NCBI RefSeq assembly: GCF_024105655.1
Contig: NZ_JAAAMH010000002.1
Coordinates: 248,001 to 312,000 of the forward strand
Direction: 5' to 3'
DNA: 64,000 bases
Origin: Aliihoeflea sp. 40Bstr573
GTDB taxonomy: Bacteria; Pseudomonadota; Alphaproteobacteria; Rhizobiales; Rhizobiaceae
The notes below the pieces were generated by a model. That model had not been told where the DNA came from, ran no database searches, and saw only the letters and a program-made list of their open reading frames with translations. The position numbers and the translations under genes are program-made. This document shows, piece by piece, positions 1-64,000 of this stretch (positions are counted from its first letter, which is position 1; each line of letters begins with the position of its first letter).

Positions 1-112
1 GATCCCGGCCTTTCCTTTTTCCGGCTGCCGCCGGGAGGAGGTGGCGGCTCCGGTGCCCGGCTGCGGATGGGAGGAGGTATCCGCGCGCCGAGGAACTTGT
101 CTCAACAATGCA

Positions 113-568
113 TCAGGCGGCTTCGAGTTCCTTCACGGACTTCTCGAAAGCGTCCTTCATCGGCTTCATGACCTCTTCGGTCGCCTTGGTGGAGGCGGCC
201 TGAAAATCCTTGGCCTGCTCCATGGCAAGTTCGATCGACTTGCGCACGAAGGCGGTCTGCAGTTCCATGATCTCCGAGATCGACTTCGCCTGCATCAGCG
301 CCTCGACATGGGCGAAGCCCAGTTCGGTGTTGGTGCGCATCGCGGAAAGCGACTTCCTCGACATTTCGCTGCCGGCCTGCTTGGCGGTTTCGAAGGTCGA
401 TTCCAGCGACTTCTGGGCGTATTCGGCGTTCGAGCGAAGCTTTTCGTAGGCCTGCTTGGACTGTTCCATGCCATTTTCGGCGAAGGCGCGGAACTGGTCG
501 GTGGCCTGGGAGGCGTCGAATGCAGCGGCTTCCATGCCCTCTGCGGTCTTGGCAGCAGTCTTGGTCAT
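113..568 (-). CDS. phasin family protein
   Basis: A 151-residue, mostly helical, Cys-free protein with the Phasin_2 pattern: a charged N-terminus rich in Ala and Glu, a middle with the phrase AEYAQKSLEST, and a C-terminus ending in ALEAA-type helices. Phasins coat polyhydroxybutyrate granules in the cytoplasm and control their size. The start is the ATG at 568, preceded by an AAAGGGA ribosome site; the frame is open further upstream but without a good site. A sigma-70-like promoter lies at 636-664. The acetoacetyl-CoA synthetase at 7276-9234 also belongs to PHB/acetoacetate turnover, but the two genes are not linked in an operon. Family assignment is firm; the granule role is inferred from the family. 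Confidence 0.88.
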   Translation of the reverse strand: MTKTAAKTAEGMEAAAFDASQATDQFRAFAENGMEQSKQAYEKLRSNAEYAQKSLESTFETAKQAGSEMSRKSLSAMRTNTELGFAHVEALMQAKSISEIMELQTAFVRKSIELAMEQAKDFQAASTKATEEVMKPMKDAFEKSVKELEAA

Positions 569-635
569 GCGCTGTCCCTTTTCAGGTTGATGCGGCCATT
601 GTCCGTTGGGTCCGGGCCGCTGGTTTGTTCCGAGT

Positions 636-664
636 TTTATACAGTGAATTTTTGTGCGATGCAA
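636..664 (-). promoter_or_regulatory. sigma-70-type promoter of the phasin gene
   Basis: On the minus strand TTGCAT is followed after exactly 17 nt by TATAAA (plus-strand 641-636). The start codon lies about 70 nt downstream. The -10 box matches five of six consensus bases; the -35 box only three. Confidence 0.45.
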
Positions 665-772
665 TATTCAACGCGTGCGCTGCGGTACCACACTGCCTGC
701 GGATTAACCACGTCGCCAATCGGACCGGCAGCATAGCGCGCGAAATGTGGACGCCGGAGCGATCCGCTTTTA

Positions 773-787
773 TTAACGAAGGGTTAA
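773..787 (+). promoter_or_regulatory. candidate CtrA box before the multi-PAS kinase
   Basis: TTAA, seven bases, TTAA: the spacing and both half-sites match the alphaproteobacterial CtrA full site. It lies 60 nt before the kinase ATG. A GAATC (CcrM-type GANTC) site lies just downstream near 793. The kinase family acts in the DivK/CtrA cell-cycle pathway, so a CtrA input would make a regulatory loop. Confidence 0.5.
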
Positions 788-846
788 GTGGGCGAATCCC
801 GCGAAATGACGAACTAGGGCAAACCCCGCGCAAGCACAGGAACCCG

Positions 847-3800
847 ATGACGGCCGCGACTTATTCCTTCATCGATATCGCCGTCCTTGGCGGCGTGCGC
901 GAAAGGTTTGCGCGCGGCGAAGCGCTCGTCCTGCTTGCGCCCGATCTCGAACAGGTGATCTGGGCGAACGGACCAGGCGCGGCGCTCTTCGGGCATGGCG
1001 ACATCGAAAGCGCGATGGACAGCACGGCCGGACTGTCGGTGCAGGCGCGGCGGCAGATCGCCTCGCTGTCTGGCTTTCCGCGGATCGGCGCCGAGCGCGC
1101 GGTTTCCCTTCGCCTGCCCCAGGGCATGGCGAGCCGCATAACGACGTTTCAGGCGGCGCAAATCCGCCTTCCGCGTGGGGAACTCGCCATCCTGCTCGCC
1201 CTGCCGCCGCTGCAGCGCGGCGAAGCGCGCGCAAAGGCCGCGATCGCGGGCATTGCCGAGGCGGGTTATGCCGCTGCCATGGTGGGCGCGGACGGCGCCG
1301 TGATCGCTTCGACCGCCGACTTCGACCGGCTGGGGCTCGGTCGCACTGCGCTCTGGACGCTGGTTCAGGACGTTTCGCGCGAGCACGACCGGCTTGTGAA
1401 GAAGCTCGTGACGGTAGAGGGCGGCACACTGCCGGTCGGTTTCGCGCGGCTGACGGACGAGCCTGCGCTCCATCTTCTCCTGACCTCGAACGAGATCGAT
1501 GCCGACGAGGAGGAAGTGCCGGCGCTCGAGCGTGCGGACGAGGACGCGCCGGAGGTTGCGAGCGAACAGCCCCCAGTGTCCGAACCGGTCATCGCCGAGG
1601 CCGAGCCGGAAGAACTGGTGATGGAAGAGGCCACCTCCGCCATCGACGAGGCGGATACTGCCCCTGCGCCAGCAACAGAGGGTGGGCCGCGTGCGCTTCC
1701 CACCCAGCCCATCCGCTTCGTCTGGCGAACCGACGCCAGCGGCCGGTTTGCGCAGATCTCCCCCGAATTCATCGACGCCGTGGGGGCCAATGCCGCCGAC
1801 GTGATCGGCCGCTCGTTCCGGGATGTGGCGACCGTTTTCGGCTTCGATCTCAATGAGGAAATCGCCGCGTTGCTTGACCGGCGCGACACCTGGTCGGGGC
1901 GCACGGTGCTGTGGCCCATCGAAGGGCATGCGCTGAAGGTGCCGGTCGATCTGGCCGCGCTGCCAGTCTACGACCGCGATCGCATGCTCGAAGGTTTCCG
2001 CGGCTTCGGCGTTGCGCGCATGGCCGACGCCGTCGCGGACCCGGACCAACTCGGCCTTGCCTTGATGAGCCCCAAGGCGCCCCAGCCCATCGACCCTGAC
2101 GATCCATTCCAGGGGGAGGCGCCGGTCCTGGCGGCCCTGCCGGATTTCGGGCGGCGTGCGAGCGACAAGGTCGTGCGGCTCGATGATGTGCGCCCGGGAA
2201 CCAATGGAAAGGCGCTTTCGCCCGGCGACCGGCAGACGTTCCAGGAAATCGGCACCAAGCTGAAAAAGCAGATCGGCGATGGGCCGGCCGCGGAACAGTC
2301 CGAGCCGCATCTGGGCGAGACGGCGGAAGCCGAACGGCAGGCGCAGGAGCGCGCGCGTTTCGCCGAGCCAGAGATTGCCGTCGATGAAATCGAGGCGGCC
2401 GGCAATGTCGTTCGGCTGGCAGATGCCAAGCCGGCGGAAGCCGAGCCGGCCGAAGCCCTCCCGGCCGACCCCGCCATTGAACCGAAAGAAGATGGGCCGG
2501 CCCCGGCCAACGTCCATTTCCTGCCTTCCGCCTTTGCGCCGCGCGCAAGCGCCGACGAAAGCGTGGAGGACCGGCTGGTCGACCATTTGCCGGTGGCGAC
2601 GCTGATCCATTCGGGCGAGACGCTGCATCTTGCCAACGCCGCGTTCTTCGACCTCACCGGGTTCGCCTCGCTCGACGCATTCGCGGATGCCGGCGGGCTC
2701 GATGCGCTGTTCGAGGATTGCGACGGCGGCGAAGAGGGCATCCTGTCGCTGAACCGGGCCGACGGCCCGGAAATGCCGGTGCGGGCGCATCTGCACTCGA
2801 TCCCTTGGCATGGCGGCAAGGCGCTGATGTTGACGCTGTTGCCGCAGGCGCGGACCGGACCGGTGCCCGCGGTGGCACCGGCGTCGGAAATCGCCGATGA
2901 CGGCGGCGAAGAATTGCGGGCGCGGCTCGCCGAATTTCAGACCATCATCGACACGGCGACGGACGGCGTCATCCTGATCGACAACGATTTCGCCGTGCGC
3001 TCGATCTCGCAGCCGGCCGAGGCGCTGTTCGGCTTCGATTCCGATGCGATCGAGGGGCGCCCGTTCCGCGAACTCTTTGCCATCGAAAGCCAGCGAACCG
3101 CGCAGGACTATGTCGAGCGGATCGCGCGCAAGGGCGTCGCGGCGGTGATGAATGATGGGCGCGAGGTGATCGGCCGCGAGGCGGAAGGCGGGTTCATCCC
3201 GCTGTTCATGACGATCGGGCGCCTGCCGAAGGAAGGCGGCTATTGCGCGGTCCTGCGCGACATCACGCACTGGAAACGGGCCGAGGAGGAACTGACGCAG
3301 GCGCGCGCGCAGGCCGAACGCGCCTCCTCGCAAAAGAGCGAATTCCTCGCCCGCATCAGCCACGAGATCCGGACGCCGCTCAACGCCATCATCGGGTTTT
3401 CCGAGCTCATCATCAATGAGAGCTTCGGGCCGATCGGCACCGAGCGCTATCGCGACTATCTGCGCGACATCAGCCGTTCCGGCAACCACGTGCTCGACCT
3501 CGTCAACGACCTCCTCGACATCTCCAAGATCGAGGCCGGCGAGCAGGAGCTGAATTACGAGGCCGTGTCGTTGAACGAGGTCTTGGGCGAGGCCGTGGCG
3601 ATGATGCAGCCGCAGGCGAACCGCGAGCGGGTCATCATCCGCTCCTCCTTCGCCTCGCGCCTGCCGGACGTCGTCGCCGACCTGCGCTCGGTCAAGCAGA
3701 TCGCGCTCAACCTTCTGTCCAATGCGGTGCGCTATACGCCGGCGGGCGGTCAGGTCATCTTGTCGACGGCGCTCGAGCCCGATGGCGGCATCGCCATTCG

Positions 3801-4032
3801 CGTACGTGATACCGGGATCGGCATGAACGCGTCCGAGATCGACCAGGCGCTGAAGCCCTTCAAGCGCGTCAATGCGCTGAAGCGCAGCCACCGCGAGGGA
3901 ACCGGGCTCGGACTGCCGTTGACCAAGGCGATGGTGGAGGCCAACCGGGCGCGCTTTGCGATCAGCTCCAAGCCGGGCGAAGGCACGCTGGTCGAGATCG
4001 ACTTTCCACCGACGCGCGTGCTGGCCGATTGA
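847..4032 (+). CDS. multi-PAS sensor histidine kinase, PdhS/PleC/DivJ-like
   Basis: A 1061-residue cytoplasmic kinase without obvious membrane segments. PAS-like segments lie at about residues 20-60, 288-370, 575-690 and 694-810, separated by acidic Ala/Glu-rich linkers. The HisKA helix carries ISHEIRTPLN with the phospho-accepting His near residue 839, followed by the GFSELI...FGPIG...DISKIEAG pattern typical of PleC/DivJ/PdhS kinases. The ATPase domain has the N-box Asn near 959, DTGIGM near 988 and GTGLGLP. Brucella PdhS has a similar length and architecture and controls DivK phosphorylation at a cell pole; this gene is a likely counterpart. The ATG at 847 was chosen because the conserved PAS region begins right after it; the upstream open frame is not kinase-like. 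A CtrA-type box precedes it. Confidence 0.85.
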   Translation: MTAATYSFIDIAVLGGVRERFARGEALVLLAPDLEQVIWANGPGAALFGHGDIESAMDSTAGLSVQARRQIASLSGFPRIGAERAVSLRLPQGMASRITTFQAAQIRLPRGELAILLALPPLQRGEARAKAAIAGIAEAGYAAAMVGADGAVIASTADFDRLGLGRTALWTLVQDVSREHDRLVKKLVTVEGGTLPVGFARLTDEPALHLLLTSNEIDADEEEVPALERADEDAPEVASEQPPVSEPVIAEAEPEELVMEEATSAIDEADTAPAPATEGGPRALPTQPIRFVWRTDASGRFAQISPEFIDAVGANAADVIGRSFRDVATVFGFDLNEEIAALLDRRDTWSGRTVLWPIEGHALKVPVDLAALPVYDRDRMLEGFRGFGVARMADAVADPDQLGLALMSPKAPQPIDPDDPFQGEAPVLAALPDFGRRASDKVVRLDDVRPGTNGKALSPGDRQTFQEIGTKLKKQIGDGPAAEQSEPHLGETAEAERQAQERARFAEPEIAVDEIEAAGNVVRLADAKPAEAEPAEALPADPAIEPKEDGPAPANVHFLPSAFAPRASADESVEDRLVDHLPVATLIHSGETLHLANAAFFDLTGFASLDAFADAGGLDALFEDCDGGEEGILSLNRADGPEMPVRAHLHSIPWHGGKALMLTLLPQARTGPVPAVAPASEIADDGGEELRARLAEFQTIIDTATDGVILIDNDFAVRSISQPAEALFGFDSDAIEGRPFRELFAIESQRTAQDYVERIARKGVAAVMNDGREVIGREAEGGFIPLFMTIGRLPKEGGYCAVLRDITHWKRAEEELTQARAQAERASSQKSEFLARISHEIRTPLNAIIGFSELIINESFGPIGTERYRDYLRDISRSGNHVLDLVNDLLDISKIEAGEQELNYEAVSLNEVLGEAVAMMQPQANRERVIIRSSFASRLPDVVADLRSVKQIALNLLSNAVRYTPAGGQVILSTALEPDGGIAIRVRDTGIGMNASEIDQALKPFKRVNALKRSHREGTGLGLPLTKAMVEANRARFAISSKPGEGTLVEIDFPPTRVLAD

Positions 4033-4040
4033 CCCATAGT

Positions 4041-4055
4041 TTAGAACCTTTCTAA
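4041..4055. promoter_or_regulatory. candidate Irr (iron control element) box
   Basis: A perfect inverted repeat TTAGAA-CCT-TTCTAA, flanked by one more T on the left, matches the Irr/ICE operator known from Rhizobiales. It lies about 120 nt before the ferric-iron binding-protein gene and nine bases after the kinase stop codon. Iron-dependent control of 4176-7016 by Irr is the direct inference. Confidence 0.6.
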
Positions 4056-4175
4056 CCTGTTGATCGGCCACGCGAAATAACTTGACTAATCTCCTCCGAT
4101 TTAACAAGAACTGGCCACTGGACAGCGAGTGGAGAACGCGCTTTCCAGGTAATCCTTTGTTCGGAGGACCCCCAG

Positions 4176-5234
4176 ATGAATCTTCAGTCGATGCTGCCCC
4201 GCAAGGCGGTCTTCGCAGCCGCCGCCGTTGCCGGAACCGTGCTCGCAGCGCCACTGGCGCTGGCGCAGGAAACCGTCAACATCTATTCCTATCGCCAACC
4301 CGATCTGATCAAGCCGGTGCTCGACGCCTTCACCGAGGAGACCGGCATCGCGACCGAAGTGCTGTTCCTCGACAAGGGCCTCGAGGATCGCATCGCGGCG
4401 GAGGGGACGAACTCGCCGGCCGACGTCATCCTCACCGTCGACATCGCCCGCCTGCAGGCCGCCAAGGACAAGGGCGTGACGCAGGCGCTGGATGACGAGA
4501 CGATCAACGCCAACATTCCTGCCGAGTATCGCGACGAGGAAGGCCACTGGTTCGGCGTTACCCGGCGCGGCCGCGTGATCTGGGCCTCAAAGGACCGCGT
4601 CACCGAGGACGCGATGTCCTATGCCGACCTGGCAGACCCGAAGTGGAAGGGCAAGATCTGCATCCGCTCCGGCCAGCACGACTACAACATCGCGCTGTTC
4701 GCTTCCCTGATCGCCAATTGGGGCGAAGCGGAGACCGAAGAGTGGATGAAGGGCTTCAAGGAGAACCTCGCCCGCGCGCCCGACGGCAACGATCGCGGCC
4801 AGGCCCAGAACATCATGGCGGGCGAATGCGACCTGGCGCTCGGCAACACCTATTATGTCGGCCTCATGATGAACAATGAGGAAGAGCCGGAACAGAAGGA
4901 CTGGGCGGACGCGATCAAGGTCATCTTCCCGACCATCGACGAGGATTCAGGCACCCACGTCAACGTCTCTGGCATGGCACTCGCCAAGAACGCGCCGAAC
5001 AGGGACGAGGCACTCGAACTGATGCGCTTCCTCGCCTCCGATGCAGCGCAGGAAATCTACGCGGCGCAGGTCTACGAGTACCCGGTCAAGGAAGGCGTCG
5101 AGGCAAGCGCGGACGTGCAATCCTTCGGCGAGCTCAATGCCGACACGTTGCCCTTGACGGAGATTGCCAAGAACCGCCGCGCGGCCTCCGAAATGGTCGA
5201 TCGCGTGGGGCTGGACGATGGGCCGAGTTCCTAA
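4176..5234 (+). CDS. fbpA: ferric-iron ABC transporter substrate-binding protein (FbpA/FutA type)
   Basis: A 352-residue periplasmic protein with a Sec signal peptide (about residues 1-30, ending in LALAQ). The mature start ETVNIYSYRQPDLIKPVLDAF and the motifs SPADVILTVDIARL, GVTRRGRVIW and NTYYVGLM fit the Fe(III)-binding FbpA/FutA/AfuA family; the paired Tyr in the last motif are typical iron ligands. The start ATG is preceded by a GGAGGA ribosome site. The gene is followed by a hairpin at 5261-5284 and then the permease gene, so it probably is the promoter-proximal, more strongly expressed cistron of an iron-uptake operon under the Irr-type box upstream. Substrate is inferred from the family and that box. 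Confidence 0.9.
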   Translation: MNLQSMLPRKAVFAAAAVAGTVLAAPLALAQETVNIYSYRQPDLIKPVLDAFTEETGIATEVLFLDKGLEDRIAAEGTNSPADVILTVDIARLQAAKDKGVTQALDDETINANIPAEYRDEEGHWFGVTRRGRVIWASKDRVTEDAMSYADLADPKWKGKICIRSGQHDYNIALFASLIANWGEAETEEWMKGFKENLARAPDGNDRGQAQNIMAGECDLALGNTYYVGLMMNNEEEPEQKDWADAIKVIFPTIDEDSGTHVNVSGMALAKNAPNRDEALELMRFLASDAAQEIYAAQVYEYPVKEGVEASADVQSFGELNADTLPLTEIAKNRRAASEMVDRVGLDDGPSS

Positions 5235-5260
5235 GCCCCTCATCCAGGGCTGAATGTTCA

Positions 5261-5284
5261 GGCCGGTCCGGCAGCGGACCGGCC
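5261..5284 (+). terminator. intercistronic hairpin between fbpA and fbpB
   Basis: A perfect 10-bp stem (GGCCGGTCCG / CGGACCGGCC) with a four-base loop, followed by a T-containing stretch (TTCGCCGTTTT). It lies between binding protein and permease and likely attenuates transcription, giving more binding protein than permease. Confidence 0.65.
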
Positions 5285-5309
5285 TTCGCCGTTTTCCGAT
5301 GAGCGTATC

Positions 5310-7016
5310 GTGACCGACCAGCTTCTGATCGACAGGACCGCCGCGATCTCCCCGCCCGCGCCGCGCGCGCGGCGGCAGCGGCATCCGCTGGCGCTGGTCT
5401 TGAGCGCGATCGTCGCCGCGATCGTGCTCCTCCCCGTCCTGACGCTCGCCGGCATCGCACTTTCGGGCACTGGCGAGGACTGGCCGCACCTCGTCAATTT
5501 CGTGCTGCCGCGCGCCGCTACCACGACCTTGTGGCTGATGGCGCTGGTGGCCGCCGGCACGGCGTCGATCGGCGTCACGACCGCCTGGCTTGTCGTCGCC
5601 TACGATTTTCCGTTGAGACGAACGCTCGCATGGGCGCTCGTGCTGCCGCTTGCCGTGCCGCCCTATCTGGCCGCCTACGCGTTCGGCGAGTTCTTCCATT
5701 TCACCGGACCGGTGCAGACCGCGATCCGCGAAACGTTCGGATTTGCGACCACGCGGGACTACTGGTTTCCCGACATCCGCTCGACGACGGGAGCGGCGAT
5801 CGTGCTGTCGGCCGTGCTCTTTCCATACGTGTACCTGACGACCCGCGTCGTCTTCATCATGCAGGGCCGCAACATCGCCGAGGTCGCGCGCACGCTTGGC
5901 GCGCGGCCGGGCAAGGTGTTCTGGAAGATACTCCTGCCAATCTCGCGCCCGGCGGTGGCAGCCGGCGTCGCGCTCGTCTTGATGGAGACGCTGAACGATA
6001 TCGGCGCATCGGAATATCTGGGCGTGCGCACGCTGACGCTGTCGGTGTTCTCCACCTGGCTCAACAGGGGTAGCCTCGAGGGGGCGGCGCAGATCGCGAT
6101 GATCATGCTCGTCATCGTCTTCGCCCTCCTTATGGCCGAGCAATGGGCGCGGCGGCGCCAGCGCTACCACGCGGTGCGCGCAACGCAGATGAAGGCGCGT
6201 CCGCCCCGCGTGCAACTGACGGGCCCCAAGGCCGGCCTTACGACGCTTCTCGCGGCGCTGCCGGTCGCCGCCGGCTTCGGCATTCCGCTCTACGTCTTCG
6301 GCGACTACGCCTCGCGGCGCCTGCAGCAATTCGCCGATCCGGCACTCATGCACGCGCTTACCAATTCGATCCTGACTGCGACGGCTACCGCGCTTTTCAC
6401 CATCGTCATCGCGCTCGTGCTGATCCAGGCGGCACGGCTGGCGCGTTCGCACCTCGTGACCGCACTGACGCGCTTCGCGATGGTCGGGTATGCGCTGCCG
6501 GGAACGGTAATGGGTCTCGGCCTGCTCTTCGCGCTCGCCCGGTTCGACAATGCGCTCGACGCGGTAATGCGCGAGGCGTTCGGCATCTCGACGGGACTTT
6601 TGCTGACCGGGTCCGCAGCGGCGGTCGTGCTTGTCTGCTCGATCCGGTTTCTGGCGCTTGCTGAAGGCTCGATCCGCTCCGGTCTCGAAAAGCTGCCACC
6701 CAACATTGACGAGGCCGCTCGAAGCCTCGGGCGCACACCGGGCCAGAGCGCACGCGCCGTGGTCCTGCCACTGCTCGGCCCTGCAATCTTGACGGCAGCG
6801 GTCTTGGTCTTCGTCGACACGATCAAGGAACTGTCTGCGACGATTCTCTTGCGGCCGTTCGGCTTCAACACGCTCGCGACCCACGTCTACGAGAACGCCT
6901 CGCGCGGCCAGCCGGAGGACGGCGCGGTCGCGGCGCTCCTGATCATCGTGACGTCGCTGATTCCGGTGGTGCTGCTGTCGCGGGCATTGGCCCGGGATCG
7001 CGAAGCGATGATGTAA
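5310..7016 (+). CDS. fbpB: ferric-iron ABC transporter permease (FbpB type, two fused MetI domains)
   Basis: A 568-residue inner-membrane protein with about 12 membrane segments arranged as two binding-protein-dependent permease domains (roughly residues 60-270 and 340-560). Each domain carries a coupling motif of the EAA kind (ARTLGARPGKVFWKILLP and ARSLGRTPGQSARAVVLP). The start is a GTG at 5310; the nearby ATG at 5299 is out of frame and stops at once. It pairs with the binding protein upstream. No ATP-binding subunit gene follows: the next features are a leftward terminator and the leftward acetoacetyl-CoA synthetase gene, so the ATPase must be encoded elsewhere. Confidence 0.88.
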   Translation: MTDQLLIDRTAAISPPAPRARRQRHPLALVLSAIVAAIVLLPVLTLAGIALSGTGEDWPHLVNFVLPRAATTTLWLMALVAAGTASIGVTTAWLVVAYDFPLRRTLAWALVLPLAVPPYLAAYAFGEFFHFTGPVQTAIRETFGFATTRDYWFPDIRSTTGAAIVLSAVLFPYVYLTTRVVFIMQGRNIAEVARTLGARPGKVFWKILLPISRPAVAAGVALVLMETLNDIGASEYLGVRTLTLSVFSTWLNRGSLEGAAQIAMIMLVIVFALLMAEQWARRRQRYHAVRATQMKARPPRVQLTGPKAGLTTLLAALPVAAGFGIPLYVFGDYASRRLQQFADPALMHALTNSILTATATALFTIVIALVLIQAARLARSHLVTALTRFAMVGYALPGTVMGLGLLFALARFDNALDAVMREAFGISTGLLLTGSAAAVVLVCSIRFLALAEGSIRSGLEKLPPNIDEAARSLGRTPGQSARAVVLPLLGPAILTAAVLVFVDTIKELSATILLRPFGFNTLATHVYENASRGQPEDGAVAALLIIVTSLIPVVLLSRALARDREAMM

Positions 7017-7057
7017 GGGGTGGGGGTCTCACTTCAAAAGGCAGCGCCCGTGCAGAC

Positions 7058-7083
7058 AAAAAAAGCGCCCCAAGAGGGGCGCT
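7058..7083 (-). terminator. rho-independent terminator of the acetoacetyl-CoA synthetase gene
   Basis: Stem AGCGCCCC / GGGGCGCT with loop AAGA (7064-7083). On the minus strand it is followed directly by seven T (plus-strand A-run at 7058-7064). The stretch 7017-7275 otherwise shows no gene; a GGGTGGGGGT motif at about 7019 resembles ones near 27132 and 32490. Confidence 0.75.
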
Positions 7084-7275
7084 AGAGAATTTGTGTCACA
7101 CAGGGACTTGAAGCGGTGAGGCGCGCGGCCTGTCGGGGCGCGTCTTTTGTCTCAAGTTGCCCCCACAATGGCGCGGCAACCCTTAACGAAACCTTGCCAC
7201 GGCGCCGAGATTTTTACCGAATGCTAGGGACGTTGACGAAACGGTAAATTATCGCGGTACGGTGGTTAACCAAGA

Positions 7276-9234
7276 TCAGGCGCGCAGGGCCGGCAGGTCG
7301 CGGAAAAGTTCCAGCGCCTCGGGATTGGCAAGTGCTTCCTTGTTCTTCACCGCGCGGCCGTGGACGATGTCTCGCACGGCGAGTTCCGTGATCTTGCCGG
7401 ATTTGGTGCGCGGAATATCGTTGACCGCAACAATACGGGCGGGAACGTGGCGGGGGCTGGCGCCGGTGCGGATCTGGGTGCGGATTTTCTTTTCCAGCCC
7501 CTCGTCCAGCGCCACGCCCTCGGCGAGGCGCACGAACAGCACGACGCGGACGTCGTCATCCCACGTCTGGCCGATGCAGATGGCCTCCACGATCTCGGGC
7601 AACTGCTCGACCTGGTTGTAGATTTCGGCCGTGCCAATGCGCACACCGCCCGGGTTGAGCGTCGCGTCCGACCGGCCATGGATGACGATGCCGCCATGCG
7701 GCGTCCATTCCGCGAAGTCGCCATGGCACCAGACATTGTCGAAACGCTCGAAATAGGCAGCCTTGTACTTCGCGCCGTCGGGATCGTTCCAGAACATGAT
7801 GGGCATGGCCGGGAACGGACTGGTGCAGACAAGCTCGCCCTTTTCGCCGGTGATCGTGCGGCCATCGTCGTCCCAGACGTCGACGGCCATTCCGAGGCCG
7901 GGCCCTTGGATTTCGCCGATCCAGACGGGCTTGGTCGGGATGCCGAGGACGAAGCAGGAGACGATATCCGTTCCGCCGGAGATCGAGGCGAGATGGACGT
8001 CCTCCTTGATGCTCTCATAGACAAAGCGGAAGCTTTCGGGCGCGAGCGGCGAGCCGGTCGATGCAATGGTGCGCACGGAGGACAGGTCGTGCGTTTGTTT
8101 CGGCTGGAGGCCAGCCTTCTTGACCGCGTCGATGAACTTCGCCGAGGTGCCGAAGAAGCTCATCTTCTCGGCTTGCGCGAAGTCGAAGATGGCGTTGCCG
8201 TCGGGGTAGAACGGCGAGCCGTCATAGAGCAGCAGTGTTGCGCCCGAGGCGAGGCCGGAGACGAGCCAGTTCCACATCATCCAGCCGCATGTGGTAAAAT
8301 AGAAGAAGCGATCGCCCTCGCCCATTCCGGCGTGAAGGCGATGTTCCTTGACGTGCTGCAGCAGCGTTCCGCCGGCCGAATGGACGATGCATTTGGGAAT
8401 GCCCGTCGTGCCCGACGAAAAGAGGATGTAAAGCGGATGCGCGAAAGGCAGCCGAGCGAACTCAACCTCCTTCGGCTCGAAGCCAGAGATCGCGTCTGAA
8501 AGGGCTTCGGCGCGGTCGATCTTGGCGGCGGCGGTCTTCGCATTGCCGAGATAATCGACGATGAAAGCGCGGGTTGCGCTCGGCAGCTTGGCGATGACGG
8601 CGGCGACCTTGTCCGAAACGTCGAGCGCCTTGCCGTTGTAATGATAGCCGTCGATCGTGATGAACAGCTTCGGCTCGATCTGGCCGAAACGGTCGAGCAC
8701 GCCCTGTTCGCCGAAATCGGGCGAGCAGGACGACCAGATCGCTCCGATGGAGGCTGTGGCGAGCATGGCTGCGATGGTCTCGGGCATGTTCGGCATCATT
8801 GCCGCGACGCGGTCGCCCTCGCCCACGCCATGAGCGCGAAAGAGCTGCTGGAGTTGGGAGACCAGCGCGTGAAGCTCGTCCCACGACATACGGCGCGCCA
8901 CCTTGTCCTCGCCGCGGAATACGAGCGCGTCGTGCGAACCGCGTCGCGACAGCAGATTCTCGGCGAAATTCAGCTTTGCGTCGGGAAAAAACCGGGCGCC
9001 GGGCATCCGGTCGGCATCTTCCAGGACGCGCGCGCCTTTTTCGCCCTTAACCTCGCAAAAATCCCAGACGAGGTTCCAGAACGCCTCGCGGTCCTCGACA
9101 GACCACGCATGCAGCGCGTCATAGTCGCCCAGTTCCCGCCCTGCAGCCGTCGAGGCCTGGCGGGCAAAGGCAGTAATGGGAGCCGCCTCGATATCCTGCG
9201 ATTTCGGGGTCCAGAGCGGCGCTGTCTCGGTCAT
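7276..9234 (-). CDS. acetoacetate--CoA ligase (acetoacetyl-CoA synthetase)
   Basis: A 652-residue cytosolic AMP-forming acyl-CoA synthetase that activates acetoacetate with ATP and CoA; in rhizobia such enzymes feed 3-hydroxybutyrate and PHB carbon into central metabolism. Visible are the N-terminal ACAS region ([13 protein letters not shown]), the phosphate-binding motif SSGTTGIPK near residue 270, and the C-terminal catalytic Lys motif [11 protein letters not shown] near residue 612. Length fits the AacS family (about 650). The ATG at 9234 has a GGGAGGA ribosome site; the frame is open 55 codons further without a better start. Transcribed leftward as a single gene, divergent from the AsmA-like gene, and closed by the terminator at 7058-7083. 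Confidence 0.93.
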
Positions 9235-9431
9235 GCGGGTCCTCCCAGAAGTGGTCGCGCTCTTGAAGCACAGCGCAGGCTCAGCTGACAAGCACTGGCA
9301 GGATCGTAGAAATACGTTGGCAACGGCCCTTCCAAGGCCACAAATGCTTGAAATGGCATTCGCATCGATTAAACCGGAACCGGGGATCGATCGGCGCACA
9401 GCCGGTCTGGTCCGCCAATCGGCGAGGGTGA

Positions 9432-11285
9432 ATGCAGGGACAGGTCGTCAGACGAGCGATCATCGGGCTCGCCGCCCTTACCGTCGTGGGCGTCGGGCTG
9501 GTTCTCGCTTTGCCGTGGATCGCCTCGACGCAGCTCGTGCGTGACCGGATCGCCTACGAACTGTCGGCCTGGAGCGGCTACCGGGTGCAGCTCGGCGAGG
9601 CGCCGCGCATCGATGTTTGGCCGACCTTTTCCGCCCATCTTTCCAACGTCGCCCTTTATGAGTGGGGCGCCCAGGGCAGCAAGCCTGTCCTGGAAGCCGA
9701 GCGCGTCGACATCGACCTTTCAGCCCTGGCAGCTCTGCGCGGAGACGTCGTCTTTTCGCGGCTCACCCTCGAACATCCGCTTTTGCGCCTCACCAGGCCA
9801 ACGCCGGTATTCGACCTTCCCCCTTCACCGGGCGGGGGGCGAATGATCCGGGCAATCGACGCGGCGGGGGCGATCGTCGCCGCCAACGGCGTCGAGCCCG
9901 ATCTGTCTGAACTCCCGAGCGACCCCTTCGGCCAGATGACGTTCAACGACGGCAGGATCGCCGTGATGGAAGGCGACGAGGACCAGATTATCCTCTCCGG
10001 ACTGACGGGGCAGATCGACTGGCCGGCGCTCGACCGGCCGGCAACGCTGACGGCCAACGGCATCTGGCGCAGCGAGGCGATGCGTGTAGACGCGTCGAGC
10101 GCGCAGCCGCTGCTGCTTCTGGCCGGCGGCACATCGCAGGTGCGGCTTTCGCTCGACGCGGCACCCGCCAAGGCGCGCTTCGAAGGCACGGCCAACCTTT
10201 CGGTCAACTCCTTCTTCGACGGGCAAGCGAGCTTCGAGACGCCGTCGTTGCGCCGCGCGCTCGAATGGTCGCGCACAGACATATTGGCCGGCCAGACGAT
10301 CGGCGCGGCGAAGCTGTCCGGCCGGATCACCGGCAGTGCCGAACGACTGCGTATCGAAGAAGTCGCGCTCGACCTGGCCGGCAGCCCCGGCACCGGCGTG
10401 CTCGAACTTTCGACGGATGACGCAACACCGACCATAGGTGGCTCGATCGCCTTCGAGCGGCTCAATCTCGGCACCTTCCTTGCCGCATTCACGCCGCAGA
10501 TCGACAGGGTGGACGAGGCAGCCGACCTGATCGACGAGAACGCGGCGCGGCAACTCAATCTCGACCTTCGCCTTTCGGCGACGCAGGCGCAGCTCGGCAG
10601 TTTCGCGCTGGCGGGCCTTGCCGCTACGGCGCAGCTCAAGGACGGCAACGCCGCCTTCGACATTTCCGACGCATCGGCCTTCGGCGGCACGATCCAGGCA
10701 GGTATCCGCATCGAGCCGGCCGGCGGGGCCAACGCCGTCGAATTGCGGTTCCTGGCAAGCGAGATCGACGTCGGCGCCATGACGCTGCAAGCCGGCGCCA
10801 AGCGCTTCGTGCCGCAGACGCGCGGCAACCTCTCGGCCATCCTGCGCGGCAAGGGCAATGACTGGAACTCGGTCATCTCGACGTCGGAAGGCACTCTGAC
10901 GGCCAATTTCGCGGCCGGCGACATCGTCGGCATCGACGCCAACGCGTTCCTGGCGCGCATGGCAGAGGGCCAGCTCTTCCCGCTATCGAGCGTTTCCGAA
11001 GGCGCGCTGCCGATCCGTGGCCTTCAGTTCAGCGCCGTGGTCGGCCGCGGGCTGGCGCGGATCGACACGGCGACAGTGCTGATGGAAGGCCGGCGCGCCT
11101 CGCTGACGGGGATCGTGCCGCTGGCCGGCCGCGCACTTGCACTTTCCGGAGAAGTCGCAGCGGTGGACGGACAGGACCAGGTTACCGGCGAGGCCGTGAA
11201 ATTCTTCGTGGGCGGCGGATGGGACGAACCCTTCATCTCGCCGGTGCCGAGCGTGCCCGATGTCCGGGATGCGCCGGAACTCTGA
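9432..11285 (+). CDS. AsmA family protein
   Basis: A 617-residue envelope protein with an N-terminal membrane anchor (about residues 9-29) and the AsmA pattern just after it: [20 protein letters not shown], then repeated beta-rich segments and a conserved C-terminal AsmA_2-like part with [15 protein letters not shown]. AsmA proteins are anchored in the inner membrane and are now regarded as part of bridge-like proteins that influence phospholipid transport and outer-membrane homeostasis. This one is a short family member. It stands alone; the next gene converges from the right. Precise role unknown. Confidence 0.85.
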
Positions 11286-11323
11286 TCCTTCGTGAAGTGA
11301 CCGGCGCGGACCTGTCCGAAGAC

Positions 11324-12139
11324 TCACCCCTGAGCGGCGGCCTGTTCGTCGCGGCGGCGTTGGACGTCGCGGCGCTTGTTGACCAGCGAAGCGATGATCA
11401 CCCCGACACCGACCACGCCGATCAGAATCGTCGAGACAGCGTTGATCTCCGGCGTCACGCCGAGCCGCACCTGACTGTAGATGCGCATCGGCAGTGTCGT
11501 CGCACCGGGACCCGAGGTGAAGCTGGCGATCACCAGATCGTCGAGCGAGAGGGTGAAGGCGAGCATCCAGCCGGCGACGATGGCCGGCAGGATGACCGGC
11601 AGCGTGACGGAGAAGAAGGTGCGCGTGGGCGTCGCGCCCAAATCCTGCGCGGCTTCTTCCAGCGAGCGGTCGAAGGAGAGCAGCCGCGATTGCACCACGA
11701 CCGCGACAAAGCACATCGAGAAGGTGATGTGCGCGAGCGTTATGGTCATGAAGCCGCGTTCGAGGCCGATGGCGACGAAGAGCAGGAGCAGCGACAGGCC
11801 GGTTATGACCTCAGGCATGACGAGCGGTGCGAAGACCATGCCGGTGAAGAGGATGCGGCCGTGAAAGCGCGTGTAACGCGTCAAGACGATCGCCGCGAGC
11901 GTGCCGAGGACCGTGGCGACCGAGGCCGAGAGAAACGCCACGCGGAAGGTGACCCAGGCGGCGTCGAGCAATTGCTGGTTGGAAAAGAGCGAGACGTACC
12001 AGCGCGTGGAAAACCCGCCCCAGACCGTGACCAGGCGGGACGCGTTGAAGGAATAGATCACGAGAAGCAGGATCGGGATGTAGAGGAATGCAAATCCCAG
12101 AATCAGCGAAGCGACGTTGAAGCGCGACAGACGGTTCAT
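11324..12139 (-). CDS. potI: polyamine ABC transporter permease PotI
   Basis: A 271-residue inner-membrane permease with six membrane segments and the coupling motif EEAAQDLGATPTRTFFSVTLPVILP. It matches PotI/PotC of putrescine/spermidine importers (LGFAFLYIPILLLVIYSFN at the N-terminus). Its ATG overlaps the potH stop by four bases (ATGA at 12136-12139), showing translational coupling. It is the last gene of the leftward polyamine operon. Confidence 0.92.
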   Translation of the reverse strand: MNRLSRFNVASLILGFAFLYIPILLLVIYSFNASRLVTVWGGFSTRWYVSLFSNQQLLDAAWVTFRVAFLSASVATVLGTLAAIVLTRYTRFHGRILFTGMVFAPLVMPEVITGLSLLLLFVAIGLERGFMTITLAHITFSMCFVAVVVQSRLLSFDRSLEEAAQDLGATPTRTFFSVTLPVILPAIVAGWMLAFTLSLDDLVIASFTSGPGATTLPMRIYSQVRLGVTPEINAVSTILIGVVGVGVIIASLVNKRRDVQRRRDEQAAAQG

Positions 12140-13047
12140 TGGCCACGCTCCTGCGCCTTCGCCTGCGCCTGCTGGAAGAACATGATCGGCACGACGAGGA
12201 CCAGAAGAAGCACGATGGCCACGGCGGACGCCACCGGCCAGTCACGGTTGGCGAAGAACTCGTTCCACAAGGTCTTGCCGATCATCAGCGTTTGCGAGCC
12301 GCCGAGAAGGTCGGGGATGACGAACTCGCCGACCGCAGGAATGAAGACCAGCATGCAGCCGGCGACGATGCCCGGCACGGAAAGCGGCACGGTGATCTTC
12401 CAGAACGCGCCGGCGGGCGTCGAGCCGAGGTCCTGCGCGGCCTCGATCAGCGAGAAGTCCATCTTTTCCAGCGTCGCGTAGAGCGGCAGCACCATGAAGG
12501 GCAGGTAGGAATAGACGATGCCGATATAGATCGCGGCATAGGTGCCGGTGATGACGAGCGGCGCGTCGATGACGCCCAGCCACAGAAGGAACTGGTTGAG
12601 CAGTCCTTCGGGCTTCAGGATGCCGATCCAGGCATAGACGCGGATCAGGAACGACGTCCAGAAGGGCAGGATGACCAGCATCAGAAGAAGCGGGCGCAGG
12701 CTGTCGGGCGAGCGCGCCATGGCATAGGCCATCGGATAGCCGATCAGCAGCGCAAGGAAAGTTGAGACGCCCGCGATCCAGACGCTTGTCAGATAGGCGT
12801 TGATATAGAGCGCGTCGTCCCACAGCCACAGATAGTTCTCGAAGGAGAGCTCCGAAAAGGCTTCGGTGAAGGCCTGCCAGCCCTCGGAAAGGTCGAAGGT
12901 CGGCGTGTAAGGCGGCATCGAGATCGCCGTGAAGGACAGCGATATCTTGAAGACGATCAGGAACGGAGCGAGGAAGAAGACCAGCAGCCACAGATAGGGC
13001 ACGATGATCGTGACGCGGGCGGCGATAGCGGAGGCAAGGCGGGTCAT
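12136..13047 (-). CDS. potH: polyamine ABC transporter permease PotH
   Basis: A 303-residue permease with six membrane segments. The N-terminal stretch VPYLWLLVFFLAPFLIVFKISLS and the EAA motif EAAQDLGSTPAGAFWKITVPLS identify PotH/PotB. The ATG at 13047 was chosen because the upstream open frame lies inside the potG reading region and encodes no recognisable sequence. Five bases separate it from potG; it overlaps potI by four. With PotI it forms the membrane channel of a putrescine-type importer. Confidence 0.92.
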   Translation of the reverse strand: MTRLASAIAARVTIIVPYLWLLVFFLAPFLIVFKISLSFTAISMPPYTPTFDLSEGWQAFTEAFSELSFENYLWLWDDALYINAYLTSVWIAGVSTFLALLIGYPMAYAMARSPDSLRPLLLMLVILPFWTSFLIRVYAWIGILKPEGLLNQFLLWLGVIDAPLVITGTYAAIYIGIVYSYLPFMVLPLYATLEKMDFSLIEAAQDLGSTPAGAFWKITVPLSVPGIVAGCMLVFIPAVGEFVIPDLLGGSQTLMIGKTLWNEFFANRDWPVASAVAIVLLLVLVVPIMFFQQAQAKAQERGQ

Positions 13048-13052
13048 GGCCG

Positions 13053-14195
13053 CTACCGCGTCAACACGACGCCGGCGTCCGCCGGAAAGGTCAGCCAGGC
13101 GCGGTCGTTCCAGGTCAGCGGGTCCTGTGTGGTGCGCTGGCTGTTGAGTTCGCTCGAGCGCACCACCAGTCCGCTTGTCAGCTTGACGTTGTAGACCGTC
13201 ATATCGCCGAGATAGCCGATGTCCCACACCTCGCCTTCGATGGCGTTGAGCGCAGGGTTTTCAGGCTTTCGTGACGAGATGCGGATCTTTTCGGGGCGCA
13301 CGGCGTACCATACCGTCCCCTCGCCCGGCGCGGCGGTGGCATCATCTGCAAGGATGGTGACGCCATCGGCCGTCGCGATCTCGATGCGGCCATCTTCGCG
13401 GCCGGCAACGCGGCCTTCGAAGATGTTCACCGAGCCGACGAAATCAGCGACAAAACGCGAAGCCGGAGCCTCGTAGACCTCGGCGGGGGTGGCCACCTGC
13501 ATCACCTCACCCTTGTCCATGATGGCGATGCGGTCGGCCATGGTCATCGCCTCTTCCTGGTCGTGCGTGACGACCATGAAGGTGAGGCCGAGCTCCTGCT
13601 GCAAATCCATCAGCTCGAACTGCGTTTCCTCGCGCAGTTTCTTGTCGAGCGCGCCGAGCGGTTCGTCGAGCAGAAGCACCTTGGGACGCTTGGCGACGGA
13701 ACGGGCGAGTGCGACGCGCTGGCGCTGGCCGCCGGAAAGCTGGTGCGGCTTGCGCTTGGCGAACTCTCCCAGCTTGACCAGCTTCAGCATGTCGGCGACC
13801 CGCTTTTCGATGTCCGCCTTCGGCATTCCGTCCTGCTTCAGGCCGAAGGCGATGTTCTTCTCAACCGTCATGTGCGGGAAAAGCGCGTAGGACTGGAACA
13901 TCATGTTGACGGGGCGGCGATAGGGCGGGATCCCCGCCAGGTCCTGCCCGTCGAGCAGGATGCGACCCGAGCTCGGCTCCTCGAAGCCCGCCAGCATGCG
14001 CAGCAAGGTCGACTTGCCGCAGCCCGATGCGCCCAGAAGCGCAAAGAACTCGCGCTCGTAGACATTGAGCGACAGATTGTCGACAGCAGTGAAATCACCG
14101 AACCGCTTGGTCACGTTTTCGAAGGCGATGAACGGTTTCGCATCCGGGTCGGCCCAGGGCGCAAAGCTGCGGCGAATGCTTCCCAGCGATTTCAT
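13053..14195 (-). CDS. potG: polyamine ABC transporter ATP-binding protein PotG
   Basis: A 380-residue ATPase with Walker A GASGCGKST (residues 55-63), signature LSGGQRQR (153-160), Walker B LLLDEP (174-179) and a C-terminal TOBE domain that ends about residue 375. The long N-terminal extension before FENVTKRFG is typical of PotG. It energises PotH/PotI. An intercistronic hairpin (14221-14239) separates it from potF, so it is probably transcribed at a lower level than the binding protein. Confidence 0.93.
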   Translation of the reverse strand: MKSLGSIRRSFAPWADPDAKPFIAFENVTKRFGDFTAVDNLSLNVYEREFFALLGASGCGKSTLLRMLAGFEEPSSGRILLDGQDLAGIPPYRRPVNMMFQSYALFPHMTVEKNIAFGLKQDGMPKADIEKRVADMLKLVKLGEFAKRKPHQLSGGQRQRVALARSVAKRPKVLLLDEPLGALDKKLREETQFELMDLQQELGLTFMVVTHDQEEAMTMADRIAIMDKGEVMQVATPAEVYEAPASRFVADFVGSVNIFEGRVAGREDGRIEIATADGVTILADDATAAPGEGTVWYAVRPEKIRISSRKPENPALNAIEGEVWDIGYLGDMTVYNVKLTSGLVVRSSELNSQRTTQDPLTWNDRAWLTFPADAGVVLTR

Positions 14196-14220
14196 TGCAG
14201 TTCCCTCGTTGGAAAGGAAA

Positions 14221-14239
14221 GGCCCGGAGGAACCGGGCC
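14221..14239 (-). terminator. attenuator hairpin between potF and potG
   Basis: Stem GGCCCGG / CCGGGCC with loop AGGAA. On the minus strand it is followed by TTTCCTTTCC, so it can act as a partial terminator after potF, matching the common excess of binding protein over transporter core. Confidence 0.6.
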
Positions 14240-14249
14240 GTTCTGAGCG

Positions 14250-15350
14250 TTACTGGCCGGTGACGATCCGCGTCCAGCTTCGTGTCACGAGGCGCTGGAA
14301 GCGCGGCTCGTAGGGCATCACCGTGAACATCTTTTCGAGCGTCGCATCGTCCGGATAGATCGCGTTGTCCTCGATGATTTCTGGCTCGATGAACTCTTTT
14401 GCCGCCTCGTTGCCGTTGGCGAAATAGACGTAGTTCGTCGCCCGCGCGATGACTTCCGGCTCCATGATGAAATTCAGGAATTCATGCGCTTCCTCGACAT
14501 TCTGCGCGTCGGCGGGAATCGCCATCTGGTCGAACCAGAGCTGCGCGCCCTCTTGCGGCACGGAATAGGCAACCTCGACACCGTTGTCCGCCTCGGCCGC
14601 ACGGTCGGCCGCCTGGAAGACGTCGCCCGACCAGCCGATGGCGAAGCAGATGTCGCCATTGGCGAGCGCGTTGATGTATTCGGACGAATGGAAGCGGCGG
14701 ATGTGCGGGCGAACCGCCAGCATGACTTCCTCGGCCGCTTCGAGATCGGCCTGTTCGGTCGAGTTCGGGTCCTTGCCGAGCCAGAGCAGCACGGTCGGCA
14801 GGATGTCGGTCGGGCTGTCGAGGAAGTAGACGCCGCAATCGGCAAGCTTGGCGAGGTTTTCCGGGTCGAAGGCGACGTCCCAGCTATCGATCTCGGCGGT
14901 GCCGAGACGTTCCTCGACCATGGCCGGATTGTAGCCGATGCCGACCGTGCCCCACATGTAGTTGATCGAATAGGCGTTGCCCGGATCGTATTTCTCGGCC
15001 TGGCTTTCGACGAAGTCCCACATGTTCTCGATGTTCGGCAGCTTGGACTTGTCCAACTCCTGGAAGACGCCAGCCTCGATCTGGCGCGACAGGAAGAGGC
15101 CCGTCGGCACCACGACATCGTAGCCCGAGCCACCGGCCAGGAGGCGCGTCTCGAGAATCTCATTGGAATCGAACACGTCGTAGACGACGCGGATGCCGGT
15201 CTTCTCGGTGAACTCGGCGATAAGCGAATCGTCGATATAGTCGGACCAGTTATAGACGTTGACGACACGGTCCTGCGCGGCGACGCCGCCGGCAAAGGCG
15301 GCTGAGATGGCCAAGGCAGCTGCGCCGAGCAGCATGTTGCGTGACTTCAT
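14250..15350 (-). CDS. potF: polyamine ABC transporter substrate-binding protein PotF
   Basis: A 366-residue periplasmic protein with a Sec signal peptide (about residues 1-22, cleaved near GGVAAQ). The mature sequence VVNVYNWSDYIDDSLIAEFTEKTG is the hallmark of PotF/PotD proteins; YSINYMWGTVGIGYN and GWSGDVFQA are further family motifs with aromatic and acidic residues of the polyamine pocket. The ATG at 15350 has an AGAGGAGA ribosome site. It heads the potFGHI operon, directly after puuA, so uptake and first catabolic step of putrescine are encoded side by side. Confidence 0.92.
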   Translation of the reverse strand: MKSRNMLLGAAALAISAAFAGGVAAQDRVVNVYNWSDYIDDSLIAEFTEKTGIRVVYDVFDSNEILETRLLAGGSGYDVVVPTGLFLSRQIEAGVFQELDKSKLPNIENMWDFVESQAEKYDPGNAYSINYMWGTVGIGYNPAMVEERLGTAEIDSWDVAFDPENLAKLADCGVYFLDSPTDILPTVLLWLGKDPNSTEQADLEAAEEVMLAVRPHIRRFHSSEYINALANGDICFAIGWSGDVFQAADRAAEADNGVEVAYSVPQEGAQLWFDQMAIPADAQNVEEAHEFLNFIMEPEVIARATNYVYFANGNEAAKEFIEPEIIEDNAIYPDDATLEKMFTVMPYEPRFQRLVTRSWTRIVTGQ

Positions 15351-15442
15351 ACGACTTCTCCTCTGTCGGTTTTTTGGGGCTGCGAACGCCCTGATAAACA
15401 AAACCTATTGCCGATTTTGCACTGCGGCAAGCGGCAATGGCA

Positions 15443-16801
15443 TCACAGGTAGGTGGTGCGCTCCAGGGGGGTGATCTCGGCCCAGAAGGCGATGATCTCC
15501 GCCCGCTTCAGGTCGCGGTAGACCTTGGCCAGGAACGGCCCGAGCGCGCGGTCGGCGAATTTGCTTCTGGCCATCAGTTGCAGGGCGTCGTCCATGTCGT
15601 CGGGCAGCATCAGCCCGTCCTCGTCATAGGCGTTTCCGTCGACCGGCGGGGGCGGCACGGCCTTAGCCTCGATGCCCTCGACCATGCCCTGGATGATCGC
15701 CGCGAGGACGAGATAGGGATTGGCATCCGCGCCGGCGATGCGGTGCTCGACGCGGCGGTTCGTATCGTTCGAGACGGGGATGCGCAGGGCGACCGAGCGG
15801 TTGTTCTCGCCCCACACGGCGCGGGTCGGCGCATAGGAGCCGGGCGTGATGCGGCGAAAGCCGTTCCACGTGTTGATGAAGATCAGGAGCGATTCCGGCA
15901 TGGACGTCAAAAGGCCCGCGACGGCGGATTCCAGCACCTTGCGGCCTTGCGGGCCACCGAAAATGTTCGATCCCGAAGCGTCCAGCATGGACGCGTGAAC
16001 GTGCATGCCGTTGCCGGCAAATTCGAGGAAGGGCTTGGCCATGAAGGTGGCCGTCAGCCCATGCGCGCGGGCACAGCCGAGCACGATGCGACGAAGCATG
16101 ATGACGTCGTCCGCAGCCTTCAGCGGATCGGCGCGGTGCTTGAGATTGACCTCGAACTGCCCCGGGGCGGCTTCCTTGATGATCGTGTCGATCGGCAAGC
16201 CTTGAGCGTCCGCCGCGTCGCGGATCATGTCGAACAGATCGGCATGTTCGGCCAGATCGTCGAGGCCGTACATGCGAAGGCGATCGGGACCAGCGGTGGC
16301 GCCGACCGGACCGGGCATCCCGTCATGCCATGCGGTGTTCGGGTCGAGCAGGTAGAATTCGAGCTCGAAGGCGACGACGGGGAAGAAGCCCTTCGCGTTC
16401 ACCTCGGCGATCTTCTTCTTCAAGACCTGTCGCGGGTCGGCCATGTAGGGCTCGCCCTCCGGCGTGAAGGTCTGGAGCAGCACCTGCGCGGTCTTGCGCT
16501 TGGCCCAGGGCACGATGGAGAGCGTGCCGCGCGTGGCGCGGCAATAGCCGTCCTGGTCGCCTGTCTCGATGTGAAGACCCGTCTCGGTGACCTCGCGGCC
16601 CCACACATCGAGACCGTGCAGCGACATCGGGAAATTGACGCCTTCCTCGAAGGCCTTCTTCAGCGCATCACCCGGCGCCCATTTGCCGCGCATGACGCCA
16701 TTGGGGTCGACCAGCAGGAACTCGACGGCTTCGATATCGGGATGTTCCTCGATGAAGGCCCGGTATTCGCGCTCGTGTTCCGCGGAGACGAATTTGGACA
16801 C
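15443..16801 (-). CDS. puuA: gamma-glutamylputrescine synthetase (glutamine synthetase family), first copy
   Basis: A cytosolic enzyme ligating glutamate to putrescine with ATP, the first step of the Puu pathway. Glutamine-synthetase motifs are present: FELEFYLLDPNT, KEAAPGQFEVNLKH, NGMHVHASM, and NNRSVALRIP...RRVEHRIAGADANPYL. The frame is open to an ATG at 16903 (486 residues), but that start lies 100 bases inside the upstream transporter gene and adds a low-complexity tail. I prefer the GTG at 16801, three bases after the transporter stop, with a GGAA ribosome-like site, giving 452 residues, the normal family length. Followed 92 bases later by potF. A second copy lies at 23861-25294. Confidence 0.88.
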   Translation of the reverse strand: MSKFVSAEHEREYRAFIEEHPDIEAVEFLLVDPNGVMRGKWAPGDALKKAFEEGVNFPMSLHGLDVWGREVTETGLHIETGDQDGYCRATRGTLSIVPWAKRKTAQVLLQTFTPEGEPYMADPRQVLKKKIAEVNAKGFFPVVAFELEFYLLDPNTAWHDGMPGPVGATAGPDRLRMYGLDDLAEHADLFDMIRDAADAQGLPIDTIIKEAAPGQFEVNLKHRADPLKAADDVIMLRRIVLGCARAHGLTATFMAKPFLEFAGNGMHVHASMLDASGSNIFGGPQGRKVLESAVAGLLTSMPESLLIFINTWNGFRRITPGSYAPTRAVWGENNRSVALRIPVSNDTNRRVEHRIAGADANPYLVLAAIIQGMVEGIEAKAVPPPPVDGNAYDEDGLMLPDDMDDALQLMARSKFADRALGPFLAKVYRDLKRAEIIAFWAEITPLERTTYL

Positions 16802-16803
16802 TG

Positions 16804-17904
16804 TCAGTTCCGGTGCCGGATGGTCCGCAGATGTTTCAGGATGCGTTTCGAGGATGCCCGTTGCCGTGGGTTGCAAGATAAACCTGTCTGATTGTTGACA
16901 CATTTGACAGCCTGCCCGCCGCCCCGACGGGAGTCAATGGGCCGTTTCGCGGGCCGTCGGTTCGGCTGCTGAACGCCTGTGACACCGGGTTTGACCGGGC
17001 GGCGCTGGCGGCGAAACTCCAGCGCGATGTGCACCAGGAGCGCGGCAAAGACCACCGCGCCGCCGACAATGGTGCGCGCCGAAGGCACCTCGGCATGGAC
17101 GAGCCAGACCCAGACCGGGCCGAGCAGTGTTTCGAACGTTCCCAGAAGCGCTGCGAAAGCAGCCGGGATGAGCCGGGCTCCGGTGGCGAAGAACGCAAGG
17201 CCGAGACCGAGATTGAGCGCCCCGAAAGCGAAAAGGAACGCCATGTCGGCGGACGTAACACTGAACGCCGAAGCCTGCGTCGCCGCGAAGCTGCCGGCGA
17301 TGAGCGTGCCGAGGCACGTTGCCGGCGTCATGCGAACATGGGAGTAGCGGCGCGTGATGACGGTGGCGCAGGCAAAGACCAGCGCGATCAGCACCGCCAG
17401 GCCATCGCCGACGGGCGAGACGTTTCCGGTGAGCGAATCCGAAACCATGATGGCGACGCCGATGATGACGGCGGCGATTGCCGCCCAAGTGGCGAGCGAC
17501 ACGCGCTCGCGAAAGAGAACGAAGGCGATGAGCGCGGCGATGAGCGGGACACCGGCCTGCATCAGGAGCACGTTGGCGACGGTCGTATAGGAAAGCGCGA
17601 CGACGAAGGAGGTCGACGCGGTGGCGAAGCACAAGGCGACCGCGATGCCGGGCAGGCCCATCTGGCGAAACAGCGCCTTGGTGCCGGCAAAGCCGTCGCG
17701 CCACATCATGTAGCCGATGAGGAAGGCGGCGGCCCACAGCGAGCGCCAGAAGATGACCGTCCAGGAATCCGGCGCCTCGATGAAGCGCGCGATCGCGCCG
17801 CCAAGGCTCCAGAACAGCGCGGAGAGGAAGACGAGCAGGAAGCCAACGCGCTCGTCGCGCGGAGAGACGGACGGGACGGCGGTGAGGGGCGCGGCCTGCG
17901 ACAT
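16804..17904 (-). CDS. DMT-superfamily (EamA) transporter
   Basis: A 366-residue inner-membrane protein with ten membrane segments in two EamA repeats (LFWSLGGAIARF... and LALVFACATVITRR...). The transporter proper ends near residue 300; the last 60 residues are basic, low in hydrophobicity and unlike other EamA proteins, probably a run-on tail. Substrate unknown. It precedes puuA with only a 2-3 base gap to the preferred puuA start, so it may export or import a compound linked to polyamine metabolism; this is inference from context only. Confidence 0.82.
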   Translation of the reverse strand: MSQAAPLTAVPSVSPRDERVGFLLVFLSALFWSLGGAIARFIEAPDSWTVIFWRSLWAAAFLIGYMMWRDGFAGTKALFRQMGLPGIAVALCFATASTSFVVALSYTTVANVLLMQAGVPLIAALIAFVLFRERVSLATWAAIAAVIIGVAIMVSDSLTGNVSPVGDGLAVLIALVFACATVITRRYSHVRMTPATCLGTLIAGSFAATQASAFSVTSADMAFLFAFGALNLGLGLAFFATGARLIPAAFAALLGTFETLLGPVWVWLVHAEVPSARTIVGGAVVFAALLVHIALEFRRQRRPVKPGVTGVQQPNRRPAKRPIDSRRGGGQAVKCVNNQTGLSCNPRQRASSKRILKHLRTIRHRN

Positions 17905-18004
17905 GCTCGGTTTCCAAGAAACGCCGCTGCCCGCGGCTCAGCCATCTATATCGGCTGACACGCAGATGGCGTGATCCAGCCAGTTCAGCTAATTGGCTCA
18001 CTCA

Positions 18005-18592
18005 ATGCTGCTCCAATCGCGCCTCTTCCTGTTCAGCATTCTCATGCTGCCCGCGCTCGCCATGCTCGCGCCGCTGATGCTCGGCGCGCCTTGGCGCGTC
18101 TCGATCCGCCCCACCGGCGAGGCGGCGGCGGTGCTGCTCATTCTCGCACTGGCGATCTCTCCACTGAAAGCGCTGTTCGGCGCGGCCGCGTGGACACGCT
18201 GGCTGCTGCGGCAAAGGCGGGCGATCGGCGTCGCCGCATTCGGCTATGCGGCGATCCACATGGTTGTCTTCGCGCTGTCGATCGGCAGCATCGCCGACAT
18301 CGTCGCAGGGATGGCCTGGGCTTCGATGTGGACGGGCTGGGCGGCCTTCACCGGGCTTTTGGTCATGGCGGCGATTTCCAACGACCGGGCGGTGCGCGCG
18401 ATGGGGCGCGGCTGGAAGGCCGTGCAACGCCTCACCTATCCGGCGGCCCTCCTGACGCTTGCGCACTGGCTGCTTCTGACGCGCGACTGGACGGAAGCGC
18501 TGATCTGGTTCGCGCCGCTCGGGCTCTTGCAATTGGCGCGGCTGGCAACGAGGTTGCGGCGCAGAGATTCGAACGGGAGGATGGGACGATGA
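18005..18592 (+). CDS. ferric-reductase-like transmembrane protein, MsrQ/YedZ-like
   Basis: A 195-residue membrane protein with six predicted membrane segments and conserved His in the second and later helices (YAAIHMVVF and LTLAHWLLLT), as in the ferric-reductase-like / MsrQ haem-b family. MsrQ passes electrons to the periplasmic methionine-sulfoxide reductase MsrP. No msrP gene lies beside it; instead an oxidoreductase gene overlaps its stop by four bases. The ATG at 18005 was chosen over the TTG four codons upstream. Neither has a clear ribosome site. Electron-transfer role is from the family. Confidence 0.72.
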   Translation: MLLQSRLFLFSILMLPALAMLAPLMLGAPWRVSIRPTGEAAAVLLILALAISPLKALFGAAAWTRWLLRQRRAIGVAAFGYAAIHMVVFALSIGSIADIVAGMAWASMWTGWAAFTGLLVMAAISNDRAVRAMGRGWKAVQRLTYPAALLTLAHWLLLTRDWTEALIWFAPLGLLQLARLATRLRRRDSNGRMGR

Positions 18593-19566
18593 AAGCTGCC
18601 TGGTACGAGACGAACGGCGACGCGCGGCAGGTGCTCACCGTCGGGGAAATGGAAACGCCGAAGCCCGCCGCGGGCGAAGTCCTCGTCAAGCTGATGGCTT
18701 CGGGCGTCAATCCATCCGATGTGAAGAGCCGGCGCGGCCGGCCGCTGATTGCGCCGCGCATCATTCCGCACTCGGACGGCGCAGGCATCATCGAAGCGGT
18801 TGGAGACGGCGTAGACGCCAAGCGCGTGGGCGAGCGGGTCTGGACCTGGAACGGCCAGTGGAAGCGGCCCTTCGGCACGGCGGCGGAGTTCATCGCCCTG
18901 CCGGCCGCGCAGGCCGTGCATCTGCCTGACGGCATGGATTTCGAGGCCGGTGCCTGCATGGGCATTCCGGGCCTGACCGCGCTGCACGCGGTGAAGCTCC
19001 ACGGCGACATCGCGGGCAAGACGCTGCTCGTCACCGGAGCGGCGGCCGCCGTCGGGCACTACGCGGTGCAGATGGCGAAGGCCGCCGGCGCGCGGGTCAT
19101 CGGCACGGCATCGGCCGGGCGACGCGAGCATGCACTCCAGGCGGGCTGCGATGCGGTGATCGATTACCGCAGCGAGGACGTCGCGGCATGGGTGAAGGAC
19201 CTGACCGACGGCAAGGGCGTCGACGGCATCATCGACATGGACTTTTCCTCGACCGCTGCGCTCTTGCCAAGCGGGGTTCTGGCGCAGCACGGCAAGTTCG
19301 TCTGCTACGGCTCGAACGTCGCCGGCGACGTGCCCGTCTCATTCCCGGCACTGCTTTGGGGAAGCCTGTCGCTGCGGGTTTTCGTCGTCTACGAACTGAC
19401 GGACGAAGAGCGTGCGGTGCGGCTGCAAGAGCTGAACGAGATGCTGGAAGCGGGAACGTTGAAGCACACGATCGGCGCGACGTACGGGCTGGACGAAATC
19501 GTCGACGCGCATGAGGCGGTCGAGGGTGGAAAGGTGACGGGGAACGTAGTGTTGCGGATGGGGTGA
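18589..19566 (+). CDS. zinc-independent NAD(P)H:quinone reductase, MDR family
   Basis: A 325-residue cytosolic oxidoreductase with the GroES-like N-terminus (MKAAWYETNG...GEVLVKLMASGVNPSDVKSR) and a Rossmann fold holding the nucleotide motif VTGAAAAVGHYAVQMAK (around residues 146-162). The catalytic-zinc ligands of alcohol dehydrogenases are missing, as in quinone oxidoreductases. Its ATG overlaps the preceding stop (ATGA at 18589-18592) and has a GGGAGGAT ribosome site, so it is translated together with the MsrQ-like protein. Physiological substrate unknown. Confidence 0.88.
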   Translation: MKAAWYETNGDARQVLTVGEMETPKPAAGEVLVKLMASGVNPSDVKSRRGRPLIAPRIIPHSDGAGIIEAVGDGVDAKRVGERVWTWNGQWKRPFGTAAEFIALPAAQAVHLPDGMDFEAGACMGIPGLTALHAVKLHGDIAGKTLLVTGAAAAVGHYAVQMAKAAGARVIGTASAGRREHALQAGCDAVIDYRSEDVAAWVKDLTDGKGVDGIIDMDFSSTAALLPSGVLAQHGKFVCYGSNVAGDVPVSFPALLWGSLSLRVFVVYELTDEERAVRLQELNEMLEAGTLKHTIGATYGLDEIVDAHEAVEGGKVTGNVVLRMG

Positions 19567-19801
19567 GACGGATTGGGATTCGCGCCGCGAATGCTATCTT
19601 GAGGACAAAGAAGTTCGGCTCATCAGGGAAGTTGAAGCGCTGCCAGACGCCGAGCAGGAAGAGCTCGGGCGCGAACTCCATGCGACTGCGCGCAAGCGGA
19701 TCGAGGCTCAACTGGCCAAGGCGGAAGCGCGTGGCGGTGGCAAATCACATGCCGAATTCATGGCCGAGCTGGGCGGTCTTTCAACTCGCGATACTGGATG
19801 A
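19550..19801 (+). pseudogene. remnant of a toxin-antitoxin antitoxin gene
   Basis: An open frame without ATG, GTG or TTG start, bounded by a TAG at 19547-19549 and a TGA at 19799-19801. It reads as a charged helical peptide (RECYLEDKEVRLIREVEA, then KRIEAQLAKAEARGGGK) that ends MAELGGLSTRDTG. Its stop overlaps the ATG of the toxin-like fragment downstream, the usual arrangement of antitoxin-toxin pairs. The N-terminus seems to have been lost where it abuts the oxidoreductase gene. Antitoxin identity rests on the arrangement, not on a recognised DNA-binding fold. Confidence 0.4.
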
Positions 19802-19911
19802 CCGACTATCGAAAGCACTTGCTGTTTTATCGAGTGGATGTGTCGACCAGTTCCGTCGAGATCGCCCATGTCGTCGATGCCCGGCGCAATGTGGACGCGC
19901 TAATCGACTGA
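19798..19911 (+). pseudogene. C-terminal fragment of a RelE/ParE-type toxin
   Basis: 37 codons starting with an ATG overlapping the upstream stop. The sequence YRKHLLFYRVD...VEIAHVVDARRNVDALID matches the last strand and helix of ParE/RelE-family toxins, which normally have about 95 residues. The N-terminal two thirds, including most of the fold, are missing, so it should be inactive. The locus is therefore a decayed toxin-antitoxin module rather than a working one. Confidence 0.55.
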
Positions 19912-21345
19912 CTACTGAAAATCGAACGCGCTCAACCCAGACACCATTTCGTCCAAACCCAGCGGCCGTGTGACGGGAGGCTCGGCCCGCGCGAGGCAGC
20001 CGGTGCGCTCGCACAGGCGACAGGCCGGGCCGATGGGCACGGCCGCCAGCGCCTGCTTGCCAGAGCGGGGTTCGGCCGGAAGGGCCGTGGCGTAGACGAG
20101 ATCGTCCCTGAAGCCGATGTCGCAGCCGATGAGGATTGCCGTGCGGCGCGGACGCTCCGCGAAGGCCCCCTGCGGGCCTTCGAGCGTGCGGCAGATGGTG
20201 AGGAACTCGGCTCCGTCCGGCATCTCGACCGCCTCGACGAAAATCTGGCCCGGCTGGCCGAAGGCGGCATGCACGGCGAGCTTGGGACAGGCGCCCCCGA
20301 ATCGCGCCTGGGGAAAGCCCTGCGCGCCAGCGCGGCGAAAGCGGTTGCCGGCATGGTCGACCTCGAGCATGAAAAAGGGCACGCCCGGCTGCGTGGCGCG
20401 GCCGAGCATCGTGAGGCGGTTCGCCGCCTGCTCGAAAGAGACGCCGAACCGCGAACGCAGGACGTCGATGTCGTAGCGGGCGCGCACAGCCGCGGCGTGG
20501 AAGGCATGATAGGGCATCATCAGCGCGTGGGCGGCATAGCGCGCGAGCTCGAACCGGGCGAGGCGGCGGGCCTCGTCGGTGGACAGCTTCAGCGCCTGTA
20601 CTTCGGCGGCAATCGTCACGTTCATGCGGATGAGGCAGGCTTCCATCGCCACTTCGCGCAACTGGTCGAACGGCGACAGGCGTTCGGAAATGAAAAGGCG
20701 CTGCGAGTGGCGGTCATAGCGGCGGCGCCAGTTCGGCATTGTGGCGACCGGCAGCACCTTGACCACGATGCCGTATTCGCGGCGTAGCCATTCCTTCAGC
20801 GCCGGCAAAAGCTCCTCGCCGCCGAGAAGCTTGTTGAACGTCTCCGCCTCTTCCTCGATCCGGGCGAAATGGTTCGGCCTGCGCTCCAGAACCTCGCGCA
20901 CCTCATCGATCGGCAGGCGGGCGGCGGAGATCGTCGCCCTGCCCTCGCGTGCGAGCAGGTCCGACAGATCCGTCAGACGCTCGGCCTGCTCGCGATAGGC
21001 ACGGTAGAGCTTGACGACCGCGGCCGATGCATTGGGCGCGCCTTCCGCAAGCTCGATCAATTCCTGGTCGCCGGGCAATTCGCCGGCCAGCAGCGGATCT
21101 GCAAACGCCTCGCGAAGGGCGGTGACCGCCCCTGCCCCCTCCCCCTGCAATTCGTCCGGCTCGATCTTGAAGACAGAGGCGAGCTTGAGGATCAACTGCA
21201 CGGTCAATGGCCGCTGGTTGCGTTCGATCAGGTTGAGGTAGGATGGCGAGATGCCGAGCGCCTCGGCCATCGCCGTCTGGGTCAGGCCCTTGCCGTTGCG
21301 GATCCGGCGGATGCGCGGTCCTGCGAAGATCTTCTGCTCGGCCAT
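19912..21345 (-). CDS. XRE-family short-chain fatty acid regulator (ScfR/RamB-like)
   Basis: A 477-residue transcription factor: helix-turn-helix at residues 10-65 (GLTQTAMAEALGISPSYLNLIERNQRPL), an IrrE/M78-like middle domain, and a C-terminal ScfRs domain with a Cys cluster (CRLCERTGC). This family controls glyoxylate-cycle and acetate/propionate genes by sensing acyl-CoA-type metabolites. It is divergent from isocitrate lyase, the classic target. ATG 21345 has an AAAGG ribosome site; an in-frame start lies 11 codons upstream. Repeated TTTACA words in the shared intergenic region are likely operators. Autoregulation is likely by position. Confidence 0.88.
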   Translation of the reverse strand: MAEQKIFAGPRIRRIRNGKGLTQTAMAEALGISPSYLNLIERNQRPLTVQLILKLASVFKIEPDELQGEGAGAVTALREAFADPLLAGELPGDQELIELAEGAPNASAAVVKLYRAYREQAERLTDLSDLLAREGRATISAARLPIDEVREVLERRPNHFARIEEEAETFNKLLGGEELLPALKEWLRREYGIVVKVLPVATMPNWRRRYDRHSQRLFISERLSPFDQLREVAMEACLIRMNVTIAAEVQALKLSTDEARRLARFELARYAAHALMMPYHAFHAAAVRARYDIDVLRSRFGVSFEQAANRLTMLGRATQPGVPFFMLEVDHAGNRFRRAGAQGFPQARFGGACPKLAVHAAFGQPGQIFVEAVEMPDGAEFLTICRTLEGPQGAFAERPRRTAILIGCDIGFRDDLVYATALPAEPRSGKQALAAVPIGPACRLCERTGCLARAEPPVTRPLGLDEMVSGLSAFDFQ

Positions 21346-21355
21346 TGACAGCGCC

Positions 21356-21394
21356 TTTACAACATCGCCGATTGACAATCTTTACAGATTTACA
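21356..21394. promoter_or_regulatory. TTTACA repeats, candidate ScfR operator
   Basis: TTTACA occurs at 21356, 21381 and 21389; the last is part of GATTTACA (21387-21394). The exact reverse complement TGTAAATC stands at 21479-21486, 58 bases before aceA. No known consensus was matched; the claim rests on repetition between regulator and target. Confidence 0.4.
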
Positions 21395-21440
21395 GGCTAC
21401 GGTCGTCAAGATCAACACAGCATGACCCGATTGGAATGGC

Positions 21441-21486
21441 ACATTTGCGCTATTTTGTCGTTGTTTTTCGCAGCGCAATGTAAATC
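21441..21486. promoter_or_regulatory. inverted repeat before aceA
   Basis: ACATTTGCGC (21441-21450) and GCGCAATGT (21473-21481) are near-perfect inverted repeats, and the second overlaps TGTAAATC (21479-21486). It lies 60-100 bases before the aceA start. A likely regulator-binding or looping site for the divergent ScfR-like protein. Confidence 0.35.
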
Positions 21487-21543
21487 CGAAACAGCGCCAC
21501 GACCGAGAAGGCCCGGCAGAGGATTTACCCAGTGGAGACAGCC

Positions 21544-22833
21544 ATGACCGATTTTTACAACCTCGTCCCATCCGCCCCGGAAGGCCGCTTCGACGGCATC
21601 GAGCGCCCCTATTCCGCAGAGGACGTGAAGCGGCTGCGCGGATCAGTCCAGATCAAGCACACGCTGGCCGAAAACGGCGCGAACCGCCTGTGGAAGCTCA
21701 TCCACGAGGACGATTTCGTCAACGCGCTCGGCGCCCTTTCCGGAAACCAGGCCATGCAGATGGTCCGCGCCGGGCTGAAGGCGATCTACCTTTCCGGCTG
21801 GCAGGTCGCCGCAGACGCCAATACGGCCTCGGCGATGTATCCCGACCAGTCGCTCTATCCGGCAAACGCCGCGCCTGAGCTCGCCAAACGCATCAACAAG
21901 ACGCTGCAGCGCGCCGACCAGATCGAGACGTCGGAAGGCAACGGCCTGTCGGTCGACACCTGGTTCGCGCCGATCGTCGCCGACGCCGAGGCTGGTTTCG
22001 GCGGACCGCTCAACGCGTTCGAAATCATGAAGGCTTTCATCGAGGCCGGCGTCGCAGGCGTTCACTTCGAGGACCAGCTTGCCTCGGAAAAGAAGTGCGG
22101 GCATCTGGGCGGCAAGGTCCTGATCCCGACGGCTGCGCATATCCGCAACCTCAACGCCGCGCGGCTTGCCGCCGACGTCATGGGCACACCGACGCTGATC
22201 GTCGCGCGTACGGACGCCGAAGCTGCCAAGCTGCTCACCTCCGACATCGACGAGCGGGACCAACCCTTCGTCGACCACGACAAGGGCCGCACGGTGGAAG
22301 GCTTCTACCAGGTGAAAAATGGCATCGAGCCGTGCATCGCGCGCGCCATCGCCTATGCGCCGCATTGCGACCTGATCTGGATGGAAACCGGCAAGCCGGA
22401 CCTCGCCCAGGCGAAGAAATTCGCCGAAGCCGTGCACAAGGCGCATCCGGGCAAGAAGCTCGCCTACAACTGCTCGCCGTCCTTCAACTGGAAAAAGAAC
22501 CTCGACGACGCGACGATCGCCAAGTTCCAGCGCGAACTCGGAGCGATGGGGTACAAGTTCCAGTTCATTACGCTCGCCGGTTTCCACCAGTTGAACTACG
22601 GCATGTTCGAACTCGCCCGTGGCTACAAGGAGCGCCAGATGGCGGCCTATTCGGAGCTGCAGGAGGCCGAATTCGCGGCGGAAGTGAACGGCTACACGGC
22701 GACCAAGCATCAGCGCGAAGTTGGCACCGGCTATTTCGACGCCGTGTCGATGGCGATCACCGGCGGCCAGTCGTCCACGACCGCCATGCACGAATCCACC
22801 GAGCACGAGCAATTCAAGCCCGCCGCGGAATAG
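21544..22833 (+). CDS. aceA: isocitrate lyase
   Basis: A 429-residue cytosolic enzyme splitting isocitrate to glyoxylate and succinate, the first glyoxylate-shunt step. The catalytic motif [11 protein letters not shown] places the active-site Cys near residue 185; the metal-binding region ([20 protein letters not shown]) and substrate motif ([11 protein letters not shown]) are intact. Length fits the short ICL class. ATG 21544 has a GGAG ribosome site at a good distance; a GTG four codons earlier lies on that site. Divergent from the ScfR-like regulator. Malate synthase is not in the window. Confidence 0.96.
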
Positions 22834-22894
22834 CGAATAGAGGGCGGCGGGAAATCTCGCTCGTCCTCCACTTTCCCACCCAGGAGACACGGAC

Positions 22895-23131
22895 ATGACA
22901 CCGAATACACGCGTCAAGGAACGGGCCGAGGAACAATCGTCGGCCATGAATGCGGACCAGCAGGCGGTCATCCGCATGGTGGCGAACGATCTGCACCGCC
23001 TCAACCAGTCGGTGATGAAGGCTGTCGAGGCTGGCGTCTCGGTCGAGCTGGTGCGCTCGGCACGCCATCATGGCGGCGAGGGCAATTGGGGCGACCTGTT
23101 GATCCCGGTCGTCGTCACCAAGGGCAATTGA
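22895..23131 (+). CDS. small conserved-type hypothetical protein downstream of aceA
   Basis: A 78-residue soluble protein of unknown function: a charged, helical N-terminus with NADQQAVIRMVANDLHRLNQSVMKAVEAG and a C-terminus NWGDLLIPVVVTKGN. A good AGGAGA ribosome site precedes the ATG. It lies 61 bases after aceA on the same strand and is followed by a hairpin at 23148-23175, so it probably shares the aceA transcript. No catalytic motif is visible. Confidence 0.65.
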   Translation: MTPNTRVKERAEEQSSAMNADQQAVIRMVANDLHRLNQSVMKAVEAGVSVELVRSARHHGGEGNWGDLLIPVVVTKGN

Positions 23132-23147
23132 CCATCATTTGACAGGC

Positions 23148-23175
23148 TGCGCGCGAGTCGGTTGGCCCGCGCGCA
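23148..23175 (+). terminator. GC-rich hairpin after the aceA unit
   Basis: Perfect 8-bp stem TGCGCGCG / CGCGCGCA with a 12-base loop. No T-run follows, so it is either a weak terminator or an mRNA 3' stabiliser. It ends the aceA transcription unit. Confidence 0.4.
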
Positions 23176-23246
23176 TGGAATTTAAGGAAGTATTTGCCAA
23201 GGCGCATTTTGTAACCTGAAATTGCATCCGCGCTAAACGCAACCCG

Positions 23247-23275
23247 TTGACATGCAACCTTGATGAGACACTATC
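23247..23275 (+). promoter_or_regulatory. promoter before the receiver-like gene
   Basis: TTGACA (23247-23252) matches the -35 consensus fully; 17 nt later comes ACTATC, close to the rhizobial CTATAT-type -10. The ATG of the receiver-like gene lies about 50 nt further. Confidence 0.4.
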
Positions 23276-23326
23276 GCAAGACCGGTTGGATCCGGTGGGG
23301 AATGAAGCACTCGTGGGCGATGATCG

Positions 23327-23794
23327 ATGCAGGGAACGGACGGCAAGGAACATTCGCCCCGTCGGACCGAATTCGCGTCGGCGGTGATGGGTCAAGGGCT
23401 CGATAGCGCCCTAGTGCAGATCGTCAGTTCCGCACACATCAACGCGCTCGTGGTTTCCAAAATTGTGGAGCGGTGTGGCCTGAAGGCTTTCGCCACCGGC
23501 ATCGACGAGGCGATGTCGCACTATCACCAGCGCCTGCCCGGAACCGTGATCCTCGACGGCGGGGCGACGAACCGGGACTGCGACGGCATTCTCGACACGC
23601 TGTTGACCAGCGCCGGTTCGCGCAGGGGCCGACCGGGAATCCTCTTCGTCGCAAACCGGATGCTAAGCGACGACGAAGAGGCAGAGTTCGGACCGCCGGA
23701 TGCCGTCGTCGCCAAGCCGATCACGCCGGAATCGCTGCAGCCCGCCATCCGCCATCTCGTCGCCCGTCTCGCACCACCCGCGCCGCGCGCCTGA
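23327..23794 (+). CDS. degenerate response-regulator receiver-like protein
   Basis: A 155-residue protein that follows the CheY-like fold: NALVVSKIVERCGLKAFATGIDEAM (strand 1 to helix), LPGTVILDGG with the Asp at the phospho-acceptor position, GILFVANRM, and VAKPITPESLQPAI with the conserved Lys. The acidic pair normally found at the end of strand 1 is replaced by SAHI, so Mg binding and phosphorylation are doubtful. No output domain. No partner kinase is adjacent. It may act as a phosphorylation-independent adaptor; that is speculation. Confidence 0.55.
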   Translation: MQGTDGKEHSPRRTEFASAVMGQGLDSALVQIVSSAHINALVVSKIVERCGLKAFATGIDEAMSHYHQRLPGTVILDGGATNRDCDGILDTLLTSAGSRRGRPGILFVANRMLSDDEEAEFGPPDAVVAKPITPESLQPAIRHLVARLAPPAPRA

Positions 23795-23800
23795 GCGCCC

Positions 23801-23830
23801 TTCCAATACCCGCGTTCCGGTGGCTATAAT
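23801..23830 (+). promoter_or_regulatory. promoter of the second puuA-puuB unit
   Basis: A consensus TATAAT at 23825-23830, with a weak TTCCAA -35 (23801-23806) 18 nt before it. The puuA start codon follows 31 bases after the -10 box. Confidence 0.45.
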
Positions 23831-23860
23831 GCAGCCACTTTCAACGACTTGTGGTGATTG

Positions 23861-25294
23861 ATGCCTGCCCCCAAGAAGCAAGACCGCGCCGGTGGATCCG
23901 CCGGGCGGACGCGCGTACCCCAATTCATGAAGAACCTGAGGGGCGTGAAGAACTGGAAAGAGGCTGGCGGCTGGCTGGAATGGCGGGGCATCGAGGACAT
24001 TGAGTGCATCACACCCGACCAGGCGGGCGTGGCGCGCGGCAAGATGATGCCGTCGAAGAAGTTCACCTCCAACACCTCGCTCGCCCTGCCCTCTGCCGTC
24101 TTCATGACGACGATCTCGGGCCGCTACCCCGAAGACGGCAACGGCTTCGTCTATCCGGAAGACGATGGCGACCTGAAGCTCCTGCCCGACCTCTCCACGC
24201 TCTCCGTCGTGCCGTGGGAGAGCGATCCGACGGCGCAGGTGATCTGCGATCTGGTTCATCAGGACGGGCGGATGGTTGAGTTCACGCCGCGCAACGTGTT
24301 GCGCCGCGTGGTGGAAGCTTATGAACGCCACGGGCTTAAGCCGGTGGTCGCGCCCGAGATCGAATTCTATCTGGTCCGCAAGAACCCCGACCCCGACTAC
24401 CCGCTGGTGCCGCCGATCGGTCGCTCGGGCCGCGCGATCGCGGGCGGACAGGGTTACTCCATCGCCGGCGTCAACGAGTTCGACGAACTGATCGACGACA
24501 TCTATCATTTCTCGGAAGTTCAGGGCCTCGAGATCGACACGCTTATCCACGAGGAAGGTGCGGGGCAGCTCGAGATCAATCTGCGCCACGGCGACCCGGT
24601 CGAGCTCGCCGACCAGGTGTTCCTGTTCAAGCGCACGATCCGCGAGGCTGCGCTGAAGCACGAGACCTATGCGACCTTCATGGCAAAGCCGATCCAGGGC
24701 GAGCCCGGCTCGGCCATGCACATCCACCAGTCGATCGTCGACGCGAAGACCGGCCGGAACGTCTTCACCAACGAGGACGGGTCGGAGACGGACACGTTCT
24801 ACAATTTCATCGGCGGGTTGCAGCGGCATATCCCCAATGCGCTCGTCATGCTGGCGCCCTATGTCAACTCCTATCGCCGGTTGACCCAGGCTTCCGCCGC
24901 GCCGGTCAACACGCGCTGGGGTTACGACAACCGCACGACGGCATTTCGCGTCCCGCGCTCGGATTCGGCGTCGCGGCGCGTCGAAAACCGCATTCCCTCC
25001 TCGGACGCGAACCCCTATCTCGCGCTCGCCGCCTCGCTCGCCTGCGGCCTCATCGGCATCTTGCGCGAGACCAAATGCGACGCGCCGACCGGTTCGAGCG
25101 TCAATGAGGACGAGATCGAACTGCCGCGCGGGCTGCTGGAAGCGGTCGAGCTCTTCGAGGGCGACGACGATCTCAAGGGCATCCTCGGAACGCAGTTCAT
25201 CTCAACCTACGCCGCGATCAAGAAGGCGGAGTTCGAGACGTTCATGGAAGTGATCAGCCCGTGGGAGCGGGAGTATCTTCTCCTCAACGTTTGA
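23861..25294 (+). CDS. puuA: gamma-glutamylputrescine synthetase (glutamine synthetase family), second copy
   Basis: A 477-residue glutamine-synthetase-fold ligase with the motifs APEIEFYLVRKN, HEEGAGQLEINLRH, GSAMHIHQSI, and DNRTTAFRVP...SRRVENRIPSSDANPYL. It lies directly before the gamma-glutamylputrescine oxidase gene, which supports a role in putrescine catabolism. It differs clearly from the copy at 15443-16801 (long N-terminus, EMISPWERE-type C-terminus), so the two are old paralogues and may prefer different amines. ATG 23861 is preferred over the overlapping TTG three bases earlier. Confidence 0.9.
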   Translation: MPAPKKQDRAGGSAGRTRVPQFMKNLRGVKNWKEAGGWLEWRGIEDIECITPDQAGVARGKMMPSKKFTSNTSLALPSAVFMTTISGRYPEDGNGFVYPEDDGDLKLLPDLSTLSVVPWESDPTAQVICDLVHQDGRMVEFTPRNVLRRVVEAYERHGLKPVVAPEIEFYLVRKNPDPDYPLVPPIGRSGRAIAGGQGYSIAGVNEFDELIDDIYHFSEVQGLEIDTLIHEEGAGQLEINLRHGDPVELADQVFLFKRTIREAALKHETYATFMAKPIQGEPGSAMHIHQSIVDAKTGRNVFTNEDGSETDTFYNFIGGLQRHIPNALVMLAPYVNSYRRLTQASAAPVNTRWGYDNRTTAFRVPRSDSASRRVENRIPSSDANPYLALAASLACGLIGILRETKCDAPTGSSVNEDEIELPRGLLEAVELFEGDDDLKGILGTQFISTYAAIKKAEFETFMEVISPWEREYLLLNV

Positions 25295-25303
25295 TGTGAG
25301 TGC

Positions 25304-26590
25304 ATGACCTACCAATCCCCCATTTCCCCCGGCATTTCCTGGTATGAGGCGACCGTCGGCGAACGACCGGAATATGCGCCGCTCGACGGGAGCGTGACGA
25401 CGGATGTCGCGATCATCGGCGGCGGCTTTACAGGTCTGTCGGCCGCGGCGCATCTGGCGAAGGCCGGGACGAATGTCGTCCTGATCGACCAGCACCGGTT
25501 CGGAGACGGCGCCTCGGGCAGGAATGGCGGTCAGCTTGGAACCGGGCAACGGGCTTGGCCGGAAGAGTACGAGGAAGAACTCGGGCTCACCCGCGCCAGA
25601 GCCCTGTTCGACCTGGCCGAGGAGGCGAAGGCGCACCTCCTGGAATTTGCCGATACGAACCGCATCGACATCGATTTTCGCCCCGGCCAGATGTCGGTCG
25701 TTCACAAGAAGCGATATCTCAAGGACTATCAGGGGCATCCTTCGCTCATGGCCGAGCGGTTCGGCTATCCCCATGTCAGCTACATGGATGCGAACGAGAC
25801 GGCGCGGCGTCTGGGGTCGACGCACTATCTCGGTGGTATCCGCGATACCGGGACGGGGCACATTCACCCGCTGAAACTCGTCGTCGGCACGGCCCGCGTG
25901 GCAGCGGCGGCGGGCGCGCAAATTCACGAGAACACGCCGGCGACGAAGATCGAGAGCAACGGCAGCAAGGTGACGATCACCACGCCGCGCGGCACGATAA
26001 CGGCCGCCAAGGCGCTGATCGCCGTCAACGCCTATGGCGGCAATCTGGAGGAAAAGAGCGCAGCACACATCATGCCGATCGGCTCCTTCATCGGTGCGAC
26101 GGTGCCGCTGGGCGACGACAGCCCGGTCCTGCCGGGGGGCGAAAGCGTCGACGATTCGCGCTTCGTAGTGCGCTACTTCCGCAAGTCGATCGACGGGCGG
26201 CTGCTGTTTGGCGGGCGAGAGATTTACTCGACCGGCGACCCGAAGGGCATCGCCGATCATATCCGCCGTCAGATCGCCGAGGTCTATCCAGCCCTGAAGG
26301 ATGTCGAGATCACCCATCAATGGGGCGGCTATGTCGGCATCACCATGTCGCGCAAGCCCTATGTCCGGGAAGTCATGCCGAACGTCATCTCGACGGGCGG
26401 CTATTCGGGCCACGGCGTGATGCTGTCGAACTTCATGGGCAAGCTTTACGCCGAGACGGTTGCGGGAAACCGCGACCGGCTGAAACTGTTCGAAGAGCTG
26501 AAGATACCGGCATTTCCCGGCGGGCGCAGCTTGCGAGCGCCGCTGATGTTCCTGGCGCTGAACTGGTATGCGCTCAGGGACAGGCTCTGA
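25304..26590 (+). CDS. puuB: gamma-glutamylputrescine oxidase (FAD-dependent amine oxidase, PuuB)
   Basis: A 428-residue DAO-family flavoenzyme with the dinucleotide motif VAIIGGGFTGLSAAAHLAKAG (residues about 34-54), the GDGASGRNGGQ motif of the OrdL/PuuB group, and the C-terminal FAD contact GGYSGHGVMLSNFMGKL. PuuB oxidises gamma-glutamylputrescine to the aldehyde, releasing ammonia and H2O2. It starts nine bases after puuA and ends at the bidirectional terminator 26599-26623. PuuC and PuuD functions are not encoded in the window. Confidence 0.92.
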   Translation: MTYQSPISPGISWYEATVGERPEYAPLDGSVTTDVAIIGGGFTGLSAAAHLAKAGTNVVLIDQHRFGDGASGRNGGQLGTGQRAWPEEYEEELGLTRARALFDLAEEAKAHLLEFADTNRIDIDFRPGQMSVVHKKRYLKDYQGHPSLMAERFGYPHVSYMDANETARRLGSTHYLGGIRDTGTGHIHPLKLVVGTARVAAAAGAQIHENTPATKIESNGSKVTITTPRGTITAAKALIAVNAYGGNLEEKSAAHIMPIGSFIGATVPLGDDSPVLPGGESVDDSRFVVRYFRKSIDGRLLFGGREIYSTGDPKGIADHIRRQIAEVYPALKDVEITHQWGGYVGITMSRKPYVREVMPNVISTGGYSGHGVMLSNFMGKLYAETVAGNRDRLKLFEELKIPAFPGGRSLRAPLMFLALNWYALRDRL

Positions 26591-26598
26591 ACGCGAAA

Positions 26599-26623
26599 AG
26601 GCCGCCCGACGAGCGGGCGGCCT
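26599..26623. terminator. bidirectional terminator between puuB and the small exported protein
   Basis: Perfect 10-bp stem AGGCCGCCCG / CGGGCGGCCT with loop ACGAG, flanked by A on the left and T on the right, serving both converging genes. Confidence 0.8.
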
Positions 26624-26646
26624 TTGGTCAGTGGCGGATGACGGGC

Positions 26647-26901
26647 CTAACGGCCGCTCTTGTCCTCGAAGATCATCTCGCTACGGGTCTCCGGGGTCGC
26701 CATCTCGGCTTCCTCGGCGATCGAGGCGGTCGTCATCGTGTCGCGCGTGCCGAACGTGAACGGGCCCATATATTCGGTGTTGTAGTCGTACTGGCTTTGG
26801 ACGCTGGCGTCGTAGTTGCCGACATTGACCGGGCCCTGCTGCATGGCGAATGCGGAGCCGGAGGCGAGGATGGCGGCGGTGGCGATCAGAATGGTCTTCA
26901 T
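26647..26901 (-). CDS. small exported protein of unknown function
   Basis: An 84-residue protein with a clear Sec signal peptide (MKTILIATAAILASGSAFA, cleavage near residue 19). The mature part of about 65 residues is acidic and rich in Thr, Tyr and Met (YDASVQSQYDYNTEYMGPFTFGTRDTM), has no Cys, and resembles no family I know. The ATG has a GAAGGGA ribosome site. Upstream (26951-27000) lies a set of short tandem repeats that may bind a regulator. Probably periplasmic. Confidence 0.65.
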   Translation of the reverse strand: MKTILIATAAILASGSAFAMQQGPVNVGNYDASVQSQYDYNTEYMGPFTFGTRDTMTTASIAEEAEMATPETRSEMIFEDKSGR

Positions 26902-26950
26902 GGCGTATTCCCTTCGTTTCTCTGTTTCAAATTCGGGCTGGGTTGTGTCC

Positions 26951-27000
26951 CAGTCGCGAACAGTCACGAAGGTTTCGCCGACGAAGTTTCGGAAGTTTCG
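26951..27000. repeat. tandem short repeats upstream of the small exported protein gene
   Basis: CAGTCGCGAA and CAGTCACGAA stand in tandem at 26951-26970 (nine of ten bases equal). GAAGGTTTCG (26968), GAAGTTTCG (26983) and GAAGTTTCG (26992) follow. They lie 50-100 bases before the start codon of the leftward gene, where activator sites are expected. The rest of 26902-27165 holds no gene that I can see. Confidence 0.45.
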
Positions 27001-27165
27001 CGGCTTGTCAGTCACAAAGAGTTTAGCAGAAGCTGATGAACCGAATGCCCGGTTTTGCGTTGCGTGCGGTCGTTAGGGAAGTCTTTGATGGTCGAGCGAG
27101 CCCGACGACCCCTTGTGGGAAGGAATAAAGGGTGGGGGTCAACGGGTAAAAACAGGCCGCCACCG

Positions 27166-28293
27166 CTAGGCGACCTTTCGCACGATCACACTGCCCGCCG
27201 AATATCCCGCACCAAATGAGCAGATGACGCCGAGACTTCCCGCCGGCAGGTCCGCCGAATGGCGCGAGAAGGCGATGATGGAGCCGGCGGAGGAGGTATT
27301 CGCGAATTCCTGCAGCACGTTGGGCTGCTCATCGCGGGTCGGCTCGCGGCCCATGACCTTCGTACCGATGAGGTCGTTCATGCCCTTGTTCGCCTGATGC
27401 AGCCACAGGCGCGATAGCTGCGCCGGCTCGATGCCCTCATCGGCCAGATGGGTGAGCATGAGTTCGGCCACCATCGGCACGACCTGCTTGAAGACCTTGC
27501 GGCCTTCCTGACGAAACTGCATGTCGCGCCTATCCGCCATGTGGCCTTCGCGGGTGCGGCGCAGGAAGCCGTTGTTGTTGCGGATGTTGTTGGAGAACTC
27601 GGTCAGGCAGCGTGTCGACAGGATTTCATAGGCGTTCTTCGACGTCGCCTGGTCGAGGCGCTGGAGAATGACGGCGGTGCACACGTCGCCGAATATGAAG
27701 TGACAGTCACGGTCGCGCCATTCCTGATGGCCCGACGTGATTTCCGGATTGACCATCAGGATCGCGCGGGCCGAGCCGGAGCGGATCATGTCGGCAGCCG
27801 CCTGGATGCCGAAGGTGGCCGATGAGCAGGCCACGTTCATGTCGAACGCAAAGCCCTTGATGCCGAGCGCCTCCTGCACCTCGATCGCGATGGCCGGATA
27901 GGCACGTTCGTGGTTGGACGCGGCGCAGATGACGGCGTCGATGTCGGCAGCAGTCAGTCCGGCTTCATCCATCGCCTTTCTCGCCGCGTCGAGCGCGATC
28001 TCTGCCATGATGGAGATGTCGTCGTCGGCGCGCTCTGGCAGGCGCGGGTGCATGGTCTGCGGATCGAGGATGCCGGCCTTGTCCATCACGTAGCGCTGCT
28101 CGATGCCCGACGCCTTGACGATGAACTCCTCGCTCGACATGGGCATCGCCTCGCGCGCGCCAGCCGCGATCTCGCCGGCATGAGTGGCATTTTGCCGAGC
28201 GGCGTAGTCGTTATAGGAGGCGACCAGTTCGGCATTGGTGATAGTTTGCGGTGGCGTATAGATACCCGTGCCTGTGATGGCGACCTTGTGCAT
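27166..28293 (-). CDS. 3-oxoacyl-ACP synthase III-like (FabH family thiolase-fold enzyme)
   Basis: A 375-residue ketosynthase III with the triad visible as Cys in MNVACSSATFGIQ, His in WLHQANKGMNDL, and Asn in EFANTSSAGS. The N-terminus VAITGTGIYTP and C-terminus SFGAGYSAGSVIVRKV are family hallmarks. It is longer than E. coli FabH (317) because of an insert near residues 30-60. It would condense an acyl-CoA with malonyl-ACP; the acyl preference cannot be read. ATG 28293 has a CGGGAAA ribosome site. Single gene, divergent from zwf. Confidence 0.85.
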   Translation of the reverse strand: MHKVAITGTGIYTPPQTITNAELVASYNDYAARQNATHAGEIAAGAREAMPMSSEEFIVKASGIEQRYVMDKAGILDPQTMHPRLPERADDDISIMAEIALDAARKAMDEAGLTAADIDAVICAASNHERAYPAIAIEVQEALGIKGFAFDMNVACSSATFGIQAAADMIRSGSARAILMVNPEITSGHQEWRDRDCHFIFGDVCTAVILQRLDQATSKNAYEILSTRCLTEFSNNIRNNNGFLRRTREGHMADRRDMQFRQEGRKVFKQVVPMVAELMLTHLADEGIEPAQLSRLWLHQANKGMNDLIGTKVMGREPTRDEQPNVLQEFANTSSAGSIIAFSRHSADLPAGSLGVICSFGAGYSAGSVIVRKVA

Positions 28294-28390
28294 GACGTTT
28301 CCCGTATTTGCGGCAGGCTGCTCGCTGCCTTCGGCTGACAGATAGGCCAAAACGCGGGCATGGCAAAGCAAGAAGGATTATCTCGGGGGC

Positions 28391-28419
28391 TGGCCAACCT
28401 AAATCGATTAGAGTATACG
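28391..28419 (+). promoter_or_regulatory. promoter of the zwf-pgl-edd operon
   Basis: TGGCCA (four of six to the -35 consensus), 17 nt, TATACG. An eight-base palindrome AATCGATT (28402-28409) sits in the spacer and could be an operator. The zwf start follows 27 bases after the -10 box. Confidence 0.35.
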
Positions 28420-28445
28420 AAAACGCAACGATAGCAGCGAGCTTT

Positions 28446-29921
28446 ATGCGCATGACAAGCACGACCATTCCCGTCGAGCCTTTCGATTTCGTCATCTTTG
28501 GCGGCACCGGCGATCTTGCCGAGCGAAAGCTTCTTCCCGCACTCTACCAGCGCCAGAAGGCAGGGCAGTTCTCCGAGCCGACGCGGATTTTCGGCGCCTC
28601 CCGATCGGAACTGTCGGACGACGCGTTTCGCGAGTTTGCGCGCAAGGCGATTGCCGAGCATGTGCCGGCGGCGGACATCGAAGACGGTCAGGTCGAGCGG
28701 TTCCTCAAGCGCGTCGTCTATGTTCAGGTCGACGCCAGATCGGGCGAAGGTTTCAGCCAGTTGAAGGATGCAATTGGCGATACCGACCGCATCCGCGCCT
28801 TCTATTTGGCGGTCGCTCCTTCCCTCTTTGGCGACATTGCATCCAATCTGGAGAAGGCCCGGCTGGTGACGCCGGCAAGCCGCATCATCGTGGAAAAGCC
28901 GATCGGTCGCGACCTCGCCTCGGCCAGGGAACTGAACGATGCGATCGGCAGGGTTTTCGACGAGCAGCAGATCTTCCGCATCGACCACTACCTCGGCAAG
29001 GAGACGGTGCAGAACCTGATGGTGCTGCGCTTTGCCAATGCGCTTTACGAGCCGCTCTGGAACTCGGCCCATATCGACCACGTGCAGATTACGGTCGCCG
29101 AATCCGTGGGGTTGGAGGGACGGGTTTCCTATTACGACAAGGCGGGCGCGCTGCGCGACATGGTGCAGAACCACATGCTGCAGCTCTTGTGCCTCGTCGC
29201 GATGGAGGCACCCGCCGCGCTCGATGCGGACGCAGTGCGCGACGAGAAGCTGAAGGTGCTGCGCGCTCTGAAGCGCGTCAATGGCAGCGATTCCTCGAAG
29301 CTCACCGTGCGCGGGCAGTACAAGGCCGGCGCATCGGCGGGTGGCGCGGTGAAATCCTATGCCGACGAACTCGGCCAGGAGAGCGGGACCGAAACCTTCG
29401 TCGCGATCAAGGCGGAGATCGAGAACTGGCGTTGGGCAGGCGTGCCCTTCTACCTCAGGACCGGAAAGCGGCTGGCCGAACGGGTCTCGGAAATCGTCAT
29501 CGAGTTCAAGCCGATCCCGCATTCGATCTTCGAGGAGAGCGCCGGCAATATCGTCGCCAACCAGCTCGTTATCCGGCTCCAGCCCGATGAGGGCGTCAAG
29601 CAGTTCATCATGATCAAGGACCCCGGTCCGGGCGGCATGCGGCTTCGCAACGTCGCGCTCGACATGAGCTTTGCGCAGGCCTTCGACGTGCGCAATCCGG
29701 ACGCCTATGAGCGGCTGATCATGGACGTGGTGCGCGGCAACCAGACGCTGTTCATGCGCCGCGACGAGGTCGAGGCCGCATGGCGCTGGATCGACCCCAT
29801 CCTCGAAGCCTGGGACGAAAACCAGCAGGGCGTGCAGGGCTATACGTCGGGGACATGGGGTCCGTCGGGCTCGATCGCGCTGATCGAGCGCGACGGGCGG
29901 ACCTGGCACGAGAGTATCTGA
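28446..29921 (+). CDS. zwf: glucose-6-phosphate 1-dehydrogenase
   Basis: A 491-residue cytosolic enzyme oxidising glucose-6-phosphate to 6-phosphogluconolactone. It has the NADP-binding GGTGDLAERKLLPALY near residue 19, the active-site motif RIDHYLGKE near 177-185, and EKPIGRDLASA. First gene of an Entner-Doudoroff operon: pgl starts one base after its stop and edd follows. Two in-frame ATGs lie at 28446 and 28452; I took the first. Neither has a strong ribosome site. Confidence 0.96.
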   Translation: MRMTSTTIPVEPFDFVIFGGTGDLAERKLLPALYQRQKAGQFSEPTRIFGASRSELSDDAFREFARKAIAEHVPAADIEDGQVERFLKRVVYVQVDARSGEGFSQLKDAIGDTDRIRAFYLAVAPSLFGDIASNLEKARLVTPASRIIVEKPIGRDLASARELNDAIGRVFDEQQIFRIDHYLGKETVQNLMVLRFANALYEPLWNSAHIDHVQITVAESVGLEGRVSYYDKAGALRDMVQNHMLQLLCLVAMEAPAALDADAVRDEKLKVLRALKRVNGSDSSKLTVRGQYKAGASAGGAVKSYADELGQESGTETFVAIKAEIENWRWAGVPFYLRTGKRLAERVSEIVIEFKPIPHSIFEESAGNIVANQLVIRLQPDEGVKQFIMIKDPGPGGMRLRNVALDMSFAQAFDVRNPDAYERLIMDVVRGNQTLFMRRDEVEAAWRWIDPILEAWDENQQGVQGYTSGTWGPSGSIALIERDGRTWHESI

Positions 29922-29922
29922 G

Positions 29923-30597
29923 ATGCTGGAATTTCCCGATTCCGATGCAGTCGCGGAGGCGCTGGCAGCCGATGTCGCGGGCAAGCTGTCGGATGCGATT
30001 GCCAAACGAGGTCGAGCGACGCTGGCGGTTTCGGGCGGGACCACGCCGGAGCGCTTCTTCGACGCCCTGTCGCGGCGCGCGCTCGACTGGCCGAAGGTGA
30101 TCGTGACGCTGGTGGACGAACGCTTCGTGCCGCCGGACCATCCGCGGTCGAACGAGAAGCTGGTGCGCGAGCGGCTTCTGGTGAACGAGGCGCGTCTGGC
30201 CCGCTTCGTGCCGCTCTACGGCAAGGGCGGCGATGTGGAAAATGCGGCGCGGCAGGCTGGCGCGGGCGTAGCGCTCCTCGGCCGTCCCATCGACGTCGTC
30301 GTGCTCGGCATGGGAACGGATGGCCATACGGCGTCTTTTTTCGCCGATGCCGAAAACCTTCCGCAGTTGACCGATCCGGATCAACAGGTACCCGTCCTGC
30401 CTGTCTATGCTCCGAGCGCAGGAGAGCCGCGGCTGACGCTTTCGCTCCCCCTCATCTGCAATGCCCGCGCGATCTTCCTACATATCGAGGGCGCGCAAAA
30501 GCGCGCCGTACTGGAAACGGCCGCCGCCGAGGACCTTCCCATCGCGAAAGTGCTCGCCGCCGCCCAAACACCTGTCGTCACCTACTGGGCGCCATAG
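29923..30597 (+). CDS. pgl: 6-phosphogluconolactonase
   Basis: A 224-residue hydrolase of the DevB/SOL type with the motifs [18 protein letters not shown] and [14 protein letters not shown] and the segment [15 protein letters not shown], typical of sugar-phosphate isomerase-like folds. It opens the lactone made by Zwf to 6-phosphogluconate. Its start is separated from the zwf stop by a single base, so the two are translated from one message. Confidence 0.95.
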
Positions 30598-30611
30598 AAA
30601 GTCGAGCGATC

Positions 30612-32426
30612 ATGAGCCTCCACCAGACCGTCGCCGCCGTCACTGACCGCATCCGCGAGCGCTCGCGGAGCGCGCGCGAGACCTATCTCGAGCGCGTCGA
30701 GGCGCAGATTTCACGCGGCGTGCATCGCTCGGTGCTGTCCTGCGGCAACCTCGCCCACGGTTTTGCCGCTTGCAGCGTCTCCGACAAGGCGGCACTCGCC
30801 GGCGACGTGGTGCCCAATCTGGGCATCATCACGTCCTACAACGACATGCTTTCGGCGCATCAACCCTTCGAGACCTATCCGCAAGTGATCAAGGATGCCG
30901 CGCACGAGGCGGGCGGCGTCGCGCAAGTGGCGGGCGGGGTGCCGGCGATGTGCGATGGCGTCACCCAGGGCCAGCCGGGAATGGAAATGTCGCTCTTCTC
31001 GCGCGACGTGATCGCCATGGCGACGGCCATCGGCCTGTCGCACAATATGTTCGACGCCGCGGTCTATCTCGGCGTCTGCGACAAGATCGTGCCCGGCCTG
31101 ACGATCGCGGCCTTCACCTTCGGCCATCTGCCCGCGATCTTCGTGCCGGCCGGGCCGATGACGACGGGCCTGCCGAACGACGAAAAGGCGCGCGTGCGCC
31201 AGCTTTACGCCGAAGGCAAGGTGGGTCGCGCCGAACTGCTCGAGGCGGAATCGAAATCCTATCACGGGCCGGGCACCTGCACCTTCTACGGCACGGCCAA
31301 TTCGAACCAGATGCTGATGGAGATGATGGGGCTGCACACTCCCGGCTCGTCCTTCGTCAATCCGGGCACGCCGCTGCGCGAGGCGCTGACACGCGAGGCT
31401 GCCAGGCGCGCGCTGGCGATCACCGCGCTCGGCAACGAGTTCACGCCGGTCGGGCGGATGATCGACGAGCGTTCCATCGTCAACGGCGTTGTCGGCCTGC
31501 ACGCGACGGGCGGGTCGACCAATCACACGATCCATTTGATCGCGATGGCGGCTGCCGCCGGCATCAAGCTGACCTGGCAGGACATATCGGACCTTTCCGA
31601 TGTCGTGCCGCTGCTTGCGCGCGTCTATCCGAACGGGCTCGCCGACGTGAACCATTTCCACGCCGCAGGCGGGCTCGGCTTCCTGATCCGCGAACTTCTC
31701 GACGCAGGTCTCGCGCATGAGGATGTGCAGACCGTCTGGGGCGAAGGGCTGCGGCCCTACGCCGTGGAAGCGAAGCTCGGGCCGGACGGAACCGTGGCGC
31801 GCGAGCCGGCGCCCGCGGTCAGCGGCAACGAAAAGGTTCTCGCCCCCTTCCCCAAGGCCTTCCAGCCGACAGGCGGGCTGAAGGTCCTGAAGGGCAATCT
31901 CGGCGCGGCGATCATCAAGACCTCCGCCGTCAAGCCCGAGCAGCGCGTCATCGAGGCGTCGGCCAAGGTCTTCGACAGTCAGGAAGCGCTCAATGCCGCC
32001 TTCAAGGCGGGCGAGCTCGACTGCGATTTTGTCGCGGTGGTGCGCTTCCAGGGGCCGAAGGCGAACGGAATGCCCGAACTTCACCGCCTGACGACCGTGC
32101 TCGGCATCCTGCAGGACCGCGGTCACAAGGTCGCGCTCGTGACCGACGGGCGCATGTCGGGCGCGTCGGGCAAGGTGCCGGCAGCGATCCACGTCACGCC
32201 CGAGGCGCTGGACGGCGGCACCATCGGCAAGATCCGCGACGGCGACATCGTGCTGGTCGACGGCGAGATCGGCGCGCTGCAGGTCGAGGTGGATGCGGCG
32301 GAGCTGGCCGCGCGGCCGGTCGAACTGCCGGATCTGTCGGCCAACGGGTTCGGGCTGGGGCGCGAACTGTTCGAGAACTTCAGGCAAGTGGCCGGACGCG
32401 CCGATCAGGGCGCGGCGGTGTTTTGA
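30612..32426 (+). CDS. edd: phosphogluconate dehydratase
   Basis: A 604-residue IlvD/Edd-family dehydratase making 2-keto-3-deoxy-6-phosphogluconate. Signature 1 ([19 protein letters not shown]) begins near residue 114 and signature 2 ([23 protein letters not shown]-like) near residue 512; Cys residues for a [4Fe-4S] cluster are present. It closes the zwf-pgl-edd operon 14 bases after pgl. The aldolase Eda is not in the window. Confidence 0.96.
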
Positions 32427-32455
32427 TCTTTGGAGAACGTTGAAGGTAGCCGGAG

Positions 32456-32512
32456 CTACCCCCCACCCCTTACCCAAGGGGGAGGGATGCAGGGTGGGGG
32501 TAGCCTCGCGCG
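32456..32512. repeat. palindromic G/C-run intergenic element after edd
   Basis: Outer arms GCTACCCCCCACCC and GGGTGGGGGTAGC enclose an inner hairpin built on CCCCTTACCCAAGGGG. It lies between the ends of edd and the converging methyltransferase gene and can fold on either strand, so it may act as terminator. Shorter pieces with GGGTGGGGGT stand near 7019 and 27132, pointing to a dispersed element of this genome. Confidence 0.5.
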
Positions 32513-32524
32513 GCTCTTCGCCAG

Positions 32525-33295
32525 TTAGGGTAACGGCAAGTCCTTATTTTCCTCACGCCGCAGCCGTGCAGCACCGGCACCCTGCGGCGAAAGCACCGGC
32601 ACGAAAACGCGGCGCGAGGCGCGCTGCGTGACGGGAAGACCCTGGTAAACGCGCTTTTGCGCCTCGACCACCAGAACACCGGCAAAGACCGGCCAGAAGC
32701 GGCGACCGGTGCGCTCGAGAAGCGAATAGAGCTGCATCATGAAACGGCGCTCCATCGGCGGGAAATGCAGCGCGTCGGACCATGGGCCGGGGGTGAAATT
32801 CGCGTCGCGCAGGAGGCTGGACAACTGGCCCCGCGAGAACGGCCGGCCGGTGCCGAAGGGCGTGTGCTCCATGCGCGCCCAAACGCCGCGCCGGTTGGGA
32901 ACGACCAGCACCAGACGGCCGCCAGGCGCCAGCACGCGCCACATCTCGACCAGCATCTCGCGCGGGTTTTCGGCATGTTCCAAGGCGTGGACGAGCAGGA
33001 TGCGGTCGACGGACGAGTCGTGGAGCGGCAATTCCTCTTCGAAGACCAACGCAGTCGTGCACGGCTTGCCGGGCGGCCAGGGAACGGCGCCCTGCTGGGC
33101 CGGCATGAAGGCGAAGACACGGTCGGCATCCGTGCCGAATCGCTCAAGCCAGGGCAGCGCGTACCCCAGGCCGACGAGGCGTTCGCGGCTCAGGTTCGCC
33201 CAGACCGACGAGATGCCCATCGCGATCGATCGTTCGGCGAGCTTGCCGAGCGTCGTGGCGTAAAAGGCGCGCAGATCGACGATGTCGTTTCTCAT
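32525..33295 (-). CDS. class I SAM-dependent methyltransferase-like protein
   Basis: A 256-residue protein with the methyltransferase-11 pattern in its second half of the core: DRILLVHALEHAENPREMLVEMWRVLAPGGRLVLVVPNRRGVW. The usual glycine motif I is weak (VGLGYALPWLERFG). The C-terminus is basic. In related genomes a gene like this stands head to head with gloB, as here (78 bases apart). Substrate unknown. ATG 33295 has no good ribosome site; the longer open frame upstream runs against gloB and is not methyltransferase-like. Confidence 0.78.
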   Translation of the reverse strand: MRNDIVDLRAFYATTLGKLAERSIAMGISSVWANLSRERLVGLGYALPWLERFGTDADRVFAFMPAQQGAVPWPPGKPCTTALVFEEELPLHDSSVDRILLVHALEHAENPREMLVEMWRVLAPGGRLVLVVPNRRGVWARMEHTPFGTGRPFSRGQLSSLLRDANFTPGPWSDALHFPPMERRFMMQLYSLLERTGRRFWPVFAGVLVVEAQKRVYQGLPVTQRASRRVFVPVLSPQGAGAARLRREENKDLPLP

Positions 33296-33373
33296 GATGT
33301 GAAAACTAGCCGCGCCTCGGTGACTTTGCAAAGCCGCCGCCCTATCGTTTGCGCCAAGACGAAGGAGAATTCG

Positions 33374-34141
33374 ATGGGACTGCAAGTCGAGCAATTCATG
33401 TGCCGCACCGATAATTTCGGCATCCTTATCCGAGACGAGGCGACGGGGACGGTCGGGCTGATCGACGCGCCGGAGGAAGGGCCGATCCTCCAGGCCATCG
33501 AGCGGACCGGCTGGACGCCGAGCGTCCTTTTCGTCACCCATCACCACCCCGACCATGTCGAGGCCAATCTGGCGCTGAAGGCGCGGTTCAAGCTGAAGAT
33601 CGTCGGGCCGAAAGCGGAGGCGGCGAAGATTCCCGGTATCGACGAGACGGTGGAGGAAGGCTCCGACCTGACCTTCGGCGAGGAGCAGGTGCGGGTGATC
33701 GAGACGCCGGGCCACACGGCGGGGCATGTCAGCTATGTCTTCGAAAAGTCGGGCGTGGCGTTCACCGCCGACACGCTGTTCGCGCTCGGCTGCGGGCGGC
33801 TTTTTGAGGGCACGCCGGCGACGATGCACGCTTCGCTCAAGAAGCTTGCCGCCATTCCCCCGGCCACCACGGTTTATTGCGGCCACGAATACACGCTCTC
33901 CAATGCGCGCTTCGCGATGAGCATCGACCCGACCAACCCGGCGCTGAAGGAGCGGGTGACGAAGATCGAGGCTCTGCGCGCTCAGGGCAAGCCGACGCTG
34001 CCGACGACGATTGGCGAGGAACTGTCGACCAATCCGTTCCTGCGCCCGCACGACCCGGCGATTCGCAAGGGGCTGGGGATGGAAAAGGCGAGCGACGCCG
34101 AGGTGTTCGCGGAGATTCGGAAGCGCAAGGACGTCTCTTAA
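33374..34141 (+). CDS. gloB: hydroxyacylglutathione hydrolase (glyoxalase II)
   Basis: A 255-residue metallo-beta-lactamase-fold enzyme hydrolysing S-lactoylglutathione. The binuclear metal motif THHHPDH lies at residues 55-61, followed by ETPGHTAGH, FTADTLFALGCGRLFEG and the C-terminal YCGHEYTLSNARFA with the glutathione-binding region. Good GAAGGAG ribosome site. Its stop overlaps the end of the converging YhhN gene by four bases. Confidence 0.94.
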   Translation: MGLQVEQFMCRTDNFGILIRDEATGTVGLIDAPEEGPILQAIERTGWTPSVLFVTHHHPDHVEANLALKARFKLKIVGPKAEAAKIPGIDETVEEGSDLTFGEEQVRVIETPGHTAGHVSYVFEKSGVAFTADTLFALGCGRLFEGTPATMHASLKKLAAIPPATTVYCGHEYTLSNARFAMSIDPTNPALKERVTKIEALRAQGKPTLPTTIGEELSTNPFLRPHDPAIRKGLGMEKASDAEVFAEIRKRKDVS

Positions 34142-34809
34142 GCCAGAACGCCAAGCAGGATCGCGATCTGGGCGGCGATGTAGATGACCCAGATTGCCGG
34201 TCCGGTGATCGCGCGCTGCGGTGCCTCCGGACGCAGCAGGAAGTGTTCGGCGGCAAGGGTGGCATCCGAGGCGATGAAGAGCAGCGCTCCGGCCATCACG
34301 GCGAGCGACTGCGTGGTAAAGGCGGCGACCCCCATGGCGACGATGGCGAGCATGTAGGCCAATACGGCCGGGCGCATCGCCCCGCGGAGGACGGGCCAGA
34401 GCCGGGCCAGCATGACGATGCCGAAGGCGCAGACGGAGAGCGCGGCGGCGAGACGCCACGGCTCGGCGACGAGGATCGCAAGGCCCCCGCTGCCGGTTGC
34501 GAACAGCACGACATAGGCGATGTGGGCGGCGAGGAAGGCGCCGAGGCCGGCGAGGAACAGACGGTCATCATCCTCCTGCGCGAGCGCCAGATCGCCGAGC
34601 GCGCTCATGGCAAGGGCGGCGGTGAGCAACCACGGTCCGCCTTCCATGAAGCTCAGCCAGGCGAGCGCGGCGAGCGGGACGGTCTTGATCGCGCTCCGCT
34701 TCCACGTGACCGGCAGAGGGCGGGCGTAGAGATAGATGATGGCGGCGAGGACCGCGAGGACCAGCGCGCCGTTTGCCTGCGCTTCGAGGCCTCCGGGAAA
34801 GGGCAGCAT
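34138..34809 (-). CDS. YhhN-family membrane protein (lysoplasmalogenase-like)
   Basis: A 223-residue protein with seven to eight membrane segments and the TMEM86/YhhN motifs: MSALGDLALAQ...DRLFLAGLGAFLAAHIAYV and GALLFIASDATLAAEHF, whose acidic residues line the active site in characterised members. The family cleaves the vinyl-ether bond of lysoplasmalogens; the bacterial substrate is unsettled. Its ATG shares one base with the stop of the DMT gene upstream (TGATG at 34811-34807), so the two are coupled. Confidence 0.85.
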   Translation of the reverse strand: MLPFPGGLEAQANGALVLAVLAAIIYLYARPLPVTWKRSAIKTVPLAALAWLSFMEGGPWLLTAALAMSALGDLALAQEDDDRLFLAGLGAFLAAHIAYVVLFATGSGGLAILVAEPWRLAAALSVCAFGIVMLARLWPVLRGAMRPAVLAYMLAIVAMGVAAFTTQSLAVMAGALLFIASDATLAAEHFLLRPEAPQRAITGPAIWVIYIAAQIAILLGVLA

Positions 34810-35684
34810 CAGGCCTGAACCGGACGGCGGCGAACGAGCATGTTCTTCGCCGCCAGCGCCGCGCCCGCAGTGATGAGCAGGCAGGCGGCAAGGATGTGCA
34901 GGGTGGCAGCTGCCGCGCCGGCCGCGATCAGCACCAGCGTCGACAGGAGCGGCGCGGCATAGCTCGCCGCACCCAGAACCTGGATGTTGCCGTGCTTGAC
35001 GCCGTGATCCCAGGTGTAGAATGCAGCGCCGACGGGCATCAGGCCGAGGCCAAGGACGGCAAGCCACTCGCCCGTGCCTTGCGGCCAGATCGTCTCTTCC
35101 AGCGCGAGATGGCAAACGAATGAGAGGAGCGCGGTGGCGAGGCAGAACCATGTGACCATCGAGGTCGGGACGGCTGCGAAACGGCGGGACAGGAGCGAAT
35201 AGCCGGACCAGAAGATGGCGCAGACGGCCGCCATCGCATAGCCGAACGCATAGGTCGCGTCGAAGGCGAGATTGCCGCCATTCGTCACGATCAGGAAAGT
35301 GCCGGCAAGACCCATCAGCGCCCCGGCGACATGGTGCCAGCCCAGCCGCTCGCCCGGCATCAGAGCCGAGCCAAGTACGATCAGGAGCGGCCACAAATAG
35401 GCGATGAGGCTCGCTTCGACGGCCGGCGCATTGCGCAGGGCGGTGAAGTAGAAGAAGTGGTAGCCGAAGAGGCCGCCAATGCCGACCACCCAGACGATCG
35501 GCGGGATGTTCATGCGTTCCCGCGGCGGCGCGGCAACGCGCATGGCAAGGCCGACGAGCGTGCCAACGGTAAAGGTGAGCCCTGAAAGCAGGAAGGGCGG
35601 CACATTGCCGGATGCGGCGGTGAAGAGCGCGAGCAGCGCCCACATGATGACCGCCGAGAATCCGATTGCCGTCGCCCGCGCCAT
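34809..35684 (-). CDS. DMT-superfamily transporter, YddG-like
   Basis: A 291-residue inner-membrane protein with ten membrane segments in two EamA halves. The motifs LFGYHFFYFTALRNAPAVEASLIAYLWPLLIVL and WDHGVKHGNIQVLGAASYAAPLLSTL resemble YddG, an exporter of aromatic amino acids. First gene of a two-gene unit with the YhhN gene. Substrate assignment by resemblance only. Confidence 0.82.
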   Translation of the reverse strand: MARATAIGFSAVIMWALLALFTAASGNVPPFLLSGLTFTVGTLVGLAMRVAAPPRERMNIPPIVWVVGIGGLFGYHFFYFTALRNAPAVEASLIAYLWPLLIVLGSALMPGERLGWHHVAGALMGLAGTFLIVTNGGNLAFDATYAFGYAMAAVCAIFWSGYSLLSRRFAAVPTSMVTWFCLATALLSFVCHLALEETIWPQGTGEWLAVLGLGLMPVGAAFYTWDHGVKHGNIQVLGAASYAAPLLSTLVLIAAGAAAATLHILAACLLITAGAALAAKNMLVRRRPVQA

Positions 35685-35736
35685 GGTCTGTCCCCGTTTG
35701 GAGGTGGCGTAGCGCGGGGCGTGCGGCGGTGCAAGC

Positions 35737-36486
35737 TTACTGCGTGCGCATGGTCTGCGCGACGATGCGCACCGTGCCGATCTGGGTGCCGATGGAGGCG
35801 TCGACGGGGGCGTAGAAGCCGGTCTCGGCGAGCGGGGCGAAGGCGATGGTGATGCGCGAGCGATCGCGCAGATATTTCAGCGCCGAACGGCTGGGACGAT
35901 AGCCGGCCACCGGCTCGAACTTGGCTGCACAGGTCACCTGCCCGCCAGACGAACCAGCCGGGGACAGCCGCAGATCGGCCCGCATTTCTCCGTCATAGAT
36001 GCGGATCGTGCGGTTGCAGACCTCGGCGGGGCTTGCCGCGCGGACCAGCGTCGATGAGATCGGATCGACGACGGAGGTCAGGTGGTCGTCCTGAAGGTGA
36101 ACCCAGTCGCCCTGGCGCGGGCGCGAGGGCGGGACGTTCTCGGTGGCCGTGACGGTGCCATCGGAAAAGCGGATGGCGGTGCGCTGCGTCTTCTTGTCGG
36201 AGCGATAGTTGAGGTCGTAGCTGCGCGGCGCGGTGCCCGTCTGCGACAGGCCACCGGAGACCGACGTGGTGCCTTGCGTGCTATCGAACAGCCGCGCTAC
36301 GCCAGCGCTGGCAAGCGAGCCGTCGATGCGGAAATCGTCATCGCCGATGACGCTCGTGAAGGACGCCTTGCCGACTGGAATGCCCATCAGCGTGATCGAA
36401 TAATCTGTCTGGAAGGTCTGTGCGGCGCTGGCCGAACCTGCGGCGGCCAGAATCGTCAACAGGGCGGCGTACATGGTGCGGACCAT
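35737..36486 (-). CDS. exported DUF3108 family protein
   Basis: A 249-residue protein with a signal peptide (MVRTMYAALLTILAAAGSASA) and a beta-rich body containing TDYSITLMGIPVGKASF near the mature start, the DUF3108 hallmark, and a conserved Cys pair (CNRTIRIYDGEMR and VTCAAKF). Probably periplasmic; function unknown. ATG 36486 has a GGAG ribosome site. It is divergent from rpmB, an arrangement often seen in rhizobia. Confidence 0.8.
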   Translation of the reverse strand: MVRTMYAALLTILAAAGSASAAQTFQTDYSITLMGIPVGKASFTSVIGDDDFRIDGSLASAGVARLFDSTQGTTSVSGGLSQTGTAPRSYDLNYRSDKKTQRTAIRFSDGTVTATENVPPSRPRQGDWVHLQDDHLTSVVDPISSTLVRAASPAEVCNRTIRIYDGEMRADLRLSPAGSSGGQVTCAAKFEPVAGYRPSRSALKYLRDRSRITIAFAPLAETGFYAPVDASIGTQIGTVRIVAQTMRTQ

Positions 36487-36602
36487 GCGGAATCTCCATG
36501 AATTTCGCAGCAGACCGCCCCTTCCCGCCTGCCTGTTTGTCGTTTCCTCTTTGATCGTGCGAATTCGGCGAATATATGTTGTCTCCAGCCGCACCCCTCG
36601 CG

Positions 36603-36631
36603 CTTGACCCGAACGGGAAATGCAACTAAGG
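36603..36631 (+). promoter_or_regulatory. promoter of rpmB
   Basis: CTTGAC, 17 nt, CTAAGG: the -35 matches the rhizobial consensus fully and the -10 in its first three bases. It lies 105 nt before rpmB, leaving a leader of about 100 nt in which I see no known element. Confidence 0.4.
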
Positions 36632-36736
36632 AACGGCAACTTTTCCATGAGGCCGCCTGACATGACCCCGCGCGCCGACCATTTGGTGCGGGTTCGGGTC
36701 GTCGGGACGGTTTTGAGAAACTGAAGGTTTGAGACT

Positions 36737-37033
36737 ATGTCCCGCGCATGTGAATTGACCGGCAAGGCCGTGATGACCGGCAACAATGTCAGCCACGCCA
36801 ACAACAAGACCCGTCGTCGCTTCCTGCCGAATCTCGTCAATGTGACGCTGATGTCGGAAGTGCTGAACCAGAATGTGCGCCTGCGCATTTCGGCGAACGC
36901 GCTGCGTTCGGTCGAACACCGCGGCGGCCTCGACGCCTTCCTTTTGAAGGCCGGCGTCAGCGATCTTTCGCAGCGCGCGCGCCTGCTCAAGAAGCAGATC
37001 GCCAAGAAGACGCAGGAACAGGCTACCGCCTGA
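36737..37033 (+). CDS. rpmB: 50S ribosomal protein L28
   Basis: A 98-residue basic protein beginning [28 protein letters not shown] and continuing with [10 protein letters not shown], the L28 signature. The alphaproteobacterial length (about 97) is normal. Zinc-binding Cys pairs are absent, so it is the Zn-independent form. The queuosine-precursor transporter gene follows after 83 bases. Confidence 0.97.
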
Positions 37034-37056
37034 TTTCGTCCGTCTAGCCCTATCGA

Positions 37057-37089
37057 CGGCGGGTGTTCCTTCATCGAAGGCGCCCGCCG
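37057..37089 (+). other. hairpin after rpmB, abutting the riboswitch candidate
   Basis: CGGCGGG (37057-37063) pairs with CCCGCCG (37083-37089); inside, CCTTC pairs with GAAGG. There is no T-run, so it is not a normal terminator. It ends exactly where the preQ1-I-like fold begins and could stack on it or stabilise the rpmB mRNA end. Confidence 0.5.
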
Positions 37090-37090
37090 A

Positions 37091-37119
37091 CTGGTTCCAT
37101 AACCCAGGTTAAAAAAATG
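37091..37119 (+). promoter_or_regulatory. candidate preQ1-I riboswitch, start codon in the pseudoknot
   Basis: The leader reads CTGG-TTC-CAT-AAC-CCAG, then an A-rich tail and ATG. P1 is CTGG (37091-37094) with CCAG (37104-37107). L1 is TTC. CAT (37098-37100) can pair with the start codon ATG (37117-37119) as P2. C103 just before the P1 3' strand sits where the preQ1-binding C lies in Bacillus and Thermoanaerobacter aptamers. The A-rich tail (37110-37116) matches the conserved L3. The loop between P2 and P1 is short (AA). The gene downstream transports queuosine precursors, the expected target. Confidence 0.65.
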
Positions 37120-37740
37120 CAGACCCAGAACGTTACCGTTTGGCCCTTCGTGGCCGCGATGGCCACCATCGTCGTCGCATCCAATATCCTCGTCCAGTTT
37201 CCCTTCCCGCATTTCGGCCTCCAGGATCTTCTGACCTGGGGCGCGTTCACCTATCCGATCGCGTTCCTCGTCACGGACCTCACCAATCGTCGGTTCGGTC
37301 CGGCTGCGGCGCGCAAGGTCGTGCTCGTCGGCTTTGCCATCGCGATCGTGCTGTCGGTTTGGCTGGCGACGCCGCGCATTGCCATCGCCTCTGGTTCGGC
37401 CTTCCTTGTCGCACAGCTGCTCGACGTCGCGATCTTCGACAGGCTCCGCCGGAACGCCTGGTGGCAGGCGCCGCTGATCTCGACCGTCATCGGCTCTCTC
37501 GTCGACACCGCCCTTTTCTTCTCGCTCGCCTTCGCCGCGCGGTTCGCCATGCTGGACACGGCGTTCGGGCTGGAAGACGGATCGCTGGGCTTTCCGGTGC
37601 CGCTCCTGGGTGCGGAAGTGCCGCTCTGGCTGTCGCTGGCGCTCGGCGACCTCGTCGTGAAGATCGGGCTCGGCGTCGCGATGCTCGGGCCTTACGGGGC
37701 ACTGTTGTCGGTGCTGCGTCCGGCGCCCGCGGTGCGGTAA
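37117..37740 (+). CDS. queuosine precursor transporter (YhhQ/VUT family)
   Basis: A 207-residue inner-membrane protein with six membrane segments. The motifs ASNILVQFPFPHFGLQDLLTWGAFTYPIAFLVTDLTNRRFG and WWQAPLISTVIGSLVDTALFFSLAF identify the YhhQ (COG1738) family, importers of preQ0/preQ1. The start ATG has only an AGG as ribosome site, which lies in the P1 stem of the riboswitch candidate. A longer frame begins 18 codons upstream but would translate through the hairpin and aptamer. Confidence 0.9.
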   Translation: MQTQNVTVWPFVAAMATIVVASNILVQFPFPHFGLQDLLTWGAFTYPIAFLVTDLTNRRFGPAAARKVVLVGFAIAIVLSVWLATPRIAIASGSAFLVAQLLDVAIFDRLRRNAWWQAPLISTVIGSLVDTALFFSLAFAARFAMLDTAFGLEDGSLGFPVPLLGAEVPLWLSLALGDLVVKIGLGVAMLGPYGALLSVLRPAPAVR

Positions 37741-37765
37741 TTTCGGCGCGGCCGCGCGCAAGCCC

Positions 37766-38761
37766 TCATTCCTCTGCCAGTTCGAACTCTAGATAGAGAT
37801 TGCGCTGGATCCACGACTGGTTGTCATCCGACATGAGCGCGACGATCAGGCGACCGTCGGTGCGGCGGAAGACGTCGAGCGCTTCCATGTTGTCGACATG
37901 GTAGGCCATATTGGCGTCGAGAAGGATGTCACCGTCGACCAACGCACCGGGGCGGATGTTGTCTACCGGTATCAGCCGCAGGCGCATCGCGACGCCGCGC
38001 GCGTAGGAGAAGCGGCGTTCGAGCAGAAGCAGGTCGCCATCGGGCAGAAAGACACCGTCCGTAACGTCGAACTCGTCGGTGCGGCGTACCTTGAAGACGC
38101 CCTTGTGCGGCCCTTCCAGAACGGCGGCGAAGATGTTGCCCTCGCGATCGATCGATTTTTCGGCGACGACGATGCGGGCTCCGGCCAGTGGGCCATCGGC
38201 CGGCGCGCGGGCAACGGTTTCGAAGCCGGCATTGTAGCGCAGCTCGCCGCTCGGGATCAGAAAATCGAGATCGCGGATCGGGCCGGACATGGCGGCCGGA
38301 TTCAGGCGATATTCGGAGACGCGGGCGCGGCGTTCGAAGGTGACCGTCGCGATGCCGTCATGGACCGAGATGCCCTCTGCGTCAACGCGCTCCTTGTCGT
38401 CGATCGGGCGGCCGGCTTCATCGACCATTTGCTGCATCGAAAAGTCGCCGAGACCCACCGGCACGCCATCCTCGTCTCGCTGGACCGCGCCGGAAAACCA
38501 ATAACCGTGGTCGGCGACACCAACGAATTCTGTGCCCGCCGACAGGAATCGGAAGCCCGACAACTGACCGAATTCGCGCCGGTCTCCCGTCATCGAGAAG
38601 CCGCCGATGAAGGTCAGGCGGCCGTAATCGCCCTCCGCGCCGGCGACGCGGAATTTTGAAATCCGGCTGAATTCCAGTTCCACTGGAAAGGCGCCGGATG
38701 CGTGCGATGGTCCGGCCAGGCTTGCCAGCGCGAGCGATGCCGCCAGAAGACGGGCGATCAT
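37766..38761 (-). CDS. exported esterase-like (phytase-like) protein
   Basis: A 331-residue protein with a signal peptide (about residues 1-23, ending PSHASG) and a beta-propeller-like body with the motifs [44 protein letters not shown] and [12 protein letters not shown], as in the esterase-like-activity-of-phytase family (PF13449). Function in the cell is unknown. Its ATG overlaps the cobT stop (ATGA at 38758-38761), a fixed neighbour pair in rhizobia, although no role in cobalamin synthesis is known. Confidence 0.82.
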
Positions 38762-40653
38762 CCCGCCCGGCGCTGCTGGCCGCGCGCGGAGCGCGCCGTT
38801 TCTTCCTCGAAGAGGCTCGCGAGCTGCTCGGTCATCGCGCCCGCCAGTTCCTCGGCGTCCACAATGGTGACGGCGCGCCGATAGTAGCGCGTGACGTCGT
38901 GACCGATGCCGATGGCGAGAAGTTCGACGGGCGAGCGGGTCTCGATCAGGTCGATCGCGGCGCGCAGATGACGCTCCAGATAGTTGCCCGGATTGACCGA
39001 AAGCGTCGAATCGTCGACCGGCGCGCCGTCGGAGATCATCATCAGGATCTTGCGTTGCTCCGGCCGCGCGATCAGGCGCTGGTGCGCCCACAACAGCGCT
39101 TCGCCGTCGATGTTCTCCTTCAGCAGCCCTTCGCGCATCATCAGGCCAAGGTTGCGGCGCGCGCGGCGCCACGGCTCATCGGCGGACTTGTAGATGATGT
39201 GGCGCAGGTCGTTGAGGCGGCCAGGATTGGCGGGCTTGCCGCCCTTCAGCCACTTCTCGCGCGCCTGCCCACCCTTCCACGCGCGCGTGGTGAAGCCGAG
39301 AATTTCGACCGAGACGCCGCAGCGCTCCAGCGTGCGGGCAAGAATGTCGGCGCAGGTGGCGGCGACCGTGATGGGGCGGCCGCGCATGGAGCCGGAATTG
39401 TCGAGCACCAGCGTGACGACCGTGTCGCGGAAATTGGTGTCGCGCTCGCGCTTGAAGGAGAGCGGCTGCATCGGGTCGATGACGACGCGCACGAGGCGGG
39501 CAGGATCGAGCGAGCCCTCTTCGAGGTCGAACTCCCACGAGCGGTTCTGCTGCGCCATCAAACGACGCTGGAGACGGTTTGCGAGGCGCCCGACGACGCC
39601 CTGCAGATTGGCGAGCTGCTTGTCCAAAAAGGCGCGCAGGCGCTCCAGTTCCTCTTCGTCGCACAACTCGGCTGCGCTTATGGTCTCGTCGAACTCGCGG
39701 GTGAAGACCTTGTAGTCGATCTCCTTCGGCAGGTTGGCGAAAGGGTCGTTCGTGCGGCGCGTTTCGCCCGGCGTTTCGGCATCGAGCTCGTCGTCGTCGG
39801 CCATGTCGTCGGCGGACGCGTCGGTCGCCTCGGTTTCGCCGGCCTCCTGATCCTCGCTCGTCTCCTGCGATTCGTCGGCCTGGGACTGGTCGGAGCCCGA
39901 ATCGTCCTCGCCGCCGTCGTCGGCCGAATCCTCACCTTCGGGCTGGTCGTCCTCATTGTCTTCGGTGTCGTCGGACTGCTCGTCCTCGGCAAGGTCCTCG
40001 GCCATGTCCATCGAGGCCAGCATGTCGCGCATGACGCGGGCGAAAGCCTGCTGGTCGTCGACACTGATCGCGAGGCCATCGAGGGTTTCGCCGGCCTTGT
40101 CCTCGATCCAGTCGCGCCAGAGCGAGACGACACGCTCGCCGCTCTTCGGCGCGGGGCGGCCGGTCAAGCGCTCGCGCACCATCAGCGCGACGGCCTCTTC
40201 CAGCGGAGCCTCGGATTGCTGGGTGACGGCGGCGAGATTCGCCTTCGAGTATCTGTCCTCCAGCATCGAGCCGATATTGTCGCCGACACCGGTCATCGCG
40301 CGCGAGCCGATCGCTTCGACCCGGGCCTGCTCGACCGCATCGAAAATCGCGCGCGCCTGTTTTCCCTGCGGCGCGAGCTTCGAATGGACGGTATTGTCGT
40401 GGCAGGCGCGGCGCAGCGCCATCGAATCGCCGAGGCCGCGGGTGACGGCAATGTCGTTTGCGCTCGGCTTGCGCGGCAGATCGGGCAAGCGGGCGCGGTT
40501 GCCGGCCAGGGCCGGCTTTTCCTTGGCGAAGCTGACCTCCATCTCCGCATCGCCGGAAATGGCACGCACGCATAGCGACAGCGCGCGCTTGAAGGCGTCG
40601 GTATCGGCGCCGTTGCCGCTCTTCGCTCTGGAATTATCGCCCGGTCCGGCCAT
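38758..40653 (-). CDS. cobT: cobaltochelatase subunit CobT
   Basis: A 631-residue subunit of the ATP-dependent aerobic cobaltochelatase (CobN-CobS-CobT), which inserts cobalt into hydrogenobyrinic acid a,c-diamide. It has an N-terminal helical part, a long acidic stretch (about residues 215-300, rich in Asp, Glu and Ser), and a C-terminal VWA domain with the metal-ion-dependent adhesion site DNSGSMRG near residue 416. Length is normal. It follows cobS after nine bases. cobN is not in the window. Confidence 0.96.
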
Positions 40654-40662
40654 CTCGTCCCG

Positions 40663-41649
40663 TTATGCCAGTACGACGTTGGCAGCGGATTCGGGCAGTT
40701 CCTGGCCGAAGGCACGCTGATAGAACTCGGCGACCACGCTGCGCTCGAGTTCGTCGCACTTGTTGAGGAAGGTGAGGCGGAAGGCGAAGCCGACATCCTT
40801 GAAGATGTCCGCATTTTCGGCCCAGGTGATGACCGTACGCGGGCTCATGACCGTCGACAGGTCGCCATTGACGAAGGCCGAACGCGTCATGTCGGCAACG
40901 CGGACCATCTTGTTGACGATGTCGCGGCCCTTGTCGTTGCGGAAGTGCTTGGCCTTGGCGAGGACGATGTTCACCTCGTCGTCATGCGGCAGATAGTTCA
41001 GTGTCGAGACGATGGACCAGCGGTCCATCTGCGCCTGGTTGATCTGCTGCGTGCCGTGATAAAGGCCCGTCGTATCGCCGAGGCCGACCGTGTTGGCGGT
41101 GGCGAAGATGCGGAAGGCGGGATGCGGGCGGATGACCCGGCTCTGGTCCAGCAGCGTCAGCCGGCCGGACGATTCCAGCACGCGCTGGATGACGAACATC
41201 ACGTCCGGGCGACCGGCGTCGTATTCGTCGAAGACGAGCGCGACATTGTGCTGGTAGGCCCAGGGCAGGATGCCGTCCTTGAACTCGGTGACCTGCATGC
41301 CCTCACGCACCACGATGGCATCCTTGCCGACCAGGTCGATACGGGAGACGTGGCTGTCGAGATTGATGCGCACGCAGGGCCAGTTGAGGCGGGCGGCAAC
41401 CTGCTCGATATGCGTCGACTTGCCCGTGCCGTGATAGCCCGAGATCATGACGCGGCGGTTGTAGGTGAAGCCGGCGAGGATCGCGAGCGTGGTCTGTTTG
41501 TCGAACAGATAGTCGGGGTCGATGTCCGGCACATGGCTGTCGGCAATCGAATAGGCCGGCACCACCATCTCGGATTCGAAGCCGAACTTCTCGCGAACCG
41601 AAACGGTCGTGTCAGGCAGGTTTGCGATGTCGCGGTCAACCTTGTTCAT
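40663..41649 (-). CDS. cobS: cobaltochelatase subunit CobS
   Basis: A 328-residue AAA+ ATPase, the motor of the cobaltochelatase. Walker [10 protein letters not shown] lies at residues 71-79; Walker [10 protein letters not shown] near 140; sensor [11 protein letters not shown] follows. ATG 41649 has a GGAGACAAG ribosome site; the frame is open 13 codons further. First of the leftward cobS-cobT-esterase unit, behind the J-domain gene. Confidence 0.96.
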
Positions 41650-41724
41650 CTTGTCTCCACACACGGCAGCGCGGCCACCGTTCGTCAAATCTCTTTGCTG
41701 GCCATCGTTTACCAGACGGTGCGA

Positions 41725-42345
41725 TCAACACAAACCCGCTTGTTTGAGCATCCGGTATGCCTGGATGACATCACGAAACCGGTCTTCGGAGGCACGGTCG
41801 CCGCCATTGGCATCAGGGTGATGCCGCTTCACCAGTTCCTTATAGCGCTGCTTGATCGCCGTTCCAGTCGCGGAAGGGTCCAGGCCCAAGGTTTCCATTG
41901 CTTTGGCCTCAAGCGACTTCAGCTTGCGGGTGCGCGGCCGGTCGGACGGATCGATGCCATCGTTGAACATGCCGTAGGGATCGCGCATGCGCCCGTTCGG
42001 CCCGGACCGGCCCGATCGCTTCTGCGAGAAATCGGGAGAGGCCTGCGCGCCCTTGTTGACGCCCATCTTCCAGGTCGGGCGGTGTCCCGTCAGCGCTTCC
42101 TTCTGGAAACGCGCGATGTCGCCTTCGGCAAGGCCGGAGAAATAATTGAAGCCCTTGTTGTACTCGCGCACATGGTCGAAGCAGAATTTGAAGTACTCGC
42201 CCTCCGCCATGCGCCCGACCGGGGCGCGGTGGGTGCCGGGCGCATCGCACCCGTCCCACTGGCACACGGGCGCGCTCGTGGCACGCTCTGCCTCGGGCGA
42301 GCGGCGGACCTTGATCTTCTCGAAATATTTCGAATAGGCGTTCAT
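41725..42345 (-). CDS. J-domain (DnaJ-like) protein
   Basis: A 206-residue cytosolic protein. The N-terminal half has a small Cys-containing region (CQWDGCDAPG...FKFCFDHVREYN) and the C-terminal 60 residues form a J domain with the HPD motif in YKELVKRHHPDANGG (near residue 176). Such rhizobial proteins with the J domain at the C-terminus stand next to bolA and cobS. It would stimulate an Hsp70; client unknown. Confidence 0.88.
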   Translation of the reverse strand: MNAYSKYFEKIKVRRSPEAERATSAPVCQWDGCDAPGTHRAPVGRMAEGEYFKFCFDHVREYNKGFNYFSGLAEGDIARFQKEALTGHRPTWKMGVNKGAQASPDFSQKRSGRSGPNGRMRDPYGMFNDGIDPSDRPRTRKLKSLEAKAMETLGLDPSATGTAIKQRYKELVKRHHPDANGGDRASEDRFRDVIQAYRMLKQAGLC

Positions 42346-42479
42346 GGAAACTCGTTACCGTCGAACCGGGAATTATGGGTGCTTCGGCGCGCGAAACAAG
42401 AATTGACATTCTGCGGCCAATGAACGTCCTGCCGGTGATTCAGAAATCAGCGGCATCGCGCCGCATGAAGGAGACCAAG

Positions 42480-42782
42480 ATGACGATCCAGACTGCCATC
42501 GAAACGAAGCTTCAGGAGCGCTTTCACCCCGACCGACTCGCGGTCATCAATGAAAGCCACCTCCATGCCGGTCACCATCATCAGCATTCGGGCGAACATG
42601 AGACGTTCGACGGCTCGGGCGAGACACATTTCCGCGTACGCATCGTCGCGCCCGAGTTCGCGGGCATGAGCCGAATTGAGCGCCACCGCGCCGTCAATGC
42701 CGCGCTCGCCGCCGAACTGGAGGCCGGCGTTCATGCGCTGGCGATCGAGCCGGCCGCACCGGGCGAGGCGACGCGCTGGTAG
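42480..42782 (+). CDS. BolA family protein
   Basis: A 100-residue protein with the BolA fold: IETKLQERFHPDRLAVINESHLHAGH, then GSGETHFRVRIVAPEFAG and RIERHRAVNAALAAEL. A His-rich stretch (HLHAGHHHQHSGEH) follows the first helix. BolA proteins bind monothiol glutaredoxins and [2Fe-2S] clusters and affect iron regulation and morphology. A strong GAAGGAGA ribosome site selects ATG 42480. Divergent from the J-domain gene. Confidence 0.92.
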   Translation: MTIQTAIETKLQERFHPDRLAVINESHLHAGHHHQHSGEHETFDGSGETHFRVRIVAPEFAGMSRIERHRAVNAALAAELEAGVHALAIEPAAPGEATRW

Positions 42783-42788
42783 CGCGCG

Positions 42789-44135
42789 TCAAGCCGACGG
42801 CGCGCGGGCCGCTTCCGGCTCGGGCTCCCGGTTGGGCGCGGGAAGCTGCAATTGCGGTGGCGCGGTCGGCGCCGCCGCGACATCGCCCAGCGGGCGAATC
42901 CGCAGCCGCGTGATGCGGTTCTTCTCGCGTTTCAGGACGACGAAGCGCATTCCGTGGAAGGTGAAGGCCTGCTTTTCCTCGGGAATCATCTGGGCCTCGT
43001 GGATGACGAGGCCGGCAATGGTGGTCGCTTCCTCATCCGGCAAGTTCCAGTCGAGCGCGCGGTTCAGGTCGCGAATCGGGACGAAGCCTTCGACGACCAC
43101 GGAGCCGTCGGCCTCCTGCTTGACGCCCTGCATCTCGACATCGTGCTCGTCCGCGATCTCGCCCACGATTTCCTCGATGATGTCTTCCAGCGTCACCAGG
43201 CCTTCGACCTCGCCATACTCGTCGACGACGATGGCGAAATGGGCCTTGCGGCGCAGAAATGCGCTCAACTGGTCCTGCAGCGTCGTCGTGTCCGGCACGA
43301 ACCAGGGCTTGGACGCGACCTTCATGATGTCGATGCGGCCAAAATCGTTGCCGACCTCGTTGAGCGCGCGCAACAGATCCTTGGCGTGGATGACGCCGAC
43401 GATATTGTCTGTCGAGCCGCGCCAGAGCGGCAGGCGCGTATAGGGGCTTTGCAGGATCTCGCGCACCACAGCCTCCGGAGCCTCGTCGGCGTTGACCGAG
43501 CGCATCGAGGTGCGGTGGACCATGATGTCGGAGACTTCCAGTTCGTGCAGGTCAAGAAGGCCGCCGACGCGGTCGCGGTCGTGCTTCTCGAGGCCGCCCT
43601 CGCGCTGCAGCACCTCGACGGTGCCGCGGATTTCCTGGTGCGCGGAGAGGAGATTGTCGTCGCGGCCCAGATGGATGCCGAAGAGGCCGAGCATCCCCCG
43701 GACGATGTAGTTCACCGCCACCGACAGATGGCCGAAGATCAACACCACGAATTGCGCGAAGCGAGACACGGTGAGCGCGAATTGCTCGGGCTTCGACAGG
43801 GCCCAGGATTTCGGCAGGATCTCCGCGAAGATCACGAGCAGAACGGTCATGCCGACCGTGGCGTAGACGACACCGGCCGAACCGAAAACCGTCAACAGGA
43901 CGCTGGTCGCGAGCGAAGACGCCAGGATGTTGACGAGGTTGTTGCCTATGAGGAGCGCGCCGACCATGCGGTCCTTGCGCTCGATCAGCTGCGCGATGAC
44001 ACCGGCGCGCGCATCGCCATTCTGTTCGAGCGTGTGGAGGCGCGCGCGCGACACAGCGGTCACGCTGGTCTCCGTTCCTGAGAACAGGAAGGACATCATG
44101 ATCAGAAAGATGATGATGGCGATCGTCAGGATCAT
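42789..44135 (-). CDS. HlyC/CorC family transporter (CNNM, CBS and CorC_HlyC domains)
   Basis: A 448-residue inner-membrane protein: DUF21/CNNM membrane domain with four segments (residues 1-190), two CBS domains (about 205-330, with MVHRTSMRSV and EYGEVEGLVTLEDIIEEIVGEI), and the CorC_HlyC C-terminal domain (about 345-425). Members act in magnesium or cobalt efflux/resistance. Its ATG overlaps the aroB stop by four bases (44132-44135), so it is in an operon with aroK-aroB. Confidence 0.9.
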   Translation of the reverse strand: MILTIAIIIFLIMMSFLFSGTETSVTAVSRARLHTLEQNGDARAGVIAQLIERKDRMVGALLIGNNLVNILASSLATSVLLTVFGSAGVVYATVGMTVLLVIFAEILPKSWALSKPEQFALTVSRFAQFVVLIFGHLSVAVNYIVRGMLGLFGIHLGRDDNLLSAHQEIRGTVEVLQREGGLEKHDRDRVGGLLDLHELEVSDIMVHRTSMRSVNADEAPEAVVREILQSPYTRLPLWRGSTDNIVGVIHAKDLLRALNEVGNDFGRIDIMKVASKPWFVPDTTTLQDQLSAFLRRKAHFAIVVDEYGEVEGLVTLEDIIEEIVGEIADEHDVEMQGVKQEADGSVVVEGFVPIRDLNRALDWNLPDEEATTIAGLVIHEAQMIPEEKQAFTFHGMRFVVLKREKNRITRLRIRPLGDVAAAPTAPPQLQLPAPNREPEPEAARAPSA

Positions 44136-45241
44136 GCCGGCAAATTCTCCGTCAGGAACGAAAGGACGTCGGCAGGCGCAACATCTTTTGCAATGAAGGC
44201 CCGGCCGATGCCGCGGGTGAGGATGAAGGTCAGCGCGCCGCGCGATACCTTCTTGTCCTGCGCAATATAGGTCAAAAGCGCCTCGGCGCCAGGAAGGCCG
44301 CCGGGAACGTCCATCATTTTCGTCGGCAGACCGACTTCGCCCAGATGCCGCTCGACACGATCCGCATCGGCCGGATCGATCAGGCCGAGGCGCGCCGAGA
44401 AGCGATGTGCCAGCACCATGCCGATCGCAACCGCCTCGCCATGCACGAGGCGAGATCCGTCATAACCCGTCGCGCCCTCGAGGGCGTGCGCGAAAGTGTG
44501 CCCGAGATTGAGAAGCGCGCGGTCGCCGGTCTCGCGCTCGTCGCGCGCGACGACGTTAGCCTTGGACTGGCAGGAACGCCGGATCGCCTCGACGCGGGCC
44601 GCGCCGCCGGCGAAGACGTCGCGCCAGTTCTCCTCCAGCCAGGCGAAGAAGTCGGGCTGGTCGATCAGGCCATATTTCGCCATTTCAGCATAGCCGGCGC
44701 GAAACTCGCGCGGCGGAAGCGTGTCGAGCGCGGCGGTATCGGCGATGACCAGCGCCGGCTGCTGGAAGACGCCGACGAGATTCTTGCCCCGCTTCGTATT
44801 GATGCCGGTCTTCCCGCCGACCGAGGAATCCACCTGCGCCAGAAGCGAGGTCGGCACCTGGACGAACTCCATGCCGCGGCGCACGATCCCGGCGGCAAAA
44901 CCGGTCAGGTCGCCGATGACCCCTCCCCCGAGCGCCAGAACGCAGTCGTTGCGTTCGAAGCGGCCGGCAAGGACGAAATCGACGACTTCCTCCAGCCTCG
45001 GAAAGCTTTTCGTGGCTTCGCCCGCCGGCAGGACAAGAATTTCGTGAGCGATGCCGGATGCCTTGAGCGAAGCTTCGAGGCGCGGCAGTTGCCGGTCGGC
45101 GACGTTGACGTCGGTGACGATGGCAACCCGGGCGCGCGGAAGACGGGCGGCAAGGGCCGCTCCTGCCTCGTCCAGCGTGCCGGGGCCGATGAGAATCGGA
45201 TAGGAGCGCGAGCCAAGCTCGACATCGACACGGCTCGTCAT
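44132..45241 (-). CDS. aroB: 3-dehydroquinate synthase
   Basis: A 369-residue NAD- and metal-dependent enzyme of the shikimate pathway turning DAHP into 3-dehydroquinate. Motifs seen: LALGGGVIGDLTGFAAGIVRRG, VPTSLLAQVDSSVGGKTGIN, GYAEMAKYGLI, and LNLGHTFAHALE with metal-binding His. It starts one base after the aroK stop and overlaps the HlyC/CorC gene. Confidence 0.97.
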   Translation of the reverse strand: MTSRVDVELGSRSYPILIGPGTLDEAGAALAARLPRARVAIVTDVNVADRQLPRLEASLKASGIAHEILVLPAGEATKSFPRLEEVVDFVLAGRFERNDCVLALGGGVIGDLTGFAAGIVRRGMEFVQVPTSLLAQVDSSVGGKTGINTKRGKNLVGVFQQPALVIADTAALDTLPPREFRAGYAEMAKYGLIDQPDFFAWLEENWRDVFAGGAARVEAIRRSCQSKANVVARDERETGDRALLNLGHTFAHALEGATGYDGSRLVHGEAVAIGMVLAHRFSARLGLIDPADADRVERHLGEVGLPTKMMDVPGGLPGAEALLTYIAQDKKVSRGALTFILTRGIGRAFIAKDVAPADVLSFLTENLPA

Positions 45242-45242
45242 C

Positions 45243-45830
45243 TCAATCGACCTTCGTCATGCTCTGGTTCAATTTTGCGTTGACCGCCTCGATGATCTCG
45301 CCGGCAATGACGGTGTGGCGCGCATCGCGGCTCGTCACGGTCAGGTCGGCCTCGGCATAGACCGGATAACGGTCCTCCATCAGCTTTCGCATCATGGCGC
45401 GTGGGTCCGGCGTTTTCAGGAGCGGCCGGTTCTGGCGCCGCGCGACGCGCTCCATCAAAGTGTCGAGATCGGCCTTGAGCCAGATCGAAATAGCGTGTGC
45501 GCGAATGGCTGCGCGGGTGTCCGCATTCATGAACGCGCCGCCGCCGGTCGCGATGACCGCCGGGCCGTCCGCAATCAGGCGGGTCACGACGCGCTGCTCG
45601 AGCGCTCGGAACTCGACCTCACCATAGGCCTCGAAAAGTTCGGGGACCGTCATGCGCGAGACGCTTTCGATCTCGTGATCGCTGTCGGCGAAGGGGAGCT
45701 GCAGGGCCTGCGCGACCTTGCGGCCGACCGAGGTCTTGCCTGCGCCCATCAGTCCAACGAGAACAAGGGTTCTCGTGCCGATGCGGGCGCGCACGTGCTC
45801 GATCAATTCCGTCATCGCTGTGGCGCCCAT
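45243..45830 (-). CDS. aroK: shikimate kinase
   Basis: A 195-residue P-loop kinase phosphorylating shikimate. P-loop GLMGAGKT at residues 26-33, the DSDHEIE motif (shikimate-binding Asp), and the ATGGGAFM motif. The ATG at 45830 has a GAGGAG ribosome site six bases away; the frame is open to 45884, but the extra 18 residues are not conserved-looking. Heads the leftward aroK-aroB-hlyC/corC operon. Confidence 0.94.
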
Positions 45831-45978
45831 GCCCGACTCCTCACGAGGGGTATCGACAGGAACGCGGCGAACGTCAAGGCGCATCGACGGGCGCGGGGCT
45901 GATACGACTTATGCTTGCACTCCCGGACGCCGCGTCCCATAAAGGTACACGCGAGCGCGGCGGCCAAACGGGAGACCG

Positions 45979-46128
45979 ATGCCTACACTTTTCCGGTTTC
46001 TGATGACGCTCCTTATCCTGGCGGGGATCGTCTATGGAGCGATGTATGCGCTGGTGCTTTTCGTTGAGCCCAATCGCGGCGAAATGAGCGTGCGGATACC
46101 GCCGGAAAGGCTGCAGCCCCCTCGTTGA
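45979..46128 (+). CDS. 49-residue single-span membrane protein
   Basis: A short gene, easily missed by length filters. It has a GGGAG ribosome site and encodes a protein with one N-terminal membrane segment (FLMTLLILAGIVYGAMYALVLFV) and a polar C-terminus PNRGEMSVRIPPERLQP. A very similar small protein is known to me beside aroK in many rhizobia. Function unknown. It is divergent from aroK and converges with the small stress-type membrane protein gene. Confidence 0.7.
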   Translation: MPTLFRFLMTLLILAGIVYGAMYALVLFVEPNRGEMSVRIPPERLQPPR

Positions 46129-46135
46129 ACCGAAC

Positions 46136-46318
46136 TCAGCTCAGGATATTGAAGATGAGCGTGCCGGCGACCAGTCCGGCAAATACCAGCAGCGCCAGTC
46201 GGAAGTAGCCGTATGGTCCGTAATTCGGCCCGGGCGGCAAGGGCTCAGGGTTTTCGCTGTGGTGATCGCCCATGGCGAGACGCGCCGCACGTTCCAGATT
46301 CATCATGTGAGCGACCAT
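46136..46318 (-). CDS. 60-residue membrane protein under an EcfG-type promoter
   Basis: An N-terminal helix with MNLERAARLAMGDH, a Pro-rich middle (ENPEPLPPGPNYGPYGYF), and one C-terminal membrane segment (LALLVFAGLVAGTLIFNIL). ATG 46318 follows an AGGAGGTG ribosome site; a GTG two codons upstream overlaps that site. A textbook EcfG promoter (GGAAC, 16 nt, CGTT) lies 26 bases before it, so it is probably a general-stress-response protein. Function unknown. Confidence 0.7.
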   Translation of the reverse strand: MVAHMMNLERAARLAMGDHHSENPEPLPPGPNYGPYGYFRLALLVFAGLVAGTLIFNILS

Positions 46319-46343
46319 ATCCACCTCCTGCCTTGAACAGCAA

Positions 46344-46368
46344 AACGGACCACCGGATTTTCAGTTCC
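46344..46368 (-). promoter_or_regulatory. EcfG-type promoter for the 60-residue membrane protein
   Basis: On the minus strand GGAAC (46368-46364), 16 nt, CGTT (46347-46344): a full match to the alphaproteobacterial EcfG consensus. Confidence 0.8.
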
Positions 46369-46400
46369 AGCGCGACGTCGCAAAAAAGAACGAACGCAAC

Positions 46401-46425
46401 GGAACCCGTCCGGGTCGAAACAGTT
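46401..46425 (+). promoter_or_regulatory. EcfG-type promoter for the candidate sRNA
   Basis: GGAAC (46401-46405), 17 nt, GTT (46423-46425). It points away from the promoter at 46344-46368 and toward a non-coding stretch that ends in a strong terminator. Confidence 0.6.
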
Positions 46426-46432
46426 AAAATGG

Positions 46433-46568
46433 CACAGTAAAGAGGCCTGACGCCGCCCCCCCCCTCCAATCGCCCCCTGGCGAACGGCTCTTTGCTGAAG
46501 AAGAAGCGTGGATCCCCCGAACACGTTCTTCACCCCTATAAAGCCGGCCCGCGTGGCCGGCTTTTTTT
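46433..46568 (+). ncRNA. candidate stress-induced sRNA with C-rich loops
   Basis: About 136 nt from an EcfG promoter to a terminator, without a credible ORF (ATG at 46429 stops after three codons). A nine-C run followed by TCC lies at 46456-46467. Hairpin 1 is TCGCC / GGCGA with loop CCCT (46470-46483). Hairpin 2 pairs GAAGAAGCGTG (46500-46510) with CACGTTCTTC (46522-46531), one G bulged, loop GATCCCCCGAA. Then comes the terminator. Exposed C-rich loops resemble ribosome-site-binding sRNAs of alphaproteobacteria. Family not identified. Confidence 0.55.
46541..46568 (+). terminator. strong rho-independent terminator
   Basis: Stem AAGCCGGCC / GGCCGGCTT with a five-base loop, followed by a run of T to 46568. 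It is strong only on the plus strand, where no protein gene ends, which is why it suggests a non-coding transcript. The HWE kinase gene converges and ends 24 bases further. Confidence 0.85.
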
Positions 46569-46591
46569 GTGCGGAGCTCGCGGGGTTCGGT

Positions 46592-47578
46592 TCAGATTTC
46601 GAAATTGCCTTCGGGTATGCGCAGGCGATAGTCGAGATAGCCGTCAGCGAATTCGAGCGAGGCCTCGCCCTCGACGGAAGCGGGCACGACCCGCTCGAGC
46701 GCGACGCTGCCGAAGCGCTTGTCACCGATCGCACTTTCGGAAACGCGCGTATTTTCATGCCAGTTCAACAGGATGGCGCGCTTGCCGTCCTCATCGTCTT
46801 CCAGAGCCGCCGACAGGCCGACATAGCCGTTCGGGCGCGACAAGGCCCCGTGGCTCAACGAGTTGATGACGAGCTCGTGCAGCGCAAGGCCAATGTGAAG
46901 TGCGGCGTTGGGGTTGAGATAGGGATCGACGCCCTTGAGCCGGATCGAAAAGGCTGGGTCCTCACAATAGCGGCTCACCTGCCCGGCGACGAGCTCATTC
47001 AAGGTGGCGCCGCGCCAGTTGGACGAGGTGACGAGGTCCTGCGAGGAGGCCAGCGACTGGATGCGGCCGCGAAAGCGCGTCAGAAACACTTCGATCGTGC
47101 CCGAATAGCGACCTGTCTGGGTCGCGATGCTCTGGATGATTGCGAGCAGGTTCTTCGAGCGATGGCTCACCTCGCGCAGAAGAGTGCGCAGGGTCTGCTC
47201 GCGATGTTTCTGGCTGGTCACCTCGACGATAGTCGAGACGATGCCACTAACGATCCCGTCGGACCCGCGCTGCGGATCTAGCCAGACCGAGAACCACCGG
47301 CCGCCGTCATCTGCGCCCTGGCGGAACTCGTAATGGGAGGGCTGGCCGCTGGCCATGGCCTGGCGCTTCATGGTCATGGCGACTTCGGCGTCGGCGGGAG
47401 CCAGGAACTCATCGTCCGAAAGGCCAGTAATCGATCCGCCGCGCCAGGACGACGGGAGATTGTGCGCCCAGCGCACCTTCAATTCCAAGTCCTGGGCGAT
47501 GACAGCCACGCCAGCATTTTTCAACGCGGTCGCGAGCACACGCTCCTCGTCGATCATGTCAGCGGTCTCAAAAGTCAC
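46592..47578 (-). CDS. HWE-family sensor histidine kinase with PAS domain
   Basis: A 328-residue soluble kinase: PAS at about residues 15-125, HWE dimerisation helix with the phospho-accepting His near 139 (LREVSHRSKNLLAIIQSIA), and the ATPase domain with LHELVINSLSHGAL and the WHE triplet (273-275) that names the class. HWE kinases near phyR phosphorylate PhyR or related receivers, so this is the likely sensor of the stress pathway here. The start is a GTG at 47578; an ATG seven codons later (47557) is an alternative. It lies 79 bases behind the DUF1328 gene and probably shares its EcfG promoter. Confidence 0.86.
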   Translation of the reverse strand: MTFETADMIDEERVLATALKNAGVAVIAQDLELKVRWAHNLPSSWRGGSITGLSDDEFLAPADAEVAMTMKRQAMASGQPSHYEFRQGADDGGRWFSVWLDPQRGSDGIVSGIVSTIVEVTSQKHREQTLRTLLREVSHRSKNLLAIIQSIATQTGRYSGTIEVFLTRFRGRIQSLASSQDLVTSSNWRGATLNELVAGQVSRYCEDPAFSIRLKGVDPYLNPNAALHIGLALHELVINSLSHGALSRPNGYVGLSAALEDDEDGKRAILLNWHENTRVSESAIGDKRFGSVALERVVPASVEGEASLEFADGYLDYRLRIPEGNFEI

Positions 47579-47657
47579 GCCCGAAATGCCCCCGGATAAT
47601 GGCCGTGGTCCGTCCTTGGTCCGCTTAGCGGCCGGGTTGATAGTCGTTCATCCATCC

Positions 47658-47825
47658 TCAGTTGGCGCGTCGCATGAAGCCGGCAACCAACGAGACGCAC
47701 AAAAGAACGACGAAAATGACGAACAGGATCTGTGCGATGCCCGCAGAAGCGCCCGCAATGCCGCCGAATCCCAGGGTGCCCGCAATCAGCGCCACGACAA
47801 GAAATACAAGAGCCCAGTATAGCAT
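47658..47825 (-). CDS. DUF1328 small membrane protein
   Basis: A 55-residue protein of two membrane segments ([20 protein letters not shown] and [21 protein letters not shown]) separated by a Gly/Ala-rich turn, matching the DUF1328/YtjA family. Start ATG 47825 has a GGGAGAAGG ribosome site. An EcfG promoter lies at 47866-47891, consistent with the frequent stress induction of this family. Function unknown. Confidence 0.85.
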
Positions 47826-47865
47826 CAGCCTTCTCCCTAGAATGCCCGCCGCCATATCGGTTTCC

Positions 47866-47891
47866 AACGCGGTGCGGGTCAAGCTTGTTCC
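47866..47891 (-). promoter_or_regulatory. EcfG-type promoter for DUF1328 and the HWE kinase
   Basis: Minus strand GGAAC (47891-47887), 17 nt, CGTT (47869-47866). Just upstream, an 11-bp perfect hairpin (47893-47920) separates it from the end of phyR. Confidence 0.75.
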
Positions 47892-47892
47892 C

Positions 47893-47920
47893 GTGCGGAC
47901 AGGAACTTGCCTGTCCGCAC
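47893..47920 (-). terminator. hairpin after phyR
   Basis: Stem GTGCGGACAGG / CCTGTCCGCAC (11 bp, perfect) with a six-base loop, 13 bases after the phyR stop. No T-run follows on the minus strand, so it may block read-through only partly. Confidence 0.5.
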
Positions 47921-47933
47921 TTCCTCAACGTCG

Positions 47934-48728
47934 TCAGGCCGCCGCTTGCGACTGCCGGTCGAAGAACAAAGCCTGGCTGATGAGCGCTTTGACCATGTCG
48001 GGATTGAAGGGCTTGGTGACCAGGAAGGCTGGCTCCGGGCGCTCGCCTGTCAGAAGGCGCTCCGGGAAGGCGGTAATGAAGATGACGGGAACACTGGCCG
48101 AGGCCAGAATTTCGTTGACCGCATCGATGCCGGACGAACCGTCAGCCAGCTGGATGTCGGCCAGAACCATCTTGGCGTTGCTCGTCTTGAAGAGCGCCGT
48201 CGCCTCCTTGTGGGTGCGCGCCGTGCCCACCACGCGGTGACCAAGGCTCTCGACCATCTGTTCGATATCCATCGCGATCAGCGGCTCATCCTCGATAATG
48301 AGGATGTCGGTCGCGACCTGGCGGGAGATCTCGTCGCTTGCCTGGCCGAGAAGGCGGGAGAACTCCGCGTGCTCGACGTCGAGCACCTCGGCGGCCTCGC
48401 GCTCGCCGAACCCTTCGACGGCGACGAGCAGGAATGCCTGCCGTGGCAGGGGCGCCAGCGAAGAAAGGTTGGCCACGGCGCGGCTTTCCCAAGGATTGGC
48501 AGGCGCCTCGTCAGGTACGCGCACGGCGACGGACGAGAACAGCTTCGTGAAGATCTGATAGAGGGCGATCCGGTCGGTCGAGGCGGCCGGGAAGACACTC
48601 GGATCGGCGATGATGGCCTCCAGAGTGGCCGCGACGAGCGCGTCCCCACTGGTCTGGGAGCCGGATACTGCGCGGGCAAACCGGCGCAAGAACGGCAAGT
48701 GTGGCGCGATCCTTGCGGACAAACTCAT
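47934..48728 (-). CDS. phyR: general stress response anti-anti-sigma factor PhyR
   Basis: A 264-residue regulator with an N-terminal EcfG-like (sigma2/sigma4) domain (residues 1-135) and a C-terminal receiver (about 141-258; IIEDEPL, phospho-acceptor Asp near 191, FITAFPERLLTGERPEPAFLVTKPF with the FATGUY-type pattern). When phosphorylated, PhyR binds NepR and frees EcfG. It is divergent from nepR-ecfG with an EcfG promoter for each direction, the classical arrangement. ATG 48728 has a GGGAGA ribosome site. Confidence 0.96.
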   Translation of the reverse strand: MSLSARIAPHLPFLRRFARAVSGSQTSGDALVAATLEAIIADPSVFPAASTDRIALYQIFTKLFSSVAVRVPDEAPANPWESRAVANLSSLAPLPRQAFLLVAVEGFGEREAAEVLDVEHAEFSRLLGQASDEISRQVATDILIIEDEPLIAMDIEQMVESLGHRVVGTARTHKEATALFKTSNAKMVLADIQLADGSSGIDAVNEILASASVPVIFITAFPERLLTGERPEPAFLVTKPFNPDMVKALISQALFFDRQSQAAA

Positions 48729-48786
48729 GATTGGACGTCTCCCTCAAGACATAAAGGCAGGAAATGCGGATCAGTAGCGCCCTTCA

Positions 48787-48811
48787 AACTCGCCCGCAGC
48801 AAAAAAGTTCC
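48787..48811 (-). promoter_or_regulatory. EcfG-type promoter of phyR
   Basis: Minus strand GGAAC (48811-48807), 17 nt, GTT (48789-48787). A leader of about 50 nt follows to the phyR start. Confidence 0.65.
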
Positions 48812-48818
48812 CAGTCAA

Positions 48819-48844
48819 GGAACGATTAGTCGATGGTTTGCGTT
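48819..48844 (+). promoter_or_regulatory. EcfG-type promoter of nepR-ecfG
   Basis: GGAAC (48819-48823), 17 nt, CGTT (48841-48844). It is back to back with the phyR promoter, seven bases between the two -35 boxes, so EcfG drives its own operon and its activator. Confidence 0.8.
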
Positions 48845-48980
48845 TAATATCGATTTTGTGCGCCAGTAACGGCGCCGTGGCGGCCCTGCTCGGCGCGTCG
48901 CAGGCAACAGATGACAGGGGAAGCGACGCATGGCAATGGCCGCACGTTGGCACGACAATTCAGGGGGAACCGAGGCAGAA

Positions 48981-49172
48981 ATGAAGCCGAACAAGGATCA
49001 GCCGGCCGCAACGGAGCGAGCGGAGCCGCTTGGCTCCAATTCCGAGATCGGGCGAAAGCTCAAACAATATTACGACGAACTCGTGACGGAAGAAGTCCCC
49101 GACCGATTCGCCGATCTTTTGAGGCAACTCGAGGATCGCGAAGCTGGTACCAGCGCTCGCAAGGGAGACTGA
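48981..49172 (+). CDS. nepR: anti-sigma factor NepR
   Basis: A 63-residue protein with the NepR core IGRKLKQYYDELVTEEVPDRFADLLRQLE (helix 1, loop, helix 2), which clamps EcfG in unstressed cells and switches to phosphorylated PhyR under stress. ATG 48981 was chosen because the core and usual length fit; an upstream ATG at 48930 would add 17 unrelated residues. It ends two bases before the ecfG start, so both are made together. Confidence 0.93.
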   Translation: MKPNKDQPAATERAEPLGSNSEIGRKLKQYYDELVTEEVPDRFADLLRQLEDREAGTSARKGD

Positions 49173-49174
49173 GA

Positions 49175-49723
49175 ATGGCTGCCGATATCGATTTCAAGAC
49201 GGGGCTGCTCGGTGCAGTGCCGAGCCTTCGCGCGTTCGCGGTTTCGCTGTCGCAAAATTCCGACCGTGCCGACGACCTCGTCCAGGAGACGCTGGTCAAG
49301 GCGTGGGACAAGCAGTCCTCCTTCCAGCCGGGCACCAATCTCAAGGCGTGGCTCTTCACCATCTTGCGCAACGAGTTCTATTCGCAGATGCGCAAGCGCG
49401 GCCGCGAGGTGCAGGACAGCGACGGCGCAATGACCGCGCGGCTTGCCGTGCATCCCAGCCAGCACGGCTCGATGGATCTCGAGGACTTCCGCAACGCGCT
49501 CGAGCGTTTGCCAGAGGACCAGCGCGAGGCGATCATCCTGATCGGCGCGTCGGGCTTTTCCTATGAAGAGGCGGCCGAGATCTGCGAATGCGCCGTTGGC
49601 ACGATCAAGAGCCGGGTCAGCCGAGCGCGCACGCGACTGCAGGAACTTCTCAAGGTCTCGGGAGAATCCGACTACGGTCCGGACTCGATCGCGGCCCAGG
49701 TGATGGGCTCAAACGCCGCCTGA
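49175..49723 (+). CDS. ecfG: ECF sigma factor EcfG of the general stress response
   Basis: A 182-residue sigma factor with region 2 (DLVQETLVKAWDKQSSFQPGTNLKAWLFTILRNEFYSQMRKRGRE) and region 4 (LPEDQREAIILIGASGFSYEEAAEICECAVGTIKSRVSRARTRL). The context phyR-nepR-ecfG makes it EcfG/RpoE2, directing RNA polymerase to GGAAC...GTT promoters, eight of which I find between 46.3 and 54.5 kb. Good AAGGGAGA ribosome site. Its end overlaps the converging receiver gene by 15 bases. Confidence 0.96.
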   Translation: MAADIDFKTGLLGAVPSLRAFAVSLSQNSDRADDLVQETLVKAWDKQSSFQPGTNLKAWLFTILRNEFYSQMRKRGREVQDSDGAMTARLAVHPSQHGSMDLEDFRNALERLPEDQREAIILIGASGFSYEEAAEICECAVGTIKSRVSRARTRLQELLKVSGESDYGPDSIAAQVMGSNAA

Positions 49724-50131
49724 CGCTTCCCGGCCCTGCCTGGCATTCACCGCCTCGACGATGGCGGTGATGAGGGTGGGGCCGGCATAGGGCTTGCCAA
49801 CGACACGCACGCCCGGAAAAGCCTCGAACAGGCTCTCGTTCTCGGCATAGCCCGTTGCGAAGACAAATGGGACGTTGCTCTGTTGCAGGGTCTTGGCGAA
49901 TTCGACGGTGGATTCGCCCGCCAGCATCACATCGACGACGGCGACATTTATGCCGCGCTGATCGACTGGACGGTCACCCAGTTCCTTCAACGTGCGCAAA
50001 ATGACTACCTCTTCGGCGCCATGGTCCTGGCACAGCTGCTCGACATCCATGGCAATGAGGAACTCGTCCTCCATGACCAGAATGCGCAGATCCTTGAGCG
50101 GCTTCTCCGACAAATTCATAGCTCCCGACAT
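49709..50131 (-). CDS. single-domain response regulator (FATGUY type)
   Basis: A 140-residue stand-alone receiver: ILVMEDEFLIAMDVEQL (acidic pair), VAVVDVMLAGES with the phospho-acceptor Asp, FVFATGYAENESLFEAFPGVRVVGKPY. The FATGY segment marks the FATGUY group, whose members (SdrG, LovR type) exchange phosphate with HWE/HisKA2 kinases of the general stress response. It thus likely tunes signal flow from the HWE kinase to PhyR. Starts at 50131 or 50119 are possible; the ribosome site does not decide. Confidence 0.84.
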   Translation of the reverse strand: MSGAMNLSEKPLKDLRILVMEDEFLIAMDVEQLCQDHGAEEVVILRTLKELGDRPVDQRGINVAVVDVMLAGESTVEFAKTLQQSNVPFVFATGYAENESLFEAFPGVRVVGKPYAGPTLITAIVEAVNARQGREASGGV

Positions 50132-50159
50132 GCTGGCAATTGGCCTGCCGGACGGCGTC

Positions 50160-50179
50160 ATGTCATTTAACTATGACAT
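50160..50179. promoter_or_regulatory. perfect inverted repeat between receiver and Crp/Fnr genes
   Basis: ATGTCAT-TTAACT-ATGACAT, a 7-6-7 palindrome. It lies 28 bases before the receiver gene and 115 before the Crp/Fnr-type gene. The spacing differs from the usual Crp or Fnr sites, but the half-site TGTCA is of that kind. Candidate operator of the adjacent regulator. Confidence 0.4.
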
Positions 50180-50294
50180 GTTCATGAGCTTTTGCGAATA
50201 TATTTGAGGAGCTAATCCCTGGCCGCTGACAATGGCCGGCGGGCTCTCTATAGATCGTTTCAGGGACTGATTTTTTCCTCTACTGGAGCCGCTG

Positions 50295-51056
50295 GTGGCC
50301 GACATCGCAATCCGTTCGGCAAGGAAGTACCCTTGCGAGAGATGCCCGCTTCACGCACGTGAAATTTTCCGTTCCTTTACCAAGCCCGAACTCGACTTCG
50401 TCAGCCGCTTCAAGAAGGGCGAACTGACAGTCGATCGCGGCGCGACCGTGCTTGCCGAGGGCACGCGCAACCCGCATCTCTACACGGTGCTGCAGGGCTG
50501 GAGCTTCCGCTACAAGATGCTTCCGGACGGGCGCCGGCAGATCGTCAACTACGCGATGCCGGGCGACCTTCTCGGTCTCCAGGGGACCGTGACGGGCGAA
50601 ATGGAGCATTCCGTCGAGGCGTTGTCGCCGATGATCCTGTGCGTGTTCGAGCGCGATGAACTGCTGACGCTCTACCGTGAGCATCCCGAGCTTGCCTACG
50701 ACGTTACCTGGCTCTCCTCGCGGGAGGAGTGCATGCTCGACGAGAACATGCTGAGCATCGGTCGGCGAAACGCTTCCGAGCGGCTTGCCTACCTCATCGC
50801 CTTCATCGTTCGCCGTTCGCAGGGAACGGGACTTAATACGACGAAGGAGCCGATCGAGATTCCGATCACCCAACAGCATATTGCCGACACGCTTGGGCTC
50901 TCGCTCGTCCACACCAACAAGACGGTCCGAAAGCTCGCTGAGCGACAATTGCTGCAATGGCGCGACCGGGGCTGCGTAGTCCTTGATCTCGAAGGGCTGG
51001 AACGCCTCGCTGACTGGTCGACCGACATGCATAAAAAGCCGCGACCCTTCATCTAG
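50295..51056 (+). CDS. Crp/Fnr family transcriptional regulator
   Basis: A 253-residue protein with a cyclic-nucleotide-binding-like beta roll (about 30-120), dimer helix, and a C-terminal winged HTH (ITQQHIADTLGLSLVHTNKTVRKLAERQLL, about 185-220). Near the N-terminus it has CERC (CxxC) and a few further Cys, but not the full FNR cluster spacing, so iron-sulfur binding is uncertain. The start is a GTG with a TGGAG ribosome site. It sits in the stress island without an EcfG promoter of its own. Confidence 0.88.
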   Translation: MADIAIRSARKYPCERCPLHAREIFRSFTKPELDFVSRFKKGELTVDRGATVLAEGTRNPHLYTVLQGWSFRYKMLPDGRRQIVNYAMPGDLLGLQGTVTGEMEHSVEALSPMILCVFERDELLTLYREHPELAYDVTWLSSREECMLDENMLSIGRRNASERLAYLIAFIVRRSQGTGLNTTKEPIEIPITQQHIADTLGLSLVHTNKTVRKLAERQLLQWRDRGCVVLDLEGLERLADWSTDMHKKPRPFI

Positions 51057-51063
51057 GGCGCTG

Positions 51064-52167
51064 TCAATCCGGCAGGCGCGGCTCGGGAGGTCCCCAGCCT
51101 GGGATGAGATTGCGCGCCATCGCGTAGCCGGCGAGCAGCGCTGGAATGGCGACAAAGCCGCCGATCGGACCCCAGATCCAGATCCAGAAGGTCAGCGCGA
51201 TGAGCACGATGAACGGATTGAGCGTCATCATGCGGCCGATGATCATGGGCGTAATGAACTGCGCTTCCATGAGATTGACCGCCAGATAGACCAGCGGCGG
51301 CATCAGGCTGCCGGAGATCGTGTCGAAGGTGACCAGACCGACGGCAAAGAGAATGGCGGCCATGATCGCCGGACCGATATACATGACGAAGTTCAACAGG
51401 CCCGCGAGAATGCCCCAAAGCGCGGGCGACGGCACGCCGGCAAGCCACAGCACGCAGGTGACGGCCACCGCCAGGCCCATATTGATGGCAGTGATCGACA
51501 GGAGATAGCGCGACACCAGCGTCTCGATGTCGCGGAAGATGTGGGCCGTGCGCCAGCGCAGGCGACGGCCTACGCACAGCCGCAGCACAGCGAGGCGCGT
51601 TTCGTGCCGCGTGGCGATGAAGAAATATAAGGTCGCCATGAAGATGAGAACCTGTCCGCCGATCGCTGGAGCGACGGTGATCAGGCTGTCCATCGGCGAG
51701 TTCTCGTCGACAGAGACGGTCAGGCCGGTCTCGCCGGTCGCGCTGCGTAGCCCTTCCTGGATGTCGCGCAGCGCCTCCATTGGCTCGCGAAGCTGCGACA
51801 TGCGCAGTTGCAACTCCTGCCACATTTGAGGACCGCGGTCCGCCCAGTAGGAAAGCGGCCCGACCAGGGCGAGCGCGACGAGGCACACGCTGAAGATAAA
51901 CAGCATGAAGACCAGCACCGCGGAGATGTAAGGCGAAATGCCCCGCGCCTCGATGCGCGCCGCGACCGGCCCGAGCATCAGGCCGATGACAAGCGCGAAT
52001 GCGACCGGGGCCAGTATGTAGCGCCCCATATAGAGGGCAAAGCAAAGGCCGACTAGGCCGAGAGCGATGAGCGCCACCTGTGAGCCGCGCTGGAGCACGA
52101 TTTCACTGTTGGACTTGGGTGGCAGGCGCACGATGGGCGGGCGCTTTTCATATCTCGATGGGGACAC
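51064..52167 (-). CDS. AI-2E (PerM) family transporter under an EcfG promoter
   Basis: A 367-residue inner-membrane protein with about eight membrane segments and the PF01594 pattern: YMGRYILAPVAFALVIGLMLGPVAARIEARG, YILAPV-type N-terminal helices, then LWGILAGLLNFVMYIGPAIMAAILF and MEAQFITPMIIGRMMTLNPFIVLIALTFWIWIWGPIGGF. The GTG at 52167 has a GGAG site at ideal distance; the frame is open 29 codons further up. The EcfG promoter at 52192-52217 is immediately upstream. Substrate unknown. Confidence 0.86.
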   Translation of the reverse strand: MSPSRYEKRPPIVRLPPKSNSEIVLQRGSQVALIALGLVGLCFALYMGRYILAPVAFALVIGLMLGPVAARIEARGISPYISAVLVFMLFIFSVCLVALALVGPLSYWADRGPQMWQELQLRMSQLREPMEALRDIQEGLRSATGETGLTVSVDENSPMDSLITVAPAIGGQVLIFMATLYFFIATRHETRLAVLRLCVGRRLRWRTAHIFRDIETLVSRYLLSITAINMGLAVAVTCVLWLAGVPSPALWGILAGLLNFVMYIGPAIMAAILFAVGLVTFDTISGSLMPPLVYLAVNLMEAQFITPMIIGRMMTLNPFIVLIALTFWIWIWGPIGGFVAIPALLAGYAMARNLIPGWGPPEPRLPD

Positions 52168-52191
52168 AAGTTTTCTCCGGCAACCGTCCGC

Positions 52192-52217
52192 AACGCGGTT
52201 CGGGATAATTTCGTTCC
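52192..52217 (-). promoter_or_regulatory. EcfG-type promoter of the AI-2E family gene
   Basis: Minus strand GGAAC (52217-52213), 17 nt, CGTT (52195-52192), 25 bases before the GTG start. Confidence 0.75.
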
Positions 52218-52232
52218 TGCTTATGCAAGGCT

Positions 52233-52257
52233 GGAACTGGACGCGCACGCACACGTT
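52233..52257 (+). promoter_or_regulatory. EcfG-type promoter of the DUF883 operon
   Basis: GGAAC (52233-52237), 16 nt, CGTT (52254-52257), 36 bases before the start codon and back to back with the AI-2E gene promoter. Confidence 0.8.
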
Positions 52258-52293
52258 GAATGGACGGCAACACGAGTAACAGGAGAGAGATCC

Positions 52294-52629
52294 ATGGCTT
52301 CACCCACCACGAGCGCCAAGATTCAGAACAATGATGCGAAGACGAAGGCCGAACTCGAGGCCGAGGTCGAGCGCCTGAAGGGCGACGTCACCAAGCTCAA
52401 GGACCAGCTCAGCCAGACCGGCCAGCGGACCTACCGATCGGCGCAGCGCGCCGCTTCTTCGGGACTTGAGAGCGTCAAGGCGCGCAGCGAAGCTGCAATC
52501 GAGGATATCCGGGGCCAGGCCAAGGACTATGAAGCGCAGCTTGAGGAAGCCGTTCGCGAGAAGCCGATTTCCTCGCTTGCGATCGCGGCCGGCGTTGGCT
52601 TCGTGCTCGCACTCCTGACGCGCCGCTGA
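52294..52629 (+). CDS. DUF883 family (ElaB/YqjD-like) membrane-anchored protein
   Basis: A 111-residue protein: a long charged helix (about residues 15-85, coiled-coil-like, AELEAEVERLKGDVTKLKDQL) and a C-terminal membrane segment (SSLAIAAGVGFVLALLTRR). E. coli ElaB/YqjD are stress-induced, inner-membrane-anchored and bind ribosomes. First gene of a three-gene unit under an EcfG promoter, consistent with stress induction. Confidence 0.88.
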   Translation: MASPTTSAKIQNNDAKTKAELEAEVERLKGDVTKLKDQLSQTGQRTYRSAQRAASSGLESVKARSEAAIEDIRGQAKDYEAQLEEAVREKPISSLAIAAGVGFVLALLTRR

Positions 52630-52637
52630 GGCGCGAC

Positions 52638-53102
52638 ATGCTCGCTACACTCATCGCATCCATCGTATCGGGCGAAACCGCCGACATCGTTGGGCGCACC
52701 AAGCGCGCGGCAATCGCCTATGCGATCGCCGGGCTGATGGTGCTCTTCGCCGTAATGTTCGGGCTCATCGCGCTTTATGTTTGGGTCGCTGGCCATTGGG
52801 GGCCGATTCCGGCCGCGCTGGCGCTGGCCGGTGCGTTCATCATACTCGCCATCCTGATCATCGTCATTCACGGGTCAGCCGCCAAGCGGCAGGCGCGGGA
52901 GGCGTCCAAGCGCCGCTCCGTCGACGCGAAGGCCATCGCGACCACGGCGGCTGTTGCGGCCCTGCCGGCGCTGCTCGCCCGCCGGGGCTCGGCCGTCGCC
53001 CTGATCGTTCCCGTTCTGGGGATGGTCGGCTACCTGATCTACAAGGAAAACGCAAAGCCGGCGCGCGGGCGCCCTGGGCGTGATCCTCTCAACCGACCGT
53101 AA
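52638..53102 (+). CDS. phage-holin-like (YqjE-type) membrane protein
   Basis: A 154-residue protein with two membrane segments in the first half (AIAGLMVLFAVMFGLIALYVWVA and ALALAGAFIILAILIIVIHG), a basic linker, and a weaker third one near the C-terminus (VALIVPVLGMVGYLIY). YqjE-type proteins follow YqjD-type proteins in many genomes; here it starts eight bases after the DUF883 gene. No prophage context, so a lysis role is unlikely. Confidence 0.75.
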   Translation: MLATLIASIVSGETADIVGRTKRAAIAYAIAGLMVLFAVMFGLIALYVWVAGHWGPIPAALALAGAFIILAILIIVIHGSAAKRQAREASKRRSVDAKAIATTAAVAALPALLARRGSAVALIVPVLGMVGYLIYKENAKPARGRPGRDPLNRP

Positions 53103-53123
53103 TGGAACAAAAGGGGTATCGCC

Positions 53124-53357
53124 ATGGATGATAAGGTCCGAAAGAATGCGACCGAAGCCCGGCAGGGGCGAAAGGGAACACATGTTCTGACGATTCTGGT
53201 CGTCGCTCTCGTACTCGCCGGCATTGTCGGCTGGGCTGTTGGCCTCTTCGGCAGCGCTATCGAGCCGGAAGAGCCCGTGGGTGGCGCACCAACGGAGCAG
53301 CCGGCCGAGGCTCCCGGCGGCGTCGACACGCCAGTGACGCCGGAACCGGCAGAGTAA
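53124..53357 (+). CDS. 77-residue single-span membrane protein
   Basis: A basic N-terminus (MDDKVRKNATEARQGRKGTH), one membrane segment (VLTILVVALVLAGIVGWAVGLF), and a Pro/Glu-rich tail facing the periplasm. Third gene of the EcfG-controlled unit, 21 bases after the holin-like gene, before the terminator at 53382. Function unknown. Confidence 0.72.
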   Translation: MDDKVRKNATEARQGRKGTHVLTILVVALVLAGIVGWAVGLFGSAIEPEEPVGGAPTEQPAEAPGGVDTPVTPEPAE

Positions 53358-53381
53358 AATAAAAATCTGAGAAGATGATGG

Positions 53382-53412
53382 AAGGGCGCCCCGTGAGGCG
53401 CCCTCCTTTATT
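53382..53412. terminator. terminator between the DUF883 operon and the lipid kinase gene
   Basis: Stem GGGCGCC / GGCGCCC with a six-base loop (53384-53403), followed by TCCTTTATTT on the plus strand. It serves the DUF883 unit and overlaps the end of the converging lipid kinase gene. Confidence 0.7.
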
Positions 53413-54322
53413 TCGGCTCAGCGATGCCCGGCCGCAAGACCTTGAGCGCGCCGGGGTGGATCTTCACCTCCACCTTGGGCTCGAGCTTGCACAATTCGCC
53501 GTCGATCACGCAGCGGAATCTCCGGTGGGAAGACAGGATGTGCATGGTGACCGACTTCGTCTGGTGGATTTCGACCTGCGCGTTCGTTACCCACTTTCCA
53601 AGCGCCATCTTGGCCAGAAAGGCAAACATCTCGCGGCGCGAACGCGCCTTGGTTACATAGATGCCCAGCGTGCCGCCATCGGGCGTATCGGTATAGGGGA
53701 TGTGGCCTTCGCCATACAGGTTGTTGGTGATGCCGATCGAGGAGGTGCGCGCATCGACTTCCGTGCCGCCTGGCATTTCAAGACGCACACGGATTCGCGG
53801 CGGGTGGAGCACGGTATCGACGGCAGCCTGAGCGGATGCCCTGATCTTGCCGAGGCGCGATGCGAATTCCCGCTTTTCACGCAGGTGAACGAGCTTGGCG
53901 TGCATGCCGACCGAATACTGATGCACGAACGGCCGTCCGTTCGCGGTCGCTATATCGACGTCCGACACTGGCGCCCTGGCAAGCGCGTCGAGCGCCTGGC
54001 TGAGGTCGAGCGGCACCTGCAGGCTGCGCGCAAAGAGGTTCATCGTGCCTGCCGGCAAGACGGCCAGAACCTTGCCCGTGTTCATCAGCTTCGCCGCAGC
54101 GCCCGACACGCTGCCGTCGCCGCCGCCGATCAGGACGCCCTCGATCTTGTTGTCGGCAACGGCCCTATCGAGTTCGGCCTCTAGGTCCTTGCCTTGCACC
54201 AGCACGATGTCGGCGGAGTGCCCGCCGGCGGAAAACTTGTCTTGGATCTCGGTCGACAACGCATCGGTGTCGGCCGTGCGGAGCGTTCCGCCCTCGGAGT
54301 TCAGGATCGCCTTGAAATGCAC
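53408..54322 (-). CDS. diacylglycerol/lipid kinase family protein
   Basis: A 304-residue DAGK-catalytic-domain protein (YegS/BmrU-like): the nucleotide motif GGGDGSVSG at residues 66-74 and PAGTMNLFAR at 90-99, then the C-terminal lipid-binding beta domain. It would phosphorylate a lipid such as diacylglycerol or ceramide; the substrate is unknown. The GTG at 54322 with an AAAGG ribosome site begins exactly at the domain; the frame stays open to 54550 but those residues lie under the PRC-barrel promoter region. Confidence 0.86.
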   Translation of the reverse strand: MHFKAILNSEGGTLRTADTDALSTEIQDKFSAGGHSADIVLVQGKDLEAELDRAVADNKIEGVLIGGGDGSVSGAAAKLMNTGKVLAVLPAGTMNLFARSLQVPLDLSQALDALARAPVSDVDIATANGRPFVHQYSVGMHAKLVHLREKREFASRLGKIRASAQAAVDTVLHPPRIRVRLEMPGGTEVDARTSSIGITNNLYGEGHIPYTDTPDGGTLGIYVTKARSRREMFAFLAKMALGKWVTNAQVEIHQTKSVTMHILSSHRRFRCVIDGELCKLEPKVEVKIHPGALKVLRPGIAEPK

Positions 54323-54422
54323 CGCGTTGCCTTTCGCATCGTTCAGACGGCGGGAAAATGGGCGTGTGAGCCCCTTGTTCCGTGCCGTCTTCACGGAATC
54401 GCGAGCAACCGCCGATTTCGGC

Positions 54423-54448
54423 GGAACCAACTGTCGAAAAGTGGCGTT
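54423..54448 (+). promoter_or_regulatory. EcfG-type promoter of the PRC-barrel gene
   Basis: GGAAC (54423-54427), 17 nt, CGTT (54445-54448), about 90 bases before the start codon. Confidence 0.75.
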
Positions 54449-54539
54449 GTGACAATGTGAAAGGCCGCGACGCCCGCCCCCTGCGAAAAGTTCGGACATC
54501 GCGGCCGTGCAATGGAACATGCACAAGGAGAGATTTATC

Positions 54540-55649
54540 ATGATCCGCACCCTTTTGGCGACTACCGCAATTGCGACGCTCCTTTCTACGGGCGCATTCG
54601 CCCAGACGACCGCCCCTGCAACGACAGATCCGGCAACCGCGCCGGCGACCGAAGCAGCTCCTGCCGATGCTGCCGAAACCCCCGGTCCTGAGCCCGTCGA
54701 AGGTCACCTGGCCTCGAACATCATCGGTGAAGACGTCTATAATGGCGTGGCTGACGACGCTGAGAGCATCGGCACCGTGAACGACATCGTGCTTGGCGCA
54801 GATGGCCAGGCCGCGCTTGTCGTGGTCGGCGTTGGCGGCTTCCTGGGCCTCGGCGAAAAGGACGTGGCGCTCGAATACGAAAGCCTTGAATGGGCGCAGC
54901 GTGAGGATGGCTCGACCTGGCTGATCGCCTCGACGACTCGCGAACAGCTCGAACAGCAGGAAGCATTCGACCGTGATGCCTACGATCCGGACGATGCAGA
55001 CAGCATGGCTGCGACAGGTGCCGCAACGGGTGGCGCTGCGGCGACCGCGACGGCGCCAGCCGATGACGACGCTGCCGACACTGCCGGCGAGATGGCCGAC
55101 GACGCGGGCGACAGCATCGCTGAAACCGCGGATGATGCCGAAGACGCCATGACGGACGACACGGCTGCGACCGACGACGCCGCACAGACCGACGGCATGG
55201 CTGCCGCTCCGGCTGACGGCGAAGACGATGCCGCGATGACCGACGATACGGCCATGGACGACGACGCTGCTGCGGCGGACGGCACGGCGACCGCCGCGAT
55301 CGATCGCACGACGCTGACGGAAGTCGACGCCGCTGGCCTGAGCGCCGACGATCTGATCGGCACGACTGTCTACGGCGCCAATGACGAGAACGTCGGTTCG
55401 ATCGAAGATGTCATCCTCGACGGGGACACTGTCGACGTCGTGACGCTCGAAGTGGGCGGATTCCTCGGTCTTGGTGACAAGGAAGTTGCCGTATCGATGG
55501 AAAACCTCGCCTTCATGACGGACGAAGACGGCGAGCTGTATCTCTACACCTCGTTCACGGAAGAGCAGCTCGAAGCTCAGCCGGAATATGACGAAGCGAC
55601 GTTCGCCGAAGCACGCGACGAGCAGCTTCTGATCAGCCCCGCGAACTGA
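54540..55649 (+). CDS. exported protein with two PRC-barrel domains and an acidic Ala/Asp linker
   Basis: A 369-residue protein with a signal peptide (about 1-21, ending GAFAQ). PRC-barrel repeats lie at about residues 60-145 and 268-355; both carry the phrase VGGFLGLG(E/D)K(D/E)VA. The linker of about 110 residues is nearly all Ala, Asp, Thr, Gly and Glu, so strongly acidic and unstructured. Rhizobial exported PRC-barrel proteins are often stress-induced, and here an EcfG promoter precedes the gene. AAGGAGA ribosome site. Exact function unknown. Confidence 0.85.
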   Translation: MIRTLLATTAIATLLSTGAFAQTTAPATTDPATAPATEAAPADAAETPGPEPVEGHLASNIIGEDVYNGVADDAESIGTVNDIVLGADGQAALVVVGVGGFLGLGEKDVALEYESLEWAQREDGSTWLIASTTREQLEQQEAFDRDAYDPDDADSMAATGAATGGAAATATAPADDDAADTAGEMADDAGDSIAETADDAEDAMTDDTAATDDAAQTDGMAAAPADGEDDAAMTDDTAMDDDAAAADGTATAAIDRTTLTEVDAAGLSADDLIGTTVYGANDENVGSIEDVILDGDTVDVVTLEVGGFLGLGDKEVAVSMENLAFMTDEDGELYLYTSFTEEQLEAQPEYDEATFAEARDEQLLISPAN

Positions 55650-55686
55650 TCGCTGGACGGCGAGCGATCGCCGGACTTCGAGACGG

Positions 55687-55712
55687 AAAGGCCCGGGATT
55701 TCCCGGGCCTTT
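55687..55712. terminator. bidirectional terminator after the PRC-barrel gene
   Basis: AAAGGCCCGGGA / TCCCGGGCCTTT, a 12-bp perfect stem with a two-base core, flanked by A and T runs. Shared with the converging sulfatase-family gene. Confidence 0.85.
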
Positions 55713-55728
55713 TTCCGTTGCGCGCATA

Positions 55729-57270
55729 TTACGGATGCGGCAGGGGCGCGAAGGGGCCGCGTGGTCCCTCATCGCTCAGTTCGCCGAGCGCCAGCGACTG
55801 GTCGAGATGCACCGCCCGCCAAGCGAGAAGCCGTTCAAGCATGTCGACCAAGATGTCACGATAGTTTGGGTCACGCGAGCGGTCGACGGTTTCGGTCGGA
55901 TCGTCTTCCAGATCGAACAGGAGCGAAGGTCCGGCTGCGAAATGGACCAGCTTGTATCGCTCGCCGCGCAGGACCGCGAGATTGGCCGCGCGTTGGTATT
56001 CCGGCATGCGTTTCGGCGAGCCGCCCGGTCCGGAGCGAAAATCGAACTCCACATGCGCTTCGCAGCGCCAGCCATCGGGAGCCTTTCCATCCAGGAACGG
56101 AACGAGGCTCATCCCATCTAGCCAGGGCTGCGCCGGCAAGCCCATCAGGTCGAGAAGGGTAGGCAAAAGATCGACGGCCTCCGTAAATTGTGTGACCCCT
56201 GCTCTGTTCGGCTTGCGGCGCGGATCGCGGATGATCAGCGGCACGTGGTAGCTGCCGTCGAAATAGCCGCCCTTGCCAAGCAGATGATGGTCGCCCATCA
56301 GTTCGGCATGGTCGCTGGTCAGAACGACGATCGTGTCGTCCCACAGGCCAGTCGCCGTCAGATGATCGAACAGGCGGCCGAGCTGCGCGTCGACCTCCGA
56401 GATCATGCCGTAATAAAGCGCCTTGATCTGGCGGAAATCGGCGTCCGAAAGTTTGCGCACCTTGCCCTTGCGGCCGGGCAGGAACTTGGCCGTCTTCGTG
56501 CGGGCCAGCTCGGCGGCGACGAAGGGGTGAACATCCGCCTCGCACCCCGCATCGGCGGCGCGCGCGAAGCCGCCGCACTCAGCCGGATCGTACATGGTGT
56601 TGTAGGGCGCCGGGACGGCAAAGGGTGGATGCGGGCGGATGAAGGAAAGATGCGCGAACCAGCCATCCTCCTGCGCGCCATGCCAGCGCATGAAGGCTTC
56701 CACCATGAATGCCGTCTCGGTCTGTTCGGCCGAATAGACCGGCGGCGACGTGTCGATCGTCTTCGATCCGTTCGCGGGACAGTGGATGTCGGGCGATCCC
56801 ATCGAAACGTCGATGCCCTGGGCGGCCAGCCAGGCGAGCCGCGGTCGCTGGTGCTCGGGCAGCAGCTGCCCGACCGAAAACCCCGGCAAGATTCCCTCAT
56901 AGCCCCTCAGCGCCGGATCGTTCGCGTCCTGCATGCGCGGGTCGGGGGCGACGTCGGTGTAGCCGAACAGGGTCGGCTCGTAGCCGGCGCGGCGGGCGGC
57001 GCGCGCGAGGTTGTCGTGCCGGTTGTCGAGCGGCGTGCCGTTGCGGCAGACGCGGTTGTTCATCTGGTAGAGCCCGGTATAGATGCAGGCCCGTGCCGGC
57101 GCGCAGGGCGCGGCATTGGCAAAATGGCGCAGGAACACCGTGCCCTCGCCGGCAAGCCGGTCGACATTCGGCGTCTTCACGACCTGGTTCCCGGCGACCC
57201 CGAGCGCGTCGCCCCGCCATTGGTCGCAAGTGATGAACAGGATGTTGGGACGCGACTTCCGTTTGGCCAT
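55729..57270 (-). CDS. sulfatase-superfamily hydrolase, phosphonate-monoester-hydrolase-like
   Basis: A 513-residue alkaline-phosphatase-fold enzyme. The sulfatase motif CAPAR (Cys near residue 56) is the site of formylglycine formation; metal ligands are in LFITCDQWRGD and LTSDHAELMGDHHLLGK. The phrases NNRVCRNGTPLDNRHDNLARAARRAGYEPTLFGYTD and its length of 513 match the phosphonate monoester hydrolases of Rhizobium and Burkholderia (514 residues) more than arylsulfatases. Those enzymes cleave phosphonate, phosphate-di- and sulfate esters promiscuously. Lacks a signal peptide, so cytosolic. CGGAGAG ribosome site. Confidence 0.85.
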   Translation of the reverse strand: MAKRKSRPNILFITCDQWRGDALGVAGNQVVKTPNVDRLAGEGTVFLRHFANAAPCAPARACIYTGLYQMNNRVCRNGTPLDNRHDNLARAARRAGYEPTLFGYTDVAPDPRMQDANDPALRGYEGILPGFSVGQLLPEHQRPRLAWLAAQGIDVSMGSPDIHCPANGSKTIDTSPPVYSAEQTETAFMVEAFMRWHGAQEDGWFAHLSFIRPHPPFAVPAPYNTMYDPAECGGFARAADAGCEADVHPFVAAELARTKTAKFLPGRKGKVRKLSDADFRQIKALYYGMISEVDAQLGRLFDHLTATGLWDDTIVVLTSDHAELMGDHHLLGKGGYFDGSYHVPLIIRDPRRKPNRAGVTQFTEAVDLLPTLLDLMGLPAQPWLDGMSLVPFLDGKAPDGWRCEAHVEFDFRSGPGGSPKRMPEYQRAANLAVLRGERYKLVHFAAGPSLLFDLEDDPTETVDRSRDPNYRDILVDMLERLLAWRAVHLDQSLALGELSDEGPRGPFAPLPHP

Positions 57271-57425
57271 GAAGCTCTCCGATTGAACAATCTGGGAATG
57301 ATTGTTCGACAATAGAGAACGGTCCATTCTGCCGAACGGTCTTCCAATCCGCCCCCGATGGCCGACATATGACCCATGGATAACGCACGGCGCAATCGCC
57401 GCTCAAGCCAGGGAAGGGAATCGAC

Positions 57426-58358
57426 ATGATCGACCAGATCAAGGGGCTCCACCACGTTACCGCGATGGCGCGCGACGCCCGCGAGAACAATCGCTTCTAC
57501 ACGGACACGCTCGGCCTTCGCAGGGTCAAGAAGACCGTCAATTTCGACGCGCCGGACGTCTATCATCTCTATTACGCCGATGGCGCCGGCACGCCGGGTA
57601 CGGTGATGACCTATTTCCCCTTCCCCAACGCCGCGCGCGGCCGGCCGGGAACGGGAGAAGTCGGCACGACCGTATTTTCGGTGCCCGAGGGTTCCCTGCC
57701 CTTCTGGGAAAAGCGGCTGGCCGAGCAAGGCGTCGCCGGCATCAAGCCGTCGAACCGCTTTGGCGAGAACGTGCTGCGCTTCGAGGGTCCGGACGGTGAC
57801 GGCCTGGCGCTGGTCGAGACGAGCGGCGATGGCCGTGCCCCATGGACCGGCAACGGCATTGGCGCCGACCATGCCATTCGCGGCTTCCGCTCGGTCTCCA
57901 TGCGTCTGCAGGACACGGAACGTCAGGCCGAGCTCCTGACAGCGATGGGCTACAAGGAAACCGGCAAGGAAGGCGCGGTGCGCCGCTTCGTCGTCGAGGG
58001 CGGTAACGAGGCCAATGTCGTCGATCTCGAGGCCCATCCGCTGATGAATCCGGGACAGCAAGGCGCCGGCTCGGTGCATCATGTCGCCTTCGCGGTCGAC
58101 AACCGCGACGCGCAGCTTGCCGTGCGCAAGGCCTTGATGGAAACGGGCCAGCAGATCACGCCGGTGATCGACCGCGACTACTTCTACGCGATCTATTTCC
58201 GCACGCCGGGCGGCGTCCTGTTCGAGGTCGCGACCAACGAGCCGGGCTTCGACCGCGACGAGGATGCCGCGCATCTGGGCGAAACGCTGAAGCTGCCAAA
58301 GCAGCATGAGCACCTGCGGCCCTACCTGGAACAGAATCTGCAGCCGATCGACGCGTGA
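57426..58358 (+). CDS. ring-cleaving dioxygenase, VOC/glyoxalase family (MhqO/LinE-like)
   Basis: A 310-residue protein with two vicinal-oxygen-chelate modules (residues 5-130 and 148-285). Metal ligand candidates are the His of GLHHVTAM, the His of SVHHVAFAV and the Glu of GVLFEVATNEPG. The family includes hydroquinone-type dioxygenases (MhqO). It starts a unit with an esterase eight bases downstream, which parallels the MhqO/MhqD pairing known in Bacillus quinone defence. Substrate here unknown. Confidence 0.87.
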   Translation: MIDQIKGLHHVTAMARDARENNRFYTDTLGLRRVKKTVNFDAPDVYHLYYADGAGTPGTVMTYFPFPNAARGRPGTGEVGTTVFSVPEGSLPFWEKRLAEQGVAGIKPSNRFGENVLRFEGPDGDGLALVETSGDGRAPWTGNGIGADHAIRGFRSVSMRLQDTERQAELLTAMGYKETGKEGAVRRFVVEGGNEANVVDLEAHPLMNPGQQGAGSVHHVAFAVDNRDAQLAVRKALMETGQQITPVIDRDYFYAIYFRTPGGVLFEVATNEPGFDRDEDAAHLGETLKLPKQHEHLRPYLEQNLQPIDA

Positions 58359-58365
58359 GGCCAAT

Positions 58366-58983
58366 ATGACCACCGACAGCTACAAGCACCGCATCGAAGA
58401 GGGGCAAGCGAATGCCCCTCTCCTCTTCACCTTCCACGGCACGGGCGGCGACGAGCACCAGTTTCCCGACCTTGCCCGCGACCTGATGCCGTCGGCGACC
58501 ATCGTCTCGCCGCGCGGCGACGTTTCGGAAGGTGGGGCGCTGCGCTTCTTCCGCCGAACCGCCGAGGGCGTCTACGACATGGAGGACCTTGCCGCGCGCA
58601 CCGAACGCATGGCCGCCTTCATCGAGGCGATCGTCGCCGAGCGGCAACCGAAAGCGGTGCTCGGGCTCGGCTATTCGAACGGCGCGAACATCCTCGCTTC
58701 GGTCATCTTCGCACGGCCCCACCTTTTCGACGGCGCGGTGCTGATGCATCCGCTGATCCCGTTCCAGCCGCAGGTGGAGGGCTCACTTTCCGGCACCTCG
58801 ATTCTGATCACGGCCGGACGCAAGGACCCGATCTGCCCGCCCAACCTCACGAACCGGCTGGAAAGCTATCTGCAAGGGCTTGACGCAAGCGTCGAGACGG
58901 TCTGGCACGACGGGGCGCATGAAGTGCGGCCGGCCGAAATCGACGCGGCGCGTCAGTTCCTGCGCCAGTGGCAGACCGATTGA
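58366..58983 (+). CDS. alpha/beta hydrolase, MhqD-like phospholipase/carboxylesterase family
   Basis: A 205-residue hydrolase: oxyanion region FTFHGTGGDEHQF, nucleophile GYSNG with Ser near residue 104, acid in GRKDPICP (near 153), and His in WHDGAHEV (near 183). Small cytosolic esterase of the family that includes MhqD. It lies seven bases after the dioxygenase gene, and its stop overlaps the next start, so the three genes are one operon, possibly for detoxification of quinone-like compounds. Confidence 0.87.
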   Translation: MTTDSYKHRIEEGQANAPLLFTFHGTGGDEHQFPDLARDLMPSATIVSPRGDVSEGGALRFFRRTAEGVYDMEDLAARTERMAAFIEAIVAERQPKAVLGLGYSNGANILASVIFARPHLFDGAVLMHPLIPFQPQVEGSLSGTSILITAGRKDPICPPNLTNRLESYLQGLDASVETVWHDGAHEVRPAEIDAARQFLRQWQTD

Positions 58984-59270
58984 TGAGCGAGATCCAACGC
59001 GAGGATGCCGGCTCGAAGGGGCGCTATTTCTTCCGCGGCGCCAATGGCGCCGTGGCCGAGATGACCTATTCCAAGGTCGGCGCCAGCCAGATCATCATCG
59101 ACCATACGGAAGTGCCCGAAGCCTTTCGCGGACAGGGCGTCGGGCTGAAGCTTGTCGAGCGCGCCGTCGCTGATGCGCGGGACGACGGCAGAACCATCAT
59201 CCCGCTTTGCCCGTTCGCGGCGGCGCAATTCCGCAAGCATCCCGAATGGGCGGACACATTGCGGCGCTGA
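58983..59270 (+). CDS. GNAT-like N-acetyltransferase (YidJ/CG type)
   Basis: A 95-residue minimal acetyltransferase with TEVPEAFRGQGVGLKLVERAVADARDDG, the acetyl-CoA-binding loop of the short Acetyltransf_CG family, and the C-terminal PLCPFAAAQFRKHPEW. Its ATG shares one base with the esterase stop (TGATG). Target unknown. Confidence 0.87.
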   Translation: MSEIQREDAGSKGRYFFRGANGAVAEMTYSKVGASQIIIDHTEVPEAFRGQGVGLKLVERAVADARDDGRTIIPLCPFAAAQFRKHPEWADTLRR

Positions 59271-59334
59271 TCGGCCTTTCCTTCGCACGAGAGCGCCATA
59301 GCTGATGAAGGCACAGACTGCGAAGGAGACCATC

Positions 59335-59538
59335 ATGGAAAACGTCTACAAGAAGATCGAGATCGTCGGCTCGTCCAAGAATTCGATCGAGGATGCCATT
59401 CAGGGCGCCGTAGCGCGCGCCAGTTCGACGCTGACCAATGTCGACTGGTTCGAGGTCAGCGAAATTCGCGGCCATGTCGAAAACGGCAAGATCGCGCATT
59501 ATCAGGTCGGACTGAAGATCGGCTTCAAGCTCGAATAG
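59335..59538 (+). CDS. dodecin
   Basis: A 67-residue flavin-binding protein: VYKKIEIVGSSKNSIEDAIQGAVARASSTL...WFEVSEIRGHVENGKIAHYQVGLKIGFKLE is the full dodecin pattern, with the Trp that stacks on flavin. Dodecins form hollow dodecamers that store or buffer FMN, riboflavin or CoA. Strong GAAGGAGA ribosome site. 64 bases after the acetyltransferase gene, perhaps co-transcribed. Confidence 0.95.
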   Translation: MENVYKKIEIVGSSKNSIEDAIQGAVARASSTLTNVDWFEVSEIRGHVENGKIAHYQVGLKIGFKLE

Positions 59539-59627
59539 TCCCTGCCCGCCGTCTCGACGGGCGGGTCGCCATGACTGCTGCGATTGACCTTGGGAGCGTT
59601 TCACCGGGATCGCCGCTTCTGATACTG

Positions 59628-59652
59628 GGAATAAGCGGCACCTGAAAACGTT
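59628..59652 (+). promoter_or_regulatory. ECF-type promoter (GGAAT form) of the sigma/anti-sigma operon
   Basis: GGAAT (59628-59632), 16 nt beginning AAGCGG, CGTT (59649-59652). The same form with a related spacer start (AAAGCGG) stands before the glycine-rich gene at 62760-62784. It is 51 bases before the sigma gene and suggests autoregulation. Confidence 0.6.
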
Positions 59653-59703
59653 CGGCGAGAACACATATGCCTGTGCGGCGATCCTTTCTCGAGAAGACGG
59701 GCG

Positions 59704-60246
59704 ATGATGGGCGTATCCAACGATATCGGCGACGAGCTCATCGCATTCCTGCCCAACATGCGCCGGTTCGCCCTGTCGCTTGCGCGCGCGCCGGACATCG
59801 CCGACGACCTGGTACAACAGGCCTGCGAGCGGGCGCTGGCGAACGCGGCGAGCTTCGAGCCCGGCACCCGCTTCGACGCCTGGATGTTCCGTATCATCCG
59901 CAACCTGTGGATCGACCGGACCCGCCGGCAAAAGACCGCCGGTCCGAGCGAGGACGTCCATGAGCGCCACGACCTCGTCGGCGAAGACGGCCAAAAGGTT
60001 GTCGATGCACGCCAGGCGCTGTCGTCGGTCAAGGACGCACTCGACACGATGCCAGGCGAACAGCGCGAGATCATCATGCTCGTGTGCGTCGATGACCTCT
60101 CCTACAAGGAGGCCGCCGAGGTTCTCGGTGTGCCGATCGGCACCGTGATGAGCCGGCTGGCGCGGGCGCGCAAACGACTTGCCGAATTGACGGGAATAAG
60201 CCCGGCGCCAGGTCGTTCTTCCAGTGCGACGGAAGCAAACCCATGA
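59704..60246 (+). CDS. ECF-family RNA polymerase sigma factor
   Basis: A 180-residue sigma factor with region 2 (DDLVQQACERALANAASFEPGTRFDAWMFRIIRNLWIDRTRRQK) and region 4 (MPGEQREIIMLVCVDDLSYKEAAEVLGVPIGTVMSRLARARKRL). It is distinct from EcfG (49175-49723) and is followed with a four-base overlap by its membrane anti-sigma factor. The promoter it probably reads (GGAAT...CGTT) precedes its own gene and the glycine-rich protein gene. The start could also be the ATG one codon later. Confidence 0.92.
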   Translation: MMGVSNDIGDELIAFLPNMRRFALSLARAPDIADDLVQQACERALANAASFEPGTRFDAWMFRIIRNLWIDRTRRQKTAGPSEDVHERHDLVGEDGQKVVDARQALSSVKDALDTMPGEQREIIMLVCVDDLSYKEAAEVLGVPIGTVMSRLARARKRLAELTGISPAPGRSSSATEANP

Positions 60247-61022
60247 ACGAGCCGATGACTTTCGATGACGCGACATTGATGGCGTTCGCCGATGGCGAAC
60301 TGGACGAGGCGACGGCCACGGCGGTCGAGCGCGCCATGGAAGCCGACGACGCGCTGATGATGCGCGTTGCCGAATTCACGGAAATGCGCGCGGCAACACG
60401 CGACGCGTTCACGCCGCCCGAGCCCGTTCCCCCGGCGCTCGAAGCGGCGGTCCATGGCATGGTCGAGCGACATCGCGCGTCGCAGGCACAACCGGCGTCG
60501 AACGTCGTCTCGCTTGCAAAAGCACGCACCAAGCGCCTCGGCTTTGCGCAGCGGTCCTGGCAATTGCCGCTCGCCGCCTCGCTAGTAATCGCGCTCGGAG
60601 CTGGCTTCATCGCCTACCAGCTCGGCCAGACGCCCGGCACGGCGCCCGAGGGCTCGGACATTGCCGGCTTCTCCAGCGCCGAGATCGACGGCGTGCTCGA
60701 CAACGCCGCATCGGGCGAGGAGATCGCTATCGCCGACGGCGCGGGCCGCGTGCGGCTGATCTCCTCCTTCAACGACCAGAGCGGCGCGCTGTGCCGCGAA
60801 TACGAGGTGGACCGGAGCGCCAGTGCATCCGTGGTCGCCGTCTCGTGCCGCCAGGCAGGCGAATGGGCGATGCGGTTTGCGGTAGCGGCTCCCGCTGGCG
60901 GCGACGGCTATGCGCCGGCCTCCTCGCTCGATGCGCTCGAAGCCTATCTTGGCGCCATCGAAGCCGGGCCGGCGCTGACGGCAGAAGAAGAACGCGCCGC
61001 CCTCGACGAGGCGACGCGCTAG
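60243..61022 (+). CDS. membrane anti-sigma factor
   Basis: A 259-residue inner-membrane protein with an N-terminal anti-sigma domain (DATLMAFADGELDEATATAVERAM), a single membrane segment at about residues 107-127, and a periplasmic C-terminal part of about 130 residues with a Cys pair (GALCREYEVD and AVSCRQAGEWAMRF), which may sense redox or a ligand. The typical zinc ligands of ZAS domains are missing. Overlaps the sigma gene by four bases (ATGA), and overlaps by four the end of the converging kinase-PqqD gene. Confidence 0.85.
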   Translation: MNEPMTFDDATLMAFADGELDEATATAVERAMEADDALMMRVAEFTEMRAATRDAFTPPEPVPPALEAAVHGMVERHRASQAQPASNVVSLAKARTKRLGFAQRSWQLPLAASLVIALGAGFIAYQLGQTPGTAPEGSDIAGFSSAEIDGVLDNAASGEEIAIADGAGRVRLISSFNDQSGALCREYEVDRSASASVVAVSCRQAGEWAMRFAVAAPAGGDGYAPASSLDALEAYLGAIEAGPALTAEEERAALDEATR

Positions 61023-62215
61023 AGCGTCCGCGCAAGCCCCGTTTCCACCAGTCGCGCAATGAGGCCGGCAAGATCGGCCTCGATGCGCGTGCGCGCGACA
61101 TCGGGATATGCCTCGGCAAGTTCGTCGGCGAGGTCGAGCGGCGCGACCGGCGCCGCAAGCGCCTCCCAGATCGCCGCGCCGAGCGCATCGAGCGCGAAGA
61201 TGCCGCCACCCAGACGGTCGGCGAGAAACGCGCCGCCATCCCCCATTGGCTGGAGGACGACGTCTTCGGCGCGCACGATGCGACCGGCGGGCAGGCTTGA
61301 AGGCGTCTGCGCACTGTCGTGCGATGAGACACGCGGCGTGCCGTGCCGAAGTTCGGACTGGGTCGTTGCTACATCGCGCGCGGCAAGATGCGCCAGCAAT
61401 TCGCGGGCATCGGCAAGGGCTTCGTAGCGCAGGAGGAAGGCCGGGCAGTGGCTGGCCAGCCGGTTCATGCGCCGCAGGACGATGTCGGAAGGGGCGGCGT
61501 TGCCGAAATTCTGGACGAGCAGGACTTTCATCGCCTGATCCGGCGCGACCGCAAGAAGCTCCGACCGCACGCCACGAGCGTGCTCGAGAAACACGAAAGC
61601 ATCTGCTTCCCGCCGTTCCCCGAACGGGGCAAGCCGCCCGGGCGGCAGCGTCAGGTAGCGATAGTGGCCGTCGTCCGGTCCCTTGTGGCGCCAGGCATGG
61701 AAGGCGAAGCGGCGGCCGAGCGCGCGCGGCAATGGCAGGCGAAGGCGCGGGCGCACACCAGAGGCGACGATCGCACCGAGTTGATCGCCCCCACAATCGA
61801 CCGGCACGATGTCGTCAGCCAGAATCTGCGCGCCGTCGAAGGCGAGCGCTGCGGCCAGCGTGCTCTTTCCGGCGCGGTGGGAGGACGGGAAGATGAAATT
61901 GCGACCGGCGATCGACACCGCGCCGGCATGAAGGCAAAGCATCGAGGGATCCGTCTCGACCATTCGGTTCAGCAGGATGACCACGAGGCTGCAGGCGGCG
62001 CTCACCGCGCTCGGTTCGCTGAAGCGTCGTCGTCCCGGCTCGTCGATCATGAAGCCCGCCCCGGTTCGACGCACTTCGAGGAACGGTTTGCAGGCGTCCG
62101 AAACGGCGGTCCACGACCAGCCGCGGGTCACGCGTCTCAGGATCGCCAGTACGGGTTCGGAATCGACGAAACGCAGCGGGCGATCCACCAGCGCGCAGGA
62201 ATGATTGGCAGGCAT
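61019..62215 (-). CDS. HprK-type kinase fused to a C-terminal PqqD-like (RiPP recognition) domain
   Basis: A 398-residue protein. Residues about 90-250 follow the HprK-related kinase fold: LHAGAVSIAGRNFIFPS, the phosphate loop SSHRAGKST (111-119; its first Gly is replaced by Ser), and QILADDIVPVD with the catalytic acidic pair. Residues about 318-395 match PqqD: LQPMGDGGAFLADRLGGGIFALDALGAAIWEAL, then a helical end. PqqD domains bind leader peptides of ribosomal peptides; HprK-like kinases phosphorylate some of them. ATG 62215 has a GAGGGA ribosome site. It lies 68 bases after the glycine-rich gene on the same strand. Activity is inferred. Confidence 0.8.
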   Translation of the reverse strand: MPANHSCALVDRPLRFVDSEPVLAILRRVTRGWSWTAVSDACKPFLEVRRTGAGFMIDEPGRRRFSEPSAVSAACSLVVILLNRMVETDPSMLCLHAGAVSIAGRNFIFPSSHRAGKSTLAAALAFDGAQILADDIVPVDCGGDQLGAIVASGVRPRLRLPLPRALGRRFAFHAWRHKGPDDGHYRYLTLPPGRLAPFGERREADAFVFLEHARGVRSELLAVAPDQAMKVLLVQNFGNAAPSDIVLRRMNRLASHCPAFLLRYEALADARELLAHLAARDVATTQSELRHGTPRVSSHDSAQTPSSLPAGRIVRAEDVVLQPMGDGGAFLADRLGGGIFALDALGAAIWEALAAPVAPLDLADELAEAYPDVARTRIEADLAGLIARLVETGLARTL

Positions 62216-62283
62216 CGTGACGTCCCTCACGGATGACGACCGACCGGAGTGTACCGGCCGGCCGTATGTCGGTCATTGATCGC

Positions 62284-62697
62284 CTATCTGAAGCCGAACG
62301 CGCGGCCGATGCTGCGGCCCATGTCCTGCCTTCCGCGGCCGAATGAATCGATCGCCTGGCCGGCGCCACGGCCGAAAGATCCGCCGCGTCCGCCCGACCC
62401 GCGACCACCTGAGCCGCGACCGCCCGAGCCGCCGAAGCTGCCGCCCCCAAAGCCGCCAGAGCCGCCGCCGAAGCCGCCCCCGCCTGAACCGGCACCACCG
62501 CCGGAGCCGCCACCGCCGCCACCGGAGCCTGCCCCACCCCCGGACCCGGCGCCCGAGGCGCGAGCCTGGCTCAATTGCAGCAGCGCCGGTGCGCTGTAGG
62601 CAGCGGCGGCCAAAAGGCCGATCCGGCCAAGCGCGCGGCGACGGCCGAGCGATACGGTTTCGGCCTGCAGGCCGGGATTCCTTGAAGCGTCTTTCAT
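62284..62697 (-). CDS. glycine-rich small protein with Tat-like signal, putative substrate of the kinase-PqqD protein
   Basis: A 137-residue protein: N-terminal 18 residues (possible leader), a twin-arginine-like signal GRRRALGRIGLLAAAAYSAPALLQLSQARA (about 18-47), then about 55 residues of Gly and Ser with a few Phe and Ala, Arg-Gly repeats (GGRGSGGRGSGGRGG), and a short end DSFGRGRQDMGRSIGRAFGFR. Very strong AGGAGGT ribosome site. Its own promoter has the GGAAT...CGTT form. It precedes the kinase-PqqD gene, so it could be the peptide that this enzyme binds and phosphorylates. Low sequence complexity makes any family call unsafe. Confidence 0.7.
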   Translation of the reverse strand: MKDASRNPGLQAETVSLGRRRALGRIGLLAAAAYSAPALLQLSQARASGAGSGGGAGSGGGGGGSGGGAGSGGGGFGGGSGGFGGGSFGGSGGRGSGGRGSGGRGGSFGRGAGQAIDSFGRGRQDMGRSIGRAFGFR

Positions 62698-62759
62698 CTT
62701 GACCTCCTGTTTCGTGGAAGCCGGCCGCACGTGGCGTCGCTGGCCGGTCACCATCGGCA

Positions 62760-62784
62760 AACGGCACGGTCACCGCTTTATTCC
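62760..62784 (-). promoter_or_regulatory. ECF-type promoter (GGAAT form) of the glycine-rich/kinase-PqqD unit
   Basis: Minus strand GGAAT (62784-62780), 16 nt, CGTT (62763-62760), leaving a leader of about 55 nt. Same form as the promoter of the adjacent ECF sigma gene. The rest of 62698-63163 contains no gene I can support; a short inverted repeat AGTTA-AGTC-TAACT lies near 63048-63061 before the binding-protein gene. Confidence 0.6.
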
Positions 62785-63163
62785 GCACGACAATTTTTGC
62801 GGCCAAGGGAGGAGGCCGTCGCGCGACGTTTGCCGACAAACAGCAGGACGGACCTGCAACGGCCGACACCGCCGCCCACAAGAAAGCCTCCCAGCCGCCA
62901 CTGACCGCGTTCGCGCCGCGATGGCACGCGGCAGCGGCATTTCCTCGACGTCGCCTCGCCGGCGGACGGCTTTTTCTGGCCCGCAAAGGCGGGCGCGAAA
63001 TTCCGGTCGCCGTTCAACTTGCCCGATTGCTGCCCTTGCGGAAAAGTAGTTAAGTCTAACTTGCCGCGGGCGAGATTGCGCGTTTCGTCATGTCACTGTC
63101 ACGCAACGGCAGTAGCCGCATCGCAGGCGTCAAGAACGGCGTCTTTTCTCAGGGAGAACGGGT

Positions 63164-64000
63164 ATGACGAAATTGGGGCGCATCCTGTCGGCAGTCGCCG
63201 CCGGGCTGATGGTGACAACGTCGATCTCATCGGCGCAGGACCTTGCCGAACTCGAAGCCGCGGCCAAGGAAGAAGGCATGCTGACGACCATAGCCCTGCC
63301 GCATGACTGGTGCGGCTATGGCGAAGTCATCGCCGGCTTCAAGGCGAGGTATCCCGAGATCACGGTCAACGAGCTCAACCCTGATGCCGGCTCGGCCGAC
63401 GAGCTCGAAGCCGTGCGCGCCAACAAGGACAATACCGGTCCGCAGGCCCCCGACGTTCTGGACATCGGCTTCGCTTTCGGCCCACAGGCCAAGGAAGAGG
63501 GTCTGACGATGCCCTACAAGGTGTCGACCTGGGATTCGATCCCCGACAACGTCAAGGACGCCGACGGCCACTGGTATGGTGACTATTACGGCGTGCTTTC
63601 CTTCGCGGTGAACACCGATATCGTCGAGAACGTGCCGGCCGACTGGGCCGACCTGCTTAGCGACGAATACGCCAACTCGGTCGCGCTTGCGGGCGACCCG
63701 CGCGCCTCCAACCAGGCAATCCTGGGCGTACAGGCCGCAGGCATGGCGACCGGCGCCGAAGCGGGCGAAGCTTCCGGCAGGGCCGGCCTCGACTTCTTCA
63801 AGCAGCTCAACGAGAAGGGCAATTTCGTGCCCACCATCGGTAAGTCGGGCACCTTGGCGCAGGGCGCGACGCCGATCGTCATCTGGTGGGACTATAACGC
63901 CCTTTCCGGCCGCGATGCGCTCAATGGCAACCCGCCCGTGGAAGTTGTCGTGCCGGCCTCCGGTGTCCTCGCCGGCGTCTACGTCCAGGCAATCAGCGCC
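63164..64000 (+). CDS. ABC transporter substrate-binding protein, family 1 (cut by window end)
   Basis: The first 279 codons of a periplasmic binding protein with a Sec signal peptide (about residues 1-24, ending SISSAQ). The mature start DLAELEAAAKEEGMLTTIALPHDWCGYGEVIAGFKARYPEITVNELNPDAGS and DGHWYGDYYGVLSFAVNTDIVENVPADWADLLSDEYANSVAL fit the extracellular solute-binding family used for iron, polyamines or phosphonates; the substrate cannot be read. GGGAGA ribosome site. Further transporter genes would be expected beyond 64000. Confidence 0.85.
   Translation, partial: MTKLGRILSAVAAGLMVTTSISSAQDLAELEAAAKEEGMLTTIALPHDWCGYGEVIAGFKARYPEITVNELNPDAGSADELEAVRANKDNTGPQAPDVLDIGFAFGPQAKEEGLTMPYKVSTWDSIPDNVKDADGHWYGDYYGVLSFAVNTDIVENVPADWADLLSDEYANSVALAGDPRASNQAILGVQAAGMATGAEAGEASGRAGLDFFKQLNEKGNFVPTIGKSGTLAQGATPIVIWWDYNALSGRDALNGNPPVEVVVPASGVLAGVYVQAISA

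Follow-up and report, generated by a model that had tools for sequence, protein, structure and literature searches.

A candidate RRE-guided phosphorylation and export system for low-complexity proteins, probably under ECF26-type sigma control

Serine phosphorylation of peptides that carry a YxxP leader has been measured for BsfK and LppK (PMC10368454, PMC13381572). The RRE BsfB1 speeds phosphorylation by BsfK (PMC10368454), and LppK places more than one phosphate onto one Ser (PMC13381572). LppK belongs to the Linear Polyphosphorylated Peptides (LPP) of Bacillota (Popov et al., Nat Commun 2026; PMC13381572); phospeptin is another poly-phosphorylated RiPP (PMC9259500). YxxPxL is the motif bound by lasso and LPP RREs, which are PqqD-like domains (PMC10368454, PMC6784204, PMC13381572). 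Genes activated by the Sinorhizobium meliloti sigma factor RpoE6 are described as having GGAATA/GT promoters, and a divergent serine protease is widely, if not universally, conserved in ECF26 modules (PMC6180224).

Here we describe a locus of Aliihoeflea sp. 40Bstr573 that brings these elements together, within a 64,000-nucleotide stretch of DNA referred to as the window. Sigma and anti-sigma genes on the plus strand converge on a kinase-PqqD gene on the minus strand, with a Gly-rich open reading frame 5' of the kinase on that same strand. ORF coordinates and family matches confirm this four-gene layout (sigma, anti-sigma, kinase-PqqD and a Gly-rich twin-Arg protein), which an earlier note had read from the sequence. 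The note had also placed GGAAT-N16-CGTT before the sigma and Gly-rich genes, and both sites were found, at 59628 (+) and 62784 (-), as two of three GGAATA-N15-CGTT sites at the locus, the other lying at 60193 (+). The features are as follows.

59628-59652, plus strand: promoter site GGAATA-N15-CGTT 5' of the sigma gene
59704-60246, plus strand: ECF sigma factor gene, RpoE6/ECF26-like, with sigma-70 r2/r4 domain matches
60193-60217, plus strand: third promoter site, within the sigma 3' end and 5' of the anti-sigma gene
60243-61022, plus strand: anti-sigma gene, with one hydrophobic segment at about residues 108-126, judged by eye
61019-62215, minus strand: HprK-like kinase fused to a PqqD/RRE domain, stop included, 398 aa from the ATG
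61022-61279, minus strand: PqqD/RRE domain, about residues 313-398
61811-61930, minus strand: kinase catalytic stretch with His96, P-loop FPSSHRAGKST (109-119) and Asp134-Asp135
62284-62697, minus strand: putative precursor, a Gly/Ser/Arg-rich protein of 137 aa
62287-62556, minus strand: low-complexity core, residues 48-137, candidate phosphorylation region (Ser/Thr 13/90)
62557-62697, minus strand: leader/Tat-type signal, residues 1-47, AxA at its end
62581-62598, minus strand: YSAPAL, a YxxPxL motif at residues 34-39, predicted to bind the RRE
62760-62784, minus strand: promoter site GGAATA-N15-CGTT 5' of the Gly-rich/kinase pair

The kinase start was set at the ATG at 62215 rather than the GTG at 62230, as in close homologues. 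Family searches compared seven window proteins of 58306-63997, exclusive of the small ORF 58983-59270, with Pfam and NCBIfam, and the Gly-rich ORF had no match in either. We take this ORF to be a real gene because its leader and layout are kept in relatives and because, compared with the copy in genome G002, synonymous codon differences (48) exceed nonsynonymous ones (13). Some Gly-rich ORFs, that of the window included, escaped a simple gene caller and were taken from frame lists.

The kinase matches HprK_rel_A (TIGR04352) at 7.1e-14 over the catalytic region, a partial-profile match of 51.6 bits that lies below the curated cut-off of 200, as do the 22-36 bits of three other kinases searched against the same profile. 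Across 24 aligned kinases H96, G116, K117 and D135 are invariant, position 118 is Ser or Thr in all, and position 134 is Asp in 23 and Asp or Glu overall. These residues match those important in BsfK, according to its published description (PMC10368454). The P-loop (FPSSHRAGKS) is unusual: the first Walker Gly, also important in BsfK by that description (PMC10368454), is mostly replaced by Ser, Ala or Asn, being Gly in 3/24 kinases and Ser in the window. An AF2 model of the kinase-PqqD protein (mean pLDDT 91.5) predicts an HprK/PEPCK fold for the kinase domain, with PEPCK ranked first in fold comparison (Z 16.2 over 271 residues), followed by HprK 1ko7 (Z 14.1 over 140). This comparison took in little of the RRE part, for which a sequence profile was used instead.

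The window PqqD domain matches PF05402 (5.4e-11), and a profile of 18 homologues found TbiB1 (3e-11), LppB (2.2e-7), PbaB1 (3e-7) and TfuB1 (2e-6) as its best PDB matches. Asp381 is invariant (24/24) and aligns with LppB D70, reported to bond the Tyr of the leader motif (PMC13381572). In this family Leu mostly replaces the LppB pocket Phe, and Asp occupies the LppB Asn position in 6/24, the window among them. With lasso and LPP RREs as the closest profile matches and the Tyr-binding Asp aligned, the sequence supports the suggestion that this PqqD domain is of the leader-recognising kind found in those systems. Kinase and RRE form a single fused protein in the window, as they do in all 23 of the remaining aligned homologues; some loci of the class encode the RRE as a separate frame, L144 for example.

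The leader forms a near-gapless module, RRx[A/M]LxRLGL-x5-YxxPx[LIVM]LxL..AxA. Alignment of 29 non-redundant rows, drawn from 47 after six regex matches had been removed by eye, has R-15, R-14, L-11, G-7 and P+3 in all 29 and Y0 in 28. The L133 leader has Leu in place of Tyr, and the leaders of P. marcusii and G588 contain three extra residues. Tat-substrate traits are present, namely a twin-Arg n-region (RR in 29/29), a hydrophobic region, which YxxPxL overlaps, and AxA. The genome encodes TatC, and, judged from the RR motif and TatC, Tat is the most likely export route of the precursor.

What follows the leader varies. Ser/Thr occurs in all distinct cores examined, often in SR, GS or PS repeats: 42/42 linked to a kinase (of the 47 rows, the four with subtilase leaders were left out, as was L023, which has a broken Gly-rich frame) and 19/19 unlinked. 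Linked cores are 20.3% Ser/Thr, and all 19 unlinked short precursors have a Ser/Thr near the core start with a Cys 1-3 residues on. SR-type repeats include KSRSRSKSRSR, RRSRRSRRS and SRPSYSRPSYS; some cores resemble eukaryotic SR-repeat proteins. Such repeats need not mean many phosphosites, because one Ser takes all the phosphates in LPP.

Scanning genome contigs with a single protein matched Aliihoeflea sp. 2WW alone, and profile searches were therefore used. Among 385 genomes of the class, the kinase was detected in 36, the leader in 35 and both in 33. With the 12 genomes that supplied the leader profile removed, the leader occurs in 21/24 kinase genomes versus 2/349 others (Fisher P 4.5e-29, a value that overstates the number of independent events, as the genomes are related). 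Strong leader matches in the 385 genomes stop at E 3e-8; the next two, at 1.3e-5 and 1.7e-5, are partial and fall in genomes with strong ones, and the weaker remainder lies mostly in long open frames. A search with the leader only, over 388 genomes of the phylum, gave seven matches, three of them outside the class, and a kinase-PqqD gene lies directly downstream in all three. Exceptions are two leader-bearing genomes with no detectable kinase (G543 and G802), three kinase genomes with no strong leader (G465, G615 and G739), and the congener G003, in which no kinase was found.

At the level of loci, 41/65 have a same-strand leader (E<=1e-6) no more than 2 kb upstream of the kinase, a fraction from a non-random set, since loci were picked by kinase matches and several share a genome or belong to sister genomes. 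The 65 are those in which the N-terminal part of the kinase matched, L030 and L127 (C-terminal matches only) being left out. Nineteen have no upstream leader and five have less than 600 bp of upstream sequence; in 13 of the 19, the genome carries a leader elsewhere. The earlier note had taken the Gly-rich protein to be the partner of the kinase-PqqD protein and had called for a co-occurrence check across genomes. The check gave 33/36 and 33/35, and this co-occurrence, unlinked cases included, together with the conserved linkage, upholds the pairing. Judging from these profile matches, many Pseudomonadota have related sets of genes. A system limited to this genus was rejected, with related sets found in the class and outside it, and a chance likeness of two Tat signals is disfavoured by the specificity of the leader.

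The sigma and anti-sigma are 61% and 43% identical to their counterparts in S. meliloti strain LMB1, a matching gene set beside an S8 protease. ECF26 traits are present, with GGAATA/GT promoters and a downstream anti-sigma partner as that module is described (PMC6180224). Besides the kinase locus of the window, the genome contains an unlinked second one that encodes a subtilase, a Ser/Arg-repeat precursor and a second kinase-RRE. All three leader-bearing proteins found in the genome are encoded at one or other kinase locus, and a GGAATA-N15-CGTT site precedes each of their genes, including both at the second locus, as well as the sigma and anti-sigma genes.

Comparison across loci, with promoter distances as approximate as some of the relatives' start codons, places a site 5' of sigma in 5/11 sigma-linked loci (the window, L022-L024 with one base more, and L120), and none was found within 350 bp 5' of sigma in the remaining six. 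A site in the sigma 3' end, before the anti-sigma, is present in 10/11 (L120 lacks it) and in S. meliloti. The Gly-rich gene is preceded by a site in 10/10 sigma-linked loci under a looser pattern and in 9/10 under GGAATA-N15..17-CGTT. Genome-wide this pattern has 12 sites versus 9 for a reversed control, and thus no enrichment. Five of the 12 fall in the window locus and the one paralogous locus, where two sites, uninvolved in motif choice, give a Poisson P of ~3e-5. The comparative positions, in line with the published account of RpoE6-activated promoters (PMC6180224), support the proposal that the GGAAT sites mark the putative regulon of the sigma factor. Control limited to the window locus was rejected, sites being present at the second kinase locus too.

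A subtilase gene adjoins sigma in three congeners, and a divergent serine protease lies beside sigma in G001, G002, G004, G036 and others; no subtilase was found beside sigma in the window (gap 59539-59703). The congeners' subtilase, the second kinase locus and the YxxPxL motif are observations further to the earlier note.

Our preferred reading, which we consider probable, is an RRE-guided Ser/Thr phosphorylation and export system for a low-complexity protein under ECF26-type sigma control. The stress-type sigma factor, held by the membrane anti-sigma, would transcribe itself, the anti-sigma and the precursor-kinase operon, and would act in trans on the second kinase locus. The precursor would be made with a twin-Arg leader, its YxxPxL overlapping the signal's hydrophobic stretch. 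The kinase-fused PqqD/RRE domain would clamp YxxPxL and so bring the low-complexity tail to the HprK-like active site for phosphorylation of its Ser/Thr residues. Release from the RRE would then uncover the signal for export, most likely by Tat, with cleavage after AxA. Where a subtilase is co-regulated, as at related loci, it may take part in trimming or maturing the protein, which may serve at the envelope or cell surface.

Location of YxxPxL inside the signal itself could also be expected of a NapD-type signal-peptide chaperone that masks the Tat signal, its nucleotide-binding domain driving release without modification of the tail. NapD binds a Tat signal with overlap of the RR motif, a likeness taken from its published description (PMC3712460), and the non-canonical P-loop points the same way. 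That this is the main role of the kinase-PqqD protein nevertheless appears unlikely, as the HprK-type catalytic residues are retained, homologous RRE and HprK pairs are described as peptide kinases (PMC10368454, PMC13381572), and every core examined has Ser/Thr. The chemistry could also differ: the HprK/PEPCK-fold domain might yield another product (a multi-phosphate site, nucleotidyl transfer or another acceptor) or need an unseen partner, giving another RiPP-like peptide. The multiple phosphates that LppK adds to one Ser (PMC13381572), the Ser/Thr-Cys arrangement of the unlinked short precursors, which hints at one special site, and the ranking of PEPCK structures above HprK are compatible with such an outcome, which we judge quite improbable given that the HprK-like peptide kinases described so far in the cited accounts phosphorylate Ser (PMC10368454, PMC13381572).

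Lastly, ECF26-subtilase modules with neither kinase nor leader in 13 kb (L228-L230) would suit an ordinary exported structural protein that has only regulation and neighbourhood in common with an unrelated kinase. Such a coincidence is very hard to reconcile with the genome-wide co-occurrence of leader and kinase, which extends to unlinked cases and outside the class despite very different cores, and we regard it as highly unlikely.

RRE-guided phosphorylation with export would carry a chemistry described from Bacillota peptides and lasso clusters over to a set that is widespread in Pseudomonadota, and would add exported proteins of low complexity to the small peptides among its targets. It also suggests that one and the same element can serve as export signal and as modification leader, and it supplies ECF26 sigma modules with candidate targets, the role of S. 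meliloti RpoE6 being reported as undefined (PMC6180224). With the leader profile, the system can readily be found and tested. More tentatively, and with somewhat less conviction than doubt, these proteins may form a new class of exported phosphoproteins, in which a single N-terminal element serves as Tat signal and RiPP leader, RRE-docked multi-site Ser phosphorylation checks export, and the phosphorylated low-complexity polymers act in the envelope or matrix, sometimes under an ECF26 response.

No description of a set combining an ECF sigma, an HprK-PqqD protein and a Tat-leader protein was found among the literature matches listed, which covered papers outside subscription, and the main texts of RRE-Finder (PMC7470986) and a 2025 RRE paper (PMC12710340), as seen in part, contain no word beginning with 'kinase'. 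As in the S. meliloti RpoE6/ECF26 module, GGAATA/GT promoters are present and one site lies inside sigma before the anti-sigma; that module has a divergent serine protease, as do relatives of the window, whereas the window has no adjacent protease (PMC6180224). In the 13-kb S. meliloti stretch (L228) neither a kinase-PqqD gene nor a leader protein was found. HprK-related kinase A (TIGR04352) is alike in part, over the catalytic region, and the present kinases add a fused C-terminal RRE.

Phosphorylated lasso peptides, with BsfK/BsfB1 and the paeninodin kinase as examples, also pair an RRE and an HprK-like kinase with a leader-bearing precursor (PMC10368454, PMC5067487), and the Bsf system has both the YxxPxL leader and the His/GKS/DD catalytic set (PMC10368454). 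Unlike in the lasso systems as described, the precursor here is a protein that carries an export signal (PMC10368454, PMC5067487), and no macrolactam cyclase, B2 leader peptidase or ABC exporter was found among the seven window proteins searched.

LPP is the closest known system. Following its published description (PMC13381572), the two have in common a lasso/LPP-type RRE, an HprK-like kinase, a YxxPx[V/L] leader, variable linear cores (LPP precursors are 35-200 aa) and the absence of a macrocyclase. The LPP cluster includes an NTP transferase, a SpI-like leader peptidase and an MsbA-like transporter (PMC13381572), none of which was found among the seven window proteins. Its RRE is a discrete protein, whereas the RRE here is fused to or beside the kinase, and its leader, YxxPxVLxHQxIxFETxxS, has an HQxIxFETxxS extension that is absent from the present leaders in alignment (PMC13381572). 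The present sets occur in Pseudomonadota rather than Bacillota and differ from LPP as described (PMC13381572) in their leader, which is of Tat type and includes AxA, and in their cores, most of which are repetitive and of low complexity; in some genomes they also belong to an ECF26 regulon that includes a subtilase. The window set is a distinct variant.

Four genes near the window end form the locus, and the arrangement read in the earlier note, a sigma/anti-sigma pair opposed to a Gly-rich gene and a kinase-PqqD gene, is confirmed. A second, unlinked kinase-PqqD locus (L021) lies elsewhere in the same genome.

Genes of the window locus and, in the last line, the second kinase locus
59704-60246, ECF sigma gene, upstream partner of the anti-sigma gene, near the window end
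60243-61022, anti-sigma gene, paired with the ECF sigma gene
61019-62215, opposite strand to sigma/anti-sigma, kinase-PqqD gene (HprK-like kinase fused to a C-terminal PqqD/RRE domain)
62284-62697, same strand as the kinase-PqqD gene, which it precedes, Gly/Ser/Arg-rich protein gene (137 residues)
from 63164 on, solute-binding protein gene, next after the Gly-rich gene
G000:C2:30158-33025, leader-bearing subtilase, Ser/Arg-repeat protein and kinase-PqqD, with a sigma site before the subtilase and before the Ser/Arg-repeat gene

Family searches matched sigma-70 regions in the sigma protein and PqqD (PF05402, 5.4e-11) in the kinase-PqqD protein, where the HprK_rel_A match was partial and far under its cut-off; they gave no family match for the Gly-rich protein. 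Judged by its codons, the Gly-rich ORF is a real gene, because it differs from its counterpart in congener G002 by 48 synonymous and 13 nonsynonymous changes. The window also holds a second ECF sigma gene (49175-49663), 37% identical to the sigma studied here. Read by eye, the protein at 54507-55649 has a signal-like N terminus and two halves that resemble each other, between which lie long acidic tracts of low complexity, rich in Ala/Asp.

The AlphaFold2 model of kinase-PqqD is confident (pLDDT 91.5, pTM 0.87). Its kinase part is predicted to adopt an HprK/PEPCK fold, matching HprK 1ko7 with Z 14.1 over 140 residues and PEPCK with Z 16.2 over 271. His96, Gly116, Lys117 and Asp135 are invariant in all 24 aligned homologues and follow the same order as the residues reported to be important in the lasso-peptide kinase BsfK; the first P-loop Gly is replaced in most homologues. 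The best matches of the RRE part, the PqqD-like leader-binding domain, are TbiB1, LppB, PbaB1 and TfuB1. Its invariant Asp381 aligns to residue 88 of the LppB chain, which, from the alignment and the paper's numbering, we infer to be D70 by an 18-residue offset; LppB D70 is reported to bond the leader Tyr (PMC13381572). The Asn of the RRE "LN" pair, aligned to LppB N33, which is described as fixing the Pro kink, is present in 18 of 24 homologues and is Asp in the other six, the window protein among them.

Upstream of the kinases, 47 leader rows were gathered, 29 after removal of near-duplicates. These align gap-free as RR, x-[A/M/L]-L, x-[R/K]-L-G-L, five residues, Y-x-[A/T]-P-x-[L/V/I/M], L-x-L and A-x-A; the leaders of P. 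marcusii and G588 have three additional residues. The YxxPxL, which here overlaps the hydrophobic core of the twin-Arg signal, is the lasso-leader motif bound by B1/RRE proteins (PMC10368454, PMC6784204). YxxP is also the leader motif of Linear Polyphosphorylated Peptides (LPP), where changing Tyr or Pro is reported to lower binding (PMC13381572).

The genome search for co-occurrence proposed in the earlier note bore out the partnership. Among 385 genomes of the class, the kinase profile matched 36 (E<=1e-15) and the leader profile 35 (E<1e-7), with 33 genomes shared; at E<=0.01 the leader reached 65, the further 30 through weak matches only. With the 12 leader-row genomes set aside, the leader occurs in 21 of 24 kinase genomes vs 2 of 349 others (P 4.5e-29). 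G543 and G802 (L199, L200) encode a leader-bearing peptide yet no kinase, even at E 1e-3 with kinase profile A1; their kinase has perhaps diverged or been lost. Of the 65 loci with a match to the N-terminal part of the kinase, 41 have the leader within 2 kb upstream, 19 lack it there, and 5 are cut short. Thirteen of the 19 belong to genomes with a leader elsewhere. Its distance to the kinase is a similar 37-42 kb or so in six genomes (G458, G515, G638, G725, G727, G804), 25 kb in G645 and 119 kb in G625; G497, G511, G717 and G809 have it on a different contig, and in G446 it flanks the kinase on the opposite side. The remaining six comprise L131, with a weak leader match only (E 4e-6), the genomes with a kinase and no strong leader match (G465, G615, G739), and two low-scoring loci (L168, L169) from genomes outside the leader search. 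A leader-only scan of 388 genomes of the phylum matched seven, three of them outside the class, and all three carry a kinase directly downstream, an out-of-sample prediction that held.

Ser or Thr is present in all 42 distinct linked cores, the residues after AxA. These span 15-195 residues, contain 20.3% S/T, 34.0% G, 17.6% R/K and 4.5% D/E overall, and vary in repeat type: Gly-Ser-Arg, SR (KSRSRSKSRSR), PS/PT combined with R or K, or acidic DAS. Close to the beginning of the core, all 19 distinct cores from unlinked loci have a Ser or Thr with a Cys 1-3 positions after it. The unlinked leader genes (L190-L203, e.g. G804:C16:205530, G638:C15:808414) encode short peptides, some in tandem copies.

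Three of four congeners searched (G001, G002, G004; L022-L024) have the four genes of the window and a subtilase gene divergent from sigma; the fourth, G003, gave no kinase match. In the window genome, no subtilase lies within the 165 bases separating dodecin from sigma. The whole set is present in G036. Plasmids of Shinella sp. and Paracoccus marcusii bring together sigma, anti-sigma, subtilase, a small leader protein and a kinase annotated merely "PqqD family protein". All four kinase-bearing genomes of the genus have the second, unlinked locus of subtilase, small protein and kinase (divided across contig ends in G002); its subtilase and small protein both bear the leader of the Gly-rich protein, and the small protein ends in RSFSRRSFSRRSFSR. 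Among the best profile relatives of the subtilase are mycosin, PatA/PatG and QhpE proteases, none of which reaches the cut-off. In G001 the Gly-rich ORF is interrupted by a frame change inside the repeats (L023 10035-10528), real or an assembly error. An extra sigma site in the three congeners (L022 10663, L023 10643, L024 11125) faces right, towards a membrane-protein-like ORF of ~473 aa that adjoins the Gly-rich gene and is absent from the window.

The sigma site, GGAATA-N15..17-CGTT, occurs 12 times in the window genome, against 9 for the reversed-pattern control. Five of the 12 belong to the two kinase loci, where they stand before sigma, anti-sigma, the Gly-rich gene and the second-locus subtilase and SR-repeat genes; the GGAAT sites noticed earlier before the sigma and Gly-rich genes are both among them. 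Across 11 sigma-linked loci (window, L022-L025, L117, L119, L120, L122, L124, L126), the site precedes anti-sigma in 10, the Gly-rich gene in 9 of 10 (10 of 10 by a looser pattern; the L117 precursor lies beyond the contig), and sigma itself in just 5. It stands on the subtilase strand in 10 of 10 subtilase-bearing loci, 54-451 bp before the subtilase or profile start. L028, L116, L118 and L121, none with such a linked sigma, have the site in front of the leader gene too; three of these four genomes (G028, G1013, G371) carry the sigma-antisigma-subtilase module and its sites elsewhere. The pattern search found no site in L123, L125 or L127-L147. The sigma is 61% identical to an S. meliloti LMB1 sigma adjoining an S8 protease, whose surrounding gene set matches that described for RpoE6 (PMC6180224). 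RpoE6 overexpression was reported to raise the protease gene in S. meliloti, and an RpoE6-dependent promoter within rpoE6, ahead of the anti-sigma gene, was suggested (PMC6180224). From these sites, the sigma identity and the RpoE6 match, the locus is, on sequence grounds, an ECF26-type module with a kinase-precursor pair coupled to it. Two Sinorhizobium loci and one Aminobacter locus, within the stretches read, have an ECF26-type module without the pair.

In the mechanism with the best support, RRE docking would guide phosphorylation of a low-complexity protein bound for export: the RRE would dock the leader and the HprK-like kinase would phosphorylate the precursor. Comparison establishes the gene partnership, the motif, the predicted fold, the residues and the regulon. 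For binding, phosphate transfer and export the argument is one of analogy with LPP and lasso kinases, for which binding and phosphorylation were measured (PMC13381572, PMC10368454). A part for the subtilase is a guess, and an envelope or matrix role of the system is speculation. LPP, published in May 2026 and restricted to Bacillota according to its authors (PMC13381572), is the nearest known system. The Pseudomonadota kinase-leader set departs from LPP in several features, but the logic is common to both.
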